From assembly GCF_008035925.1 (NCBI RefSeq), contig NZ_CP036264.1:5516402-5580401 (forward strand): DNA of 64,000 nt, in the 5' to 3' direction. Below the pieces are notes generated by a model. That model was given only the letters and a program-made list of their open reading frames with translations, did no database searches and was not told the origin of the DNA. Below are positions 1 to 64,000 of this stretch, in pieces. Positions within the stretch are counted from its first letter, which is position 1. Each line of letters starts with the position of its first letter. Origin of the DNA: Stieleria maiorica. GTDB lineage: Bacteria; Planctomycetota; Planctomycetia; Pirellulales; Pirellulaceae. Position numbers and translations under genes: made by a program.

Positions 1-6
1 GATCCG

Positions 7-900
7 ATGTCCGATTCCGATTCAAAAACCGCTTCCTCTGCGGGGCCCTCATCGGAATCCAAAGAAAGCTTCGTCGAATCAGGCAATCCCAACCTCAGCC
101 CGCTCGACGGCGGACGGTGGCGTCCGGTCAGCCCCGGTGAGCTGTTGCGAAAAAACGTCCCCGGATCGCACGACGACCTGGACGACGAGCAGCGGGAACA
201 CCATCGCACCGTCCGGCTGGAGCGCCGCCAAGAGCTGGAACACAAGCTGAAGGCCAATCCGACGGACCTGGATGGCTTTCTGGAACTCGCCGCCATCTAT
301 CGCAGCGAGCATCGACCGCTGGAAGCCAAGCGTTTGCTGCAGCAGGCGACCGAGATTTTCCCGGACGAGGAACGGATCACGTTTCAATTAGAAGAGGCGA
401 TCCTGGCTCGGTCGCTGCAACAATACCGTGAGGTCAGTGATCTGGCGTCGCGTTTAAAAACGCCCGAAGCCGATCGTGAACTCGAACGCAGCCGTGGCGA
501 CTGGGCGATGCGACGGATCGAGGTCTGCCAGGCTCGGCTAGCGCGCGACCCGTCTCAGGTCCAACTGCGGTTGGCAATGGCCGACGCGAAGTTCGACGCA
601 GAAATGTTTGAAGAGGCGTTTGCCGACGCGGGACACCTGTTGGAACTCGACGAATTTTCACCTCAGGCACACTTTCTTCGCGCGCGATGCCTGCTCGCAC
701 TCGGCAAAGACTTGCCGGCGATGAAGGAGTTGCGTGCCGTGGCGCTGCGAAGATCCGTCGTCGCCCCCGACACGTTACGTCTGGCCAGTTTAAAACTGCT
801 CTGCGACTTGGCCGACAAACACTCCCTTGATGCCACCGGACATCAATACCACGCACACCTCAAACGCCTCCAAGAGACCGGTTCACAATCCAAGCCCTGA
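7..900 (+). CDS. TPR-repeat protein
   Basis: Probable cytoplasmic protein of 297 residues. The first 65 residues are polar and probably disordered. Helical pairs resembling tetratricopeptide repeats lie at about residues 84-117, 182-215 and 217-250, marked by small/large residue alternation and phrases such as EAKRLLQQATEIFP and FEEAFADAGHLLELD. TPR proteins act as protein-binding scaffolds; no enzymatic motif is visible. The reading frame is open to the window edge, so the ATG at 7 may be internal to a longer gene. A WXG100-like gene starts 10 bases downstream on the same strand and is probably cotranscribed. There is no signal peptide. The partner and pathway are unknown. Confidence 0.75.
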   Translation: MSDSDSKTASSAGPSSESKESFVESGNPNLSPLDGGRWRPVSPGELLRKNVPGSHDDLDDEQREHHRTVRLERRQELEHKLKANPTDLDGFLELAAIYRSEHRPLEAKRLLQQATEIFPDEERITFQLEEAILARSLQQYREVSDLASRLKTPEADRELERSRGDWAMRRIEVCQARLARDPSQVQLRLAMADAKFDAEMFEEAFADAGHLLELDEFSPQAHFLRARCLLALGKDLPAMKELRAVALRRSVVAPDTLRLASLKLLCDLADKHSLDATGHQYHAHLKRLQETGSQSKP

Positions 901-910
901 GATCCAAGCC

Positions 911-1180
911 ATGAATCAAGCCGTCGTCGACCCCGAACAGCTCCGACAATTCGCATCTCACCTGCATCGCTTTGTTGAAGAACTCAAAGAGCGATCGACG
1001 GCACTCGGCACCCAGATGAACCAGCTCGAACAAACCTGGCGCGACGAACAACAACGAAAGTTCGCGGGCGAATTCAGCGAGCAGTTGCGTCAGCTATCGC
1101 GGTTGGTCAAAACCACCGAGCAACACATACCGTACCTGCTTCGCAAAGCCGAACAAATCGACGCCTACTTGGGACGGTGA
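911..1180 (+). CDS. WXG100-like small helical protein
   Basis: An 89-residue protein starting at the ATG at 911; an upstream in-frame start at 827 would lie inside the TPR gene and is not favoured. It is predicted to be almost wholly helical. A single Trp at residue 43 sits in TWRDEQQRKFAGEF, in the middle of the chain, where WXG100 (ESAT-6-like) proteins carry their W-x-G hairpin. Here Gly is replaced by Asp (WRD), a variant I recall from planctomycete members. WXG100 proteins form antiparallel helical hairpins and in Firmicutes and Actinobacteria are type VII secretion substrates. No EssC/FtsK-type ATPase is visible here, so secretion is not shown. It is probably in an operon with the TPR protein. 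Confidence 0.65.
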   Translation: MNQAVVDPEQLRQFASHLHRFVEELKERSTALGTQMNQLEQTWRDEQQRKFAGEFSEQLRQLSRLVKTTEQHIPYLLRKAEQIDAYLGR

Positions 1181-1505
1181 CCGGCGTCGAGGCAAGGTGA
1201 CATTGCGTGACCGTTTCCCCTCAGCGCGGTTGCGACGGGGGCCTGGCCCCCTCTTTGAAGCGTTGTGAGCGGACTGAAACGACGTCTGTGCCGCGTTTTT
1301 TTAACGATTTGACCACATCGAACGTGCGCCGGGTGCGGTGGTGGGGCATGGTTCACGCGTTCCCTTTCTTGAGTGCCCGCTTTGCGCGATCGTGTTTCGC
1401 GGCGAGCCGGACCAGCAGCATGCCGAATCAGCATGCAGTGCCCCGGCAGGGCGAGTCGATGGGTCTGCGATACATTCGCGGAGTGGAGAGATCGGTGTAG
1501 TTTCA
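1181..1505. other. Intergenic region with GC hairpin
   Basis: About 325 bases without a convincing gene. A perfect 7-base-stem hairpin (GGGGGCC-T-GGCCCCC) lies at 1237-1251, and a run of seven T residues occurs near 1294-1300. The hairpin could end transcription from the WXG100-like gene, but the T run is too far away for a classical intrinsic terminator. A longer frame reading into the next gene from 1338 has no coding character. Confidence 0.4.
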
Positions 1506-2048
1506 ATGCAATCAGCGCGTTTTCGATTGATCATTTGCGTCGCTGCGACGGTTCTGAACTTGTTGCTCGTGGGATTGGGGCACTACCTGTTCGGACCGGT
1601 GGCCGCGCTCGGTTTTGGAGCGACGTTTGGGATCGCGATTTTTGAAGCCGTCGTCTGGATCTTCCGCCGCGGCAACACGAGACGGAGCGAGCGTCGCATC
1701 ATGACCGCGGTGATCGTGGTCGCGACGGTGACGGGAATTTTTATCGGTTGGGACTCCTACCGAAACGGACTGCACGACACGCGCGCCCGCGTCCGCGAGG
1801 CGAACCGCTTGCGTTCCCAATTGCAAGACCAGCCGCAGTTCGACCTGGTCATTCTCTCGTACCACGCGCCGCCGCTGCAATCCGAGGAACGATTGTCGGT
1901 CCACGGCTACGTCTCCAGCCCCCAGGATTTGGACTCATTGCAGCAGATGGTCTACAAAGATCGAGAGTGGAAGGTGGAATGGAATGTCGGGTTGATGTCC
2001 GATCGTCCGTCGAAACGATCAACCGCGAACGAACCAGCGGTGCAATAG
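1506..2048 (+). CDS. Hypothetical two-TM membrane protein
   Basis: A 180-residue protein taken from the ATG at 1506, because the in-frame extension upstream (from 1338) is Cys/Ser/Arg-rich and lacks coding character. Two hydrophobic segments at about residues 8-26 and 29-50 form an N-terminal hairpin, followed by an Arg-rich loop (RRGNTRRSERR) and a third hydrophobic stretch at about 61-80 (IMTAVIVVATVTGIFIGW). The remaining 100 residues are soluble and acidic/polar with no recognisable domain. The Arg-rich loop suggests it faces the cytoplasm. No family is recognised. The gene converges on the downstream minus-strand lipoprotein gene, with two palindromes between them. Confidence 0.6.
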   Translation: MQSARFRLIICVAATVLNLLLVGLGHYLFGPVAALGFGATFGIAIFEAVVWIFRRGNTRRSERRIMTAVIVVATVTGIFIGWDSYRNGLHDTRARVREANRLRSQLQDQPQFDLVILSYHAPPLQSEERLSVHGYVSSPQDLDSLQQMVYKDREWKVEWNVGLMSDRPSKRSTANEPAVQ

Positions 2049-2079
2049 CCGTCGGCCCACACCCCGCAGCTGCAGTGAA

Positions 2080-2123
2080 GAGCAATTGTCACAATTGCTC
2101 CCCCAACGATTGAATCAATCGTT
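2080..2123. terminator. Paired palindromes between convergent genes
   Basis: Two adjacent, nearly gapless perfect palindromes. One at 2080-2100 has 10-base arms around one base (GAGCAATTGT/ACAATTGCTC). The other at 2105-2123 has 9-base arms around one base (AACGATTGA/TCAATCGTT). They sit in the 78 bases separating the stop at 2048 (+) from the stop at 2127 (-), so either could act as a bidirectional terminator. Neither has a clear T tract. Such short loops favour cruciform or protein-binding sites as alternatives. Confidence 0.5.
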
Positions 2124-2126
2124 CCG

Positions 2127-3098
2127 CTACCTCAAAAATTCCAGTGTGTAGCACTCTTTCACACGGACCTTGTCCGCGTCGACCAGATCCAGCGACTGGA
2201 GCTGATCAAACAGCTCCTTCCAACGTTCGGCTGTCATCGTGCCGACGCTTTGGGTGGTCGCACCATCGGGCATCGCCAAGTCGCGCATGACCTGGGAACC
2301 GAATAGCAGTGCCTCCTCGGTCATGCCTTCTTGATTCACCTTCAAAATCGCGGCGTTCCCTTGGCTGCCCTCGGTCAAATAGTCGCGCCAGCCCTGGCGT
2401 GTGACATCGACGAATTTTCGAACCAAGTCCGGCTGCTCGCGAATCAGTTTTCCGGTCGTCACCAGCACGCTGGAATACGGGTTGAATCCCAAATCGCTGA
2501 CCATCAAGGTGTTGACCGGTACGCCCTGCTGTTGTGCGAGCAGCGGTTCGGCACAGCTGTAGGCTTGGATCACGATGTTGGGATCACCGACCAGCGACGC
2601 GATGCTGCCGTGATACGGCACTTCCTGGACACCGTCCAAAATCCCTTTGGAACGCATGAATTCGACGAACGCCCGACCGGCCTGACGCTGCAGCGTCTTG
2701 CCCTTCAGGTCGTCAAAGGATTCAACACCGCTGTCTTTGCGGGCCATGATACAGCGGGGGTGATTCTGCATCGCCGCCATCACGGCGACCACATCGATCC
2801 CCTGCTGGCGATAGATGATGACGTCATCCGCGTTGGCGATCGCAAACTGTGCCCGCTCGAGTGCCAATTCGGGACCGATCGGGGTGGCTCGTCCCCCGGG
2901 CTGGATGGTGACCGCGAAACCGGCCGTTTCGTAGGATCCATCGGCGAGGGCTTGAAACAACCCGCCGTGTTCCGATTCGGGGTACCAGTTCAATTGGACC
3001 TGGACCGGAGTCCCTTCGTCGACCGACGGAGGCGGCGTGGAACCGCAACCGACCAGGATGGCGACGGCCACAAAATAGGAAAGATGCGAAGGCTTCAT
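2127..3098 (-). CDS. NMT1/THI5-like ABC substrate-binding lipoprotein
   Basis: A 323-residue exported lipoprotein. The start at 3098 is chosen because it gives a compact lipoprotein signal: MKPSH, a hydrophobic core, then the lipobox LVGC with the acylated Cys at residue 18. The mature part begins VQVQLNWYPESEHGGLFQALADG, with NWYPESEHGG typical of the NMT1/THI5-like periplasmic-binding family. That family delivers pyrimidine precursors of thiamine, riboflavin, nitrate/sulfonates or related ligands to ABC importers. Further family phrases are QRAGRAFVEFMRSKG and the C-terminal helices. The ligand cannot be told from sequence. No permease or ATPase gene adjoins it, so it is an orphan in this window. 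Confidence 0.85.
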   Translation of the reverse strand: MKPSHLSYFVAVAILVGCGSTPPPSVDEGTPVQVQLNWYPESEHGGLFQALADGSYETAGFAVTIQPGGRATPIGPELALERAQFAIANADDVIIYRQQGIDVVAVMAAMQNHPRCIMARKDSGVESFDDLKGKTLQRQAGRAFVEFMRSKGILDGVQEVPYHGSIASLVGDPNIVIQAYSCAEPLLAQQQGVPVNTLMVSDLGFNPYSSVLVTTGKLIREQPDLVRKFVDVTRQGWRDYLTEGSQGNAAILKVNQEGMTEEALLFGSQVMRDLAMPDGATTQSVGTMTAERWKELFDQLQSLDLVDADKVRVKECYTLEFLR

Positions 3099-3400
3099 GG
3101 AAGTTGGCAGATAGGGTTGTCCGAATAGGGGCACCTCTGAAGAGGTCCGGCCAGGAATGCGCTCTCAGAATGATCGCAATGTATCAATCCCCACGGGGTC
3201 GGTGCAGCATGCCCGTCGATCGCGCGTGAAACCTCTCTTTACGTTCGCCCGGGGGTGCCGTTACCTTGTCATGAAACACGCGCCGAAAATACGTCTGAGC
3301 CGTTTCGTATTCGGTATTGTTGGTCTCATTTGGAGCTCAGTTCATTGGGTCTGGCGTGAAACGGATTTGAAGTCCAATCGTTTGTTCAGGGAAGAATGTC
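3099..3400. promoter_or_regulatory. Divergent intergenic region
   Basis: The 302 bases between two divergently transcribed genes should contain both promoters, but I can assign no clear -35/-10 pair. The only clear signal is a purine-rich AGGGAAGA at about 3388-3395, well placed as ribosome binding site for the ATG at 3401. A 136-codon open frame beginning at 3157 is Arg/Ser-rich and judged non-coding. Confidence 0.35.
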
Positions 3401-5317
3401 ATGGGCGAAACCATTCGATGCTTGATGGTCGCCGTTGTCGCACTGATTTCGATGGTGGGAATCGAGCCGACCGGGCTTGTCGCCCAAGGTCCCAGTGGCG
3501 GTTTCGAAATTCCGAAATCTCTTTCGGGAGCGTTCGGCGAGACCACTCAGGGACGGGTGGAAAATGATCAGCGGGCCGGCGGATCCGCATCTTCATCCAT
3601 CGGATTGCCCAATTTCACCAGCGGCGTGGCCCCCCAGCGTGTCGGACCACGGACCGGCGGCCCCACAACCGAACCGATGTCATCGCGCGACCGGGCTTGG
3701 CTGAGCGAACTGGCGCGCACCGGCCAAACCCGTCCAACGACCGATCCGGTGGAATCCACCGGCTTCGGTGCCCAAACGTCGTCGGCGATCCGTAACGATC
3801 TGCGAACCAATCAAAACCCAAACACGATCGCCACCGTCGGCGCAACGCAGGATCCACAAAGTCGCGAAGCACAGTTGATGGCGGCGGCCCGAGACAACGG
3901 TAGTGGATCAAACAACGCCGGGACAAACACCACCGGCGGATCGTCGCGTGGTTTCGGCAGTCTGCCGCCGGGAGTGCAATTGCCCAACCAGAGCGACACG
4001 TCAACCAGCACCTCCACCTTCGGCAGCGAATTCGCTCGAGGAGGCGCTTCATCATCGACCATGTCGCAACCATCCAACGTCCCTACCCGCCCCGTCTTCG
4101 GCCCCCCGACGGCCCAGGAAGCCAATTTCGATCTGTCGGTTTACAACGCCAACAACAGGGCCGCGCAACATCCCTCGAACACGGTCCCGCGACAGACCTT
4201 CGGGCAGAACACCGCCGGGACGACCGCGCAACAGAACCTGACACTTCCCGGACAATTCGGCGGCACTTCAGCGCCGAGCGGCTCCGGTGTCGGCGGATCA
4301 TCGTTGGGAATGCCCGCGATGAATCTGCCTGCAACCACGACAACCGCCGCCGCGACGCAGACGGCCGATCCCCGCGCCACAGCCCCCTCGCTGCCGACCA
4401 GCTGGACCTACGACCAGATCGCACAGCTCGGGCGCTTATTCGGAATCGAACCGACCGATCCGCGCATGCGTGACAAAGCCTTTGTGAACGATCTGTACGT
4501 CGGCTACCGCGAGCACCAGGCAAAGCAACAATCGGCCGCACAAACAGCGATCACGTCCAACAACCAAACGCAATTCACGTCCCCGCAGATCCCGTCGCTG
4601 GGAACGCCGTCGCAACCGTTTGGCACCGCGGAACAGCCGACCAGCGATCCACGTTTTGCCAACTTGAACGGGGCCACCACGGCAGCAACGGCAACCGATC
4701 CCTGGGGCTCGGCGGCAGCCAGTTCCCCGCGCCCGACTGATGTCGATCCGCGGCTCAGCCAAAAGGATATTGATGGCTTGCCGCCGGGAGCCTGGTCCTA
4801 TGACAAGTACGGTAATCCGATCGACAAGGAACGCTACGTCTTGGATCGCTTCGGACAGCGCGTCGACGAAGAGACGCAGTGGGAGTTGACGATCGGTCGA
4901 AAGCGGCGGTTGGAAGAAGAGCGTCTGGCGCGGCTAGACGCCGAGCGAGCTCGGCTGGGCCTGTCGTCCGAATCTCCGTCCTCACGGCCGGGAAGCGCCA
5001 GCGATCTGGCGGTATCCGGTGGTCAATCGGCTGCACCAGTCGTCCCCACATCGGGTTCGGCGCCGGCGACACGTCCGCGCGACGGCGCAAACGAAGCCAG
5101 CGGCCTGGGCAATCGCGTTCCGCCGGCGGACCAAGCCGGGATCGGCGGAGCCGCCGGTGCGATCGGTCGTTCCAACCCCTATGTCAACGTCTTCCTGCTC
5201 TGCTCGTTGGTCGCCAACGCGTTCCTGTTCATCTCCCTGCACCGGTTGTGGTATCACCACCGCGACCTGATCGCGTCCAGCCGAATGGCCGCCAGCGGGA
5301 TGTCCAGCAACGATTGA
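3401..5317 (+). CDS. Large low-complexity exported protein with C-terminal TM
   Basis: A 638-residue protein of unknown function. It starts with a signal peptide (hydrophobic residues about 8-28, ending near VAQG). The next 330 residues are Gly/Ser/Thr/Asn/Pro-rich and probably disordered. Two short ordered blocks follow: one around 'SWTYDQIAQLGRLFGIEP' near residue 340, and a charged block around 'GAWSYDKYGNPIDKERY' near residue 465 leading into a Glu/Arg helix (RKRRLEEERLARLDAERARL). A hydrophobic segment at about residues 596-615 (VNVFLLCSLVANAFLFISLH) lies close to the C-terminus. This predicts a protein exported to the envelope and anchored by its C-terminal end. A strong ribosome binding site precedes the start. 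No family is recognised. Confidence 0.7.
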   Translation: MGETIRCLMVAVVALISMVGIEPTGLVAQGPSGGFEIPKSLSGAFGETTQGRVENDQRAGGSASSSIGLPNFTSGVAPQRVGPRTGGPTTEPMSSRDRAWLSELARTGQTRPTTDPVESTGFGAQTSSAIRNDLRTNQNPNTIATVGATQDPQSREAQLMAAARDNGSGSNNAGTNTTGGSSRGFGSLPPGVQLPNQSDTSTSTSTFGSEFARGGASSSTMSQPSNVPTRPVFGPPTAQEANFDLSVYNANNRAAQHPSNTVPRQTFGQNTAGTTAQQNLTLPGQFGGTSAPSGSGVGGSSLGMPAMNLPATTTTAAATQTADPRATAPSLPTSWTYDQIAQLGRLFGIEPTDPRMRDKAFVNDLYVGYREHQAKQQSAAQTAITSNNQTQFTSPQIPSLGTPSQPFGTAEQPTSDPRFANLNGATTAATATDPWGSAAASSPRPTDVDPRLSQKDIDGLPPGAWSYDKYGNPIDKERYVLDRFGQRVDEETQWELTIGRKRRLEEERLARLDAERARLGLSSESPSSRPGSASDLAVSGGQSAAPVVPTSGSAPATRPRDGANEASGLGNRVPPADQAGIGGAAGAIGRSNPYVNVFLLCSLVANAFLFISLHRLWYHHRDLIASSRMAASGMSSND

Positions 5318-5589
5318 AATCGCTTCGGAGTCCCGTGACAGCGGACACTCCCTCGCGGCCTGTTGATGTTGTCGTTTTCGATGAAAATGAACGGGACAGT
5401 ACCAGGCGTGAATCGCAGGCGAGGGGTCTGACTTGCCCCTTGCTCGCGCTGCGGGCATCTATTGCAACTGGCCGAATCACCTCGGGATGATCCAAGCCAG
5501 ACGCGATGTCGGCGCAATCCGCTACCACTGGGGGCCCGATCAGGCTACCCTTTTGGCGCTACGCAACCCGACACGCCAAAGACGCTCCG

Positions 5590-6108
5590 ATGACGATCGA
5601 CCTAAAGAGTTTCATCCGCGATATCTCCGATTTCCCCAAACCCGGGATCGTCTATCGCGACATCGCCCCCTTGCTGCTCGACCCCCAAGCGTTCAAAGCG
5701 GCGACCGAGGCGATGGCGGCTCCGTTTGACGGCGAAACGGTCGACATCGTCGCCGCCGCAGAAGCCCGCGGGTTCATCTTTGCTGCGCCCTTGGCATTGC
5801 ACCTGAACGCGGGGTTCGTTCCGATCCGCAAACCCGGCAAGCTGCCCTTCGACACCCATTCGCACTCCTATGACCTGGAATACGGCAGTGACGAATTGCA
5901 CGTCCACATTGACGGCGTGTTGCCGGGTCAACGTGTGATCATTGTCGACGACCTGCTGGCCACCGGCGGGACGATGCAGGCGTGCTGCAAACTGCTCGAA
6001 CGCTGCGAGGCCGAAATCCTGGGCTGTTCCTTCCTGATTCATCTGTCCGACCTGAAGGGTGAATCGAAGCTGCAACCCTATCGGGTCGAATCCGCTGTCA
6101 TTTATTGA
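5590..6108 (+). CDS. apt: Adenine phosphoribosyltransferase
   Basis: A 172-residue cytoplasmic enzyme condensing adenine with PRPP to AMP and pyrophosphate (purine salvage). The length matches the family. The start at the ATG at 5590 gives the usual N-terminus (LKSFIRDISDFPKPGIVYRDI). The substrate-binding AEARGFIF is at residues 57-64, and the PRPP motif VIIVDDLLATGGTM is at 117-130 with the paired Asp residues. The flexible-loop region (VPIRKPGKLPFDTHSHSYDLEYG) is at 78-100. It stands alone between unrelated genes. The 270 bases upstream contain no other gene. Confidence 0.95.
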   Translation: MTIDLKSFIRDISDFPKPGIVYRDIAPLLLDPQAFKAATEAMAAPFDGETVDIVAAAEARGFIFAAPLALHLNAGFVPIRKPGKLPFDTHSHSYDLEYGSDELHVHIDGVLPGQRVIIVDDLLATGGTMQACCKLLERCEAEILGCSFLIHLSDLKGESKLQPYRVESAVIY

Positions 6109-6580
6109 ATTTCGTGATCTTTACCGAATGGCGGGGGCAACCGACGTACTCGCCAGGGCGTGAAACGAACGGGTCATCTTCCCGGCATCTTTCTCGTTCC
6201 CAGGCTCCGCCTGGACCGTACAAAATCTGGACTTTGCGGTGGTTCAGAATTCAAACGAAATCATTCCGCGATGGATGGTCGACTCACAGCAACCATTGGG
6301 CGACGAAACACGAGTGATCTCAGCCGAGTCGCGCAAGCGTTCGGGCCCCCAGCTGCGTTCGGGCCCCAGCCTCGATGGAGGCCCGTAGGCTGGCGCCAAA
6401 CGGCTGATCCCAAGACGGGTTAGCGGAATCGAAGTCCCCAGCTTTCCTGAAGAGCCGCGTCCGCCAGAGTTTCGTCGCGAAACCGCGGCCAGGAATCGAA
6501 ACTTTTCGGCCAGTCCCCTATAATGCAGGTTGCGTTTTGCCACACTTCCTGGTGACTTCAGTAACAAGAAAGTAGTTCCA
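6109..6580. repeat. Intergenic region with REP-like unit
   Basis: The 470 bases between apt and nadA hold no supported gene. A copy of the dispersed GGCGCCAGACGGCTG-type repeat lies at 6380-6408 (GGCCCGTAGGCTGGCGCCAA then ACGGCTGAT). It is inverted relative to the two copies embedded in the coding region at 48826-48943. Before it, a short direct repeat of GCGTTCGGGCCCC occurs twice at about 6336-6376. Confidence 0.6.
6496..6524 (+). promoter_or_regulatory. Candidate sigma-70 promoter of nadA
   Basis: A perfect TATAAT at 6519-6524 is preceded, with a 17-base spacer, by TCGAAA at 6496-6501 (4 of 6 matches to TTGACA). Transcription would begin near 6531. This makes the TTG at 6530 an unlikely translation start and favours the TTG at 6581. 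Confidence 0.5.
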
Positions 6581-7744
6581 TTGACGACGCCCACGCTTCC
6601 CACCGTCACCCCTACCCCCTCCCCCCAATCGGCCCACGAGCTGGCGCCCTACAAGACGCGGTCCAATGAAGAGCTGATCGCCAGGATCACCGCGGTGCGC
6701 GAAGAGTTGGGTGATTCGCTGTTGATTCTGGGACACCATTACCAGCAGGACGAAGTTGTGGAGCACACCGACCTTCGCGGCGACAGCTATCAGTTGTCCG
6801 AGATGGCCGCCCAAAGTGAAACGTGTCGGACGATCGTGTTTTGCGGTGTGCACTTCATGGCCGAAACGGCCGACATTCTGGCCAACCGCCCCGACAAACT
6901 TGCCGCCCGCGGCGGGCAGCGCGTCCGGGTCATTTTGCCGGACATGGCCGCGGGCTGCTCGATGGCCGATATGGCGGCGATCTCGCAGGTCGAGGCGGCC
7001 TGGGAAGACATGTCGGACGTCATCGACACCGAACGCGTGATCCCCGTCACGTACATCAACAGCGCCGCCAGCTTGAAAGCGTTCTGCGGAAAACACGGCG
7101 GCATCGTTTGCACCAGCAGCAACGCCCGTGCGGTGCTCCAGTGGGCGTTCGAGCGCGGGGACCGTGTCTTCTTTTTCCCCGATCAACACCTGGGGCGAAA
7201 CACGGCCCTGACCATGGGGATCGGCGAAGACCAGATGCCGGTCTGGGATCCGTATGAACTGGAACTCGGCGGCAACGAGGAACAGGCGATCCGAGACAGC
7301 CGCGTGATCCTGTGGAAAGGGCATTGCAGCGTCCACCAGATGTTCCGCCCCGAACATGTCGCACAATTTCGCCAGCAACACCCCGGGATCAAGATTTTGG
7401 TTCACCCGGAATGCCCACGTGAAGTCAACGATTTGGCCGACGTCTCGGGCAGCACCGGATTGATCATCAAAACGGTCAAGAACAGTCCGCCGGGGACCAA
7501 ATGGGCGATTGGGACCGAGTTGCACTTGGTAAACCGGCTCAAAGCGGAACACCCCGAACAGGAAATCCATTTCCTCAGCCCCGTCGTCTGCATGTGTGCG
7601 ACGATGTATCGGATCGACCTGCCGCACCTGTGCTGGTCGCTGGAAAACCTACGGGAGGGGACGCCGGTCAACACGATCGAGGTACCTGAGGAGGTTCGCA
7701 AGTGGAGTCTGGTCGCACTGGAGCGGATGTTGGCGGTCAAATAA
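6581..7744 (+). CDS. nadA: Quinolinate synthase
   Basis: [4Fe-4S] enzyme that condenses iminoaspartate (made by NadB) with dihydroxyacetone phosphate to quinolinate, in de novo NAD synthesis. It shows the early LGHHYQQDEVV motif, FCGVHFMAETADIL, IVCTSSNARAVL, FFPDQHLGRN and HPECPREV. Candidate cluster ligands are Cys88, Cys177 and a Cys within VVCMCATM (337-339). No ATG or GTG is available at the 5' end. The TTG at 6581 (387 residues) is preferred because a TATAAT box sits at 6519-6524; the TTG at 6530 would coincide with the predicted transcript start. The first 20 residues are Thr/Pro-rich and probably not conserved. No nadB or nadC is adjacent. Confidence 0.93.
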   Translation: MTTPTLPTVTPTPSPQSAHELAPYKTRSNEELIARITAVREELGDSLLILGHHYQQDEVVEHTDLRGDSYQLSEMAAQSETCRTIVFCGVHFMAETADILANRPDKLAARGGQRVRVILPDMAAGCSMADMAAISQVEAAWEDMSDVIDTERVIPVTYINSAASLKAFCGKHGGIVCTSSNARAVLQWAFERGDRVFFFPDQHLGRNTALTMGIGEDQMPVWDPYELELGGNEEQAIRDSRVILWKGHCSVHQMFRPEHVAQFRQQHPGIKILVHPECPREVNDLADVSGSTGLIIKTVKNSPPGTKWAIGTELHLVNRLKAEHPEQEIHFLSPVVCMCATMYRIDLPHLCWSLENLREGTPVNTIEVPEEVRKWSLVALERMLAVK

Positions 7745-7852
7745 CCGCCCTCCCTACGACCCTTACAGCCCGCTCAGAATTGACGAATGGCAGAATTTCA
7801 CCATCCCGAACTGGGGCAAACTGGGTGATTGGCGGTTTTCATGCCGAATTCG

Positions 7853-7882
7853 TTGACACTTGATTTTTGCGGTAACTATACT
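7853..7882 (+). promoter_or_regulatory. Strong sigma-70-type promoter
   Basis: A perfect -35 TTGACA at 7853-7858, an 18-base spacer and TATACT at 7877-7882 (5 of 6). It is the best canonical promoter I found in the window. It would drive the coiled-coil membrane gene at 8053 with a leader of about 165 bases. The rest of the 308-base gap (7745-8052) shows no gene. Confidence 0.65.
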
Positions 7883-8052
7883 TCCGGAGGTGCGGAATGG
7901 CGGTCGATGCGAGTGCATCCTGTGTTTCCGCAAGGATATTCCACCCTGGGCACCAGGCTTATCGTCGCCCATGAACCCGGCATTTTGTCGCCAATTCCCA
8001 TCCCGATTCGACAACGTGTTCGGACCGCTCCTGTCAAAGGAAAGCCCCTAAA

Positions 8053-8889
8053 ATGACCTTACTTGGGAAGTCGTTTACCGTCATCATTTTCCTGCTCAGC
8101 CTGTCCTTCATGGTCTTGGCCTTGGCGGTCAATGCTTCGCATCGCAATTGGCGCGATGTCGTGTTGGGGCCGAGCGGCTACAAGGAACGAATTGAGGCAA
8201 TTTCTCGCGAGAATGAACAACTCGAGGACGCCAAACAGCGTGCTCAAGCGGCACTCAGCCGCGAGCAAGTCGCCCGCCGAACCGCCTTGGCAGCCTTGCA
8301 AACCCAGTTGGACCAGTTGCAAGAAGAATTGCAATTGCGAATCAGCTCGGTTCAAAAACTCGAAGGCGAACTCTCCAACTTGGCTCAGCTGGACAAGATC
8401 CGGGCAACCGAGTTGCAAACACTGACCGACACGACCGCGAAACTGCGTGATCAGGTTCGCAAGGAGCAGGAAGATCGCGACGCACTGTTCGCCCAGACGT
8501 TGGTGCTGCAAGACAAGTTGAACGAAGCCCGCGGCGTCCGGTTGGAATTTCAAACCCGCAACCTGGCGTTGCAAAAAGAGCTGACACGTTTCCGTGAAGT
8601 CGCCGATCATCTGGGAATCGATCCCAACGAACCGTTGGATGGTGCACCGCCGGAGCGAAACGGCAACGTCTTGGTCATCAATCGAACCAAGGGCCTGGCC
8701 GAGGTTTCGATCGGGATGGATGACGGGATCCGTCCCGGACACGAATTGGAAGTGACCCGAAAATCTCGCTACATCGGACGATTGAAGGTTCTAAAAGCGA
8801 CCCCCAACCGCGCCGTCGGCGAGATCATGAAAGACTACAGCGAAGGATTTATCTTGGAGGGTGACCGTGTCGACACTTCCATCGACTGA
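8053..8889 (+). CDS. Membrane-anchored coiled-coil protein with beta-barrel tail
   Basis: A 278-residue protein. One N-terminal transmembrane helix (about residues 8-27) is followed by a long coiled coil (about 44-195, dense in Glu/Gln/Leu/Arg heptads). The C-terminal domain of about 75 residues begins NGNVLVINRTKGLAEVSIG and contains DDGIRPGHELEV and a terminal EGFILEGDRV. That tail resembles the small beta domain found in FlgT-C/MreC-like proteins. A larger protein at 16684-18165 has the same order of parts. The topology suggests an envelope scaffold with the coil in the periplasm. No specific function is assigned. The last 23 bases overlap the next gene. Confidence 0.7.
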   Translation: MTLLGKSFTVIIFLLSLSFMVLALAVNASHRNWRDVVLGPSGYKERIEAISRENEQLEDAKQRAQAALSREQVARRTALAALQTQLDQLQEELQLRISSVQKLEGELSNLAQLDKIRATELQTLTDTTAKLRDQVRKEQEDRDALFAQTLVLQDKLNEARGVRLEFQTRNLALQKELTRFREVADHLGIDPNEPLDGAPPERNGNVLVINRTKGLAEVSIGMDDGIRPGHELEVTRKSRYIGRLKVLKATPNRAVGEIMKDYSEGFILEGDRVDTSID

Positions 8890-9067
8890 GGGTGGCAAAC
8901 AGCCGCCAAGCGTTTACACCGTGATGCTCATCCTGAGCATGGTGTTCCTGTTGATCGCCGTGATCGCAATGTGGATCGAACTGCGACGCTGGGCGCCGGA
9001 TTACTTCCGTACCAGTGGCGCCAATCCGATGGTCCAAGTCGTCCACGACGTCGACCACTTCGCCTAG
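8867..9067 (+). CDS. Small single-TM protein
   Basis: A 66-residue protein with one transmembrane helix (about residues 14-34, VYTVMLILSMVFLLIAVIAM) and a short C-terminal tail. Two GTG starts compete at 8861 and 8867. The TTGGAGG at 8854-8860 is 6 bases from the second, so 8867 is chosen. It overlaps the preceding coiled-coil gene by 23 bases, which implies translational coupling and a joint role in the membrane. No family is recognised. Confidence 0.65.
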   Translation: MSTLPSTEGGKQPPSVYTVMLILSMVFLLIAVIAMWIELRRWAPDYFRTSGANPMVQVVHDVDHFA

Positions 9068-9080
9068 AGATTCCGCAACG

Positions 9081-9143
9081 GTAGTGGACGACGCGAGGAG
9101 TCCTCGTCGCTGGCCATCCGGATGGACTCGTCGCCTCGTCCAC
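9081..9143. repeat. Imperfect inverted repeat
   Basis: Arms of about 20 bases (AGTGGACGACGCGAGGAGTC and GACTCGTCGCCTCGTCCACT) pair with few mismatches around a GC-rich loop. It lies between the stop of the small TM gene and the convergent SDR gene, so it may serve as a terminator for either side. Confidence 0.5.
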
Positions 9144-9168
9144 TCCCCGAAAGCCTTGGCGGCTTCCG

Positions 9169-9966
9169 CTACTGGCCGGATCGCTTTTGCAACAGCCAAT
9201 TCATCAGCGGCGGACAGAGGCGGTCGGCGTACACGAGCAGCTTTCCGCCCACGCTGAGCACGACTTCGGCACGTCGCTTTCGGATCGCCGTCAGCGTCGC
9301 CGCGGCGACGCGTTCGGCCGGCCAACTGCCGATACTCTTGGAGGTCGCTCCGGCGTCCGACTCGACCAACGTGTCAAAGAACTCGCTGCGTGTCGTACTG
9401 GGGCTGACCAATGTCACCTGGACCGACGCCCCGGCCAGTTCGGCGCGCAACGCATCACTCCATCCGTGCATTGCGAACTTGCTGGCACAGTATTCGGATT
9501 TGTCCGGGACCGCCCGATGCCCTAAGACACTGCCGAGATTGCAGATCACGGCATCGCCGCTGGATTTCAAGTACGGCATCAATCGACGCGTCAGCTCGGC
9601 AGGGGCGAAGAAGTTGACCTCCATGATCTTCCGCAACCGCGATTCGGTCGCCCGTTCGAAAGGCCCGATTCCGCCGATTCCGGCGTTATTGACCAGCAAG
9701 TCCAATCTCCCGCCGCGCGAGCGAACCTGCGATTCAATCTGCCCGCGGGTCTGGGGGTCGGTCACGTCGCCGACGATCGGCAACAACATGCCATCGGCAC
9801 GATCGCGTCCGATCTGGTCGGCCAACTCCTGCAGCCGATCTCCGCGGCGAGCGACGGCAATCACACAGCAGCGACGCGCGACGAGCTGTTTTGACAAGCA
9901 ACGTCCGATGCCGCTGCTGGCGCCGGTGACGACCGCCAGTTTTCCGCTCGGATTCCAGTGCGCCAC
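9169..9966 (-). CDS. SDR-family oxidoreductase
   Basis: Short-chain dehydrogenase/reductase of 265 residues with a GTG start at 9966. It has the N-terminal NAD(P)-binding VVTGASSGIGRCL, the structural LVNNAGIGG, a Ser (NLGSVLG) and the catalytic YCASK (Tyr-x-x-x-Lys). Basic residues after beta-2 (AVARRGDRL) suggest NADPH preference. The substrate is unknown. The tail (YADRLCPPLMNWLLQKR) is hydrophobic/basic, as in membrane-associated SDRs. The start lies 29 bases after the hflX stop on the same strand, so the two are probably cotranscribed. Confidence 0.9.
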   Translation of the reverse strand: MAHWNPSGKLAVVTGASSGIGRCLSKQLVARRCCVIAVARRGDRLQELADQIGRDRADGMLLPIVGDVTDPQTRGQIESQVRSRGGRLDLLVNNAGIGGIGPFERATESRLRKIMEVNFFAPAELTRRLMPYLKSSGDAVICNLGSVLGHRAVPDKSEYCASKFAMHGWSDALRAELAGASVQVTLVSPSTTRSEFFDTLVESDAGATSKSIGSWPAERVAAATLTAIRKRRAEVVLSVGGKLLVYADRLCPPLMNWLLQKRSGQ

Positions 9967-9995
9967 GGCGACCGTCCTGTTGTAGCAGCGCCGAA

Positions 9996-11360
9996 TTAGG
10001 CGACGTCAGTGGCCGGAGTATCGACGGACGCCGTGTCGACGGCGGGTTCGACCGCAGCGTCACGGGGCGCAAACGTCCCGGTCCCCGCCGGCCGGATCGA
10101 AACGGCGGACTTGCGTGCCGGTCCCATCGCCGCGACGGGCATCTTGACGCGGACCTTGACGACATCGGCACCGTAGTGCTGTGAAACGATCTCGCCTTTG
10201 GCCGCCAAATACGCCAGCAACTTTCCGTCCCCCGGTTCGACTTCGATGTCCAGATCCAGAAACTCGCGACCGAGCGCTTCACCGACCGCTTCGGTCAACA
10301 TCTCGATCCCCTTCGCACTCTTCGCGCTCACCGGAACGGCGTTCGGGTAACGATCCAGCACACGATTCAACATCGCCGGCGACTTGATCGCATCGATCTT
10401 GTTGAGCACCAGCAGCGTGTCCTTCTCCTCGATCTCCAACTCGCTGAGCACCTTGTACACGGCGCTAATCTGGTCGAACACGTTCGGGTTACTGGCATCG
10501 GCGACGTGTAACAACAAATCCGCCTGCCGCGTCTCTTCCAGCGTCGATTTAAAGCTGGCAACCAACGAGTGCGGCAAATCGCGAATGAATCCGACCGTAT
10601 CACTCAGCAACACCGTGCCCCAATGCGGCAGGTACCAACGACGGGTGCGGGTATCCAACGTGGCAAACAACTTGTCTTCGGCCTGAACGCCGGCGGCGGT
10701 CAAGGCGTTCATCAGCGTGCTCTTGCCGGCGTTGGTGTAGCCGACCAACGAAACCGTCGGCGCCTCTTTGCGCGAAGCGACTTGGCGCTCACGACGGGAT
10801 TCGACCTTGCCCAGTTCCTGCTTCAAATCATGAATGCGTTTCTGGGCCAATCGACGGTCGACTTCCAATTGCTTTTCGCCGGGGCCCCGCATGCCGACAC
10901 CCATCGCTTGGCGCGAAAGGTGAGTCCACATCCGCTTCAAGCGTGGAAGCGAGTACTCCAACTGTGCCAACTCGACGGCCAACCGCGATTCATAGGTTCG
11001 AGCCCCCGCGGCGAAGATGTCCAAAATCAACTCCGTCCGGTCCAACACCTTGGCACCGATCGCTTTTTCAAGATTTCGGATTTGCCCCGGAGTCAGTTCG
11101 TTGTCGAAGATCACCACGTCAGCCTTGGTCTTTTCGACCAGCAGACGTAATTCTTCGACCTTTCCTTTGCCGAGATACGTGCCGTGTTCAGCCGAAGCAC
11201 GACGCTGAATCAATTCGCCGACCACTTGGGTACCGGCCGTGGTTGCCAATCCGTGCAATTCCTCAAGCGGGTCTGCCGGAGCGGGTGTGTCGGGCAGGAT
11301 CAAGCGTGCCAAAACACTTCGTTCCGGAGTGTCATCACTGACGTTATGTGGTTCACGCAC
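9996..11360 (-). CDS. hflX: GTPase HflX
   Basis: Ribosome-associated GTPase of 454 residues, which splits or rescues stalled 70S/50S particles under stress. The N-terminal HflX domain includes TYLGKGKVEEL and FDNELTPGQIRNLE, and is followed by the glycine-rich GVGMRGPGEKQLE linker. The G domain has GYTNAGKST (G1), DTVGFIRDLP (G3) and LNKID (G4). The start codon is GTG. The C-terminal 40 residues are Ala/Pro/Thr/Asp-rich and exceed the usual family end. The downstream SDR gene is probably in the same transcript. Confidence 0.95.
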   Translation of the reverse strand: MREPHNVSDDTPERSVLARLILPDTPAPADPLEELHGLATTAGTQVVGELIQRRASAEHGTYLGKGKVEELRLLVEKTKADVVIFDNELTPGQIRNLEKAIGAKVLDRTELILDIFAAGARTYESRLAVELAQLEYSLPRLKRMWTHLSRQAMGVGMRGPGEKQLEVDRRLAQKRIHDLKQELGKVESRRERQVASRKEAPTVSLVGYTNAGKSTLMNALTAAGVQAEDKLFATLDTRTRRWYLPHWGTVLLSDTVGFIRDLPHSLVASFKSTLEETRQADLLLHVADASNPNVFDQISAVYKVLSELEIEEKDTLLVLNKIDAIKSPAMLNRVLDRYPNAVPVSAKSAKGIEMLTEAVGEALGREFLDLDIEVEPGDGKLLAYLAAKGEIVSQHYGADVVKVRVKMPVAAMGPARKSAVSIRPAGTGTFAPRDAAVEPAVDTASVDTPATDVA

Positions 11361-11709
11361 TTAGGGAATCGTCCTCCTAAAAAAGGTCGGGTCACTGCGG
11401 ACACCTGTATTATAGCTGAGCAAGTCTGGCACGGTCTGCCGGGTGGTTTCCGAAGGAGCAGATCCCATGCCAACCAATGGTAGATCAGCCCCTTTCGGCC
11501 GAATTGTACGGCTTTTGAGGGCAAAACCCAAAGGAGATTCGACCAGATTCGGACATCGCCCGCCCGGACATCGCCCGCCCCTAGGGGGCTCACCACCGGA
11601 TGCCCCTTCAGACGCCGTTTGCTGCAGCAGGGTTCGCATGTAGCTGGGCTTCGTCGCAATGCAGAACGCCGCGAAGAAAAAGATCGGACGGATCGAGAGC
11701 GATACGGTA
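11361..11709. other. Intergenic region with short direct repeat
   Basis: The 349 bases between the MaoC-like gene and hflX hold no supported gene. A tandem pair of a 15-base unit (CGGACATCGCCCGCC) occupies 11550-11579. The hflX promoter should lie here but I cannot assign it. Confidence 0.4.
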
Positions 11710-12321
11710 TCAGCGTGGCTTTTTGCGACCGCGTGCTTTGGAGGCAACCAGCGTGACAAAATAGCCCTCTTGGACGACACTGCCGGCTTCATTGACCAGC
11801 TGCCGAAGCCATCGCACCTTCACGGCGCGGCGTCCGTGGGGTTCGATTTCAACGATCTCATTGCGCGCTTGAACGCGGTCGCCCAAGAAAACCGGGGCGA
11901 CAAACCGCCAGTCCTCGACCGAAACGAACGCCAGCGTCGATGCCTTGGGGTGATTGGTCCCCAAACCCGCCAGGATGCTCAGGCCCAACAAACCATGGGC
12001 GATCGGCTTGCCGTAAGGGGATTCCGCCCCCTGATCCCCGTGCAGCGCGGTGTGGTCGCCCGTCAAATTTGCGAATTCCTGGACATCGTCAGCGGTCACC
12101 TGACGCATCTCGGTGGTCCAGATATCGCCAACCGCCAAGTCTTCTGCGTACAACGTACGGGGGGGCGAAATAAGCGTTTGCGATTCGGGCTCCGCCGGCG
12201 ACGCGACGTCGCGATTCGATGCAAAGGCATCGCAATCCATCTTGGGGTCCCGTCTGCGTGCCGTTCGAACATTGGGTTCCGCGTCGACATTAACGGCACT
12301 TGATTCGATCATCGGATCCAC
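11710..12321 (-). CDS. MaoC-like hotdog dehydratase
   Basis: A 203-residue protein with a C-terminal MaoC-like hotdog domain of about 140 residues. The signature is ANLTGDHTALHGD (catalytic Asp...His of R-hydratases), followed by YGKPIAHGLLGLSILAGL. Enzymes of this family hydrate enoyl-CoA to (R)-3-hydroxyacyl-CoA or dehydrate related thioesters; the substrate is undetermined. The first 55 residues are polar and unconserved-looking. The GTG at 12321 has a weak AAGAG six bases upstream; the ATG at 12312 is the alternative start. Confidence 0.88.
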   Translation of the reverse strand: MDPMIESSAVNVDAEPNVRTARRRDPKMDCDAFASNRDVASPAEPESQTLISPPRTLYAEDLAVGDIWTTEMRQVTADDVQEFANLTGDHTALHGDQGAESPYGKPIAHGLLGLSILAGLGTNHPKASTLAFVSVEDWRFVAPVFLGDRVQARNEIVEIEPHGRRAVKVRWLRQLVNEAGSVVQEGYFVTLVASKARGRKKPR

Positions 12322-12621
12322 GGCAAACTCTTAGGACAGACGGGGGGCGACGCGTGTCGACATGCGACGCCCAACATCATGCCGCATTCGGCCGTGACTT
12401 CCTAGGATTGCGGGGCAACAATCTGCGGTTTTTCCCAGCGTTTTTGGATATTATTGGATTGCGGCGTCCAGGGTGATCAAACCGACTGGGGGGCGAAGGC
12501 AGACTTAGTAAACTGAGGCACTCCGTCGCGTGTCGTTCTGGCTTGCGCCTAAGATAGAATAGAGGCGTGATCAACGCCGTACCTGTAATTCTCACCAAAC
12601 TTCCCACCTGCGAATCCCGCC
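12322..12621. promoter_or_regulatory. Divergent intergenic region
   Basis: The 300 bases between divergent genes must hold both promoters. A possible -10 (TAGAAT, 12555-12560) for the plus-strand gene has no convincing -35. Nothing else is recognised. Confidence 0.3.
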
Positions 12622-13887
12622 ATGAGCACACGGTTGACCGTCCGTCTCTGTCTCACCCTCCCAATCCTCATCACGCTCGTGTCGGCCACCTGGACCGACG
12701 CCGATGCCGGCAAACCGGTGGAATTCACGGTGCGGATGCTCGCCTTGGATGCCAATGAAGGGATCGCCGCTGGCGACGTCGACGGCGATGGAAAGACCGA
12801 TTTGGTGGCCGGCCGCCAGTGGTACAAGGGCGGCGACTGGGCGGCACGACCGCTGCGTAACATCGACGACTGGAACGGTTACGTCCAAAGCAACGGCGAC
12901 TACCTGTTTGACGTCAACGGCGACGGCCGGCTGGATGTCATCGCCGGATCGTTCTTGCCGACGGAAGTTTTCTGGTACGAGAATCCCGGCGAAGAGGCGC
13001 TCCGGCTGGGCAAGCAATGGCCGGCGCATCTGCTGAAAGACACCAAGAAGTCGCAAAACGAAGGCCAGCTGTTTGAAGACCTGGACGGTGACGGGCGTCC
13101 GGAATGGATCGTCAACAGCTGGAAAAAGGACTGTCCGATGATGGTCTATCGCCTGGTCGATCGACCGGCTGGCAATGACGCCGCGGCCGACGACGGCGAG
13201 TCGGGTGCAAAGGCAGGCGGGGGCAAAAAGGCGGCTGCCCAAGCCAGCCCGTCCGCCAAATATGCCCTGGCGGGACACATGCTTGGTGAATCCGCCAACG
13301 GACACGGGGTCGCCGTCGGCGATCTAAACGGGGACGGGAAAATCGATGTGCTGGTCGGCCAAGGCTGGTATGAGCAACCGCAATCCGACCCCTGGGGCCA
13401 ACCGTGGATCTTCCACGCCGATTGGGACCTGCACAGCTCGCTGCCGATGATCGTGACCGACTTGGATCAAGACGGCGACAGCGATCTGATCATCGGCAAA
13501 GGCCACGATTACGGGCTGTCGTGGTGGGAGCAAACCGATCCGGACAAGGAGACCGGCAAGCTTAGTTTTACGGTTCACGAGATCGATTCCAGTTACAGCC
13601 AACCCCACACGCTGGCCTGGGTCGACCTGGACGGCGACGGAAATAAGGACCTGATCACGGGGAAACGTTACTACGCCCACAACAGCCGTGACCCCGGTGG
13701 CACCGAACCGCCGTGCCTGTACTACTACACCTGGGACCAAGAATCCAAGTCGTTCGAGCGTCATACGATCGACGAAGGTCACGTCGGATGTGGCCTGCAA
13801 ATCGTCGCCGAGGATCTAAACGGTGACTCCAAAGTCGACATCGCGGTGGCCGGCAAAAGCGGCACCTATCTGTTGCTGGCTCAATGA
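12622..13887 (+). CDS. Secreted FG-GAP/VCBS repeat protein
   Basis: A 421-residue exported protein with a signal peptide (about residues 1-28, cleaved after TDADA). The mature part is a beta-propeller built of about seven FG-GAP/VCBS blades, each carrying a DxDxDG calcium-loop motif: DVDGDGKTDLV, DVNGDGRLDVI, DLDGDGRPEWI, DLNGDGKIDVL, DLDQDGDSDLI, DLDGDGNKDLI and DLNGDSKVDIA. Between blades 3 and 4 is a Gly/Ala/Lys-rich insert (about residues 190-215). Such proteins are calcium-binding surface or periplasmic propellers of unknown ligand. The stop codon overlaps the start of the MazG-like gene (ATGA), so translation is probably coupled. Confidence 0.88.
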   Translation: MSTRLTVRLCLTLPILITLVSATWTDADAGKPVEFTVRMLALDANEGIAAGDVDGDGKTDLVAGRQWYKGGDWAARPLRNIDDWNGYVQSNGDYLFDVNGDGRLDVIAGSFLPTEVFWYENPGEEALRLGKQWPAHLLKDTKKSQNEGQLFEDLDGDGRPEWIVNSWKKDCPMMVYRLVDRPAGNDAAADDGESGAKAGGGKKAAAQASPSAKYALAGHMLGESANGHGVAVGDLNGDGKIDVLVGQGWYEQPQSDPWGQPWIFHADWDLHSSLPMIVTDLDQDGDSDLIIGKGHDYGLSWWEQTDPDKETGKLSFTVHEIDSSYSQPHTLAWVDLDGDGNKDLITGKRYYAHNSRDPGGTEPPCLYYYTWDQESKSFERHTIDEGHVGCGLQIVAEDLNGDSKVDIAVAGKSGTYLLLAQ

Positions 13888-14240
13888 ATCGATCCCCTGC
13901 CCCGTCCGCGCTGACACTGCGTCAAGCGCAAGACGATGTCGACCGCTGGATTCAAACCATCGGCGTCCGTTACTTCAGCGAGCTGACCAATCTGGCCCAA
14001 CTGGTCGAAGAGGTCGGCGAAGTCGCCAGGATTCTGTCGCGAACCCGCGGCGAACAGTCCTATAAATCGACTGACGAGCCCGGTGAATTGGCCGATGAAT
14101 TGGCCGACGTGCTGTTCGTCACGATTTGTCTGGCCAATCAGTCCGGCATCGACCTGACCGAAGCGCTGCGGGCGAACCTGGAAAAGAAAACCTCGCGCGA
14201 CAAAGACCGCCACCGCAACAATGAAAAGCTGCGGGAGTAA
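13884..14240 (+). CDS. MazG-like nucleotide pyrophosphohydrolase
   Basis: A 118-residue all-alpha protein of the MazG/RS21-C6/dCTPase superfamily, which hydrolyses NTPs or dNTPs to monophosphates. It has the magnesium-binding pattern LVEEVGEVAR (Glu-Glu-x-x-Glu) and ELADELADVLF (Glu...Asp). The single-domain length matches dCTPase/MazG-like enzymes rather than the two-domain MazG. The ATG overlaps the preceding stop by 4 bases. The pairing with a secreted propeller protein is unexplained. Confidence 0.87.
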   Translation: MNRSPAPSALTLRQAQDDVDRWIQTIGVRYFSELTNLAQLVEEVGEVARILSRTRGEQSYKSTDEPGELADELADVLFVTICLANQSGIDLTEALRANLEKKTSRDKDRHRNNEKLRE

Positions 14241-14334
14241 ATTTCCGGCGCGGAGGATCGCCAACGGCCTGTTGATTGAATCGTATCCAGGGGGACTAGG
14301 CCAGACGCGTCGTTTGGCCTTTACCCGCCCTCGT

Positions 14335-14935
14335 AGAGGTCGTGCGGTTTTTGGGAATTCACCCTCCCTGGCAGGAGGGTCGAGCGCAGCGAGGAGCATT
14401 GGCCCCAAGTTAAGGCGGGGAACTATTGAACACGCGAAGTCACCCTCCCCTCCAGTGCATTGGTGTTTATTTAAATCGGTCCGCAATTTAGGGCATGACT
14501 CCCCTCTCCCTAAAACAGATCGCGCAAACAGAATTTGATCGCGGAAGGATGATGACCGCGATCTGTTTTGGGGAGAGGGGTTGGGGGTGAGGGGCCGTAC
14601 ACCCGACCAGTTTCCGCGGCGTTGGCCCCCTCATCCCCAGCCCTTCTCCCCCCGCAAAGCCGGGGTAGAAGGGAGCCATTGTATGTTGTGTTGACTGTGC
14701 GTTGTGTTGACATCAATGCTTCCAACGTGGGTTTCGTCTTAACTTGATGCCTATGGGGTCGAGCGCAGCGAGGGGAGGTCGAACGGTGAATCATCGGACC
14801 AACTTTCGTCCTCGGATCACGTCGAAACGCAGATCAACCCTCCCCGCGTCGTCGCCTACTCCTCCGCGACCCTCCCAGAGGGAGGATGAAGGCGTAAACG
14901 CCTGAACTATCAAAGATAAAAACCGCACGACCTCT
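14335..14935. repeat. Nested inverted-repeat element (MITE-like)
   Basis: A 601-base segment bounded by perfect 18-base inverted repeats (AGAGGTCGTGCGGTTTTT at 14335-14352 and its complement at 14918-14935). Inside it are second-level inverted blocks: ACCCTCCCTGG...GGAGGGTCG near 14361-14384, facing a mirrored copy near 14866-14890. At the core is a long hairpin, 14501-14524 with 14557-14580, pairing at 23 of 24 positions around a 32-base loop. The right arm of that hairpin also pairs with 14627-14651. There is no open frame with coding character. The whole gap (14241-15071) is otherwise empty. Confidence 0.7.
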
Positions 14936-15071
14936 GGAAGTGAGAGTGCCTACGCGTGCTTGATGGCACCATTGCGCTCGGCCTGGCGTATCGGAAGAAT
15001 CATCAAGCCGCCAAGAGTTCGCAGTGGAGGGGCGGTCACCCACGGGTCGTCGCAGACCTTGCCGACTTCCG

Positions 15072-15968
15072 CTACGAGGCGATCTTCCGCAGCACGAACA
15101 AGCCTTCCAGCAGCTCCTTGTCGAACGGCAGCGGGTCGTCGATGTCGTAGGCAAAATCGAACGATTCGACCAATTCGAATTGGTCGCTGACCTTCTTGAA
15201 CAGCCGTTTCAGCTGGGTCGGTGTGTACAGCCGCAGCGGAAACTCGCTTTGAATGCGGATCACTTCGCCGCTGGATTTGACCGCTCGCAATTTGACGCGC
15301 AGCGTTTCCAGACGCTTTTTGGCATCGGTGTGTGGCACGCTGATCGTTGTCGTCAGCGTCGTGCCGGCTTGACGCATTTTGAAACGTTCGACGACCGCTT
15401 CGTAGTCTTCTTCGGGCACTAAGTGCATGCCCAAAATGTAGATCCCGCCGGTAGCCAAACAGTCGGCCATGCTCCGCAGATGGGCCAGCGCGTCCTTTTC
15501 GGTCAACAGATGCCGAAAGGTATTGTACGTGCAAAATGCCGCGTCGAAGGGCTTGTCGAAATCCAAGTGCGTCATGTCGCCCTTGACGCATGTCGCCGCT
15601 AAACCGCGACGATTCAACTTGCGGCGCATGTAATTCAACATCGCGTCGCTGAGGTCCAATCCCGTCGCGTCGTAACCCTTGGCGGCCATCGCGACGACCA
15701 ACCGTCCGCTGCCGCAACCGGGTTCAAAAACGCGCCGCACGCGACGGTCGGCATAGCGTCGGAAGGCTTCTTCAAAGAACGCCACTTCGACCGGCGTTTC
15801 TTCCCGAAACAGCATGTCGAAGTATTGGGGATGATCGTACCAGTTTGCCAAGAGTGTGATGCCCAGGTTGTATTTCTCGATCGGCGCAAGAACGCAATTC
15901 GATTCAATTCGGATCGCTTTCGTTTTCGTTTTCGCTTTCCGAAGCCGGTTCGGAAGGACTTTCTTCAA
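15072..15968 (-). CDS. Class I SAM-dependent methyltransferase
   Basis: Rossmann-fold methyltransferase. Motif I is VFEPGCGSGRLVVAMA, followed by GLDLSDAML (acidic residue after beta-2), KGDMTHLDF and FDAAFCTYNTFRHL. The substrate is unknown. The conserved region starts at YNLGITLLANWYDHPQYFD, but no ATG or GTG lies just before it. Possible starts are the ATG at 16028 (overlapping the upstream gene by 125 bases), the TTG at 15968 (overlap 65; used here) and the TTG at 15851 (no overlap, 259 residues). The extra N-terminal residues are Lys/Arg-rich and match the reverse frame of the Glu/Ser-rich tail of the upstream gene, so the shortest form may be right. Confidence 0.85.
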   Translation of the reverse strand: MKKVLPNRLRKAKTKTKAIRIESNCVLAPIEKYNLGITLLANWYDHPQYFDMLFREETPVEVAFFEEAFRRYADRRVRRVFEPGCGSGRLVVAMAAKGYDATGLDLSDAMLNYMRRKLNRRGLAATCVKGDMTHLDFDKPFDAAFCTYNTFRHLLTEKDALAHLRSMADCLATGGIYILGMHLVPEEDYEAVVERFKMRQAGTTLTTTISVPHTDAKKRLETLRVKLRAVKSSGEVIRIQSEFPLRLYTPTQLKRLFKKVSDQFELVESFDFAYDIDDPLPFDKELLEGLFVLRKIAS

Positions 15969-16443
15969 CCGGGACGATTTTGCCGAACAAATGGCCGCCG
16001 TGCTCGCCGTGCTGCCACGTCCCGGCATAGCGTCCCGCGTCGGGGCCGGCCTGGATCAAGACTCTCGCGTCAAAGGTCCCCATGCCGGGAATCCACAGCG
16101 AATCCAGCGTGATCACCGGCGTGTTTCCGGACCACAGGATCTTTAAATCCATCGGCAATTCCTGGTCGACGTTCCCGTACTTGATCCGCGCGGTCAGCCG
16201 ATACAAATCCGCTGCGGGAAGTTTTTCACAGGACTTGATCGTGTAGGCTTCCGTCTTCGGAGTCCCGTCTTTTCCGTCGACGGTGAATTTGCCGATGAAC
16301 TGAGTCCCACTCAGGTACGCTGCCAATCGGGTCTCGCGCGGGGTCGGTTCATTTCCTCGCGAGGACTCGGGCGTGATCATACCCGAAGCAATCAATCCCA
16401 ACGCCAGGAACGCCGGCGACAGATGAAATAGACGAGTCGTCAT
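15904..16443 (-). CDS. Secreted hypothetical protein
   Basis: A 179-residue protein. A signal peptide covers about residues 1-30 (FLALGLIASGMI core). The mature part of about 130 residues is beta-rich with no known domain (phrases FIGKFTVDGKDG, ITLDSLWIPGMG, GTWQHGEHGGHLFGKI). The last 20 residues are an acidic Ser/Glu/Asn tail. The final GTWQHGEHGGHLFGKI resembles ends of small lipocalin-like secreted planctomycete proteins, but this is only an impression. The 3' end overlaps the methyltransferase gene. Confidence 0.7.
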   Translation of the reverse strand: MTTRLFHLSPAFLALGLIASGMITPESSRGNEPTPRETRLAAYLSGTQFIGKFTVDGKDGTPKTEAYTIKSCEKLPAADLYRLTARIKYGNVDQELPMDLKILWSGNTPVITLDSLWIPGMGTFDARVLIQAGPDAGRYAGTWQHGEHGGHLFGKIVPVEESPSEPASESENENESDPN

Positions 16444-16598
16444 GGTGGCACCTCGGAGAGCAACGGTTCAACGCCACCAGTTTAACGTCGTCCGATCGTC
16501 AGATAAGAGCGGCCGGCGAGGATCGGCGCAGAAAAAACGGGATCGGCTTGGACACCGATCCCAAACAAGTCGATCGCAGAGAGCGAAACATTACGTTG

Positions 16599-16663
16599 AC
16601 GTAGCTACGTTCGACGCGAGCGTGGAACACACCGTGGATCCACCTTCTGGCGAAGGTAGCTAC
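16599..16663. repeat. REP family A pair
   Basis: Two units of the GTAGCTAC repeat face each other: ACGTAGCTACGTTCGACGCG onward at 16599-16625 and CCACCTTCTGGCGAAGGTAG plus CTAC at 16640-16663. The second unit is the same sequence that borders the RAYT remnant at 42187. The palindromic core is CACCTTC-TGGC-GAAGGTG. Confidence 0.7.
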
Positions 16664-16683
16664 ATTTGCCCACGTCAAACGTC

Positions 16684-18165
16684 CTACGGATTCACGATCT
16701 CGTTGGTCCGCTGGACGTTTTCCTTTTGGTTCTTGTACATCTCCGGCAGATTGACCGGACGGCGTCGAGGGGGCCCCGGAACGCGTTCGGGCTGCCAATC
16801 TTCGCCACGCACCGCGGAACCGAGCGGCGTGGTCAACGAATCGTCCAGCGTCTTGAGGTAGGACTGGAGCTTCCATGCGGGGATCACAGTGACGCCGGCT
16901 TCGGTCGCACGCTGTTTGGCTTCACCGAGCGCCGCCAGTTCGGCCGCGGCAGCGTCCTCGTCACGGCCTTCGATTTTCGGTGATTCCCCGACGACCAGGA
17001 AACGCACGCTGGGATCGATTCGTCCGGTTCGTTCGCCGTTGTCAGCGATCTCCGCACCGGCGGCCTTGATCATCCCCTCCAGAACGTCGTTGTCGGGACG
17101 ACCGTCGTCATCGATATCGATGCCACCGGCCAGCGCGATTCGCACCGTACGTCCGGGAGCCCAGAAGGGCGAGTAGACGGCGTCGCCTTCGATGATCGGA
17201 TTGCCGATTTGCGGCATCGCCACCACGCGAGCTTCCGCCAAGTGCGGACCGAGGATCTTGGTGACTTGGATGGACGCTTTGATGTCCGCGTCTTGCAGTC
17301 GTGTGGTGTCGTCACGATCGATGACGCCGAACGTGATTCCCGGCCGCAACGCGTCGGCCGAACCGAGATTGATCGAAACGATCTTGCCGCCTCGCAAGAC
17401 GTAGCGGATTTCGCCTTGAACGGTTTCGAAGCGACCGCCGCGAAGCTTGTTCAGCTCCAATTTCTGGGTTTCGATCGTGCTTTCCAGGATTTCAGTCTGT
17501 CGGACCAGTTGGTTTCGTTCATTACCGGCCTTGCGTTGCAGTTCTTGCAAATCCCGTTCGCTTTTGGTCTTGCTGTCCTTGGCACGCTCCATTTTGGTCA
17601 GCATGTCGTTGCGATAGGCGGTGAACTGAGTCCGCTCGTCTTCCAATTGTTTTGCCAGATTCTCACGTTCTTCTTCCGCCTTGGCCTGAGCGGCGCGGGC
17701 GGTTTCCACATCCGTGGCGGCTTGAGCGCGGATCTTGTTGGCGTCGTCGCGGGCAACCCCGTATTGCTCGTTGCGGTCGCGAATGGCGTTCATGAAATAG
17801 TCGACCAACGCGCCATAGTGACGATCCTGGATGCCGACGTCTTGACCGAACACCTGCATGTCGTTGTAAAACTGATTGGTCAGCGTGTCGAACTTTGCGT
17901 CACCGCTGCTGCTGTTGGCGAACGAATCGAACTTGTCCTGGGTCATCTGCTCGGCGCCCAGCATTTCCATCATCGTGATGTTCTTTTCCTCGGCCGCACG
18001 CAGACCGTTCTGAACATCGGCCAATCGGTTGGCGATGGTCGTCCGCTCCTCGGCCTGTCCGCTCCCCCAACTCCAGAGGATGAAGTTCAGGGCAAGAGAG
18101 AGGACCAGCAGAATCAAACAGGTGATTAAGCTGCCGCGAATGACTGAATCGTCGCGTGCCGCCAT
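16684..18165 (-). CDS. Membrane coiled-coil protein, FlgT-C-like and BRCT-like C-terminus
   Basis: A 493-residue protein. One transmembrane helix (about residues 12-32) is followed by a long coiled coil (about 38-260; KAEEERENLAKQLEDE-type heptads). A beta domain at about 265-355 (GKIVSINLGSADALRPG ... NPIIEGDAVYSPF) is shared with the 8053-8889 protein. The region at about 360-465 is reminiscent of a BRCT fold (IKAAGAEI, RFLVVGESP, AGVTVIPAWKLQSYL). The tail is Pro/Arg-rich. The topology suggests an envelope scaffold with a periplasmic C-terminus. The BRCT resemblance would be odd for an exported domain and is the least certain part. No enzymatic motif is visible. Confidence 0.7.
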   Translation of the reverse strand: MAARDDSVIRGSLITCLILLVLSLALNFILWSWGSGQAEERTTIANRLADVQNGLRAAEEKNITMMEMLGAEQMTQDKFDSFANSSSGDAKFDTLTNQFYNDMQVFGQDVGIQDRHYGALVDYFMNAIRDRNEQYGVARDDANKIRAQAATDVETARAAQAKAEEERENLAKQLEDERTQFTAYRNDMLTKMERAKDSKTKSERDLQELQRKAGNERNQLVRQTEILESTIETQKLELNKLRGGRFETVQGEIRYVLRGGKIVSINLGSADALRPGITFGVIDRDDTTRLQDADIKASIQVTKILGPHLAEARVVAMPQIGNPIIEGDAVYSPFWAPGRTVRIALAGGIDIDDDGRPDNDVLEGMIKAAGAEIADNGERTGRIDPSVRFLVVGESPKIEGRDEDAAAAELAALGEAKQRATEAGVTVIPAWKLQSYLKTLDDSLTTPLGSAVRGEDWQPERVPGPPRRRPVNLPEMYKNQKENVQRTNEIVNP

Positions 18166-18578
18166 GGCAAAATTCCGAGCGAAAAGTGGAGAGGACGGGA
18201 GAAACCGAGTGGATGGACAAGCCGCTGGCCGACCGGCGCCGTCCGAACGCAGCGACCATCGGCAACAATTCCACCCACAGAATATTCACTTGTCTGCGTC
18301 ATTCTAGCATTTCTGCGCCAGAAACACCGAGCTTCCCGGTCCGGCTGGACGGGTTTTAGCGCCCCGTGCGACCAATGGGTACGGCCATGACGAGTGTTTC
18401 CTACGGTAATCGGCGACAACCGGGTCGGCCAGCGAATTGGCGATTCGGGCTTTTTCTCTCCTTTCCTGCCTGACGGCGCCGCGTCATCTTCCCCCCCCGC
18501 AGGACATCCCTTCCGGGTTGTCCTCGTCGTAGCGACGCTCGCCAGCGGGCTGTCGATTGAATCGCAACCGATACATTC

Positions 18579-18678
18579 GTGAGCCGATGGCGCTAGCCAC
18601 GGGCCTCGAAGGGCGCTAGCCACGGGCCTCCAAGCGACACTGGCACCGCTAGGCCCGCGGCTAGCGCCGTCGGCTCAC
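18579..18678. repeat. Palindromic repeat, GCTAGCCACGGGCC family
   Basis: Arms at 18579-18606 and 18651-18678 pair at 26 of 28 positions (core GGCGCTAGCCACGGGCCT). A third partial copy of the left arm lies inside the loop at 18611-18631. It is a large potential cruciform in non-coding DNA. Confidence 0.65.
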
Positions 18679-18716
18679 AAAATCGACGCGCGCCAGAGCG
18701 TCGGAATTACCGGGGC

Positions 18717-18740
18717 CCACCTTCTGGCGAAGGTGGCCAC
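18717..18740. repeat. REP family A unit
   Basis: CCACCTTCTGGCGAAGGTGG followed by CCAC. It is a perfect palindromic variant of the unit at 16640, 42187 and 53822, here with GGCCAC in place of AGCTAC. Confidence 0.65.
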
Positions 18741-19075
18741 GGCCGGCCCAGTCATCGCATCACCCGACGAATTGGGCCACAATGGCGGAACCTTTGACCG
18801 GGCGAGCGGTTAAGATAAGAAGTGCCGTCAATGGCCACCTCCTCGGGGCTGGTACACGACGGTGCCCCGGCCAGATGACCGGTCACGAGCCCAACCGCTC
18901 GTCCCAAGGGCCGCTGACTTGCATCGGCCCGCTGACTCGGGGACATTGACCAGGGGTCCTAGCCCCCCTCGAACGCTCCACGGGTAACACCAACCGGCAG
19001 CGATCGCCGTCAAACCATCGACGTTCCCCCGGCGGTCGGCCTTTCCCCTTTCGGAACAATCCCAGACTCTTTCAC

Positions 19076-19537
19076 ATGCAAACTCGATCCATGCCACGTC
19101 CTTCGTCTCGCCCCGCCACTTCCCATCGTCGCCGCCGCCATCGCCGCGCCGCTCGCCACGCGTTCACGCTGCTCGAACTGTTGCTGGTGCTCGCGATCCT
19201 GGTCGTGCTCGGTGGCATCGTCGCGGTCAACGTGGTCGGAACGGGCCAGGCGGCCAATGCCGACGCGACGGAGGCCCAATTGAAGATGCTGAAATCCAAC
19301 ATCGATATGTTTCAGATCCGCATGAACAGCCTGCCGCAATCCCTGGAAGAACTGCGCGACGGACCCTCCGACGCGGCCAAGAAAGCCAAGTGGGTTGCGC
19401 CGATCATTACCGAAATCCCCAAAGACGCCTGGGGAAATGAAATCGACTTCAGCGTCAACGGCAACAGCTACGAACTTCGCAGCGCCGGCATCGACGGCCA
19501 AAAGAACACCGAAGACGACATCGTCGTCACCCCCTAA
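19076..19537 (+). CDS. gspG: Major pseudopilin, GspG type
   Basis: A 153-residue prepilin. A very basic leader (RRRRHRRAARHA) precedes FTLLELLLVLAILVVLGGIV, the N-methylated pilin helix with Glu5. The cleavage position carries Ala rather than the usual Gly. The mature domain of about 110 residues has the GspG layout: KMLKSNIDMFQIRMNSLPQSLEEL, then PKDAWGNEIDF and a C-terminal DGQKNTEDDIV calcium-loop segment. GspG forms the pseudopilus of type II secretion. It is first in a run of seven genes to 26412. The ATG at 19091 is an alternative start within the leader. Confidence 0.93.
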   Translation: MQTRSMPRPSSRPATSHRRRRHRRAARHAFTLLELLLVLAILVVLGGIVAVNVVGTGQAANADATEAQLKMLKSNIDMFQIRMNSLPQSLEELRDGPSDAAKKAKWVAPIITEIPKDAWGNEIDFSVNGNSYELRSAGIDGQKNTEDDIVVTP

Positions 19538-19755
19538 GACGACCGCAATTCAATTTGCGTAATTGACGGCACGTTCCGAGGGTCGCCGTGTTCTACGAAC
19601 TCGGCGCGCACGAAAAAGCGATGCATTGCCCCACGCCGACCTCGGAGAGGACGGCGACTGTTCAGCCCAACCGAAAACGACGCTGCGGTAGACGACTAGG
19701 ATCACAGCCGCAGCGGTGATGATCCACGACGATCACGATCCGACAGCGCTAGCCG

Positions 19756-20394
19756 ATGATGTTCATTGAAGAGAGTGATCGCACGACAGAACAACGACGC
19801 GGCTTTACGCTGCTGGAGTTGTTGTTGGTACTGGCGATCATGTCGGTACTCGCGTCGATCGCGATCCCGCAAGTCGCCTGGCTGTTGGGCGACCGCCGAA
19901 TCGTTCGCGGCGCAAAATTGATCCGCGAAGAACTGATCCTCGCTCGCGTCGATGCGATGCGGCAAGGCCGGATCCTGATGGTCGATGCGATGCTGGAATC
20001 CGGACAGCTCCGCGTGCAACCATACTTCTCGATGGCCGACTCGGTTAACGCGATCGACCAAACGGGAACGCAATCGGCGATGTTGTCCGGAGCCGAGCAG
20101 GGACAATTCGTCCCCGTGGTCCAAGACGAATCGGAAATCCGTCAGTTGGAATTGCCCGACGATGTGGTGGTGAAAAGCGTGTCGGTCGTCTCGGCGGCCC
20201 GCGCGATGGAAATCCAGCAAGCGACGATCAGTAACCAGGCCGAAGGCTACAGCCAACCGATTCTGTTTTACCCCGACGGAACAACCAGCACCGCCGCCGT
20301 CGTGCTGTCCCATCCCGAACACGGCCAGATCACCGTCAAGCTGCGTGGGATCACCGGTGACGTCACGCTCAGCGAAGTGGGGCCGAATCAATGA
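19756..20394 (+). CDS. gspH: Minor pseudopilin, GspH type
   Basis: A 212-residue prepilin with a short leader ending RRG and the pilin helix FTLLELLLVLAIMSVLASIA. The following IPQVAWLLGDRRIVRGAKLIREELILARVDAMRQG matches the GspH/FimT pattern. GspH joins the I-J-K tip of the pseudopilus. It follows gspG after a 218-base gap in which I see nothing. Its stop overlaps the gspI start by 4 bases. Confidence 0.85.
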   Translation: MMFIEESDRTTEQRRGFTLLELLLVLAIMSVLASIAIPQVAWLLGDRRIVRGAKLIREELILARVDAMRQGRILMVDAMLESGQLRVQPYFSMADSVNAIDQTGTQSAMLSGAEQGQFVPVVQDESEIRQLELPDDVVVKSVSVVSAARAMEIQQATISNQAEGYSQPILFYPDGTTSTAAVVLSHPEHGQITVKLRGITGDVTLSEVGPNQ

Positions 20395-20903
20395 TGCCGT
20401 CTAGATTGCTGACTGGCGAACGTCGACCGCGACGATGCCGGCTTGCGTTCTCGTTGCTGGAAATGCTGCTGGCGTTGGCTATTTTGGGCAGCAGTTTGGC
20501 GATCTTGGCACAAATCGCCGGAACCGGAGTCAGCGCCGCCCGCGAGGCCCGGGCGCTGGCGACGGCCAGGATGATCTGCCAATCGAAACTCAGCGAATTG
20601 TTGTTGAACATGCAGGCCGGCCAAACACCGACGACGATCATCGAGGCTGCGGCCGAGTCGTTCGATAGCGCCTCGACAGAATCCTACGTCTATTCCGTTG
20701 AAGTCTTGCCGGGCCAACTGGACGGCCTGCTTTCTCTCCGTGTCAGCGTCATCGCACGCGCCGGCGACGGCAGTGAACAACTCGCCGCGTTCGCGCTCGA
20801 CCGTTGGGTGATCGATCCCGCGCTGGGGCTGGAAGAGGCAGAGGCGGAAGAAGAGGCGTTGCGTGAGGAAATCGCCAGCGGCGGCGAGGAACCGATCACA
20901 TGA
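20391..20903 (+). CDS. gspI: Minor pseudopilin, GspI type
   Basis: A 170-residue prepilin. The leader ends RRCRLA, then FSLLEMLLALAILGSSLAILAQ with Glu at position 5. Again Ala, not Gly, precedes the cleavage site. The continuation (AREARALATARMICQSKLSELL) fits GspI, the first tip subunit to assemble with J and K. The C-terminal 25 residues are Glu-rich and beyond the normal family end. Both ends overlap neighbouring genes by 4 bases. Confidence 0.83.
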   Translation: MMPSRLLTGERRPRRCRLAFSLLEMLLALAILGSSLAILAQIAGTGVSAAREARALATARMICQSKLSELLLNMQAGQTPTTIIEAAAESFDSASTESYVYSVEVLPGQLDGLLSLRVSVIARAGDGSEQLAAFALDRWVIDPALGLEEAEAEEEALREEIASGGEEPIT

Positions 20904-21877
20904 TATTCAATCACATCGCACTCACGGCGGCTGATCCGTCACAATTGACGAAACATCGCCGACGCCGACGCGGTTTTACCTTGCTGGAACTGTTTCTGAC
21001 GCTCTCGTTGGCCGTCGTGCTGATGACCCTGGTCAATGCCGCGTTTCGGTTCTATGCCGTCGAAATGGATTCTAGCGATCAAGACATGCGGCGAACGATG
21101 TTGGCATCGGCGGTGATGCAAATGATCGAAGACGACCTGCGGGCATCGCTTCATCCGGTCCCGTTGGACACCAGCGCGCTGGAAACCCTGTTGGCCAGCA
21201 CCGCGTCATCCGCCACCGGCGGCGGCAACACCGGCGGTGACCCCGGTGCCGCCGAAGCAGCCGGCATGGATGATCCGGCACTGGAGGAAGAAGTCGCCAC
21301 GTCGGTCTCTGGCGTCGCAGTGCTGCAAACCCCCGGTTTGATCGGAGACCAGTATCAGCTGCAAATCGATACGAGCCGGCTGCCGCGTCTGGAAGAGTAC
21401 ACGGTGTTGATGGACGTGGACCCAGGCAACTTGGCCGATTTGCCCAGCGATCTGAAAACCGTGACCTATTACGTCCAAGCGTCCGATGCCGTTGGGGTCG
21501 ATGACCCACTGGCCAAGTTGGACGCCTCCGCGTCGACCGGCGGCGGCTTGGTCCGTCGCGTGTTGGATCGCTCGGCAACCACCTTCGCATCGACCTCGGG
21601 CAACCTCTCGGCACTCGGGCAAACCGGCGAATTGCTCGCCCCGGAAGTCACCGGCATCGAGTTTTCTTACTGGGACGGCGTGACCTGGCAAATCGAATGG
21701 AACAGCGATGAACTCGGTGAGCTTCCCTTGGCGGTGAAAATCCAAATGTCGATGTTGGATCCATTGGTCCCCGAGGGCGAACAAGAGCCGCGACTGTTTT
21801 CGCACGTCGTCCGACTGCCGATGGCCAAACCAATCGAAGAAGAAGAGGAAGACGATCTCTCGGGGGCCGGTCTGTGA
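20900..21877 (+). CDS. gspJ: Minor pseudopilin, GspJ type
   Basis: A 325-residue prepilin, longer than typical GspJ (about 200). The leader is RRRRRG, then FTLLELFLTLSLAVVLMTLV. Mature features are MRRTMLASAVMQMIEDDLRASL near the start and VTGIEFSYWDGVTWQIEWNSDELGELPLAVKIQM near the end, the latter typical of GspJ. A Gly/Ala/Thr-rich insert at about residues 100-125 accounts for part of the extra length. It overlaps gspI and gspK by 4 bases each. Confidence 0.87.
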   Translation: MIFNHIALTAADPSQLTKHRRRRRGFTLLELFLTLSLAVVLMTLVNAAFRFYAVEMDSSDQDMRRTMLASAVMQMIEDDLRASLHPVPLDTSALETLLASTASSATGGGNTGGDPGAAEAAGMDDPALEEEVATSVSGVAVLQTPGLIGDQYQLQIDTSRLPRLEEYTVLMDVDPGNLADLPSDLKTVTYYVQASDAVGVDDPLAKLDASASTGGGLVRRVLDRSATTFASTSGNLSALGQTGELLAPEVTGIEFSYWDGVTWQIEWNSDELGELPLAVKIQMSMLDPLVPEGEQEPRLFSHVVRLPMAKPIEEEEEDDLSGAGL

Positions 21878-23583
21878 CGTCAACCTTTGATTCACTGGCG
21901 AAGCGGGATTCACTGGCGAAACGAGCGCCGCGAGCGCGGCGTGGTTTTTTCTTGGTGTTGGTCTTGTTGGTCGTCGTCGTCGCCACGCTGTCGGTTTACT
22001 CCTTTACCGGCGTGATGGTGGCCTACGACGACGCAGCGTATCTGTCCGGCGATCTGGTCCGGGCACGGGTGGCAGCCGACTCGGGCGCCGAGGCGATTCG
22101 TTTGATCTTGGCCCAGCCAAAATTGATGCGCGACGAAATGGGTGGCGTGTACAACAATCCCAACTTGTTTCAGGCGGTGGCGGTTTCCAACCAAGACCCG
22201 GCCAACGTCTGTGACTTCGCTGTCCCCGCGCCGGATCTGAACGAAAACGGCATGCTCAGCGGAATCCGGTTCGGGCTGCAAGACGAATCGGCGCGGTTGA
22301 ACTTGAACACGCTGACGGTTCTGGACGAGAACTCCGACGGCTTGATGGCGGCGCTCAGTTTGATGTCCGAGGAGGACGCCGCCGGGGAGTTGCCCGACAG
22401 CATCGCCACCGCACTGCTGTTGGCGTTGCCGGGGATGACCGAGGAGATCGCCGACTCAATCCTGGACTGGTTGGATGAGGACGACGAGGCCCGGCCGTAC
22501 GGTGCGGAACTGGAGTATTACAGCGGTCTGCCCACCCCGTATGAACCGACCAATGGTCCGATCAACAGCGTCGAAGAATTGCTGTTGGTCGCCGGCATGA
22601 CCCCGACACTGCTGTTCGGCGCCGACACCAACCGAAACGGGATGCTGGACCCGGACGAACAACAACGCTTTAACGTCAGCGTCGACACACCCGGCGCGCT
22701 CGGGCTGGCAGCGTACTTCACCATCCACGGCCAGGAAGCCAACCGGCAGCGCGACGGATCATTCCGCGTGAACATCAACTCGGACGATCTGGAAATCCTG
22801 TATGAGGATTTGAACGAGGTGCTCGGTGACGAGGTCTACGCCAGTTTCATTTGTGCCTACCGAATGTCCGGCGCGCCGTCGGCTTCGGTGGCTGCTGCCC
22901 CTGGCGGGGGCGCTGCTCCCGGTGGCGACACGCAAACACAGACGGGATCCGACGGCGGTGTTTGGACGGCAGACCTGATGGAAAGTTTTGACTTGTCGGC
23001 CGGCGGAAGCATCCAGTTCAACCAGGTGTTGGATCTGATCGACGCCACGGTCACGGTCGGAGGAGGCGACAACGCGGTCACCTATCGCAGCCCGTTTGAT
23101 CTGTTGACCGCGGGCGTCTATCTGCCGTTGATCATGGACAAACTGGTCACCAGCGATACGCCGGCGATGCCCGGCCGGATCAACGTCAATGAATGTCCCG
23201 CCGAACTGCTGTATGGCATACCGTTTTTGACCGAAGAGCAAGTCGGTGCGATCCTGGAAGCCCGCGGATCCGAATCGGACGACGAAAACCGGCTTTATGA
23301 AACGTGGTTGATGGTCGAAGGCATCGTGACGCTGTCGGAAATGAGAAACCTGGTGCCGCTGTTGACCGGCGGCGGCGACGTCTACCGGGCTCAAATCGTC
23401 GGCTACTTCGAATCGACCGGACTGGCCCACCGCCAAGAAGTGATCATCGACGCAACCACCGTGAATCCCAAAATCGTCTCCTACCGCGACCTCAGCCATC
23501 TCGGTCGGGCGTTTGACGTCTCCGTCCTGGGCATCCGAAACGTTGCCGCGGTCAGCGGCGATCAACCGGCCTCCCCACAATAA
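21874..23583 (+). CDS. gspK: Minor pseudopilin, GspK type
   Basis: A 569-residue prepilin with a GTG start overlapping gspJ (GTGA). The leader contains a duplicated DSLAKR (a short tandem DNA duplication near 21891-21925) and ends ARRG. The following FFLVLVLLVVVVATLSVYSF lacks Glu5, as is normal for GspK, which caps the tip. The large domain has a helix-hairpin-helix-like stretch (LPGMTEEIADSILDWLDEDDEARPYGAE) and another (INVNECPAELLYGIPFLTEEQVGAILEARG). A Gly/Ala-rich insert (GGGAAPGGDTQTQTG) is near residue 350. It is longer than enterobacterial GspK (about 330). Confidence 0.88.
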   Translation: MTSTFDSLAKRDSLAKRAPRARRGFFLVLVLLVVVVATLSVYSFTGVMVAYDDAAYLSGDLVRARVAADSGAEAIRLILAQPKLMRDEMGGVYNNPNLFQAVAVSNQDPANVCDFAVPAPDLNENGMLSGIRFGLQDESARLNLNTLTVLDENSDGLMAALSLMSEEDAAGELPDSIATALLLALPGMTEEIADSILDWLDEDDEARPYGAELEYYSGLPTPYEPTNGPINSVEELLLVAGMTPTLLFGADTNRNGMLDPDEQQRFNVSVDTPGALGLAAYFTIHGQEANRQRDGSFRVNINSDDLEILYEDLNEVLGDEVYASFICAYRMSGAPSASVAAAPGGGAAPGGDTQTQTGSDGGVWTADLMESFDLSAGGSIQFNQVLDLIDATVTVGGGDNAVTYRSPFDLLTAGVYLPLIMDKLVTSDTPAMPGRINVNECPAELLYGIPFLTEEQVGAILEARGSESDDENRLYETWLMVEGIVTLSEMRNLVPLLTGGGDVYRAQIVGYFESTGLAHRQEVIIDATTVNPKIVSYRDLSHLGRAFDVSVLGIRNVAAVSGDQPASPQ

Positions 23584-23662
23584 GGCCGCCCCACAAACAT
23601 GCTACCGACAACCGCCCCAATGCATTGCGTGCCTTCCGACACTCTCCGACTAGACTATCACC

Positions 23663-25243
23663 ATGCCTAAACGAATAGCCCTCGACTATGACAGCCGCGA
23701 ATTGCGGATTGTCGTCGCCAACTGCAGCGGTTCCAAAGTGCAGGTGACCGATGCCCAGGTCATTCCGATCCCCGAAAACGGTTCGGTGTCGGAAAAGCTG
23801 CGCGGCTACATCTCCGGCCAGGGGCTGCAAAAAACGGAAACCCTGGTGGCGATCGGCCGCGGCAAGGCGGAGTTGCGAGAATTGCAACTGCCGCCGGTGC
23901 CGGAGGACGAGCTTCCGGACATGGTGCGATTCCAGGCCATCCGCAGTTTTGCCTCGGCCAGCGAGCGTGCGATCGTCGACTTCTTGGTGACGCGTCGCAC
24001 CAACGAAAACAACACGTTGATCGCCGCGGCCGTCGCACCGGCGGAAATGGACAAGGTTCGCGAGCTTTGTAACACGTCGGAATTGTTGCCCAAACGGATC
24101 GCGCTGCGTCCGTTGACGGCCGCATCGCTGTACCTGCGAACTCAGAAACAGCCTCCGATCTGTGTGATGATCGACTTGCTGACCGACGATGCCGAAATCG
24201 TGATCGCCCGCGACGGCAAAGTGATCTTCGTCCGAACGGTACGGCTGCCATCGGAGGAACGACATCGCAGCGGCGCGATCGCCAGCGAATTGCACCGCAC
24301 GATGGTGGCCTGTGGCGAAACCTCCACTCCGGATCGCATCGTGGTCTGGGGGACGGGCACCGTTCATGCCGGCGACATCGCGGCGATCAAAAACACGATC
24401 AATTGCGACGACGTTCAGGCGGTCAATCCGTTTGATCTGGTCGGATTGCAGATCGATCGCGAGGCGCTGCCCGAACACGTCGGGCGGCTCGCGCCGCTGG
24501 TCGGATTACTCGCCAGTGACGAAACGGCTCCGGAAACCCTGATCGATTTCCTGAACCCACGCAAAAAACCGGAAGTCGAACCGGATCGCGTGCGACGTAT
24601 CCTGGTGATCGCCGGCCCGATCGCCGCGGTCTTCCTGGTCGGTTTCTTCATCTACCGTCAGTTCGCCGAGTGGGATCGCAAGATCGCAGGTGCGACCAAC
24701 GAAGTCAATTTGTTGCTGCCTTCGTCCGAAGCGGCCGATGAGAGCATCGCACGAACCGAGGCCATCGACCAATTCCTCGACGCAGACGTCAACTGGCTCG
24801 ATGAGATCCGGCGTTTGGCCGAAAAGGCGCCGCCGAGCGACAAGATGATCGTCCGTAACATCTCGGGGACCGCCAACATTCGTGGCGGTGGCGGCACCCT
24901 GCGTGTCGTCGGCGCGGTGACCGAGCCGGGGGTCATCGACGAATTGGAAGCATCACTCCGCGATGAAACGCACGGTGTCGTCGGCAAGGGATCACAGGAA
25001 CAGAAGGACCAAGACGCTTATGCATGGACCTTTACCGAATCCATAGCCGTCGCCGGGGAAACCATCCGCAACACACGGTACTCGCGGATGGCAGAACAAA
25101 TGCAGCAAGCCGAATCTGCAGCCGATGCCGCCGAAACAGAACCGTCTACCGATTCGGCTCCGGCAGACGAAATGCCCGAAGAAGAATCTTCTGAACAGGA
25201 TTCACCTGAAAACGCCACCGAATCGGCGGAGGTCGAAGCATGA
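23663..25243 (+). CDS. gspL: GspL-like assembly platform protein (PilM-PilN fusion)
   Basis: A 526-residue protein. Residues 1 to about 290 form an actin-like cytoplasmic domain as in PilM/GspL (KRIALDYDSRELRIVVA, RELQLPPVPEDELPDMVRFQA, CVMIDLLTDDAEIVIARDGKVIFVRTVRL). A transmembrane helix at about 312-333 (ILVIAGPIAAVFLVGFFIY) leads to a periplasmic PilN-like segment (FLDADVNWLDEIRRLAEKAP). The last 60 residues are a Glu/Ser/Ala-rich tail. It would couple the secretion ATPase (not in this window) to the pseudopilus. The name gspL is by position and architecture; a PilM-PilN label is equally fair. It overlaps the next gene by 4 bases. Confidence 0.82.
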   Translation: MPKRIALDYDSRELRIVVANCSGSKVQVTDAQVIPIPENGSVSEKLRGYISGQGLQKTETLVAIGRGKAELRELQLPPVPEDELPDMVRFQAIRSFASASERAIVDFLVTRRTNENNTLIAAAVAPAEMDKVRELCNTSELLPKRIALRPLTAASLYLRTQKQPPICVMIDLLTDDAEIVIARDGKVIFVRTVRLPSEERHRSGAIASELHRTMVACGETSTPDRIVVWGTGTVHAGDIAAIKNTINCDDVQAVNPFDLVGLQIDREALPEHVGRLAPLVGLLASDETAPETLIDFLNPRKKPEVEPDRVRRILVIAGPIAAVFLVGFFIYRQFAEWDRKIAGATNEVNLLLPSSEAADESIARTEAIDQFLDADVNWLDEIRRLAEKAPPSDKMIVRNISGTANIRGGGGTLRVVGAVTEPGVIDELEASLRDETHGVVGKGSQEQKDQDAYAWTFTESIAVAGETIRNTRYSRMAEQMQQAESAADAAETEPSTDSAPADEMPEEESSEQDSPENATESAEVEA

Positions 25244-26412
25244 ACCAACGTGAACGAGTACTAGCGATTCTGGTCGGCGGGCTTTTCGTCCTCGGTCTCG
25301 GCCAATGGGGATTCACCAAGTACAAGACCGCGATCAAGCAGCGACGATCGCAATACGAATCGCTGCAGGAACGTCAGGTTCAACTTGCCGAAAAACGCAA
25401 CCAAGGGGCACTGGCCGATCGCCAGATGGGCGAGTACCTGGTGCGATCGGTCTCCAGTGATGTCGAGCGTGCCCGCAGTGATTACCAGAGCTGGTTGTTC
25501 GATGTGGTGGAAAATCACAACATCCAAGACGCCAAAATTGAAAGTGGACGAACGGAACCCGGCGACCTCTATCAAAAGATGACGTTTTTGCTGACCGGAC
25601 GTGCCGAGGCACCGAAGATTTTCGACTTCGTACACGAGATTCAGTCCAAGGATTACCTTCACCGAATCCGCGAATTCGACCTCAAACCGTCGAAGACCGA
25701 ATCGGGGTTCACGATCAGCATGACCATCGAAGTCGCCTCATTGAGGAATGCGCCGGTCGACGCCAAGACCCCCGAGACCAAAGCCTGGCGTGTCGATCCC
25801 GATTCGTTGGCCTACAGCGACCCGATCTTAAACCGCAACCTATTCGAACCGCCCAACCGCGCGCCGACCTACGACGGCAGCAAGACGATCGAAGTGACCA
25901 AGGGCCGCAGCGAATCCGTCTCGCTGGTCTTCAAAGACGCCGAACAGCATCGATTGTCGTATGAGTTGGTCGATCCGCCGGAAAACATCTCGATCGACCA
26001 ACGAAGCGGAACGCTGCGCGTCAGTTCCGAAGAGTTGACGGAGTTTGACGTCACCGTTCGCGCCACCGATAGCGGCTATCCCAAGCGAACGGTGGAAGAG
26101 ACGTTGCTGGTCAAGGTGGTCGATCCTCCACCGCCGCCGCCACCGGAAAAGCCGCCGCTGGAGTTTGACGATGCAAAACAGACGTACCTGACCGGATTGG
26201 TGCAGGGGGCCGACGACTGGACGGCCTGGATGAACGTCCGCACCCGCGGCACGACACTCAAGCTGCGCGTCGGCGACGAGTTCGAAATCGGCAGCGTGCG
26301 TGGCGTCGTCGATTCGATCGACGCCGACAGCGTCAAAATCAAGATCGGCGACAAGACCATCACCCTGACCAGCGGCGGAACCCTCAAATCCGCCGTCGAT
26401 TCGGTCGAGTGA
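25240..26412 (+). CDS. PilO/GspM-like protein fused to cadherin-like and GspC/PilP-like domains
   Basis: A 390-residue protein ending the pseudopilin operon. It has an inner-membrane helix (7-24), a coiled segment (30-60) and a PilO/GspM-like ferredoxin-fold region (about 85-168). DPILNRNLFEPP at 194-205 is the short motif that follows the TM helix in GspC and PilP proteins. A cadherin-like beta domain at about 219-294 (SYELVDPPENISIDQRSGTL, FDVTVRATDSGYP) is followed by a polyproline hinge (296-305). The small beta domain at about 312-390 resembles the GspC HR/PilP fold (LKLRVGDEFEIGSVRGVVDSI). It therefore appears to combine GspM with the secretin-contacting part of GspC in one chain. Confidence 0.75.
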   Translation: MNQRERVLAILVGGLFVLGLGQWGFTKYKTAIKQRRSQYESLQERQVQLAEKRNQGALADRQMGEYLVRSVSSDVERARSDYQSWLFDVVENHNIQDAKIESGRTEPGDLYQKMTFLLTGRAEAPKIFDFVHEIQSKDYLHRIREFDLKPSKTESGFTISMTIEVASLRNAPVDAKTPETKAWRVDPDSLAYSDPILNRNLFEPPNRAPTYDGSKTIEVTKGRSESVSLVFKDAEQHRLSYELVDPPENISIDQRSGTLRVSSEELTEFDVTVRATDSGYPKRTVEETLLVKVVDPPPPPPPEKPPLEFDDAKQTYLTGLVQGADDWTAWMNVRTRGTTLKLRVGDEFEIGSVRGVVDSIDADSVKIKIGDKTITLTSGGTLKSAVDSVE

Positions 26413-26820
26413 CCCATTGGATGATATTTGGTCAAAAGATTTGATGGTCAAAAATCAAATGCCCTAGAAAAGCGGGTTCCAACAAACACGGCACCCCATT
26501 TTTTGACCACCCCATTTTTTGACCAATCGCTCCAGCTCCCAATGCCCCAATTGGTGCCACCCATCACCTGGTTTGCTAGCAGAGAAGCTCAGTGCGGTCC
26601 AGAGTTGGATTTGCTAGCAGTCTCTCTGTTGGTGCTGGAGTGGAATAGATGGGTGGCACCAATTTGGCGAATCGACAGGAGAAGGCAGGCAGAATGATGC
26701 GGGGCAGAATGATGAGGACGGACCAGCATTTATCACATCATTCTGCCCCGTATCATTCTGCCTTCACTCTGAGACGCACGGCTCTTGGAGATGACAGGCG
26801 AGAAACCTATCCCACCGGCG
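26413..26820. other. Intergenic region with inverted repeat
   Basis: The 408 bases separating convergent genes contain no gene. Besides the palindrome at 26681-26765, a short direct repeat ACCCCATTTTTTGACC occurs twice in tandem at about 26490-26524. These may end transcription of the pseudopilin operon. Confidence 0.45.
26681..26765. repeat. Inverted repeat, GGCAGAATGATG family
   Basis: Left arm 26681-26714 (two GGCAGAATGATG units) and right arm 26736-26765 (two complementary units) form a long hairpin with one 4-base bulge. The unit recurs at 35890-35908, 47137-47150, 47352-47402, 51395-51456 and as a tandem array at 53862-53989. Confidence 0.7.
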
Positions 26821-28965
26821 CTACGAGTATCGGTTGAATTTCTTGAGCTTTCGATCCAACGTGCTTCGTTCGATGCCAAGGATCGAGGCGGCTCGGCTCT
26901 TGTTGCCGTCGGTGTGGCGGAGCACGCGTTCGATGTGAGAACGCTCCAGGTCCGCCAATGAGATTTCCACGGGTGAACTCGCCACCGCCGAATCCGCTCC
27001 GCCATTGCCGGCCGACATCGCCGGTGTCAGCAACAAATGCTCGGCGTCGATCGTCGATCCCGCATTCAGCACGACCGCGCGTTCGATCACGTTCCGCAAT
27101 TCACGGATGTTCCCGGGCCAACGATAATCCAACAGCATGCGTCGCGCCGGCTCGGTAATCGTCGTGATCCGCCGTCCCATCTGTTCGTTGAACTGCGCCA
27201 AAAAATGTTCGGCCAACAGCAGGATATCGCTGCCCCGGCTGCGTAGCGGTGGCACCAGGATTTCAACCACGTGCAAGCGATAGAACAGGTCTTGGCGGAA
27301 CTTGCCGTCGGCCACCATCGCTTGCAAATCACGATTGGTCGCCGCGACCACCCGCACGTCGACTTTGATCGGACTTTGCCCACCGACGCGTTCAAACGGA
27401 TGGCCTTCCAGCACCCGCAAGAACTTGGCTTGGATTTCCGCATCCATCTCTCCGATTTCGTCCAACATCAACGTGCCACCGTCGGCCGCTTCGAATTTAC
27501 CCTGCTTGCGGTCGGTCGCGCCGGTGAAGGCACCTTTCTCGTGCCCGAACAATTCGCTTTCCAGCAAGGAGGGCGATAACGCCGCACAGTTCATGCAAAC
27601 CAGCGGCGCCGACGCGCGCCCGCTGGCATGGTGGATCGCCGAGGCCACCAATTCCTTACCGACCCCGGATTCGCCTCGCACCAACACCGTCGCGTTGGTG
27701 GGAGCGACCAGGGAGATCTTTTCGATGATGTCGCGGACGGCATCGCTTTGACCGACGATCTGGACTTTGCCGCCGATCTGTTTTTGCAACGTCTGGATTT
27801 GGCGTTGGGATCGACGGAGCGAACGATCCAGTTTTCCGCGGACACGCAAATTGCGCAGCGACTCGGCCAAGATCTCGGCGACCGCCAACACAAATTCCAG
27901 ATCACGTGGCGAAAACACGGTCTCTTTGTCGGTCGTCAGCAGGTGCAACATGCCCAGCACGTTTCCTTCGCGATCTTTGACCGGAGCCAAGATCATGCTG
28001 ACCGCATCGATTTCACCGCGACTGTTTTCGGTCGCTAACGTTCGGTCGCCGGCGACGTTCCGGGCCAAAATCGCTTGCCCGTCCGGCCCGATCACGCTGG
28101 CGATCGCCGTGTCCGCCGGACGCCGGTAGCTGCTCGATCCCAACGCCGATTGGTTCGAATGACGCGTGGCCACCAAAACTAGGTTCGAGGAATCGGCAGC
28201 CGCAACATGGCCGGCCTGTTTCTGCGATTGTGATTTGACGACGAAGGCACCGGCGCTGCGAAAGGGGATCGAGGCGGCAAGGCGATCCAGGACCAATTCG
28301 ATCGCTTGGGCGGCCGACTCGGCACCGGCCAGTTCGAACGCCAACTGCAACAGCGTCGCCCGCGCCGTTTCGGTCTGTGCCAAACCGTCCTTCAGCCCGG
28401 CGCGAAACGGCTTGGTTTCAAACAGATCGCTGTGCAGGTATTCACTTTTGGCACGACGATCGGTGATCGACGCCGCCTCCATCGCCAACGTCAAGTGGTC
28501 CTCGGTCGCGCCGGCCGGCAGCGGCGAGGCGACGGGCCCCTCGGCCGATTGGATTTGGTGCACGAACTGGAGGGAGTATCCGGCGATTTCGATCTTGTCG
28601 CCGTCAGCCAGCTTGGTCGGCGAATCGATCCGACGCCCGGAAACGGACGTGCCGTTGCGGCTGCCCAAGTCCTCGATCATCCAGCCATCGGGGGACGACC
28701 AGACGCGCGCGTGTTGACGGCTCGCCCGTTCGCTGCGGATCGCGATGTCGTTGGTGCTGGAGCGTCCCAGGATGACTTGTCCGGGCGCGGAAAGCCGAAA
28801 AACATCACTCCAGCGGCCGGCGGATTGAGTCACCAGGTACCCGCCATCAATGCCACCGACGGGGCTTTCCAGATCGTGGTTTCGTGCCGCCCCCCCGTTC
28901 ATCGACAGGCTGCCGGAGGCGGAATCGTCGCCGTGCGGCGGCAAGGTCGTGCTGCTGTCACTCAA
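26821..28965 (-). CDS. FHA-GAF-sigma54 activator, Fis-type
   Basis: A 714-residue enhancer-binding protein with a TTG start. The FHA domain at about 54-132 ([21 protein letters not shown]) binds phosphothreonine. A GAF-like sensor is at about 190-360. The AAA+ domain at about 400-630 has GESGVGKE (Walker A), the sigma54-contact GAFTGA in [19 protein letters not shown] (Walker B) and an intact R-finger region. The C-terminal Fis-type helix-turn-helix is at about 670-714 ([22 protein letters not shown]). This implies that a Ser/Thr kinase signal controls sigma54-dependent promoters. The target genes are unknown. It faces the pseudopilin operon tail-to-tail. Confidence 0.93.
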
Positions 28966-29047
28966 AACGCTCGAATTCCCTGGAAATTGCTGAAAGTCCC
29001 TGGAGAAGGATGCCAGGCGATTAGTTTACCAGATCGGCGGGTCGAAC

Positions 29048-29076
29048 TTGCGACCAGAATCGGCGGCAACTATTCT
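29048..29076 (+). promoter_or_regulatory. Candidate promoter of the DUF1598-like gene
   Basis: TTGCGA (29048-29053), a 17-base spacer and TATTCT (29071-29076), four of six matches at each box. It lies about 107 bases upstream of the ATG at 29183, in the divergent gap after the sigma54-activator gene. Confidence 0.35.
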
Positions 29077-29182
29077 CTAGATCAGTCTAGGCCGCCTCCC
29101 AACCGACTTTTCCGCCGCACGATGACGCGTCTTTGCGAATCCCCGGCGCCTCAAATCCAATTCCATTCGGAGTAACTTTTCG

Positions 29183-30532
29183 ATGAAACTGAGCCAAGCT
29201 CGATTCATGATCGCGATTGCGATGAGCTGTCTCGTTGCGGTCGCCTCGCTGACGACGGCGGGATTCAACAACGGTGGCGGCAATAACGTTGGTGGTGTTT
29301 CGATTGATCCGGCTGGCGTGGTTCGCTCGGCAACGGTTCAAGAAAACCAGGAACTCGTCAACCTGCTTCGGAACGAAGTGACGGCACCGGCGGGCGACTT
29401 GGCCGCCGCCACCGAACTGCGAATGGTCTCCTTGTCCGGACTCCAAGATGCGATCATCGAAGTCCGCAAGTCGGGCGCCAGACTGCCGGCGGAGATCCGC
29501 TACCTGGCCGGTCTGACCGGGGTCGATTACGTCCTGGTCGACCACGAAAATAACGACTTGATTCTGGCCGGGCCGGCCGAACCGTGGACGTTGTCCGAAA
29601 CCGGCAGCGTCGTCGGTACCGAAACCGGCGCCGCGATCCTGCAATTGGAAGACCTGGTCGTGGCGCTTCGCAACGTCGAAAATTCGCGGGCCCAAGGCAT
29701 CAGCTGCTCGATCGAACCGACCGCCGAAGGACGCCAACGGTTGAACGCATTTCTTAGCCGAATGAAGCTGCGTCCGGGACAAAACCCGGCCGCGCTGGAA
29801 GCCGGCATGAAACAGGCATTCGGCCCGCAAATGATCAAGCTGACCGGCATCCCCGCAACCAGCCGTTACGCCTGCACCCTGGTCGCGGCCGACTATCAAA
29901 TGAAACGGCTTGCAATGGCCATTGAGGACTCCCCGGTCAAAGGCCTGCCCAGCTACCTGCAACTGGCACGCAACACCTCTCACGCCGGCAGCATGAACCC
30001 GCGTTGGTGGATGGAGTGCGAGTACGACAGCCTGACCCGCAACGAAGAAGGCACGGTTTGGAAGCTGACCGGTCAAGGCATCAAGACGATGACCGAACAA
30101 GACGCGATCGCCGCCGACGGCAGCGCATCGAGCACCCAAAAGGCGGACAAGCTGGCACAGAAATGGGCCACGTCGATGACCGAACGGTTCGAACAGCTGG
30201 CCAAAGAAATGCCGGTCTTCGGTGATCTGCAAAACCTGATGGACCTGACCGTTGCGTCGACCTTGATCGTTCAAGAACAACTGGAGAACCGCTCCGGGTT
30301 GGAATTGACCGTGCTTCGCGACCAAGAAACCCTCGCGCCGCCGGCGTTCGATGCCCCACAAACGATCTCTCCGGAGTGCAGCTTCATCAAAGGGCGAAGC
30401 GGCTGGGTCGTGACCGCCTCCGGCGGCGTTTCGATCAACGCCTTTCAGATCGTTCATGACCAGCAAGTCGACGCCTCGCTGACCAACAAGATCGCTTCGG
30501 CGCGAACCGACGCCTGGTGGTGGAATAAGTAG
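29183..30532 (+). CDS. Secreted DUF1598-like protein
   Basis: A 449-residue exported protein. The signal peptide (about residues 1-26) has core MIAIAMSCLVAVASL. The mature part begins with a Gly/Asn-rich stretch and continues with RMVSLSGLQDAIIEVRKSGARLPAEIRYLAGLTGVDYVLV split over a helix-strand unit. It also contains GIPATSRYACTLVAADYQMKRLAMAIEDSPVKGLPSYL near residue 240 and RWWMECEYDSL near 275. These match my memory of the planctomycete-restricted DUF1598 family, for which no function is known. GGAG lies 10 bases before the ATG. Confidence 0.78.
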   Translation: MKLSQARFMIAIAMSCLVAVASLTTAGFNNGGGNNVGGVSIDPAGVVRSATVQENQELVNLLRNEVTAPAGDLAAATELRMVSLSGLQDAIIEVRKSGARLPAEIRYLAGLTGVDYVLVDHENNDLILAGPAEPWTLSETGSVVGTETGAAILQLEDLVVALRNVENSRAQGISCSIEPTAEGRQRLNAFLSRMKLRPGQNPAALEAGMKQAFGPQMIKLTGIPATSRYACTLVAADYQMKRLAMAIEDSPVKGLPSYLQLARNTSHAGSMNPRWWMECEYDSLTRNEEGTVWKLTGQGIKTMTEQDAIAADGSASSTQKADKLAQKWATSMTERFEQLAKEMPVFGDLQNLMDLTVASTLIVQEQLENRSGLELTVLRDQETLAPPAFDAPQTISPECSFIKGRSGWVVTASGGVSINAFQIVHDQQVDASLTNKIASARTDAWWWNK

Positions 30533-30674
30533 GGCGGGACGATTGCAAATTGCAACATGAACATTGCAACTTGCAAATTTCCGATTCGACCGCCCGTTGA
30601 GTTTTTTTCCTCGACGCGAGCCCGTGTTCGCGTCCGCGGTTTGGGTGATCGCGGAACACGGAACGGAAGAAACC

Positions 30675-30745
30675 CCACGGATGGCAAAGCGTCCCCACGG
30701 ATCTCAGGCAGCACTCCATCCGTGGGCACGCTTTGCCATCCGTGG
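30675..30745. repeat. Perfect 18-base inverted repeat
   Basis: CCACGGATGGCAAAGCGT at 30675-30692 is mirrored exactly at 30728-30745, with a second inner match (CCCCACGGAT/ATCCGTGGG). It lies in the 287-base gap between convergent genes and could act as a terminator. The same gap starts with an AT-rich tract repeating ATTGCAA-type words (30540-30585). Confidence 0.6.
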
Positions 30746-30819
30746 TTTGACTCCGCTCAGTCTCTTAGGTCGCCCCCGCCGTTGAACAAAACAAAGCTCG
30801 GGGCGCACGACGGTCGCCG

Positions 30820-33009
30820 CTACGCGACGTCGCCCAGGTCCAGGCGTTTGCCATAGCGCCGCATCAGCTGCTTCTTAAGAGGCTGCCACTTGGGATCGGA
30901 CAACTCGGGGTCTTCGTCGATCGTCGCCTGTGCGATCTCGCGAGCGACCTGCAGGACATCGATATCGTTCATCACGTCAGCGATCCGCATCGGCGGCAAA
31001 CCGCTTTGACGTGCCCCGAACACGTCACCGGGGCCGCGCATTCTAAAATCGGCTTCGGCCAGTTCGAATCCGTCGCTGGTGTCTTCAAACACTTTCAACC
31101 GCTCGAACTCCTCCGGTGATTGTTCCCCGTCGGTGAACACACACACGTGACCGGCGTGGGTGCCGCGGGAGACACGTCCGCGGAGCTGGTGAAGCTGTGC
31201 CAGTCCGAATCGCTGGGCCCCCAGAATCGTCATCACGGTCGCATTGGGCACATCGATGCCGACTTCGATCACCGTCGTGCTGACCAAGACGTCGGTCTCA
31301 CCGTCGGCAAACGCCTCCATCACCGCACGTTTTTCGTCACTGGAAAGCCGGCCGTGAAGCAGCCCGACCTGGTAATCGGCCAGAACATCGTTGCAAAGGT
31401 CACGGTAAACCGATTCGACCGACGAAACGTCTTCGTCGGTCGTGGCATCGGACGCGACGTCGTCGACATCCTCTTGCGTCGCAGTCTGGGACTCTCCGGT
31501 CGCGACCTGGGCACTCACCCGGGGCGCGACGACGAACGCTTGCCGGCCTTCGTCGAGTTGTTTTTTCACGAACGTCCACCAACGCTGACGCCACTGGTCG
31601 CGGCCCAAGTACGTGTTCACACTGCCGCGACCCGGCGGCTTTTCACGCAGCGTCGTCAGATCCACGTCGCCGAAAATGGTCATCGCCACCGAACGCGGGA
31701 TCGGCGTTGCACTCATCACCAAATAATGCGGGTCCACGCCGCCGCTGCGGAGTTGAACGCGCTGGCGGACGCCGAATTTGTGCTGTTCGTCGATCACGCA
31801 CAGCCCCAGACTCTTGAATTCGATGCCATACAGAAGCGATTGCGTGCCGACCAGCAGATCGATTTCCCCCGACGCCGTCTTTTCGAGCGTCTCACGCCGC
31901 TCGGCCGCCCCCTGCGAACCGCACAGCAACCCGATTCGGACTCGGCTGTCGGCCAACATCCGCGACAGGGTTTGGAAATGCTGTCTGGCCAGGACCTCCG
32001 TCGGTGCCATCAATACCGCTTGGTGAGAATTGCCGACGGCCAGCATCATCGCGTAGATCGCCACCACAGTTTTTCCGCTACCCACGTCGCCTTGCAACAA
32101 CCGGTTCATCGGAAATTGCCGGCCCATGTCGCGTCCGATCGCCAGCATCGCCGCCTTTTGGTCGCCGGTCAATTCGAACGGGAATCGATTCGTGATCCGC
32201 GCATCCAACATCGCCGATGTCGGCAGCGGCGTGGACCGCAAGTCGGTCGTCAGCTTTCGACGACGCATCGCCAGGGCAAGTTGCATGACCAGCAACTCCT
32301 GAAAGACGAACCGCGTTCGCGCCGCCTTCAGATCACACTCGTCGGCCGGCCAGTGGACACTGCGGATCGCGTGATGAATGTCCGGCAGTGGAAGCCGCAG
32401 ATCGATTTCCGCCGCCCGGAGCGCTTCTGTCACCTTGTCGCGCAGATCGGTCGGCAAGACTTCGGTGAGCGATTCGCACAGCGCCTCGATCGCCGTGCTG
32501 ACATAACGCCGCATTTCATTTTGCTTGACGCCTTCGGTCAGCGGATAAATCGGCAGAATCTTCGGCTTGGCGATCCCCTCGTCTTCTTCCAACAGCGTCA
32601 CCTTGGGGTGCACAAATTCCCAGCGCAGCCCGTTCAGCTTGGGTTCGCCGCTGATCATGACACGGCGATCAAAGGTGATTTGTTCGGCGCGAAAGGACTG
32701 GTTGAAGAACACGATTCGGACCGCGCCGGACTCGTTCTGCACGACGGCGCCGAAGATCGATTTCCCCGGTGTTCGAGAAACGATTTCGGCGTCCACGATC
32801 GTGCCCACCAGCGACGCGGATTGCCCCTCGCGCAATTGGTCGACCTTGCTCGGTGGCGCCGGGAACTCGTAATTCCGGGGGAAACAGAACAACAGGTCGC
32901 CGGCCGTCCGCAGCCCGATCTTGGCCAGTTTGCCGGCGCGCATCGATCCGATGCCCGCCAGGAATTGCGCCGGCGTTGCAAGCGTCGTCGGGGTCGAGTT
33001 CTCCGTCAT
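30820..33009 (-). CDS. recG: ATP-dependent DNA helicase RecG
   Basis: A 729-residue branched-DNA helicase that regresses stalled forks and processes Holliday-type junctions. The N-terminal wedge/OB region includes QASLVGTIVDAEIV-like strands (about 60-130). Helicase motifs are LLQGDVGSGKTVVA (I), MAPTEVLARQHF (Ia), VIDEQHKFGV (II, DEQH), VMSATPIPR (III) and QLRGRVSRGTHAG (VI; the usual GRVGRG reads GRVSRG). It is slightly longer than E. coli RecG (693) because of an acidic insert (ESQTATQEDVDDVASDATT) before motif IV. The start is the ATG at 33009. Confidence 0.96.
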   Translation of the reverse strand: MTENSTPTTLATPAQFLAGIGSMRAGKLAKIGLRTAGDLLFCFPRNYEFPAPPSKVDQLREGQSASLVGTIVDAEIVSRTPGKSIFGAVVQNESGAVRIVFFNQSFRAEQITFDRRVMISGEPKLNGLRWEFVHPKVTLLEEDEGIAKPKILPIYPLTEGVKQNEMRRYVSTAIEALCESLTEVLPTDLRDKVTEALRAAEIDLRLPLPDIHHAIRSVHWPADECDLKAARTRFVFQELLVMQLALAMRRRKLTTDLRSTPLPTSAMLDARITNRFPFELTGDQKAAMLAIGRDMGRQFPMNRLLQGDVGSGKTVVAIYAMMLAVGNSHQAVLMAPTEVLARQHFQTLSRMLADSRVRIGLLCGSQGAAERRETLEKTASGEIDLLVGTQSLLYGIEFKSLGLCVIDEQHKFGVRQRVQLRSGGVDPHYLVMSATPIPRSVAMTIFGDVDLTTLREKPPGRGSVNTYLGRDQWRQRWWTFVKKQLDEGRQAFVVAPRVSAQVATGESQTATQEDVDDVASDATTDEDVSSVESVYRDLCNDVLADYQVGLLHGRLSSDEKRAVMEAFADGETDVLVSTTVIEVGIDVPNATVMTILGAQRFGLAQLHQLRGRVSRGTHAGHVCVFTDGEQSPEEFERLKVFEDTSDGFELAEADFRMRGPGDVFGARQSGLPPMRIADVMNDIDVLQVAREIAQATIDEDPELSDPKWQPLKKQLMRRYGKRLDLGDVA

Positions 33010-33043
33010 CTCAATCCAGTGATTTGCGAAACGAGATCCAGCA

Positions 33044-33124
33044 ACCGTTGGTGTCTAGCCTTTAGGCGATTCCCCGTCGCTGCTCGCAGCGACAAGGGGC
33101 GGCTAAAGCCTGAACACCAACGTT
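33044..33124. repeat. Palindromic repeat, GTTGGTGTNTAGCCTTTAGGCG family
   Basis: Left half about 33045-33081 pairs with right half about 33087-33123 along most of its length (GTTGGTGT/ACACCAAC at the ends, GTCGCTG/CAGCGAC at the loop). It fills the gap between the recG start and the upstream gene's stop. A left-half copy recurs at 39855-39884. Confidence 0.65.
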
Positions 33125-33126
33125 GC

Positions 33127-35055
33127 TCAATCGTCCAACGGCTCAGCCCGCAAGGTAAAGAACCCGAAGTGGATCCCGTCGGGTTCGTCATAGCCGAAAA
33201 ATCCGGTCGGGGCGAAGTACTTTTCGAACTCGGAAAACGGAGGCAACTCGTTTTGATCCAGCAGTTCGGAGAACTTTCGCGCGACGATGTTGTTTTCACC
33301 CGCGCGGCGGATCATGTTTCGCGAGTTCTCGTCCTTGGCCAGATCATAGATCACGCGAATCCCCTGGGCACCGTCGATGAACGAAAGCAAAAACGGTGCC
33401 TCGCCGTCAAGCTTGCCACCCAATTCACTGGCCACCAGATCATACTCGGGCAATTGGACCAGACGTGGCAAGTTGCCCGCGTCGGCCAGTGCCGCCTTCT
33501 CCATGAACTGGGTGCTGTCGGCATAGATCAACCATTTCCCCAGCACCATAAAACTCGGTTCGGGCCGTCGCATATTTTTGGGAAAGTTATCGCCCGGGCC
33601 GCGGAGGCGATAAACGACGTGCCCGCTGATCGAATCGACCTTCATCTGGTTCGGAATGCGGTCACGGATTTGGGCAAGATTCGATTTCGTTTTGATCGGG
33701 TCTTTCATTTCGATCGCCAACGCGTTGACTCCGCTGTTGAATCGAATGGGCTGTTCCATCCAAGTCACCCGCACCAACCGACCGGTCATGTTCTGCAGCA
33801 AATCCTCGCGCAACTTCACGCCCAGTCGTTTTTCGACCGGAGCTTCAACCAGTTCTTGCAGCGCATCGGTGCGTTGTTGCAGCTTGTCGATGACCTTGCC
33901 GACGTTTTCGTAGGCCTTTTCAAAGTCCCAGTTGATCGAGGTGTATCCGGCAACGGAATCCGGCACCCAGTTCGGCGGCGTCGTGTCACCGGTTTCCGGT
34001 CGCAACACGCCCAGCACGCCGTCGCGTGGCGGATCGATTTTGATGTGGTAATGGGCGATGCCTTCGAACACGTCGCCGCCGGAAAACGAGCTGCCGCCGA
34101 TCCCGCCGATGCGATTGGCCCCCAGGTCCTGAATGACCGGCCAGATGAATCCGGCTGTCAGCGACCCGCTGCGTTTGATCACCCGATCGATGATGGCGTG
34201 CGGATCAACAAAAAACGTCAGTTGGGGTCGCGTCTCTTCGGCACCGATGCAACGTGACATGATGGTTCCGAATTTTGCGCTGTCCGCCAGCGTCGGTTCG
34301 TCGCTCTTGTCGAGCCAGTGATTGAGTACGTCTTGCGCCGTCGAGTTGCCGACCCCGATCACCAGCGTGCCGTCTCTTTCAAAGAACTCGATCGGCTGCT
34401 GACCGCCCCTCCCGGGCAGCAGACGTGTCACCTCGGTCGAATCGATCTCTCGGATACGGCGGACGTAGCCACCTTGCAAGACCTGTTCTTCGAACCGCTG
34501 GATGATGGACATCAACTGATCGATATTGTCGTCCGCGTCGATGATCAATGTACCACCGAACGAGTACAACTCGCGTCGTTTCTGACGTTCGCGGCGTTGC
34601 TCCAATGCCGTTTGATCTTCGTTTTCTCTCGCTTGCAGCTCCGGTTTTTCGTCCTCATCCAGGGGTTTGACCGGGTGAATCGCAAAGGCGACTTGGCCGT
34701 GCGGGATGGCCAACAGCTCGTCCAGGTTCACCCCGACCCGATCGCTGATTTCATCAAATAGATCGCGGGCGGTCGCGTAAAACTGATCCGCAAACGGCCG
34801 CATCTTGGGATCGTCGATCATCTTGCCGATCGAGGTCTTGTCCAGCTGCTCCCGCAGGTCGTCGGCACTGTCCAACCGGACGTAGACGAGTGTATCACTT
34901 GGTAACAAACGCGGTGCGCCGGGGGCAGCATCGTCGTCCGATTTGCTGTCCGCGGCGGTTGCCAGCGGGGCGGAGGCCACCATCAAGCACACCAGCACCG
35001 ACAAGACGGCGGAACGCCGGGTGTGACAAAAGAAATCCGGGGAAGAGAGTGACAT
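33127..35055 (-). CDS. Large exported protein of unknown function
   Basis: A 642-residue protein with a signal peptide (about residues 1-34, cleaved near ATAAD). The mature part opens with APRLLPSDTLVYVRLDSADDLREQL and continues with alternating strands and helices. A charged Arg/Glu segment at about 160-175 (QTALEQRRERQKRRELY) and a Gly/Ser-rich turn (GGIGGSSFSGG) follow. The opening resembles DUF3352-type exported proteins, where a 'P-x-D-T-L-V-Y/F' start is common, but I cannot confirm the family. No catalytic motif is visible. It lies 117 bases upstream of recG on the same strand, separated by a palindrome. Confidence 0.7.
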   Translation of the reverse strand: MSLSSPDFFCHTRRSAVLSVLVCLMVASAPLATAADSKSDDDAAPGAPRLLPSDTLVYVRLDSADDLREQLDKTSIGKMIDDPKMRPFADQFYATARDLFDEISDRVGVNLDELLAIPHGQVAFAIHPVKPLDEDEKPELQARENEDQTALEQRRERQKRRELYSFGGTLIIDADDNIDQLMSIIQRFEEQVLQGGYVRRIREIDSTEVTRLLPGRGGQQPIEFFERDGTLVIGVGNSTAQDVLNHWLDKSDEPTLADSAKFGTIMSRCIGAEETRPQLTFFVDPHAIIDRVIKRSGSLTAGFIWPVIQDLGANRIGGIGGSSFSGGDVFEGIAHYHIKIDPPRDGVLGVLRPETGDTTPPNWVPDSVAGYTSINWDFEKAYENVGKVIDKLQQRTDALQELVEAPVEKRLGVKLREDLLQNMTGRLVRVTWMEQPIRFNSGVNALAIEMKDPIKTKSNLAQIRDRIPNQMKVDSISGHVVYRLRGPGDNFPKNMRRPEPSFMVLGKWLIYADSTQFMEKAALADAGNLPRLVQLPEYDLVASELGGKLDGEAPFLLSFIDGAQGIRVIYDLAKDENSRNMIRRAGENNIVARKFSELLDQNELPPFSEFEKYFAPTGFFGYDEPDGIHFGFFTLRAEPLDD

Positions 35056-35259
35056 CGATTTCGTCGTCGCAAAAAGGGGAGGAAAATGCTGGGAAGATCA
35101 GACGGGATTTGAGGGCTGATTCGATTTTTCGGGTTCGATCTTGGTTGCGACCGCCCGAAGTCTGTTCGGCTAAATCCGAAACGTTTCAGGGCGCCGGATG
35201 TTAAACTAACGTATCAGATCTTGAAATCTGGTTGCCCGTCTATTGTCCAAGGTCCACTC

Positions 35260-35886
35260 ATGGTCTCGCCGAATCAAATCACTCGCTTCTGCCGCTGGTT
35301 CTCGATCGTCGTCTTGGCGAGCGTTTTTGTCGCCGGCGGTGACTTCGCAAGAGCTCAGGATGAGGCGGAAGGCACCGGCGGGACTCAATTCGAAGGCGTC
35401 GAGCCGGATATGAGTGCGTTTGAAGGCATCGAGCGCGGTGATTCGGTCGGCACGGCATCCACGCAGGGCTTCGGACTCGCCGCCGAAAGCGGCACGGGCA
35501 ATGCTGGGGGTACGACCGGTGGATTCGGCGGCGGTGGCGGATTCGGTGGCGGCCTGGGAGGCTTGTTCGGTGCACTTGGCGGCGCCTTCGGAGGCCAGGG
35601 CGCCTCGAGCGAAAAACCGATCATCCGCGTTCGACTGCGATCGGCGATTGACGTCCCACCGCGACCGGTTGCCCAGGTCCAACAATCCGCACGACGGACG
35701 CTCGATCGCCTGCCGTACAGCAGTCGCATTCCTGGCGTCAACGTCACCATGAACGGACAAACCGCCATCCTTAGCGGCACCGTCGCCAGCGAGAAAGACC
35801 GCCGCATGAGCGAATTGCTGATGCGACTCGAGCCCGGAGTCCGCAACGTCGACAACCAAGTCGTCGTGAATTCGACCGTGAACTAA
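35260..35886 (+). CDS. Exported BON-like domain protein
   Basis: A 208-residue protein starting at the ATG at 35260; the upstream TTG (35221) would add 13 unlikely residues. The signal peptide reaches about residue 32 (FVAGGDFARAQD). A Gly-rich low-complexity region follows at about 75-120 (GGFGGGGGFGGGLGG). The C-terminal 65 residues (IPGVNVTMNGQTAILSGTV, then DRRMSELLMRLEPGVRNVDN) fit a BON domain, a small lipid-/ligand-binding alpha-beta module of periplasmic proteins such as OsmY. Its partner is unknown. Confidence 0.75.
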   Translation: MVSPNQITRFCRWFSIVVLASVFVAGGDFARAQDEAEGTGGTQFEGVEPDMSAFEGIERGDSVGTASTQGFGLAAESGTGNAGGTTGGFGGGGGFGGGLGGLFGALGGAFGGQGASSEKPIIRVRLRSAIDVPPRPVAQVQQSARRTLDRLPYSSRIPGVNVTMNGQTAILSGTVASEKDRRMSELLMRLEPGVRNVDNQVVVNSTVN

Positions 35887-35888
35887 TC

Positions 35889-36347
35889 TCATTCTTCATC
35901 ATTCTGCCATTCCAACGTCCTCCGGCGAGCCCAGACGTTCCACATGGCCAACCAGCCGGCCTGAATCCCGAACGCAAACACGATCGTCGCTCTTCCGATC
36001 GGAATCTGTGCTTCGGCCGGACTCCACTCCATCAAAACGATCGTCAAAAAGCATCCGATCGACATCGCGATCATCGAATAGCTGATGATCCATAATGCGC
36101 GGAGATCCGATCGCCACGCAAAAATCGCCAGCACGATGGCGATCAACGACAACACCGGTCCACTAATGACGATCGTTTCGATGTCGGACATCGCCAATGC
36201 CGAGGCGATCGGTGAACCGATCAAAATCAGCGAGGCGATCACGACGGCGATCTTCAATCGTCGCCGCCCGGGGAGAGTCTCGACCGGAAGTGGCGGTCGA
36301 GCGGGAACGGTTCGAGGAGCCGCATAGGGGTTGATTTCCGGTCCCAT
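35889..36347 (-). CDS. NPYAAP-type four-TM membrane protein
   Basis: A 152-residue protein. The N-terminal MGPEINPYAAP carries the NPYxxP box, which I associate with many planctomycete small membrane proteins. Four hydrophobic segments lie at about residues 31-50, 55-74, 83-104 and 116-136. There are no catalytic residues. The last codons (EWQNDEE and stop) are made by a copy of the GGCAGAATGATG repeat (35890-35908). It converges on the BON-like gene with two bases between stops, and follows the decayed exporter by 8 bases. Confidence 0.65.
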   Translation of the reverse strand: MGPEINPYAAPRTVPARPPLPVETLPGRRRLKIAVVIASLILIGSPIASALAMSDIETIVISGPVLSLIAIVLAIFAWRSDLRALWIISYSMIAMSIGCFLTIVLMEWSPAEAQIPIGRATIVFAFGIQAGWLAMWNVWARRRTLEWQNDEE

Positions 36348-36355
36348 CGGTTTCG

Positions 36356-36814
36356 CTACTCATGACGCAAGGCTTCGATCGGGCTCATGTAGGCCGCACG
36401 CCGTGCCGGATAGACTCCAAAGATCAATCCGACGCCGAGTGAAATAAACAGCGACAACAGCACCGACCACAACGCAATCCGAGGCTCCAAAGTATAAACG
36501 ATCTCCGGAGATACCGCTGACACAAACGTCCGCAAGAAGCGAAAGATCGGGCCACACATCAATCCGCACAACACGCCCAACAGCCCGCCGCTTCCGGTCA
36601 ACACCAACGTCTCGGTCAAAAACTGCTGAATGATGTCGCTGCGTCTGGCCCCCAGAGCGCGGCGGATCCCGATTTCACGCGTCCGTTCGGTCACCGTTGC
36701 CAACATGATGTTCATGATCCCGATCCCGCCGACCAGCAGCGAAATCCCTGCGATGACGACCAGCAAGACATTGAACATCGTCGTGATCGGCCAGCACGAC
36801 GTCGACGATGGCAC
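36356..36814 (-). pseudogene. MacB-type ABC permease, C-terminal remnant
   Basis: Only the last part of a MacB/FtsX-type permease remains: [45 protein letters not shown], a further two TM helices and the terminal [18 protein letters not shown]. Intact proteins have about 400 residues, with an N-terminal TM helix and a large periplasmic domain, and work with an ATPase subunit. Those parts are absent. At its 5' end the frame merges into the tail of an HlyD remnant in a different frame, so a deletion removed the HlyD end, the ATPase gene and most of the permease. An apparent start (CCATCGTCGACG region near 36814) is accidental. Confidence 0.75.
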
Positions 36815-37204
36815 TCATGCCCGGCCTCAGCCCTTTGTGCTGTTGCAGTTTGATGATGGTGTCGTACTTCACCAGATTTCCCGTCCACCAACCGGTCGGC
36901 TTGGTCACTTCGGCGATCTCGCTGACCTCGCCGATCAATCGGACGTCTGTTTTAGCTCGAGCGCCTTCCGCGCCGATTCCACCGCGAATTTCTCTCCCTG
37001 CAGTCGCAGCGGCTTGATCAATCCCTTGGCGGCCATCCTCAGATTGGACTCATAGCTCAATTCGGCTTGCTTGAGTGCTTGTTCGGCATCAAAGATTTCC
37101 TTTTCGATCGTGCCGCGTTCTTCGACGAAGGTGCCTTCGAGGTATTCCGTGATGCTTTTTTCGGCGACCGCAACGTCACTTTCGGCGGTGATCGTGTTGG
37201 CCAT
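36806..37204 (-). pseudogene. HlyD-type membrane fusion protein, remnant
   Basis: A coiled-coil segment of an HlyD/MacA-like adaptor (SITEYLEGTFVEERGTIEKEI, ALKQAELSYESNLRMAAKGL, LQGEKFAVESARKALELKQT) runs in frame to a stop at 36935. The following DNA in the next frame (from 36938) encodes the adaptor's C-terminal barrel region ([36 protein letters not shown]). The N-terminal TM helix and lipoyl domain are missing, and the coil is joined to the barrel out of frame, so an internal deletion occurred. With the adjoining MacB remnant it marks a lost tripartite exporter. Confidence 0.72.
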
Positions 37205-37427
37205 CGGACAGTTGCAAAAGCGGACAGTGGCAGAAGTTGCGGCGGGTTATCCGGCACAGAAGGCGTGCAGCAATCGAACCGCTCATTCTACCCTCTGATT
37301 TCATTCTTTTGAGCTCCAAACTGAATCCGGACGATTGCCAAAACAGCCCACCACACACGTACGGGCGGCCAATGCGTTACAAATTGATACTCCACACTCC
37401 CCCGAATTGCCTGCCCCAGGACCATTC

Positions 37428-39842
37428 ATGAACACTCCACGCGACGTCGCGCATTCCATACTTCTGTCGATCGGAATCGCGATCTGTTTGCTGCAACCGG
37501 CGCATTGGGCCGCCGGGCAAGACGACCTGGCGATCGTACATCGCGTGCCGAAGCAGCCGCTGCTGGCCGCGACGACGCGATTGGTCGAAGCGATGCAGTT
37601 TGCCGGTTCCCCCATGGATGACGCAACCCTTGCCGCGATCCAGTCCGCCGGCAAGCTCGACACGCCCGCGGACGTGTCGCGCGCGATCCAATCCGCCCTG
37701 GACCCGTTGTGTTTGGCTGCGGTGCACATCAATGCCGAGAGCCGAGTCAAGGTCGTCGAGGGTCCGGTGAAAAAGCAACTGATGCAACAGGGTTGGCGAG
37801 CATTCCTGGTGAAAGTCCATAACGAAGCCGGCATCACACCCGAATTGGTCGTCGACAGTCCCAATGCGGCGCCGGTTTATCAGAAAGGCCGCGGCGCCCG
37901 TCAACGTCCCCGCAGCGACGAAGATCTGGTCGACGGAAGTGAAACCGAAGACCGTTGGCTGGACCTGTCGATGCTCAACCGGTCACCGCTGAAAAAGCAA
38001 CTCAGCGGTCTGAACCTGGAATACCGAGTCGTCATGCTGGGCAGCCGCGATGCCGGCAAACGCGAAGCCAACATCGCCTTCAACGTCGGCCAGGGGACTC
38101 AGGACATCGGGTTTCGAAACAGCGTCGCGATCCTGTTCGATTGCCAGAGTGCGGTGGACGTCCAACTGGGAATCATCGACGTCGACGGAAAGCCGACGAC
38201 CGCCTCGCTGTTGATCACCGACGATCAAGCACGCGTGTACCCGAACCCGGCGAAACGTTTGGCCCCTGATTTCTTCTTTCACCACCAAGTCTATCGGGCC
38301 GACGGCGAGTCGGTGCTGCTGCCGCCCGGCGAATACAACGTGACGGTGACGCGTGGGCCGGAATACGTGCCGATCCGACGTCGCATCCAAGTCCCCGAAA
38401 TCGAGCGGCATCAAGAGTCCTTTCAACTGCAACGTTGGATCCACTTGGCCAAACGCCGTTGGTATTCCGGCGACCACCATGTCCACGCGGCGGGTTGTGC
38501 TCACTATGACAGTCCGACCGAAGGCGTCGGCCCGGAAGACATGATGCGGCACCTGTTGGGCGAAGATGTCAACGTCGGCTGCGTGCTCAGCTGGGGCCCC
38601 TGCTGGTACACCCAAAAAGAATTCTTCAATGGTCAAACGTCCGCACTGTCGACCGAAGACAACTTGATGCGATACGACGTCGAAGTCAGCGGATTCCCCA
38701 GTTCCCACGCCGGTCACCTGTGTCTGCTGAATCTGAGCGAAGATGACTATCCGGGCACGAAAGCGATTGAGGACTGGCCGAGCTGGACGCTGCCGGTCTT
38801 GGAATGGGGCAAACAGCAAGGCGGAGTCGTCGGGTACAGCCACAGCGGATGGGGTTTGGCCCTTCCCGACACGATGCCCGACGGATCACGCAAGTTTGTC
38901 GGACGCCCCTGGGGTGGTGCCAAGGGAGATTGGCGTGGGAAGGCCGCCGACACGTTGCCGGACTTTGCGATGCCGAAGTTTGACGGGATCGGGGCCAACG
39001 AATACATCGTCACCGTCGCCGAAGACGTCTGCGATTTTATCTCGGCCGTCGACACGCCGGCGATCTGGGAACTCAACATCTGGTACCACACGCTCAATTG
39101 CGGCATGACCGCACGGATCAGCGGCGAGACCGATTTCCCCTGCATCTACGGTGACCGCGTCGGCCTGGGACGAATCTATGTCCAATTAGACGACGATCAA
39201 CCACTGGACTACGAAAACTGGATTGCGGGATTAAAGGACGGGCGCAGCTACTGCGGGGACGGACTCAGCCACATCATCGATTTCGCCGTCGACGGTCTGG
39301 GCGTCGGGCAAAAGCAATCCGCCGACAGCCCTGCCAGTCGTCTGGATCTTGATCGTCCCGGAACGGTGAACGCGACCTTCGATGTCGCCGCGTTGTTGAA
39401 GGAAACGCCGACCGAGGAAACCGAGCGGATTCGCAAGCTGCGATTGGACGAAAAACCGTACTGGCATCTCGAACGCTGTCGACTCGGTGATTCTCGACGC
39501 GTTCCGGTGGAAGTGATCGTCAATGGCGAAGTGGCTGCAACACGCGAAATCACCGCCGACGGATCCGTCACGTCGCATTCGATCCCGGTACAAATCGATC
39601 AGTCCTCGTGGGTCGCCGTTCGAATCCTGCCCTCGGTCCACACCAATCCCGTCTTTGTCCACGTCGCAGACAAACCGATCCGGGCCAACCGAAAAAGCGC
39701 GCGGTGGTGCATCGACGCCGTTGCGGCGTGCTGGAATTCCAAGCAAGGTCAGATCCGCGAGTCTGAACGAGCCGAAGCCAAAGCCGCCTACGACCAAGCA
39801 GCCGAGCGCTATCGAACCATCCTCGCCGAATCCAGCAATTAG
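37428..39842 (+). CDS. Exported CehA/McbA-like metallohydrolase
   Basis: An 804-residue exported protein. The start at 37428 follows an AGGA seven bases upstream and opens a signal peptide (HSILLSIGIAICLLQPAHWAAG). The N-terminal 300 residues are beta-rich. From about residue 345 a PHP-like metallohydrolase domain begins with GDHHVHAAG (Asp349, His350, His351, His353), then LSWGPCW, GYSHSGWG (around 475) and later acidic and His residues (GANEYIVTVAEDVCDF). CehA/McbA relatives include carbaryl-type ester hydrolases, but most are uncharacterised. The substrate is unknown. The C-terminal 120 residues form a beta-rich add-on (PVEVIVNGEVAATREI). Confidence 0.82.
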   Translation: MNTPRDVAHSILLSIGIAICLLQPAHWAAGQDDLAIVHRVPKQPLLAATTRLVEAMQFAGSPMDDATLAAIQSAGKLDTPADVSRAIQSALDPLCLAAVHINAESRVKVVEGPVKKQLMQQGWRAFLVKVHNEAGITPELVVDSPNAAPVYQKGRGARQRPRSDEDLVDGSETEDRWLDLSMLNRSPLKKQLSGLNLEYRVVMLGSRDAGKREANIAFNVGQGTQDIGFRNSVAILFDCQSAVDVQLGIIDVDGKPTTASLLITDDQARVYPNPAKRLAPDFFFHHQVYRADGESVLLPPGEYNVTVTRGPEYVPIRRRIQVPEIERHQESFQLQRWIHLAKRRWYSGDHHVHAAGCAHYDSPTEGVGPEDMMRHLLGEDVNVGCVLSWGPCWYTQKEFFNGQTSALSTEDNLMRYDVEVSGFPSSHAGHLCLLNLSEDDYPGTKAIEDWPSWTLPVLEWGKQQGGVVGYSHSGWGLALPDTMPDGSRKFVGRPWGGAKGDWRGKAADTLPDFAMPKFDGIGANEYIVTVAEDVCDFISAVDTPAIWELNIWYHTLNCGMTARISGETDFPCIYGDRVGLGRIYVQLDDDQPLDYENWIAGLKDGRSYCGDGLSHIIDFAVDGLGVGQKQSADSPASRLDLDRPGTVNATFDVAALLKETPTEETERIRKLRLDEKPYWHLERCRLGDSRRVPVEVIVNGEVAATREITADGSVTSHSIPVQIDQSSWVAVRILPSVHTNPVFVHVADKPIRANRKSARWCIDAVAACWNSKQGQIRESERAEAKAAYDQAAERYRTILAESSN

Positions 39843-39854
39843 GCTTCCCGCCCG

Positions 39855-39996
39855 TGTTGGTGTTTAGCCTTTAGGCGATTCTCGGTCGCCGCATCGCAGC
39901 GACCGTGGGCTGCTCTTTTCAGAGTACGATGGCCCTTCCGGGCCGTCGTCGTAAACGACTCGGTGCGACGACCTAGAAAGGACGTCGTACAGTTCA
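39855..39996. repeat. Repeat-rich gap
   Basis: GTTGGTGTTTAGCCTTTAGG at 39855-39874, continuing GCGATTCTCG, is a left-half copy of the palindrome at 33044-33124. It is followed by a short inverted repeat around GGCCCTTCCGGGCC at about 39930-39943. The latter sits between convergent genes and may be a terminator. Confidence 0.5.
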
Positions 39997-41448
39997 TCAG
40001 TTCCCCACTGTGTTCTTTGCGCACAGGCGTTCGACGAACGTTTCCGCTTCCGGCGTCAACTTGGCGATCCGGATCGTTGTCAGCTGTTTTAATTCTGCCA
40101 GTGGTTGAACATCATCAAGCGTCACCTGGTTGCGATTTCGAACGACCAGAAACGACAATCGCTCCAACTTGGCGATCTCGCGAAACGTCGCCTTGGTCGG
40201 ATAGACCCGACCCTGCAGATCCAACGAACGCAGTGAAAGACCGTCGGTAAACCGTATCGGTGTCGGCACTTTGTTATACAGCGTTAACTCCTGTAGCCGA
40301 TTCATCCGTGCGATGTACTGCCAAACGAACAGATGATTCCGAACCAGCAACTCGATCGGCGGGTTCATCGATGCGACAACTTCTAAGTCGTGTTCAAGAT
40401 GCTCCTGGACATTAAGATCCAGTTCTCTCATTCCCAAACTCACCCAGGAACGTAGCAGACCTGCGTTTAACCGTGGCGACGCAATCGACAATCGGTACCG
40501 CCAAAACGCGTCCCCCCAATAGACAAACTCGACGCGTGTGTCGAACAGCCCCACCTTCCTCAGCCCCGGCCGTAACCAACCGGTGATTCCTGCCAGCGTG
40601 ACGTCGGGGGTGCTTGTTTCGTTTCGGTTGAAGATGTCGATCCGGCCGAAGTTTCGGTAGTCGATCAGATGCAACCGACGGTCATCGATCGTGCAGCTTT
40701 GAAGATCAAGTTCTCGCGCCCGAACCGTATTGATCGCACGGCACGCGTCATCGGTCAGTTCACAATCACGCAACAGCAATTTGTCGACGCGAGACGTGTC
40801 CGTGCGACAAAACAGTTGAATCTCCTCGGCGTCGAAATCCCACAGAAAACACGACCCGACCGGTTGAAGGTGTTCGATCGACGCGAGTTGACGCATCACG
40901 TCGCCGGTCATGCGAGATGACTTTTGGTTGTAATATTCAGGCGAAAACACCAGTCGCTGCAGCTGCGGCAACTCTCCCAGCCGGCCGACCTTTGCCGGGG
41001 CGATTCGTGTGTCGTGGATGTCCAACGCCTCGAGTGATTGACAGTCCAACAAATGGTCGATCGCGCCGCTTGTCAGGTGGTGATTGCCCCACAACGACAT
41101 TCGTTTCAGCTGCTTGCACTTAGCCAATTCGGCGATGTCGTCGGCTGCGATCGAGGTGCGATCGAGGTAGAGTCGCTGCAGTGATTTCAGGTGTTCGATG
41201 CCGTCAAGGCCACCACGCCTGAGTCGACTGTGAGAAAGATTGACCTGCGTCGGCGTCGCAAAAAAATGATCTGTCCGCCGATGAAAAGTGTCCAGGACAG
41301 ATGAGTGATAATGCACCTTCCCGCCGAGCGATTCAAAACGTTGGACGATCTCGCGAATCCGCGTCTGTCGCTGGTAACCAAGGATCCCGATCGCGGTCAC
41401 GGCCGCCAGCAGCAAAAGCGTTCGAATCGAAAATCGAAGACGTTTCAT
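39997..41448 (-). CDS. Membrane-anchored leucine-rich-repeat-like protein
   Basis: A 483-residue protein starting at the ATG at 41448. Upstream in-frame sequence lies in a tandem repeat and is not protein-like. The N-terminus MKRLRFSIRTLLLLAAVTAIGILGY is a signal anchor with the FSIRTLL phrase common in planctomycete membrane proteins. The rest shows irregular leucine-rich repeats (LKSLQRLYLDRTSIAADDIAEL, CKQLKRMSLWGNHHLTSGAIDHL, LDIHDTRIAPAKVGRL, ELDLQSCTIDD, LRSLDLQGRV). The likely role is protein-protein contact at the membrane face; the partner is unknown. Confidence 0.75.
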   Translation of the reverse strand: MKRLRFSIRTLLLLAAVTAIGILGYQRQTRIREIVQRFESLGGKVHYHSSVLDTFHRRTDHFFATPTQVNLSHSRLRRGGLDGIEHLKSLQRLYLDRTSIAADDIAELAKCKQLKRMSLWGNHHLTSGAIDHLLDCQSLEALDIHDTRIAPAKVGRLGELPQLQRLVFSPEYYNQKSSRMTGDVMRQLASIEHLQPVGSCFLWDFDAEEIQLFCRTDTSRVDKLLLRDCELTDDACRAINTVRARELDLQSCTIDDRRLHLIDYRNFGRIDIFNRNETSTPDVTLAGITGWLRPGLRKVGLFDTRVEFVYWGDAFWRYRLSIASPRLNAGLLRSWVSLGMRELDLNVQEHLEHDLEVVASMNPPIELLVRNHLFVWQYIARMNRLQELTLYNKVPTPIRFTDGLSLRSLDLQGRVYPTKATFREIAKLERLSFLVVRNRNQVTLDDVQPLAELKQLTTIRIAKLTPEAETFVERLCAKNTVGN

Positions 41449-41468
41449 GGCATCATCGTACCAACAAA

Positions 41469-41596
41469 CGTAGCTACCGTCGTCAGACGGTGGTCCCCAG
41501 CACATCCACGCTCCGGCAAGCGTAGCTACTGTCGCCAGACGGTGGTCCCCAGCACATCCACGCTCCGGCAAACGTAGTTACCGTCGCCAGACGATG
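41469..41596. repeat. 52-base tandem REP array
   Basis: Two complete 52-base units (41469-41520 and 41521-41572) and a partial third (41573-41596). Each starts CGTAGCTAC and contains GTCGCCAGACGGTGG, a palindromic core related to the family A repeat. The rest of the unit is GTCCCCAGCACATCCACGCT plus CCGGCAA. The array ends three bases before the RAYT stop at 41600-41602. Confidence 0.8.
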
Positions 41597-41599
41597 CGG

Positions 41600-42190
41600 C
41601 TACGATTCCCGCACAACCTCATTCGCTGCCCGGAACAATCCATGCTTTTGAAGAAAAGAGTATGCCCGCCAAAATCGACTCCAATAATCGTCTTCCCAGA
41701 TCGTCAACTCAGGATACCCAGGCACCAAGCACCCTGTGTATTTGTAATCGCGAAAACAATCTACAGGTACCAATCCGGCGCGCTCTGGGTTTCGAGCGAT
41801 CTAATTGACTAAATCCCACAACGCAAACTCCTTTCGCTCGTCGTCTCGGAGCACACGGTCATGTGGTTGGTGTTGCAGTTGAAATCCGATTTTGCCAAGC
41901 GCTGAATTCATGTGCTTTCGGAAGTACTTCATCGCCTTCAACTGGTCTGACGCCGCATCGATGCCAATCCACAAAGCATGTAAGTGGTCTGACATCAGGC
42001 AGTAGATCGGGCAGACAAGTCCGTATCGAAACATGGCGTGTGTTAAAAGCTCCCGAAATTTGTAGAGGAAGATGGGACGCAGCCAGCCAGTCGCGCGGTC
42101 CTGGATCGTCATCGTCCAATGCACAGAGGCGTCGCCCTGATAGCACTCAGGCGAGAGACGGGGCAGGTGCTTGTTGTTGCGGGCATCCAC
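41600..42190 (-). pseudogene. REP-associated tyrosine transposase (RAYT), interrupted by amber stop
   Basis: IS200/Y1-like transposase of 196 codons. The N-terminal part (42190 to 41804) contains CPIYCLMSDHLHALWIG with the His-x-His pair of the Y1 superfamily, and a helix with a Tyr (KAMKYFRKHMNSALG). A single in-frame TAG lies at 41803-41801. Reading on gives IARNPERAGLVPVDCF, YKYTGCLVPGYPEL, DYWSRFWRAYSFLQKHGL and a stop at 41600. NPxRAGLV is the hallmark of RAYTs, so the stop interrupts one ancestral gene, probably at a Tyr codon before IARNP. REP units in opposite orientations flank it (41469-41596 and 42187-42213). The GTG start at 42190 touches the repeat. Confidence 0.85.
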
Positions 42191-42213
42191 CTTCTGGCGA
42201 AGGTAGCTACGTT
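42187..42213. repeat. REP family A unit bordering the RAYT
   Basis: CCACCTTCTGGCGAAGGTAG followed by CTACGTT. It is inverted relative to the array at 41469-41596, so the two sides of the transposase remnant form an inverted REP pair. Identical or near-identical units occur at 16640 and 53822. Confidence 0.8.
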
Positions 42214-42225
42214 AAGCGGCCCCCG

Positions 42226-45200
42226 CTACGCCGGGACCGGCACGGCCGGCTCGTCGCTTTGATACTCTCCGATCTCGTCTTCCGATTCGGCAACCAAGCG
42301 GCCGCCGGCACTCCAGTACAACGAATAGGTGACCGGAACCAGGTACAACACAACAACGGTTGCAAACAACTCGCCAAAAGCGATGCTGGTCGCCATCGGG
42401 ATCAAAATCTGGGCCTGAATCGACGACTCCAACAGGATCGGCACCAACCCACCGATCGTCGTGATCGTGGTCAACAAGACCGGCCGGAACCGCCTGGCCC
42501 CCGATTCCGTGAGCGCTTGTCCGATCGGCATCCCGCCGCGAACCCGGGAATTGATAAAGTCGATCAACACGATCGAGTCATTCACGACGATCCCGGTCAG
42601 CGCGATGATCCCGTAAAAACTGAACAAGGTCAGCGGCAACCCCATCATCAAGTGCCCGACCACCGCACCGAGCGCCCCGAACGGGATGATCAACATCACC
42701 AACAACGGCTGAACGGACGACTTAAATTCGATCGCCAACAGGATGTACATGGCAAACAAAGCGACGCCGAACCCGCTGAATAAACTGCCCATCGACTCGG
42801 CGCGACGTTCCTGCTGCCCCTCCCAACGCACTCTCAGCTCCGGATACTTCGCCAACAATCCCGGCAAGAACTCCGCTTGCAGATCCGCAACGATCTCTTC
42901 AGCGTTCCCGGTTTCTTCGTCCAGATTGCTCGACACCGTGATCGATCGGGCTTGATCGATGCGATTGATTTCCGAGTAGGCGCGGACGACATCGATTTCG
43001 GCCAGTTCGGTGATCGGCCGTTCGATCCCGTCACTCAATCGGACCCGGACTTCATCAAAATTGGCCAGCAACCGCCGGTCGTCACGCGGGTAGGTGACCA
43101 TGATCTTCACTTCGTGGCGTCCGCGTTGCACCCGCATGACTTCTTCACCGTAGTACGCCGCCCGCACGGTTTCGGCCAGGTCGGCCGTCCGCACGCCCAT
43201 CGCGAACGCTTCGGGTTTGATCCGGAAACGATACTCCCATTTCCCGGGCACCGAGTCGTCCTTGATGTCATAAACACCGGGGTACTTGGCCAAACGTTCC
43301 TTGCACTCTTCGACGGCGGTTTCCAGTTTGTCCACGCTGCGGGCCGGACCGAGCAACTTGAATTCGATCGGTGTCCCTCCGGGGCCGAAGGACCGCGTGC
43401 CCAACGTCAATTCCTCCGTGCCGACGATCGTCCCGACCTCTTCACGCCACTGGGCGACGATGGCCCGGCTGTGCACGCCGCGACTTTCCGCATTGACCAA
43501 TTCGACTTCGACACTGCCCTTGTGCCCTCCGCCGCCGGAGGGCATCGGGGATCCACCGGGGCCGCCGCCTGAAACCGCAGCGCCGACGACGCGGTAGGAC
43601 GTCTTGGCAATCGGCTGACCACGTTTATCGTAGCGATCGGCGATCCGCCAAAACGCGTCTTCCACCTGCTTGGTTGCCGCGACCGTCACGCTTTCCGGCG
43701 TCCCGTCGGGAAACACCACGGTCGCGCTCAGCGTATTGCCATCGACCCGAGGAAAGAAATTGAACTGAATGATTCCGCTGCGGTACAGACCGCCGGTCAA
43801 GATCAACGCGGCGAAACAGAGGGCGACGGCGATCGAACGGTTGCCGAGCGACCAGCGCAGCGTCGGACCATAGACACGATCGATGTAACGATCCAACAGC
43901 CACGTCGCGCCCCGATTCAACTTTTGGGCGACCAGCAGCAATGGCCGAAACACGTACAGCACGACGTTAAAAAATCGAAACACGATGCTGTCTTCGTGTG
44001 CCAAGTGACAGGGCAAGATCGTGATGCACTCGAACAGCGAGACCATCAGGATGGCGATGATCGCGGCCGGCATCACCGCAGTGAACTTGCCCATGGTTCC
44101 ACTGACAAACAACAGCGGCGCGAACGCGACCACGGTCGTCAAAACAGCCGTCGTCACCGACGGAATCACCTCCACCGTCCCGTCGATCGCAGCTCGCAAA
44201 TGGGGCTTTCCCATCTGCCGATGCGCGAACACGTTCTCTCCGACGACGATCGCGTCGTCGACCACGATGCCCAGCGCCATGACAAACGCAAACATCGAAA
44301 TCAGGTTCAACGTCTGGCCGGTCAAATACAAAAAGATGCCCGCGGCGAGGATGGAGAACGGGATTCCCAACGCGACCCAAAACGCCAATTTCGGATCCAG
44401 GAACAACAGCAACAGTGTGAACACGATCACCAGCCCCTGAGCGCCATTGTTGAGCAACAGGTCCAAGCGCCCCCGGACCTCGACCGATTCGTCGCTCCAG
44501 GTCATCAGCTGGTAACCCGGCGGCAATTCGGCATTCGCGACGTAGTCTTTGACCGCGTCGATCATCACGAACAAGTCTTCCGACGTGCTGCGCTCGACCG
44601 AAAGTGCCAGCGCGGGTTTACCGTTGATCACATTGATCGCCGTGGCGTCGGTGAACTCATCGCGGACCGTGCCGAGGTCGGCGACCGTCAGAACCGCGCC
44701 GCTGGGCTCGGTGACCAAAGGCAATTCGGCCAACTCGTCGCCGTTGGTCCGTCGATTATTTCCCCGCAACAACACCTCTTGGGATTGGCTGCGGATCGAT
44801 CCGGCAGGCAATTCGCGGTTTTCTCGGCGAATGATCTCGGCGGCCTGCCGTAGCGTCAGCCCGTGGGCCCGCAGCGTTTCCTCGGGAATCTCGATGTCGA
44901 TCTGGTAATCACGCGCGGCCAGAAAGTCGACTTGCGACACCGAATCGATCGCCAGCAAGTCGTCGCGGATGCGTTCGGCGACCTCGCGCAGGTCCAATTG
45001 TGCTTGCGAGGACAGTGTGTCGTCGGCGTTCCGCGGGGCCGTTTCGGGGGCCAGCACGCCGACACGGATCGAAGGGCGTCGGTTGGTGACCAACGTGACC
45101 ACGGGGTCTTCGGCTTCGAGCGGAAAGCTGGGGATTCGATCTACGCCCGAACGAACTTCGTCCAAGACGCGATCGGGCGAACGAGCCCCGGGGATCAATT

Positions 45201-45486
45201 CCATCAAAACGGTGCAAGAACCCTCCATCGCCACCGTCGTGACCTTCTTGATACCTTCGATCGAGCGGACCGCTTCCTCGACCTTCTGACCGATCCCCTG
45301 TTCAGCCTCCTGAGGGGCCGCACCGGGATAGGGCACGGTGACCGTGATCCGGTCGAGATCGAATTCGGGGAATGATTCCCGGTGCATCGCCCTCAGACAG
45401 AACCAACCGACGATCATGATCGCAACCATGCACAGGTTCAGTGCGGCGCGATTGTGGATCGATGTGTTGACGATCGCCTTCATCAT
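42226..45486 (-). CDS. RND efflux permease
   Basis: Inner-membrane proton-driven exporter of 1086 residues, AcrB/CzcA-like superfamily. The N-terminal TM helix (MVAIMIVGWFCLRAM) is followed by FPEFDLDRITVTVPYPGAAPQE, close to the usual 'FPEI' porter start. TM4 carries MALGIVVDDAIVVGENV, with the paired Asp of the proton relay. The second half repeats the pattern with TGIVVNDSIVLIDFIN. Sequence alone does not tell drug from metal export; the Asp-Asp relay and the mixed features favour the broad HAE-type group. Its ATG overlaps the adaptor stop (ATGA), so both are cotranscribed. No outer-membrane TolC gene is adjacent. Confidence 0.93.
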   Translation of the reverse strand: MMKAIVNTSIHNRAALNLCMVAIMIVGWFCLRAMHRESFPEFDLDRITVTVPYPGAAPQEAEQGIGQKVEEAVRSIEGIKKVTTVAMEGSCTVLMELIPGARSPDRVLDEVRSGVDRIPSFPLEAEDPVVTLVTNRRPSIRVGVLAPETAPRNADDTLSSQAQLDLREVAERIRDDLLAIDSVSQVDFLAARDYQIDIEIPEETLRAHGLTLRQAAEIIRRENRELPAGSIRSQSQEVLLRGNNRRTNGDELAELPLVTEPSGAVLTVADLGTVRDEFTDATAINVINGKPALALSVERSTSEDLFVMIDAVKDYVANAELPPGYQLMTWSDESVEVRGRLDLLLNNGAQGLVIVFTLLLLFLDPKLAFWVALGIPFSILAAGIFLYLTGQTLNLISMFAFVMALGIVVDDAIVVGENVFAHRQMGKPHLRAAIDGTVEVIPSVTTAVLTTVVAFAPLLFVSGTMGKFTAVMPAAIIAILMVSLFECITILPCHLAHEDSIVFRFFNVVLYVFRPLLLVAQKLNRGATWLLDRYIDRVYGPTLRWSLGNRSIAVALCFAALILTGGLYRSGIIQFNFFPRVDGNTLSATVVFPDGTPESVTVAATKQVEDAFWRIADRYDKRGQPIAKTSYRVVGAAVSGGGPGGSPMPSGGGGHKGSVEVELVNAESRGVHSRAIVAQWREEVGTIVGTEELTLGTRSFGPGGTPIEFKLLGPARSVDKLETAVEECKERLAKYPGVYDIKDDSVPGKWEYRFRIKPEAFAMGVRTADLAETVRAAYYGEEVMRVQRGRHEVKIMVTYPRDDRRLLANFDEVRVRLSDGIERPITELAEIDVVRAYSEINRIDQARSITVSSNLDEETGNAEEIVADLQAEFLPGLLAKYPELRVRWEGQQERRAESMGSLFSGFGVALFAMYILLAIEFKSSVQPLLVMLIIPFGALGAVVGHLMMGLPLTLFSFYGIIALTGIVVNDSIVLIDFINSRVRGGMPIGQALTESGARRFRPVLLTTITTIGGLVPILLESSIQAQILIPMATSIAFGELFATVVVLYLVPVTYSLYWSAGGRLVAESEDEIGEYQSDEPAVPVPA

Positions 45487-47018
45487 TGCGGCCGCCCTCC
45501 TTGGCCGGAGTCGCCGCGGCGTTCGCCGTCGGCGCCGGGTGTGCCGCCTGGCGGTCCCGATCGTTTTTTAGACGACGGGTCCGCCGACGCGCTGACCGCC
45601 ATCCCTTCGACCGGTGTCGCCAGGGGTGATGTCACGATCAGGTCTCCGGCGCGCAAACCGCCCGACCGCTGATAGGCGACGACATAGTCGGCGGTCGAAT
45701 TGGCGACCGCAATCGTTTTTTTGTGCAGCTTGCCCGACTGAACCGTCCAAACCGTGTTGCCCGGCTGGATCGCTTCGTGTGGCAATCGGACCAGCGGGAT
45801 CGGTGGAGTCGCGTGAATCCGCACCTTCACAAACATCCCCGTCATCAACGTGGGCGGTTGCTGAGTGGTGCCGCGGCCGGTGATTTCCGCACCAAGACTC
45901 GCTTGTTGTTCACCCGAACCGTTCCCAGAGTTGTCCTGCGTCGCGACCAACGCATCGCCACGCCCCATCGATTCCAATTCGGCCAGCTGCGTCACCGCGG
46001 TCGGATCATCGACGTGCACCCGGCAAGGCACCATGCGGGTTTGAGCGTCCACGCCGGCGCCGTCGTAGCGATCCGCGACCGCCCGCCAGGCAAACTGTTC
46101 ATCACCCAGCGAGTAGATCACGGTGGCCGGTGTTTCGGGGAAATCGTAGCCGCGTTGGTAGTCATCGTCGCTCCCCGCAGGCGAACCGCTTTGCCAAAGC
46201 CAATGCATTTGCTGCATGTACAACTTGCAGCTGACGTCCAGCCGCGACGTGTCTTGCAGCACCACGATTGAACCGCCGGCTTGCACGTACCCGTCTTGCT
46301 CGACGCTTTCGCTGACGACCACCCCGTCGATCGGCGACTTGATGTCGGTTCGCGCCAAATTCAGTTCGGCCTTGTCCAGATTCGCCTGCACCAGCGCCTT
46401 GGCACTTTCCATTCTCAGCCGACGCTGCGTCAGCAGGTTTCGTTGATCGATCTGGGATTGCAGGGTGTTACGGGTTGCCAGCTCGGCCTTCCGCGCGCTA
46501 TCGACTTCGGAATCGGACGCGGCGCTACGCAGCATCAGATCTTCGTTGCGTTTCAACTGTCGCACGTCGATGGCGAGTTGCTGACGGGACGATTCGATCT
46601 GGTTGTCCGCCGCGGTGATTTCGGCATCCAGTTCGCGAATCATCGCCTCGGCCTGTGCCAGTTCCTCGGCCAGTCGACGCACTTCCAATTGATAGTCGTC
46701 CGGTTCGATCCGCAACAACAAATCGCCTTTTTTGACCGTCCGCCCGCTGCGACAGGCATCGGATTTGTACTGGACCTTTCCCGAAATCTGGGCGGTGAGA
46801 TCGATCTCGCGGTAGGGAACGACCACACCGTCGACGTCAAAGGCGATGCCGTCGGTGTGCGCGAGCGCCGGCTTGGCCACCACCAGCGGGGGCGGAGCGG
46901 GCTTTGGCGGCTGGACCGGGACTTCCGGCGTTCCCATCAAAAAGAAGCCGCCCACACCGGCGGCCAAAATGCCGATCGACACAAACGCTCGTCCCAGAGC
47001 CGGAATCCAATTTTTCAT
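45483..47018 (-). CDS. RND efflux adaptor (membrane fusion protein)
   Basis: A 511-residue periplasmic adaptor for the RND permease that follows. The start is the ATG at 47018, giving a TM anchor (ALGRAFVSIGILAAGVGGFFLM) and a Pro-rich linker. The lipoyl-like halves (VVVPYREIDLTAQISGKV, GDLLLRIEPDDYQLE and LARTDIKSPIDGVVVSESVEQDG) enclose a long coiled hairpin (about 105-215). Barrel and membrane-proximal domains follow, with PTLMTGMFVKVRI and VRLPHEAIQPGNTVW. The final 40 residues are Gly/Arg/Pro-rich. Insertions around DDYQRGYDFPETPATVIY make it longer than typical MacA/AcrA. Confidence 0.92.
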   Translation of the reverse strand: MKNWIPALGRAFVSIGILAAGVGGFFLMGTPEVPVQPPKPAPPPLVVAKPALAHTDGIAFDVDGVVVPYREIDLTAQISGKVQYKSDACRSGRTVKKGDLLLRIEPDDYQLEVRRLAEELAQAEAMIRELDAEITAADNQIESSRQQLAIDVRQLKRNEDLMLRSAASDSEVDSARKAELATRNTLQSQIDQRNLLTQRRLRMESAKALVQANLDKAELNLARTDIKSPIDGVVVSESVEQDGYVQAGGSIVVLQDTSRLDVSCKLYMQQMHWLWQSGSPAGSDDDYQRGYDFPETPATVIYSLGDEQFAWRAVADRYDGAGVDAQTRMVPCRVHVDDPTAVTQLAELESMGRGDALVATQDNSGNGSGEQQASLGAEITGRGTTQQPPTLMTGMFVKVRIHATPPIPLVRLPHEAIQPGNTVWTVQSGKLHKKTIAVANSTADYVVAYQRSGGLRAGDLIVTSPLATPVEGMAVSASADPSSKKRSGPPGGTPGADGERRGDSGQGGRPQ

Positions 47019-47569
47019 CAACGACACCCGTAGGTTAAGCGAGCTGTAAACGCGGTGGTGCAATCCTGCTCTCTTTCAACACGCCATCATAGCTGAAGTC
47101 TCGCATGTCCACCGTTCCGACCGCACCAGCCCTCCGCCCCATCGTTCTGCCCCGTCCACATGCAACGCTCCCCGACATGCGCCGCTCGCTTACCGGTCTG
47201 TTGATTTAATCCGATTACACGTGGGATCAGCCGTTTCGCGCGAGCGTACGGGCTCCCAATACCAAGAAAACGCAGTGGCGCCCGTTGGCTCGCGCCAAAC
47301 GGCTGATTAAATCGACAGGCCGTCACGCTTCCCGCTGGCATTTGGCCCAATTGTTTCGCCCCCCATCTCCATCATTCTGCCCCGAATCATTCTGCCTCCC
47401 CGTGTTCAAATCTCCCCGACACGTGCCGCTCGCTAACGCTTCCCGCCGGCATTTCGGCCCCATCGTTTTTCCTCCACACGCCCCTTTACCCAGGCGATCT
47501 ACTACAATCAGTCTCCCCTCGAATCGACGCCTCTCTTCCAACTCCCTCCCCATTGGACCGCTTTGCTTC
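47019..47569. other. Repeat-filled divergent gap
   Basis: The 551 bases separating the adaptor gene from the cytochrome gene have no supported gene. They hold a composite palindrome (47195-47321) and several GCAGAATGATG/CATCGTTTTGCC units (47137-47150, 47352-47402, 47459-47475). A frame open from 47285 is only the in-frame extension of the cytochrome gene through these repeats. Confidence 0.5.
47195..47321. repeat. Composite palindrome containing family B repeat
   Basis: The outer arms GGTCTGTTGATTTAATC (47195-47211) and GATTAAATCGACAGGCC (47305-47321) pair with two mismatches. Just inside, CAGCCGTTTCGCGCGAGCG (from 47228) faces CGCGCCAAACGGCTG (to 47305), a degenerate form of the family B unit. 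About 50 bases of unrelated DNA form the centre. Confidence 0.6.
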
Positions 47570-48784
47570 ATGCCTTCCCCAGATCTCCTCATGCGCAGCA
47601 AATGGTTCGCGATACTCGGCATGCTTCTATGGATCGCCCGTCCGACCGCGGCGCTGGCCCTGGACGAAGCCGCCACACTTGCCCTGTTGGTACGAACGAT
47701 TCAGCAGTCCGAAAGCGACGGCGTTCGATCGTCGTTGATGAAGGGCATGTTGCGAGGGCTGGAGGGTCGACGCGACGTCCAGCCGCCGGACGAGTGGAAT
47801 TCGCTGGCGACCGAACTGGCCCGTAGCGATGATCCCTCGATCCGTGACGCCGCCAACCGTTTGTCCCAGATCTTTGGCGACACCGCCGCGACCGAGCGTG
47901 CCCTGGCGACACTCCGTGATCCACTCGCGCCCGACAGCCAGCGTCAAGCCGCGCTCGCTTCACTGGTCTCGCAGCGCGATACAGGTCTGGCGGAGGAGTT
48001 GGAATCACTTTTAGACGTCGACGCCCTACGTCTGGACGCCATTCGCGCCTACGCGGTGATCGCCACCCAGGACGCCCCGAGAATCCTGCTCTCCCGCTAC
48101 GCCACCAGCCCGCGGGAAGCCCAATCGGCGACGATCGAAACATTGGCCACGCGAAAAGCCTATGCAAAAGAACTCGTGCGGGCGATCAAGGACCAAACGG
48201 TACCGCGCGAGCACATCCCCTCCTACATCGCCCGAACGCTACGTGAGCTGCTGGGACAGGAATTCACGGCGGTCTATGGCGAGATCCCCGAGCTGGAAAA
48301 GAACGTCAGCGAGCGGATCGCCAAGTTCAAACGCTTGATCACCGACGAAGCGCTCGCAACGGCTGACGCTCGTCGCGGCCGAGTGGTTTTTCAAAAGACC
48401 TGCGGCGCGTGCCATCTGATGTACGGAGCCGGCGGCAAGGTCGGACCCGATTTAACCGGATCCAACCGCGCCAACCTGGACTACTTTCTGCTCAACAGCG
48501 TCGACCCCAGTGGCGACGTTCCCGAAGGCTATCGGACGCAGTTGGTCCAAACCGTCGATGGCAGGGTGCTGACCGGTGTGCTGGCCGAAGAAGACAGCCG
48601 GCGGATCGTGCTGAAGACCGTCGACCAACCGAGACTGGTGATCGCCAAAGACGAGATCGAAGCGCGGAAGGTCTCCGAGAAATCGATGATGCCCGAGGGG
48701 CAACTGGAACAACTCCCCCGTGAGGACCTGTTCGACCTGGTGAAATACATGCAAACCAAATCGCAAGTGGAGGCGGCGGAATGA
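47570..48784 (+). CDS. Exported c-type cytochrome, PVC heme-binding type
   Basis: A 404-residue exported protein. The ATG at 47570 is used; the ATG at 47591 starts the signal peptide proper (MRSKWFAILGMLLWIARPTAALA). Residues about 35-250 are helical HEAT-like repeats. The C-terminal 130 residues are the putative heme-binding domain of the Pirellula/Verrucomicrobium type: RRGRVVFQKTCGACHLMYG, with CxxCH at 278-282 and GPDLTGSNR, then LDYFLLNSVDPS and a terminal region near MMPEGQLEQL. Such cytochromes accept electrons from periplasmic dehydrogenases. The stop overlaps the dehydrogenase start (ATGA), so the two are a functional pair. Confidence 0.88.
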   Translation: MPSPDLLMRSKWFAILGMLLWIARPTAALALDEAATLALLVRTIQQSESDGVRSSLMKGMLRGLEGRRDVQPPDEWNSLATELARSDDPSIRDAANRLSQIFGDTAATERALATLRDPLAPDSQRQAALASLVSQRDTGLAEELESLLDVDALRLDAIRAYAVIATQDAPRILLSRYATSPREAQSATIETLATRKAYAKELVRAIKDQTVPREHIPSYIARTLRELLGQEFTAVYGEIPELEKNVSERIAKFKRLITDEALATADARRGRVVFQKTCGACHLMYGAGGKVGPDLTGSNRANLDYFLLNSVDPSGDVPEGYRTQLVQTVDGRVLTGVLAEEDSRRIVLKTVDQPRLVIAKDEIEARKVSEKSMMPEGQLEQLPREDLFDLVKYMQTKSQVEAAE

Positions 48785-51243
48785 AGATCGCAATGGAAGA
48801 TGTCAATCAACACTTCAACGCCCATCAGCCGTCTGGCGCTAGCTTACGGGCCCGCCACCCACACCACGCTGAACGCCCGGACGCTGGCACGAACCAGCTG
48901 ATGTCGGTCGAGGATCAGCCGTCTGGCGCCAGCCTACGGGCCCACAGCCCATTATCTCTGGTGTGCCTGGGGCTCGCACTCGCTTTCGGTTTCCCGGCGG
49001 TCGCGACGGCACAACAACGGTTGCCCAAACAACAACACCGCACCAGCGACGCACCGTTTCTGACGCCCGCTGAAGCCGTCAAGACGATGTCGATCCCGGA
49101 CGGCTTTGAGGTTTCGGTCTTCGCCGCCGAGCCGGACCTGGCCGAACCGATCGCGTTCTGCTTCGACGACCGCGGCCGAATGTGGGTGGTCGAAAACTTG
49201 AACTACCGCACCCGTCGCGAACACACCGATGACAAGGTCAGCCGGATTCAAATTCTGGAGGACACCGACAGCGACGGCGTGTTCGACAAAAAGACGACCT
49301 TTGCCGACGATTTGACCTTCACCTCGGGGATCGCCGTCGGCTTCGGAGGCGTCTATGTCGGATCGCCGCCGAACTTCAGTTTCATCCCCGATGCGGATGG
49401 TGACGACCGCCCCGACGGTCCGCCGCAAGTGCTTCTGGACGGCTGGGGAATCAACGATCGTCACGAAACGCTGAACAGTTTCATCTGGGGCCCCGACGGA
49501 TGGCTGTATGGATGCCACGGGGTGTTCACGCAATCACGAGTCGGCAAACCCGGCGAAGACGACGCGCGGCGACAGTTCATTGACGGCGGGATCTGGCGGT
49601 TCCATCCGGTGACGAAGAAGTACGAGGTGTTCGCGAGGGGACTTTCGAACCCGTGGGGTTTTGATTTTGACAATCACGGCCAAGGCTTCGCCACCTGCTG
49701 CGTCATCCCGCACCTGTTTCACGTCGTCCAAGGCGGTGTGTACACCAAGCAAAGCCGCCCGCATATCAATCCGCACATCTACGACGACATCACAACGATC
49801 CGCGACCACACGCACTTGTCCGCCCACGGCGGCGCGCGGTTCTATCTGGCCGACGCGTTTCCGCAGCAGTATCACGACCGGTTGTTCATGTGCAACATCC
49901 ACGAGCACTGTGTGCTGACCGACGTGATGGTTCCCAACGGTTCCAGCTTCATCGGCAAACACGGGGACGACTTCCTGCCGACGAACGATTTGGCCTGGGT
50001 CGGGTTCAGCGTGGAAATCGGCCCTGAAGGCGGTGTCTATCTCCTGGATTGGCACGACACCGACATCTGCGGCAACGCGATCAATTTTCCCCAAAGCGGT
50101 CGGATCTATCGGATCATGCCCGAAGGCAGCCAGCCGATCGCGCGGCCCAACCTGCGTTCGCTGTCCGACAGCGAATTGATCGCGATGCAGTGGCACACCA
50201 ATGACTGGTACGTCCGCCAGGCGCGTGTGCTGTTGCACGCACGCGCAGCTGACCGAACACTCGATCCATCCGCGACCAAGACTCAGCTGAAGCAGATGTT
50301 TCGCACCGCCGGCTCATCCCCGAGACGATTGCGCGCCTTATGGGCAGCCCACGTCACAGGGGTGATCACATCGCAGGAACTGACGGACTTACTGGACCAT
50401 GACGACCACTACGTACGAGCCTGGGCGATCCAGTTGTTGAGCGAGAAGACGACGGTGGACGCCTTCTTTTTGGCCGATATCGAATCGTCAGAATCCGGAT
50501 TAACCCCGACGGTCCTGAACAAGTTTTCCGCGATGGCCAAACACGACGACTCGCCCGTCGTCCGGTTGTACTTGGCCTCGGCGGTCCAGCGACTTCCCTT
50601 TGCCGATCGCTGGCCGATTTTGGAGCAGTTGGCGATGCACGCCGACGATGTCCATGACAACAACTTGGCCCGGATGTACTGGTTCGCTTTGGAACCGATG
50701 GTGCCGGAATTCCCCGAGCGATCGCTGGCTTTGGCCGTCAAAGGCAAACTGTCGAACCTGCAAGAATTCGTGGCCCGACGGTTGGCGACGGGAGACATTG
50801 CCGAAGATTCCGATCCCAACTGGCGGCGTGTGGTGGCGCAGGTCGCGCCCGGGTTTGGCGTCCGTGACGTCGGCGAGGGAGGCATCGTGCACCACAAGGT
50901 GTTCCGAAACCGATCGGCCGTGCAGACGCATCCCAAGGACCGCCACCAGCCGTGCCGAATGTTCCGTGATGTCAAGGTCCCCGCCGGCAAGGCGACCGAA
51001 TTGCAGCTGCGTGTCAGCCATCACCCCCACGGTGACTGGCAATTGCGAGTGCTGGTCGGAAAAGACGTCCTCGCCGATCAAACGGTCAGCTCCAGCACCG
51101 TTGCAAACGATGAATGGTTGGACGTCACTGTCGACCTGTCAAAGTACGCCGGCCAGCAGATTCGCTTGACGCTAGAAAACCGAGCCAACGATTGGCACAA
51201 CGAATGGGCCTATTGGAACGAAGTCAAGTTGGTCGTCCACTAG
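48781..51243 (+). CDS. Exported Pirellula-type membrane-bound dehydrogenase-like protein
   Basis: An 820-residue exported protein. The core (about residues 100-440) is a six-bladed propeller of the PQQ-glucose-dehydrogenase-like kind seen in PVC bacteria: PDGFEVSVFAAEPDLAEPIA, DDRGRMWVVENLNY, WGPDGWLYGCHGVF, GLSNPWGFDFDNHGQGF, HLSAHGGARFY and YLLDWHDTDICG. HEAT-like helices (about 450-680) and a beta domain follow. No CxxCH is present; the heme is on the upstream cytochrome. The 5' end is odd. Two copies of a repeat unit encode QPSGASLRA (residues 16-24 and 46-54). The true signal peptide may begin at the ATG at 48901. The substrate is unknown. Confidence 0.87.
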   Translation: MKIAMEDVNQHFNAHQPSGASLRARHPHHAERPDAGTNQLMSVEDQPSGASLRAHSPLSLVCLGLALAFGFPAVATAQQRLPKQQHRTSDAPFLTPAEAVKTMSIPDGFEVSVFAAEPDLAEPIAFCFDDRGRMWVVENLNYRTRREHTDDKVSRIQILEDTDSDGVFDKKTTFADDLTFTSGIAVGFGGVYVGSPPNFSFIPDADGDDRPDGPPQVLLDGWGINDRHETLNSFIWGPDGWLYGCHGVFTQSRVGKPGEDDARRQFIDGGIWRFHPVTKKYEVFARGLSNPWGFDFDNHGQGFATCCVIPHLFHVVQGGVYTKQSRPHINPHIYDDITTIRDHTHLSAHGGARFYLADAFPQQYHDRLFMCNIHEHCVLTDVMVPNGSSFIGKHGDDFLPTNDLAWVGFSVEIGPEGGVYLLDWHDTDICGNAINFPQSGRIYRIMPEGSQPIARPNLRSLSDSELIAMQWHTNDWYVRQARVLLHARAADRTLDPSATKTQLKQMFRTAGSSPRRLRALWAAHVTGVITSQELTDLLDHDDHYVRAWAIQLLSEKTTVDAFFLADIESSESGLTPTVLNKFSAMAKHDDSPVVRLYLASAVQRLPFADRWPILEQLAMHADDVHDNNLARMYWFALEPMVPEFPERSLALAVKGKLSNLQEFVARRLATGDIAEDSDPNWRRVVAQVAPGFGVRDVGEGGIVHHKVFRNRSAVQTHPKDRHQPCRMFRDVKVPAGKATELQLRVSHHPHGDWQLRVLVGKDVLADQTVSSSTVANDEWLDVTVDLSKYAGQQIRLTLENRANDWHNEWAYWNEVKLVVH
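48826..48943. repeat. Two REP family B units inside coding sequence
   Basis: CAGCCGTCTGGCGCTAGCTT plus ACGGGCCC at 48826-48853 and CAGCCGTCTGGCGCCAGCCT plus ACGGGCCC at 48916-48943, 90 bases apart. The 90-base spacing keeps both in the same frame, and they are translated as QPSGASLRA. Intergenic relatives occur at 6380-6408 and in the palindrome at 47228-47305. Confidence 0.75.
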
Positions 51244-51455
51244 CAGATCGATCTGCTCGACGTAGCTACCGTCGCCAGACGGTGGGCGATCACGCAATGG
51301 GACCAATAGGACACATACGACGTATAGGTCCCATGCGTCCTATCGGTCCCATTCCCCACCAGTACTCCCTGACCCGACGGTCACAACCGCAGTTCCCCCA
51401 TCATTCTGCCTCCCCATCGTTTTGCCCCCATCGTCTTGCCCCCATCATCACGCCC
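51244..51455. repeat. Gap with REP family A and CATCGTTTTGCC units
   Basis: A family A unit (CGTAGCTACCGTCGCCAGAC plus GGTGGG) is at 51260-51285. An imperfect inverted word pair (GGGACCAATAGGAC / GTCCTATCGGTCCC) is at about 51299-51350. Four CCCCATCNTTNTGC-type units start at 51395, and the last reach the stop of the SPFH gene. Confidence 0.6.
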
Positions 51456-52343
51456 CTACGACTCCCGCCCGGCTCCTTCGCCGACCTGGATCAGCACGTT
51501 GCTCGAATCGGGCAGCAAGTCGACTTCGGCGTTGGATTCGATCAGCGTGTCGACTTCCATCACCGACAACACGGTGTTCAAGATTTCCGGGTCGGCAGCC
51601 GCGATCTCATTGAGTGCCTTGCCGACGATCTTGGGACGCGATGCGGAGGCCTCGGCCATCTTTTGTGAAACGCGGTAGGCCGTTTCACTTTTGATCAAAC
51701 CGACGCGGTTCTCTCCGTCCTGCTTCATCGCACTGGTCACCTGCACCAAGCGTTTGACGACTTTTTCGGTGATGTTGTCGACCATCAACCGATCAGTAAA
51801 CGCGACCTTTCGGATGTAGACCGATCCGAGAGTGTAGCCCCACTTCTCGGACAGCGGCGAGACGGTTTTGCGAACCGTTCGGCTGAGCGAGTGACGGTCT
51901 TCGAGCATCTTTTCCATCTCCAGATTGCTCAGCGTGGAAATCGTCGAACTGGTCACGTTGGCTTGCAGCGAACCGTCCGGGTTGGCGTTGGTGAACAGGT
52001 ACGAAACCGGATCGGTCACCCGCATTTCGTACCAGATCCCCACGCCCATCGGCGTGCCCTCTTCCGAGTTGACCATTTGGCTCCGCAAATAATGCTGCCG
52101 AAGCGAGGTGTCAACAACATACGACTTTCCAAAGAACGGCACCAGCAACGCCCGTGGGCCGAATTTGAACACCGGGATTTGCAGCCCCGGTTGATCCAGC
52201 GTCCCGATCACCTTGCCGAACAGGGTGAAGACATGTGCCTTGCACTCGCCGACGCAGGCGTAGAGTCCAAAAAAGCGTGCGAATCCGAGCAGAATCGGAA
52301 TCAACATCAAACCGAAAATAAATCCACCGCCGAACCATGCCAT
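51456..52343 (-). CDS. SPFH/band-7 membrane protein
   Basis: A 295-residue protein. The N-terminal TM helix (GGFIFGLMLIPILLGFARFF) is followed by a SPFH/PHB domain (TLFGKVIGTLDQPGLQIPVF, KSYVVDTSLRQHYLRSQ, YEMRVTDPVSYLFTNANPDG). A coiled C-terminal half contains LSNLEMEKMLEDRHSL, KWGYTLGSVYIRKVAF and KMAEASASRPKIVGKAL. SPFH proteins form large rings or cages scaffolding membrane microdomains or proteases such as FtsH (HflK/C). It starts 65 bases after the stop of a second SPFH gene, so the two probably form a hetero-oligomer like HflK/HflC. The last codons lie against repeat DNA. Confidence 0.85.
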   Translation of the reverse strand: MAWFGGGFIFGLMLIPILLGFARFFGLYACVGECKAHVFTLFGKVIGTLDQPGLQIPVFKFGPRALLVPFFGKSYVVDTSLRQHYLRSQMVNSEEGTPMGVGIWYEMRVTDPVSYLFTNANPDGSLQANVTSSTISTLSNLEMEKMLEDRHSLSRTVRKTVSPLSEKWGYTLGSVYIRKVAFTDRLMVDNITEKVVKRLVQVTSAMKQDGENRVGLIKSETAYRVSQKMAEASASRPKIVGKALNEIAAADPEILNTVLSVMEVDTLIESNAEVDLLPDSSNVLIQVGEGAGRES

Positions 52344-52408
52344 CGTATCACCTTCTTCGTTTTCGTTGTCTTTGTTCAGTTTTGATTGTCACTCGTTACC
52401 GGCGTGTC

Positions 52409-53431
52409 TCAACCGGCCGCGTCGGTCTTGGTGGTCTGGATCACGCGACGAGCAACGTTATAGAGTGGGATCCGGGCGTTCCGCAGATAGGCCTGCAAGC
52501 ATGACGAACCGCCTTCCTTTTTGATCTCGGTCAGCGTTTGGGCCAGTTCGCGCAGCGGTGCGACCTCTGCCTGGGCGTTGTTGGTCGCGATTTCGACGGC
52601 GCGGGCACTCATCGTGATTTGTTGCTCGCTATCGGCCCGTGCCGTGCTCAGGTCCGCGGCGACTTGGTTGCGGGTGCTATTGATCGCCGACAGGGCTCGG
52701 TCGACTTCGGCGGGTGGGTCGATCTCGGTGATCAAGGCTGCGTCCAGTTCGATGCCGTAGCGACCGGTCGTCGAACGGCACTGCTCTTCCATGTACTGGT
52801 TCAACAGCGGCAAGTTCTTTCGCAAGTCGTTGATCGAAACGCCTTCGCTTAAATCGATGGACGACTCCTCTTGGTCGCCGTCGGCTTCGTCGACTTCCGC
52901 ATCGACCAACAGCGTTTGCCCTTTCGGGTCGACAAAATTGGCGACGCGTTCGCGAAGCACGCTGACAAAGTAGCCCATCACGTGCTCGAGCGGACTGGCA
53001 ACGCCGAACAGATAGGGGTACAGGTTGCTCTCGCTGATCCGATAACGAAGCTGGCCGTTGATCCCGGTCGTCAAGTTGTCTTTGGTGACCGCTTCGATCG
53101 TGTCTTGGGCTTTGGAAGGGTCCCACGACAGGTCGACCGCCTGGGTCGCGACGGAAACCTTGTGGACGTCTTGCCAAGGCATTTTGAAGTACGGTCCGCC
53201 GGGGCCGACGACGCGCACCTGAGGGTATTCATACCGCTGGTGTTCCTCGTCGCTCAATCCGTCAGAATCCGCGTCACCGTCGGCGACCTGCATCCCTTCG
53301 AGTCGCTGCGCTTTTCCGAAACTCGTCACGATCGCCCGCTGGTCGGGGCTGACCGTGTAGAAACCGCCGACAATACAGCGGAAAAAGCTGTAGATGATGA
53401 TGCCCATCATCAGTCCGAGAAAGAATGTCAT
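52409..53431 (-). CDS. SPFH/band-7 membrane protein, HflK-like
   Basis: A 340-residue protein. The N-terminal TM helix (FFLGLMMGIIIYSFFRCIVG) leads to a band-7 domain (GGFYTVSPDQRAIVTSFGKA, GPYFKMPWQDVHKVSVATQ, TKDNLTTGINGQLRYRISE). The coil contains STRNQVAADLSTARADSEQQI and ends in EGGSSCLQAYLRNARIPL. Unusual inserts are DGDADSDGLSDEEHQRY (about residues 51-67), a calcium-loop-like thrombospondin type-3 pattern, and an acidic loop near 178 (VDEADGDQEESSIDLSE). It is upstream of, and presumably cotranscribed with, the second SPFH gene. It probably corresponds to HflK in an HflK/HflC-like complex, but it is not close enough to name. Confidence 0.83.
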   Translation of the reverse strand: MTFFLGLMMGIIIYSFFRCIVGGFYTVSPDQRAIVTSFGKAQRLEGMQVADGDADSDGLSDEEHQRYEYPQVRVVGPGGPYFKMPWQDVHKVSVATQAVDLSWDPSKAQDTIEAVTKDNLTTGINGQLRYRISESNLYPYLFGVASPLEHVMGYFVSVLRERVANFVDPKGQTLLVDAEVDEADGDQEESSIDLSEGVSINDLRKNLPLLNQYMEEQCRSTTGRYGIELDAALITEIDPPAEVDRALSAINSTRNQVAADLSTARADSEQQITMSARAVEIATNNAQAEVAPLRELAQTLTEIKKEGGSSCLQAYLRNARIPLYNVARRVIQTTKTDAAG

Positions 53432-53611
53432 GGCCGTGCTTGGTGTGTTTGGGCGAGTAGTGGGGGACCGAATCTAGAATCCAAGAATACCCCATGGTTA
53501 GGTCCTCGCGGGCGGTTCATCCCCGCATCACCCCAATTGGGCCCCAAACCCGATCATCCAGGGCGAAGCATTTCAATCGATTCGCCAGTTTCTCTTCGCA
53601 TCAACCGGGTA

Positions 53612-53730
53612 GACTGGCTGGGCGGAGAGGTAGGAAGATTTTGGAGGTAAGAAGATTGTGAAAGGCGAGGGGAGAACGCACACCGTCATTTTCTTACCCC
53701 CGAAATCTTCTTACCAAGCTCCGCCAGTCG
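53612..53730. repeat. GGTAAGAAGATTT hairpin repeat
   Basis: Left arm 53629-53658 (two AAGAAGATT words) pairs with right arm 53687-53715 (TTCTTACCCCCGAAATCTTC core). Outside these, GACTGGCTGGGCGGA and TCCGCCAGTC extend the stem. It is non-coding. Confidence 0.6.
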
Positions 53731-53821
53731 ATCTCCGAGGAAGAAGGACGATTGGCGACCGCCCAACGGGATGTCCCGCGTTGGCGTCCACTCACTCGCC
53801 GGTGTGCGGAGAACAGCAGAA

Positions 53822-53848
53822 CCACCTTCTGGCGAAGGTAGCTACGTT
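53822..53848. repeat. REP family A unit
   Basis: CCACCTTCTGGCGAAGGTAG followed by CTACGTT, identical to the unit at 42187-42213 beside the RAYT remnant. Confidence 0.75.
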
Positions 53849-53861
53849 ATCCAACGCGCCT

Positions 53862-53989
53862 CCCCCATCGTTTTGCCCCCATCGTTTTGCCCCCATCGTT
53901 TTGCCCCCATCGTTTTGCCCCCATCGTTTCGCCCCCATCGTTTCGCCCCCATCGTTTTGCCCCCATCATTCTGCCCCGTATTATTCTGC
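53862..53989. repeat. 14-base tandem array CCCCATCGTTTTGC
   Basis: Nine head-to-tail units. Seven read CCCCATCGTTTTGC or CCCCATCGTTTCGC; the last two drift to CCCCATCATTCTGC and CCCGTATTATTCTGC. The last forms match the dispersed CATCATTCTGCC unit, so the array looks like local expansion of that family. There are no spacers, so it is not a CRISPR array. Confidence 0.85.
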
Positions 53990-54014
53990 CATCCTTCTCC
54001 GCATCTCCGCCTCT

Positions 54015-56546
54015 TCAATTCTGACGTCGTCCGCTGCTGATCAGGGTGTCTTCCAGGTTTTCGTTGTGAGACAGAACTTCTTCGGTCGTCTGTGGATCGG
54101 CATTGCGGCAGCTTTCGGTCAGGATGTCGGCCAGATCGTCGAGCGTGTCCTCCCAGGTTTCGACCGTCGTGTTCTCCGGCGGGACGTTGGCCATTTCGTC
54201 AAGAAACAGGATCATCCGCAGGCAATGACGCAGTAAGATGCCTTCTTCCTTTTGCAACTTTTTGGTGGTGACATACTTGTTGAAGTCCCCGTCATAGTTG
54301 AGCAACTCGCCGACGATCCAGACCGGCCGGACACGCACGCCCTGCACGGTCGGATAATCGTTTTGGAACAAGCGATGAATCTTCTCGCCGATCGTCAGCG
54401 GCCAGACGCGAGGTTCTTCGAACATCACGCGACCGAAGCCTCGATCCTTGACTTCCTCGTCATCTTCTCCACCTTGGGCGCCGAGCTCTTCCGGGGTCGC
54501 CAACCCCAGTTTCAATAGCTGCGGGTCCAACCGTGTCGTCGCCAACGTTCCCGGTGGCATGTCTTCGATCCGCGGCATGCGGGTGAATCGTGCCACCGTT
54601 CCGGGCACTTCCAACACACTTTCGAATGCGGCGATCCGTTCCTCGGGATCCGCGGTCGCCAACAAGTCGGCCATGTAGACACCGAACAGCGGGTTGATGC
54701 TGCGCAGATGCACCAGACGCTCCAACCGCGGTGTGGGCGTGGCGGTCAGCGGGCGATAGGCGTCCAAGTCGTACTGTTTGATCCGCGGCTGGTCCTCTTC
54801 ATCGGACTCCGGTTGCTCGACCGCGTCGGGCTGCGCCGCCGGTTCATCCTCACGCATCTGATCAAGGATCTCGCCGAACAGTCCACCGGTCGCGGGCGGC
54901 GGTTCGGCTTGGCTTGCTTCGGTCTTTTTCCCCGAATCCGTTTTTGTTTTTCCAGGATCGGCCGCCGGCGTCGGTTTAGGATCCAGCGACAGATAGTTCG
55001 CCTGCCACATGGTGATCAACATGCGGTTCAGCTCGCGCTGCCCCTCTTCGATCTTCTTTGGCGTCAGCAATCGCTTGGAAACCAGTTCCCGCAGTGGAGC
55101 GACGCTGGCGTCTTTCCCCAGCATGTAGGCGAGCAATCTCCAGGGGAGTTGTCCGCGGCTGGAAAGGTCCGCCGAAGCGGCTTCTTGCAACTGAAGGAAT
55201 TGCTGCTCGGTCCAGTACGTTTCGCCGGAACGCCGCTTAGGCATCTTCTTCTTGAGCTGTTTCTTGGCCTTCAGCAGTCCCGGATCCTTGGTGTCCTCGG
55301 GGATCGAATCGTACTTTTCACGCCATTTGTTCAGTTTGACGTCGTCTTCGTGGGCGAGCGCGTAGACAAAGCCACGGTCGTCGTACTGCGGTCGCCCGGC
55401 ACGGCCGAAGATCTGTTGTGCCGACGCCGTGTCGACCAGCTTGCGTTTGTCTTTGGGCCCCTTCAACAAGCTCGGAAGCACGACGCTTCGCGCCGGCAAA
55501 TTGATTCCCGCGGCCAACGTTTCGGTACAGACACACATCGCCAACAGTTTGCGTTGGAACAGTTCTTCGACCATGCGGCGATAGCGGGGCATGACACCGG
55601 CATGGTGTACGCCGACGCCGCGCATCAGAATCTGTTTCAGTTTCGGTCCGGCTCCGGCGGCCATGTCGGCCGCGTTCAGGTAGTCGGCTAATTCGGCTTG
55701 CCGATCCTTGTCGATCAGACTTTTCCCCTTGAGCATCTCCGCAACCGTCCAGCACTGCGATCGAGAAAAGCAAAACACCAGCGAGGGGGTGCGGCGGAGT
55801 TCATCGTCACCGGCTGCGATTTTCTCGGCAAAGTCATTCAAGATCTCATCGCCGATCCACTCGTATTGCAGCGGCACCTTGCGTTCATCGCCGCTGACCA
55901 GTTGCAGCCGACGGTTGTGGGCACGTGAAAGCCAGGAGGTGAATTCCAGCGAGTTGCCGACGGTCGCGCTCAGCAACATCGTGCGGATGTGGGGCGGCAG
56001 CAAGGCCAACGTCAATTCCCAAACGATGCCGCGTTCGGGATCGTTGAAGGAATGGAACTCGTCCATGACGACCGAGGTGACGTCGGAAAAGTCGAAGGCT
56101 TCGGGGTTGAGCAGTCGGTTCAGCAGGATTTCGGCGACGACGACCAGCACGGGGGCGTCGCCGTTGACACGTCGGTTGCCCGTGACCAGTCCGACGCTAT
56201 CGGCCGGAAAACCCCAGCGGACCGCGCTTTCGCGCAATTCGTCTAGTTTTTGATCGGTCAGGGCGATCAGCGGGGTGGTGTAGTACATCCGCCGCCCGGT
56301 CCGCAGAGCTTCGTAGACCGCGGCTTCGGCGATCATCGTTTTGCCAGTTCCGGTCGGCGCGCAGATCAACACGCCCTGGTCCCCGAGCCCCGGGTCGCCG
56401 GCAAAGTAGGCCAGCATCGCTTCCTCTTGGACCGGATAGGGGTCGTAGGGAAGCAACGAAAAATACTCGGTGGCTAGCGAATCTCGATCCAGGTCGGGAT
56501 CAACGGCGGTGTGTTTGGCGGCGGTTTCTTGGTGATTCATGCCCAT
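54015..56546 (-). CDS. Ski2-like DEAD/DEAH helicase
   Basis: An 843-residue superfamily 2 helicase with its start at the ATG at 56546 (second ATG at 56540). Motifs are FSLLPYDPYPVQEEAML (Q-like), CAPTGTGKTMIAEAA (I), TPLIALTDQK (Ia), VVMDEFHSFNDPERG (II, DEFH), LLSATVGN (III), GVGVHHAGVMPRYR (typical Ski2/Mtr4), TETLAAGINLPAR (V) and QIFGRAGRPQYD (VI). A Pro/Glu/Ala-rich linker (about residues 570-640) separates it from a family-specific C-terminal domain rich in helices. Ski2-like enzymes unwind RNA or DNA; the substrate here is unknown. Relatives occur in other planctomycetes and actinobacteria. Confidence 0.9.
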   Translation of the reverse strand: MGMNHQETAAKHTAVDPDLDRDSLATEYFSLLPYDPYPVQEEAMLAYFAGDPGLGDQGVLICAPTGTGKTMIAEAAVYEALRTGRRMYYTTPLIALTDQKLDELRESAVRWGFPADSVGLVTGNRRVNGDAPVLVVVAEILLNRLLNPEAFDFSDVTSVVMDEFHSFNDPERGIVWELTLALLPPHIRTMLLSATVGNSLEFTSWLSRAHNRRLQLVSGDERKVPLQYEWIGDEILNDFAEKIAAGDDELRRTPSLVFCFSRSQCWTVAEMLKGKSLIDKDRQAELADYLNAADMAAGAGPKLKQILMRGVGVHHAGVMPRYRRMVEELFQRKLLAMCVCTETLAAGINLPARSVVLPSLLKGPKDKRKLVDTASAQQIFGRAGRPQYDDRGFVYALAHEDDVKLNKWREKYDSIPEDTKDPGLLKAKKQLKKKMPKRRSGETYWTEQQFLQLQEAASADLSSRGQLPWRLLAYMLGKDASVAPLRELVSKRLLTPKKIEEGQRELNRMLITMWQANYLSLDPKPTPAADPGKTKTDSGKKTEASQAEPPPATGGLFGEILDQMREDEPAAQPDAVEQPESDEEDQPRIKQYDLDAYRPLTATPTPRLERLVHLRSINPLFGVYMADLLATADPEERIAAFESVLEVPGTVARFTRMPRIEDMPPGTLATTRLDPQLLKLGLATPEELGAQGGEDDEEVKDRGFGRVMFEEPRVWPLTIGEKIHRLFQNDYPTVQGVRVRPVWIVGELLNYDGDFNKYVTTKKLQKEEGILLRHCLRMILFLDEMANVPPENTTVETWEDTLDDLADILTESCRNADPQTTEEVLSHNENLEDTLISSGRRQN

Positions 56547-56640
56547 GTTGTAGCATGACCGGGGTGGGCACTGACACGGGGATGCGGCGCCAAAGCGTAA
56601 GCTGCCCAGACGTCTTGTAATGTCCGAGTCCAAGATCCCT

Positions 56641-56703
56641 ATGCCAGCCCGACGCGTGAGCGAGGGTCTCACGGCGCCCCTCGCTCACGCGTCGGGCTGG
56701 CAT
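56641..56703. repeat. Perfect 26-base palindrome, PARRVSEG family
   Basis: Arms 56641-56666 and 56678-56703 are exactly complementary (ATGCCAGCCCGACGCGTGAG start, then CGAGGG) around an 11-base loop. Read as protein either way it gives PARRVSEG. It lies in the 244-base gap between the kinase stop and the helicase start. Confidence 0.8.
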
Positions 56704-56790
56704 GACCGCGTCAATTTCGAAACATCGATCGACTCCCCAAGCCACAAAGGCTTGCGGCGACTCATTCAGCGAAACTCTTGGCGAGTTCGG

Positions 56791-59700
56791 CTACGGTTGG
56801 GCGTCATTGTCGATCGGCCGGGCGTCGGGGGCCGGCCACAGCAACACGTTGCCGTCGCGGGCGGCGGTGATGACGAGGTTTCCGTCGGCGCTGCGATCGA
56901 TCGCGGTGACGCCCTGGGTGTGACGCCGCAGGGCCAGGACTTCGCGACCGAAAATCACGTCCGATGCCGCCGACAAATCATCCTGTTGAACCGACAGCCG
57001 GGGATCCCAGACGCGCGCCGATTTGTCGCGGGATGCTGTCAGCACACGGATCGGGCTGGAACCATCGCTGACGACACTGATCGATTCGATGCGATCGGCA
57101 TGCCCTCGCATCACACGCGGTTTGACACTCTCCCCGGCAGACATATCGATCAACCAGGCGGTTTTGTCCGAAGCGCCGACGGCGATGTAGCGACCGTCGT
57201 TCGAACAAGCGATGCAAGTCGGAGCGAGCCCGGCGGGCAATCGCCACCCGAACGTCGCGGCGGCACCATCGAGAGGCTGAGCGCGGATCGATCCATCCGC
57301 CCCGGCCAACAGCAACGTTTCTCCGTCGGGAGCGAACCGGACGTGCGCGACCTCCGTTCCCTCGATTCCAAACACACGCTCCAAATCGAACCCGGTTTCC
57401 GGATCCTTCCATCGCCACAGCCGTGCCTCCGCGCCGGCACCCGAAGTAATGATCCGATAGCCGCGCTCGTCCATGCGGCTGGCAATGTCCATCCCCGTGA
57501 TCGCACCGGGGTGTGGGTTTTCCAGTTTGTCGATCGCGGCGCCGGTGTCGGTCTTCCACAACCGCACGCTTCGGCTGGCCGTCGCGGCGAACTTGCCGTC
57601 GGGGGTGAAGCAGGCATCGACGACCGACGCGTGGGGGCGATAACTCTTTTGATGCTCCATCGCGCGGATCGACCAACGAAACGCCGCTTCGCCGTTGAGC
57701 GTGATCAAGTGATCGTCTCCCGACAGCAGTCCCGACTCGGGGGCGCCGATCGCGGCCGGCAGGTCGAAGGACTTGGTTTGCTCGCCGGCCAGATCGACCA
57801 TCGTCACCCGCCCGCCCCGTCCACCGCCCGCCTGGCGGCAGATCACCACGTCGCTGCCCCGGTCGCCGAATCGGGCCGAGGTCAGGTGGGGATGGTCGCC
57901 GGAGGTTTGTCCGTTCTCGTCGAGTTCCGCTTGCACTTGATCCAGCCGGCGGCTCTGCTCGGTCGCTAAATCCCACCAGGTCGCCGTCGTCACGAAACGA
58001 TCGCGAGTCGTCTGGGCGGAGAGCGTGACGGCCTGATCACCACGAGGCGATAAGGAAACCGAGGTCACGAATCCGTCGTGATCGAGCCGACGACGCGGTT
58101 GCCGCGACGAAAGATCGATCTCCACCAGTTGACCGTTGTCACTGGCCACCCAAAGTGACGAATCGTCGGGAGAAATCGCCAATTCGTTGATCCGGTGCCC
58201 GCGCAAAAGATCGACCGGTTGGCCGAGTGGTTGTCCCGTCGTCGTGTCCCAAACGATCAAGCGGCCGCCGCGATCCCCCGTGATGGCAATTTCGCCGGTG
58301 GCCGAGATCGCAAACGCGGTGACGGCCTGCTCCCCGGCAGGCAAACGGTGCAGGATCTTTGGAACGCCGCTCGATGGATCCACGTCCCACAACAACGCTT
58401 TGGCATCGGGGCGACTGGAACCGGACAGCAATCGTCGGCCGTCACGCGAGAGCGCGAAGGCATTGTTGATTCCCGTGCCCGCCAGTGAACCGAGTTGGGT
58501 GCCGGATCCGACGTCCCAAATCCGGATCGTCGCATCGGCGCTACCGACAAATAAACGCTTTCCCGCTGTATCCAGCCGCGCCGACATCGCCAAGAACTCG
58601 GTGCCTTCGTTGAGTTCCCCCGGTAGCCGTTCTTTGATGTTGAACCGCGAGATCTCACGAAACGTCATCGTCGTGCGATCGACCCCAAGGATTCTGGCGG
58701 TGTGATCGCGACTGGCCGAAATCAAACGTGATCCGGAAGGATCCAGCCGCGCGGCGAGGATTTCATCTTGGTGCAATCGTGTCTCGTACTTCGCTGTACC
58801 GTCGGCAGATTCGTCTTGTTCCTGCGCAAGCGACTCGCGTGCCGGACGATCCCACAACCGGACCGTCTGGTCGACCGATCCGGACACGATGGCCCCGCCC
58901 CCGCTTTCGTCCAACGTGATGTCCAGTCCGCGCACCCAGCCGCCGTGGCCGCGGAGCGTGTATCGCAGCGATTGATCGGCAAGGTTCCAGGCCCGGATCG
59001 TGTAGTCGTCGGACCCGGTCAACAATGTTTCATCGGCGTCATCAAATCGAATCACTCCGACGGCATCGGGATGGGCCGTCCAGTTTGCGACGAAGGCATC
59101 CGACTCATTTCGGACTTCGTTGGACTGTGACGGTGAATCCGACGCATCGCCGATCGATGTGATTGCCTTTTTGATCGCGGCGTCGAAATCTGTCGGACGC
59201 AATTGTTGCGGTCGCCATAAGTAAACATTCCCGCGGGTGTCGCCGGAAGCGGCCAGTTGACCGTCGGCCGACAGGGCCAAAGAGGCGACCGGGAAGGGAT
59301 GCTCGGAAAACTCTCCGATCCGACCGAAGCGATCCGTTTCGATACGCCACGCGACCACGCGGCTGATTTTTCCGTCGCTGACTGCGGCGACGATCGTCGG
59401 CGGATCGCCGGCGTTGGATTGATGGGCCGCCAAGGCAACGACCGGAGCGAGATGCCATCCCTGGGCCAAGCGTTGCGGTCGGTTCAAATCCCACAGCGAG
59501 ATCGTTCGATCCGAGGATGCGGTTACCAGCCGTCCGTCGGGAAGAAACGTTACATCCGTCACTGTTGCATCGTGTCCGTCCAGCCGTCGAAGGGTTTGCC
59601 CGGTCAGCGGATTGATGACCAGGACGGCGCCCGATTTGGTTCCGACGGCGATCCAACGTTCGTCATCGGCGATGTCGGTGCAGGTGGCGTCCAAGTCCTT

Positions 59701-62232
59701 GCGGATCCAGGTCGGCCCGTAGCCAGGGTCTAAATTCGACCGATGCACCGAGGCGTCGTTGCAGACCACGACGGCGGATCGACGGTTGGAGGTGACCGCC
59801 AAATCGACGACACCGGCGCCAAAGCGAACTTCATCGCGCGATTGGTTGGCCAGTTGCCACAGATAACGCCACTCCCAAGTCGGCGGATCGTCCGGGGCAG
59901 CCTGGCGAATCGCTTTCAAGATCAAGCGTGCGTCGTCGAATTCGTTCCCATCGATGCGTGCTTTCGCCAACCCGATCTGCGACAGATAGGATTCGTAGCG
60001 TGCCCGCTGAAGCGATACCAGCGCGGCCTGTTCGCTCGTTTCGGCCCGCTGCTGCTGGCGGAGTGCATCGGCGGCGTTTTGGTCCGCAATCTTCTTTTGG
60101 TCCTTCGCCTTTTGCTCATTGGTTTCCGCATCAGCGCGAGCCTTGATTGCCAGCCGCTCGTTTTCTTCGGCGATTCCTTTCTGCCGTTCGACCTCGGCCT
60201 TCTTCTTTTCAACTTCGGTCAACCGGTCGGCAGCCAACTCTTCCGATGCGATTGCTCGGTCCCGCTGTGCCTTCGCGATCTGCGTTTGCTCTTTCGCAAC
60301 CTTCAATGCGGTCTCGGCGATTTCGCGTTGCTCGTTGGCTTCATTGCGTTTGTCGTTGATCACGTACAGAGCGATGCTGCCGCCGACCAGAATGAACAGC
60401 ACGCTGGCGGCGACCAGACGTCGGAACAAATGCAATCGAACCGAACGAAGCTCGCGTTGCCGCAGGCCTTCGTTCAGTTTTTCGATCAAATCCAAGTGAT
60501 CGGAGTTGCTCGCATCGAGCAGCGACAACCCCAAGTCATAGTCGCCGTTGTCATAGGCCGCCGTCGCATGATCGATGCGACAACGGGCAAGTCCCTCGGC
60601 AGCGGCTTGATTGCCGTCCCAAAGTTCAAGCGCCTGTTCGAAACCGTGGGCAGAACGTGAAAAGGACTCGTAGCGAGATGTCTCGACCGCACGCTGATGC
60701 TCCCTTTCGGCCGCGGTGGAGATGGCGATGCTTTCGGAGTGTGATCGGTAAGAACGGATAGCTTGTTGGAATTCCTGGACCGATGGATAGCGATCCTTCG
60801 GTTCGGTCGCCATCGCACGAAGGGCGATGTCCATCAGTTCGCCGCGGTGCTGTGGCGACACCTCTTGGATTTCGTTCACCGCGACCTTGCGAATGCACTG
60901 GGTGACGTTTTCCGCCTGGTGCGGCGCGTGACCGGTGACGATGTAATACAACGTCGCGCCCAACAGATAGATGTCGCTGTGCGGGCCGATCGCGTCGACC
61001 GGGCCGAGGGCCATTTCGGGGGACATGAAAGCGGGTGTCCCGCCAAGGCCGGCCGAGAAAGTGATCGTCTGCTTCTTTTCGAATTCCGGTTGGGCGATCG
61101 CGAGTCCCCAATCCATCACCAGGACTTCGCCGAAATCCCCCAGCATGATGTTTTCGGGTTTGATGTCGCGATGAATCACACCGCGGGTGTGCGCAAACGC
61201 GATGGCGTCGCAGACCTTCAGCAGGATCTCCAGATTCTCGTCGCGTGTTTTCTCGTGGATCGTCTTCAGCCACGGTTTTCCGACCACGCGTTTCATGGCG
61301 TAAAACAACGTGTTGTCGGCCGCCACGGCGATGTCGTGGATGGGGACGATGTTGGGGTGATCCAGGTCGCCCGTGACAACCGCTTCGGAGAGAAACTGTT
61401 GTCGTCGCTCCCGTTCAACCGCTTCCAAACGGCCAGACTGGCGCAACGATTGTCGTTTGTCTTTGGGGAGCGGCTTGATGACTTTGACGGCGATCATCCG
61501 ATCCAGTGACGATTGGCGGGCGACATAAACGTTGCCCATCCCGCCGCGTCCGAGCAATCGAATCAGACGGTAGTCCGATGGCGCGTCAGGGTCGCGGGTC
61601 GGAATCGCAAGGTCGCGCTCGCGGATGTGCAGCTTCGATTCGTGGATCGACCTCTCTACCGCCGGACGAAGCTTTGTCGGCTGCGAACGATTCGCCTTAC
61701 TGGCATCGATCGCCGCGGATCCCCAAAACGCCGCGTCCTCTTTGCTCAGTTCGCGCGGATTGATCGTCTGAGAAATGTCTCGGCTTTGCATCACCGAGGG
61801 AGGTGCCGGGTCGGGGGCGTCCGCAGGATCCAGCGTGTCCTGGTCATCACGCTCATCGGGTGGCAGCCGGATGTCCGGCGCGTCCATCGGCACGGTGACA
61901 TCGATCGCATCAATTGTGGCGTCGATGGGGCGTGAATCGCTGCCGGAGTCATGGTTGTCCACTCGCGTCGCATGAATCGATTCGGCATCGAGAGTGTCGG
62001 TCGTCGCATCGCTGTCGGCCGATCGACCGCGTTGTCCGCCGGCAAAGATGCGTGTGGACTGACCAGGGGTCGGGGGAATATCCACCGTCGATTGACCCGG
62101 CGACTCGGACCACTGGACGGTCTCTTCGTTGGGGTCTGGACCGCCGCCGTGATCGGAATCCGGCCGAGTATCCTCGGGGCCGTTTTCCTCATCCGGTTCG
62201 TTTTCGTCGTCGTTCTCGAAGTGGTCGGTCAC
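56791..62232 (-). CDS. Ser/Thr protein kinase with coiled coil and WD40 propellers
   Basis: An 1813-residue protein with a GTG start overlapping the upstream gene's stop. The acidic, disordered N-terminus (1-215) contains Thr-rich segments. The kinase domain (221-495) has GRGGMGNVY (228-236), AVK with Lys250, HRDIKPEN (354-361), DWG (374-376) in place of DFG, GTPAFMSPE and an intact HSDIYLLG. A TPR-like stretch (about 520-590) precedes one TM helix (604-624) and a Glu/Lys/Ala coiled coil (630-765). About 1000 residues of WD40-like repeats (GHDATVTDVTFLPDGRLVTA type) follow, enough for two propellers. The topology is cytoplasmic kinase, periplasmic sensor propellers. Its target and ligand are unknown. 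Confidence 0.92.
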   Translation of the reverse strand: MTDHFENDDENEPDEENGPEDTRPDSDHGGGPDPNEETVQWSESPGQSTVDIPPTPGQSTRIFAGGQRGRSADSDATTDTLDAESIHATRVDNHDSGSDSRPIDATIDAIDVTVPMDAPDIRLPPDERDDQDTLDPADAPDPAPPSVMQSRDISQTINPRELSKEDAAFWGSAAIDASKANRSQPTKLRPAVERSIHESKLHIRERDLAIPTRDPDAPSDYRLIRLLGRGGMGNVYVARQSSLDRMIAVKVIKPLPKDKRQSLRQSGRLEAVERERRQQFLSEAVVTGDLDHPNIVPIHDIAVAADNTLFYAMKRVVGKPWLKTIHEKTRDENLEILLKVCDAIAFAHTRGVIHRDIKPENIMLGDFGEVLVMDWGLAIAQPEFEKKQTITFSAGLGGTPAFMSPEMALGPVDAIGPHSDIYLLGATLYYIVTGHAPHQAENVTQCIRKVAVNEIQEVSPQHRGELMDIALRAMATEPKDRYPSVQEFQQAIRSYRSHSESIAISTAAEREHQRAVETSRYESFSRSAHGFEQALELWDGNQAAAEGLARCRIDHATAAYDNGDYDLGLSLLDASNSDHLDLIEKLNEGLRQRELRSVRLHLFRRLVAASVLFILVGGSIALYVINDKRNEANEQREIAETALKVAKEQTQIAKAQRDRAIASEELAADRLTEVEKKKAEVERQKGIAEENERLAIKARADAETNEQKAKDQKKIADQNAADALRQQQRAETSEQAALVSLQRARYESYLSQIGLAKARIDGNEFDDARLILKAIRQAAPDDPPTWEWRYLWQLANQSRDEVRFGAGVVDLAVTSNRRSAVVVCNDASVHRSNLDPGYGPTWIRKDLDATCTDIADDERWIAVGTKSGAVLVINPLTGQTLRRLDGHDATVTDVTFLPDGRLVTASSDRTISLWDLNRPQRLAQGWHLAPVVALAAHQSNAGDPPTIVAAVSDGKISRVVAWRIETDRFGRIGEFSEHPFPVASLALSADGQLAASGDTRGNVYLWRPQQLRPTDFDAAIKKAITSIGDASDSPSQSNEVRNESDAFVANWTAHPDAVGVIRFDDADETLLTGSDDYTIRAWNLADQSLRYTLRGHGGWVRGLDITLDESGGGAIVSGSVDQTVRLWDRPARESLAQEQDESADGTAKYETRLHQDEILAARLDPSGSRLISASRDHTARILGVDRTTMTFREISRFNIKERLPGELNEGTEFLAMSARLDTAGKRLFVGSADATIRIWDVGSGTQLGSLAGTGINNAFALSRDGRRLLSGSSRPDAKALLWDVDPSSGVPKILHRLPAGEQAVTAFAISATGEIAITGDRGGRLIVWDTTTGQPLGQPVDLLRGHRINELAISPDDSSLWVASDNGQLVEIDLSSRQPRRRLDHDGFVTSVSLSPRGDQAVTLSAQTTRDRFVTTATWWDLATEQSRRLDQVQAELDENGQTSGDHPHLTSARFGDRGSDVVICRQAGGGRGGRVTMVDLAGEQTKSFDLPAAIGAPESGLLSGDDHLITLNGEAAFRWSIRAMEHQKSYRPHASVVDACFTPDGKFAATASRSVRLWKTDTGAAIDKLENPHPGAITGMDIASRMDERGYRIITSGAGAEARLWRWKDPETGFDLERVFGIEGTEVAHVRFAPDGETLLLAGADGSIRAQPLDGAAATFGWRLPAGLAPTCIACSNDGRYIAVGASDKTAWLIDMSAGESVKPRVMRGHADRIESISVVSDGSSPIRVLTASRDKSARVWDPRLSVQQDDLSAASDVIFGREVLALRRHTQGVTAIDRSADGNLVITAARDGNVLLWPAPDARPIDNDAQP

Positions 62233-64000
62233 TGGATGGCCCCCCGTTCGGTCAACGAGCTAGTCGGCGCGCCGGACGGTTGCAGACGAGCTCGGAAACG
62301 ACCTGCCACGGAAAATCGGTCATGCCGATTGATGTCTGACGGGGGCGGAACATCAACGCGATCGGCGTGATCCGTTCGCGTTCGAGAGGGAACCCAGCTG
62401 GAGGATTGGTTCGGATCCGGACGGGACTCGGTCGGTTGCTCGGCATCTTGATCCTGTTGTACGTCCAGGTCTTCCAGGTCTTCCAGATCGGCGTCGGGAT
62501 CGACCGGCACGAGTCGTAAAGCGCCTCCGTCGGGGGCATCGCCGGGCAGGATCGGTTTTCCGTTGCGGAGATCCACGCTCAAAATCGAACGCACGTTTCC
62601 GTCGCCCAGCACATATTGAATCTCGTAGCGGCCATCGGGCAGCGATTCAAACAACTTTTTTAGCTGATCGCCACTGATGATGTCGTCCGGCAAACGCGTC
62701 GGCGGCACCAGATCGGCGGCCTGTGGATCAGGCGAACGGACGCGAAGCTGAAAGTACTCCTCGCGGACGATCGTGGTCGACGCGATGACTTCGGTGGTTT
62801 CCATTGTGCCACCTAAGACGACGAAGGTTTGTTCGGCGCTGACGACGACTGGGGCTTGCTCGATGACCGGAATCACATCTCTCACCGGAAAGAAGGCGAC
62901 CGGGATCGACAACGAGGGGATAATGAATTGCGCCGTGCCGTTTTCCAGGATCGGCGTTTGCGGATTCACTGCGGTCAGCGGGTTGTCGGTCGACGAAATC
63001 AATTCGCCCTCGACCACTTGAACATCGCTGTCGGCTTGTTGGATCGACTGACCGGTCACCAGAATGGACTCATGATGCCGCACCGAAAACCGCACCTGCA
63101 GCGGGTCGGTTGCTGAGGTTCGACCGTTCAGCCGTGATTCCAAAATGTCCGGCTCCAAATACAGATGCTCCACTTGCAACGGGGGCGCATCACCGCTCAA
63201 CAAATCGATCTGCTGGAATCGTTGGGTTGCCGCGCCCCAGTCGATGTTGATTGTAAGCCCACGTTCGCCTTCGTTACCGATTTTCACCGTCAATACGCCG
63301 GTCGCATCGTTGACCGCCGCCTGTTCCAATCGATTCGTCGTGACCGTCGTCGCATCGTAGAACGCGGTATCGCCGAGTCCGTCCCGCGGTCGTGTGGCAA
63401 AGATCCTCGCCACACCGACGCCGCCGCCGGTTTCGATTTGAAAGTCTCGCCCCAGCACGATCTCCGGCGCATCGATCATCACCGCTCCGGCGCTGCTTTG
63501 ACCAGCATCGATCTGCACCAGGTCGCCCAAGTGAATCAGCCGCTCGGCTTGCAACCGAATTCGACCATTCGCACCGCCCGCGATAATCTCTTCGTCTCCT
63601 TGCAGTGAGTCCAGGTCCGCAACGGACATTGAGTCGGTCACCCGAATCGAATCGCCCGCGTGAATTCGGATTTCCCCGTTGGTCGTCGAGATGACTTCGC
63701 GGTCATCGTTTCGATCCGACGACGCCAACCGGATCGAATCGAGTTCTTGGATCTGTGCGTCACCACGTGCGGTGCCGGAAACACGAAACGTCAACTCATT
63801 GACGTTGGTGACCAACCGAATCGCATCACTCCCGTCGCCGGTCCCGTTGCCGCTGGTGACGCTCAAATCGTCGGCGATCACCAACGAGTCAACGCCGAAG
63901 GACAGCACGTCATCGCTGGCAACGAGATGGACGTCGGTCACGTTGTCTTGTTGCAGCGAGCCGCCGTGGGTCGCCCCCACGATGGACCGGACCAAGATGT
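62229..64000 (-). CDS. Large exported-type protein, C-terminal part (5' end outside window)
   Basis: At least 590 residues. The frame is open to the window edge, so the N-terminus is missing. The visible N-terminal half is a beta-helix-like repeat region (VTDVHLVASDDVLSFGVDSLVIADDLSVTSG split over turns; LQAERLIHLGDLVQIDAGQSS; APEIVLGRDFQIETGGG), like filamentous haemagglutinin or cadherin-rich surface proteins. The C-terminal part has a charged ELxDLEDLEDLDVQQDQDAEQ-type stretch and an Arg/Pro-rich tail. No TM helix is clear. It overlaps the kinase start by 4 bases, so the surface protein and the kinase receptor are cotranscribed. Confidence 0.7.
   Translation of the reverse strand, partial: ILVRSIVGATHGGSLQQDNVTDVHLVASDDVLSFGVDSLVIADDLSVTSGNGTGDGSDAIRLVTNVNELTFRVSGTARGDAQIQELDSIRLASSDRNDDREVISTTNGEIRIHAGDSIRVTDSMSVADLDSLQGDEEIIAGGANGRIRLQAERLIHLGDLVQIDAGQSSAGAVMIDAPEIVLGRDFQIETGGGVGVARIFATRPRDGLGDTAFYDATTVTTNRLEQAAVNDATGVLTVKIGNEGERGLTINIDWGAATQRFQQIDLLSGDAPPLQVEHLYLEPDILESRLNGRTSATDPLQVRFSVRHHESILVTGQSIQQADSDVQVVEGELISSTDNPLTAVNPQTPILENGTAQFIIPSLSIPVAFFPVRDVIPVIEQAPVVVSAEQTFVVLGGTMETTEVIASTTIVREEYFQLRVRSPDPQAADLVPPTRLPDDIISGDQLKKLFESLPDGRYEIQYVLGDGNVRSILSVDLRNGKPILPGDAPDGGALRLVPVDPDADLEDLEDLDVQQDQDAEQPTESRPDPNQSSSWVPSRTRTDHADRVDVPPPSDINRHDRFSVAGRFRARLQPSGAPTSSLTERGAIQ

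Follow-up and report, generated by a model that had tools for sequence, protein, structure and literature searches.

The RAYT locus and its REP units

The locus lies in a 64-kb stretch of the Stieleria maiorica genome (9.89 Mb, single contig), called the window below, and was compared with Rhodopirellula sp. JC639, the nearest named relative found. On the minus strand, a reading frame for a RAYT is bordered by REP units and lies between an RND efflux pump gene and an ORF that we take, from its sequence, to be leucine-rich-repeat-like (Table 1). The initial annotation described this frame as a complete RAYT killed by one amber codon. The 196 codons, the single internal TAG, the HLH motif, and an NPERAGLV sequence are all present, and the amber codon is real, but the frame is not otherwise complete. 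Relative to JC639, it lacks 38 bp containing the native ATG and leader, and serine has replaced an invariant proline, so that death by one codon is too simple a description. The terminal stop of the frame is TAG as well.

Table 1. Features of the locus and dispersed REP copies, in window positions
Feature	Position	Strand	Remarks
RAYT (Y1/HUH tyrosine transposase) pseudogene	41600..42190	minus	196 codons, read through one TAG
In-frame TAG, residue 130	41801..41803	minus	Tyr column in 19/20 relatives (YIARNPER motif)
HLH (HUH) motif	41978..41986	minus	within MSDHLHALW
Junction of 38-bp loss	42179..42180	minus	38 bp with native ATG and leader present in JC639
5' REP	42187..42210	minus, same as gene	CTTC/GAAG core, GTAG head
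3' array, 128 bp, period 52	41470..41597	plus	CGTC/GACG plus units, degenerate minus units
3' array REPs	41470-41493(+), 41506-41529(-), 41522-41545(+), 41558-41581(-), 41574-41597(+)		
RND efflux pump (ACR_tran), upstream neighbour	42226..45486	minus	stop 15 bp before 5' REP
Leucine-rich-repeat-like ORF, downstream neighbour	39997..41448	minus	starts just after array; also in JC639
Dispersed REP copy	16640..16663	minus	
Dispersed REP copy	18717..18740	minus	2 mismatches
Dispersed REP copy	51262..51285	plus	
Dispersed REP copy	53822..53845	minus	

The REP, GTAGCTACnnTCGCCAGAnnGTGG, is 24 nt long, with a GTAG head and, in the DNA fold, an 8-bp stem, which carries one T.G adjacent to its base, and a GCCA loop. 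Three main stem cores occur, related by paired changes: CTTC/GAAG, GCTC/GAGC, and CGTC/GACG. The single 5' REP was correctly described at the outset as inverted relative to the 3' side, and its core differs from that of the plus-strand array units. The 52-base tandem array reported at the 3' edge exists with that period; its extent is 128 bp, and it holds three plus and two degenerate inverted REPs. It consists of two tandem inverted REP pairs that overlap by an 8-bp palindrome, GTAGCTAC, followed by a third REP, and the period is 52 because neighboring 60-bp inverted pairs share this self-complementary GTAGCTAC. JC639 has a single REP on the 3' side, and the 3' cluster thus differs by two 52-bp units. 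Recombination or slippage in one of the two lineages would suffice for this difference, and the RAYT would not be needed. Inverted REPs stand on either side of the RAYT in both Stieleria and JC639, which upholds the proposed REP-RAYT-inverted REP layout, a REPtron.

GTAG-headed hairpin repeats are common around relatives of this RAYT. A strict script found them flanking 17/23 clade loci, on both sides at 13/23, and in 24/1500 control windows; it scores one side only for Stieleria and JC639, because the other REP is either cut by the gene edge or carries an extra mismatch. Six clade loci had no flanking repeat by this script; at L026, L027, L028, L036, and L037 a bulged GTAG hairpin could be recognized by eye, and the strict script found no GTAG hairpin at L044. 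Rfam gave no match at gathering score in the window.

Family assignment, relatives, and lesions of the RAYT

Neither half of the RAYT frame matched a Pfam family. When the frame was read through with the stop as X, it matched the NCBIfam model REP_Tyr_transpos (NF047646) with an E value of 3e-7 at 30 bits, below the cut-off of 80; over all NCBIfam comparisons the protein scored 28 to 30 bits. A profile built from 20 relatives matched E. coli TnpA-REP (4er8) with an E value of 1e-4, its HUH and YIxxNP motifs lining up with those of the E. coli protein, and homology to known RAYTs was accepted on these matches. In the profile alignment, DHLH of the pseudogene, its HUH motif, aligns with EHMH of 4er8, and the TAG column falls in register with YIYINP of the E. 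coli protein. The region after the TAG aligned as a homolog of RAYT C-termini, so that the lack of homology named as grounds for rejecting the initial annotation was not seen. The TAG column, which that annotation proposed to inspect in relatives, holds tyrosine in 19/20 of them and aspartate in one (L037). Since the Stieleria copy lacks the YIxxNP tyrosine, it was filed as a RAYT pseudogene and not as a RAYT. According to excerpts of the family literature, this tyrosine is the nucleophile (PMC2817692, PMC6006769), and by analogy the residue lost to the TAG is the putative catalytic nucleophile.

A protein search over 98 genomes returned matches in 20 (17/84 among good-quality genomes). The intact orthologue that the initial annotation called for was found in JC639 (L017/L040), at the syntenic site and with 95% amino acid identity. 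Besides the Stieleria copy, 18 strong clade matches were listed, two of which (L023 and L025) carry TGA; L043 also has an internal stop. With the distant L044 left out, internal stops occur in 3/21 clade relatives, indicating that RAYT losses recur. The alignment and tree omit L025 and L043, on account of their internal stops. The aspartate-bearing L037 (G004) has an open RAYT frame and is nearly identical to the tyrosine-bearing L026; it is probably another inactivated copy.

The Stieleria genome has a second clade member, L014, which is intact, 53% identical, and carries GTAGCGGAA repeats. Elsewhere in the genome, two further RAYT-like genes, L011 and L012 (G000:C1:8850563 and 1537677) lie within arrays of other palindromic repeats. 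At L172 (G000:C1:9135577-9142284), a tRNA array of 34 genes on one strand spans ~6.7 kb, in addition to the normal dispersed set; it covers 18 amino acids, with Tyr and Met absent, and is perhaps on a mobile element.

The Stieleria frame now opens within the 5' REP. A REP-derived GTG (42190-42188) stands in register with the lost start, eight codons before an L-x-R-L motif, as does the ATG of JC639; in 21/21 relatives a potential start codon (19 ATG, 2 GTG) lies 4 to 10 codons before this motif. Translation might be possible from the REP-derived GTG, and loss of initiation is therefore not certain. The serine lies two residues before the HUH motif, at a position that holds proline in 20/20 relatives.

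To JC639, the RAYT shows a dS of 0.157 and a dN of 0.020 over 573 compared sites. There are 7 nonsynonymous and 9 synonymous differences before the TAG (ratio 0.20) and 2 and 9, respectively, after it (dN/dS 0.06), counts that are small and that join both lineages. The low ratio indicates that the shared history was mostly under constraint and hence, together with the dS over the gene, that the RAYT was probably lost recently. The suggestion that it is recently dead is supported by the intact same-site orthologue and by the ratio after the TAG. A stop is one step away in 70/194 codons of the JC639 RAYT, so its occurrence on the catalytic codon amounts to a modest coincidence and carries no signal. 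As a separate observation, the dS to JC639 is 0.16 for the RAYT, 0.42 and 0.45 for its neighbors, and 0.24 for the next gene up; local recombination is a possible cause of the lower RAYT value.

REP populations and the RAYTs that accompany them

The Stieleria genome contains 441 REP sites at ≤3 mismatches (1 for a reversed control pattern), 397 at ≤2 mismatches, and 209 exact; JC639 contains 502 at ≤2 mismatches and 293 exact. Against the control, the Stieleria number greatly exceeds chance expectation. Over 464 kb, 28/31 sites at ≤2 mismatches lay outside greedily called ORFs; 81% of random positions fell inside. The other three are units of the 3' array that the ORF finder absorbed into an over-long neighboring ORF. 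These elements qualify as GTAG REPs by their head sequence and short hairpin, their many copies, their extragenic position, and their compensatory stem variants. Inverted pairs are a repeated unit, as in REPINs: 26/37 sampled own-genome loci show one (some being the same pair seen twice), and there are 43 exact pairs in Stieleria, 63 in JC639, and 81 in G041, a genome of another genus. All 80 of the pairs read (25, 5, and 50; of 187), at loci including L206, L209, L212, L215, and L218, join unlike stems, one of which is always GCTC. The likely exception is the inexact pair at L050, where a damaged CGTC-type unit is joined to another unit of that type. In folding calculations, artificial same-stem pairs reached -30 to -34 kcal/mol versus -18 for the natural pair. 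A preference for heterodimers has already been published, and excerpts of that report suggest that it may protect against the clearance of hairpins (PMC3733652). Tandem pairs sharing 8 bp also occur in G041 (n = 2; 2719269/2719324 and 3965980/3966033).

The proportion of exact sites differs little between Stieleria (209/397) and JC639 (293/502), and no conclusion was drawn from the difference. Decay of the REPs after the death of the RAYT was considered and is not shown by these data, exactness being hardly lower in Stieleria than in JC639. In a syntenic stretch (~150 kb aligned), 10 REP clusters are common to both genomes, 3 are found in Stieleria only, and 2 are found in JC639 only, numbers that are too few for comparing insertion rates since the split. 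These counts cover the 13/23 Stieleria clusters with both flanks mapped, where 8 were scored as shared by script and 2 added (5570223, in reverse direction, and 5441960, by eye), and 12/13 mapped JC639 clusters, where the script again gave 8 and 2 were added (79908, by pairwise alignment, and 214620, by eye).

Within the genus, high REP numbers go with one RAYT subclade. Of the 14 genomes compared in this genus, three contain a RAYT of the GTAGCYAC subclade, and their REPs at ≤2 mismatches number 397, 414, and 502; the other eleven, which include G008 at 85% completeness, have 0 to 18. The same REP type flanks the four nearest members: the Stieleria RAYT, that of JC639, L018 (G007), and L041, the last two at 63% identity. 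At L042 it lies at least 176 bp downstream, next to a repeat of a different type, and at the remaining 18/23 clade loci no REP of the Stieleria type was found. In a tree of 21 rows, with REP type labels set by eye, the four carriers of the Stieleria-type REP group together with support of 89/80 (below the starred level), the three GTAGCGGAA carriers with 92/87, and the four GTAGTGGACGAGG carriers with 98/96; the GTAGTGGAT type is scattered over neighboring branches.

Another RAYT of the same genome was considered as the true partner of these REPs and rejected, as no such REP was present at the scanned loci (L009-L012, L016, L014, L078, L088, L098, L198-L201, L230, and L237). A rescan of 14 own-genome loci with the stem core left free also gave no match. 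The scan covered 9/11 own-genome RAYT/Y1 matches, the Stieleria RAYT included, and did not extend to those at 5129210 and 7374039, each of which belongs to a set of five weak matches of similar strength. In two scans of RAYT/Y1 loci over all genomes, the REP was present within the scanned stretch at 0/30 and 0/17. A further 41 loci yielded look-alike REPs at two, both in G041. One, L264, has a single site with 3 mismatches more than 1 kb from the match. At the other, L246 (1501-2333, Y1_Tnp), two GTAGCCACGGGCGTCAGCCCGTGG sites lie within ~500 bp downstream, in a tandem block with other palindromes; this GTAG hairpin has the same frame as the REP and another stem core. L246 is a possible partner of the G041 REPs.

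In other genera, the REP occurs without a subclade RAYT: 726 sites in G041, 243 in G026, 197 in G036, 71 in G050, and 56 in G056, the last two being draft assemblies. G041 is an 8.2-Mb single contig in which 600 of the 726 sites are exact; a search there found no RAYT of the clade and one weak profile match (E value of 4e-4) to a distant RAYT. None of the scanned RAYT/Y1 loci of these five genomes is flanked by the same REP. REP number is therefore not simply dependent on this enzyme.

A probable REPtron and the fate of its transposase

These data make it highly probable that the locus is a REPtron whose transposase was recently pseudogenized and whose REPs persist. TnpA-REP nicks REP hairpins with the tyrosine of YIxxNP. 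The intact subclade RAYT most likely recognized GTAG-headed 24-nt hairpins, and, by analogy, nicking with that tyrosine would have spread inverted REP pairs through the genome. The Stieleria lineage would then have lost the 38 bp of leader and start, acquired a stop at the catalytic tyrosine, and changed the invariant proline beside the HUH motif, no order being implied. The predicted product is a 129-amino-acid fragment that, lacking the nucleophile and the C-terminus, should be inactive.

Other explanations were weighed against this one. The counts of exact sites in Stieleria and JC639, together with the 600/726 in G041, suggest a reading in which REP pairs are kept up in planctomycetes that lack a cognate RAYT, either by a different enzyme that works on REPs not linked to it or by host selection. 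We consider it unlikely, although it merits some weight; in G041 the enzyme would perhaps be the Y1_Tnp L246. An otherwise working gene in which the TAG arose through an error of sequencing or assembly is very unlikely. A single-base event in one assembly could be such an error, but the 38-bp loss and the proline-to-serine change are independent damage, and the error would have had to strike the catalytic column, 1 of the 70 JC639 codons that are one step away from a stop.

RAYTs bind single-stranded REPs, and the HUH half of the frame is open and has a start codon in register, so a fragment initiated at the REP-derived GTG might have been kept as a noncleaving REP binder, domesticated or dominant negative. 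This proposal is highly improbable given that the proline is changed, that folding is doubtful once the segment with the tyrosine and conserved columns of the C-terminus are gone, and that no cut at this place occurs among the 18 other clade matches, two of which have TGA elsewhere. We give equally little credence to a chance juxtaposition in which the flanking REPs belong to another mobilizer. G041, G036, and G050 do carry the REPs without a clade RAYT, and L246 adjoins an array whose GTAG hairpin is related but has another core; however, the four closest subclade members all have REPs of one family beside them, and a scan of 14 other own-genome loci gave no such REP, even with the core left free. 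Least probable of all is the suggestion of the initial annotation that the TAG is suppressed and some full-length RAYT still made, for although the ratio after the TAG is low and the frame is open to its normal end, a recent stop predicts the low ratio equally well, the frame ends in TAG as well, its native leader is gone and its invariant proline changed, and no CUA-anticodon tRNA, which would serve as an amber suppressor, was found among the 69 tRNA matches typed with ARAGORN (150/258 candidates scored; a very odd tRNA could escape).

As a REPtron with a recently lost transposase, the locus resembles known systems in most respects. Excerpts of PMC2817692 describe RAYTs with inverted GTAG REPs on their flanks, as well as dimorphic REPs and adjacent BIMEs. 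Like E. coli yafM/TnpA-REP and the REPtrons of Stenotrophomonas and Pseudomonas, as portrayed in portions of PMC2817692 and PMC3733652, the planctomycete system has an HUH motif, YIxxNP, inverted GTAG REPs to either side, dimers that combine two REP types, an adjacent BIME-like array, and hundreds of dispersed extragenic copies. Unlike them, it belongs to a clade far from the curated models (30 versus 80 bits), and the Stieleria copy is without the tyrosine codon and native start. For Pseudomonas and Stenotrophomonas, excerpts of PMC3686654 report RAYTs with nonsense mutations and REPs that are abundant although no cognate RAYT is present. The Stieleria case shares with these the nonsense mutation and the still abundant REPs and differs from what those excerpts contain in its phylum, in the stop on the catalytic codon, and in the 38-bp loss at the start. 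GTAG repeats in Planctomycetes, R. baltica included, with 24 families, appear in sections of PMC3733652, and these share the GTAG head, the short stem-loop, and dimers of two types. In E. coli, genomes with the RAYT hold more REPINs than those without, according to an excerpt of PMC8049555. A search combining Rhodopirellula with repetitive extragenic palindromic sequences returned no open-licence PMC paper, and excerpts of PMC3390384, PMC3116915, and PMC11588811 contain nothing on the Stieleria RAYT locus.

Recent RAYT pseudogenes and REPs without a RAYT are thus already known, and as such the case is ordinary. The comparison shows RAYT subclades matched to REP types in a planctomycete clade that scores below the curated RAYT threshold. 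Stieleria and JC639 also offer a clean natural comparison, with a dead and an intact RAYT at one site and ~400 versus ~500 REPs, which bears on whether REPs decay once the transposase is gone. The abundance of these REPs in other genera that lack a RAYT of this type poses the same question of persistence.
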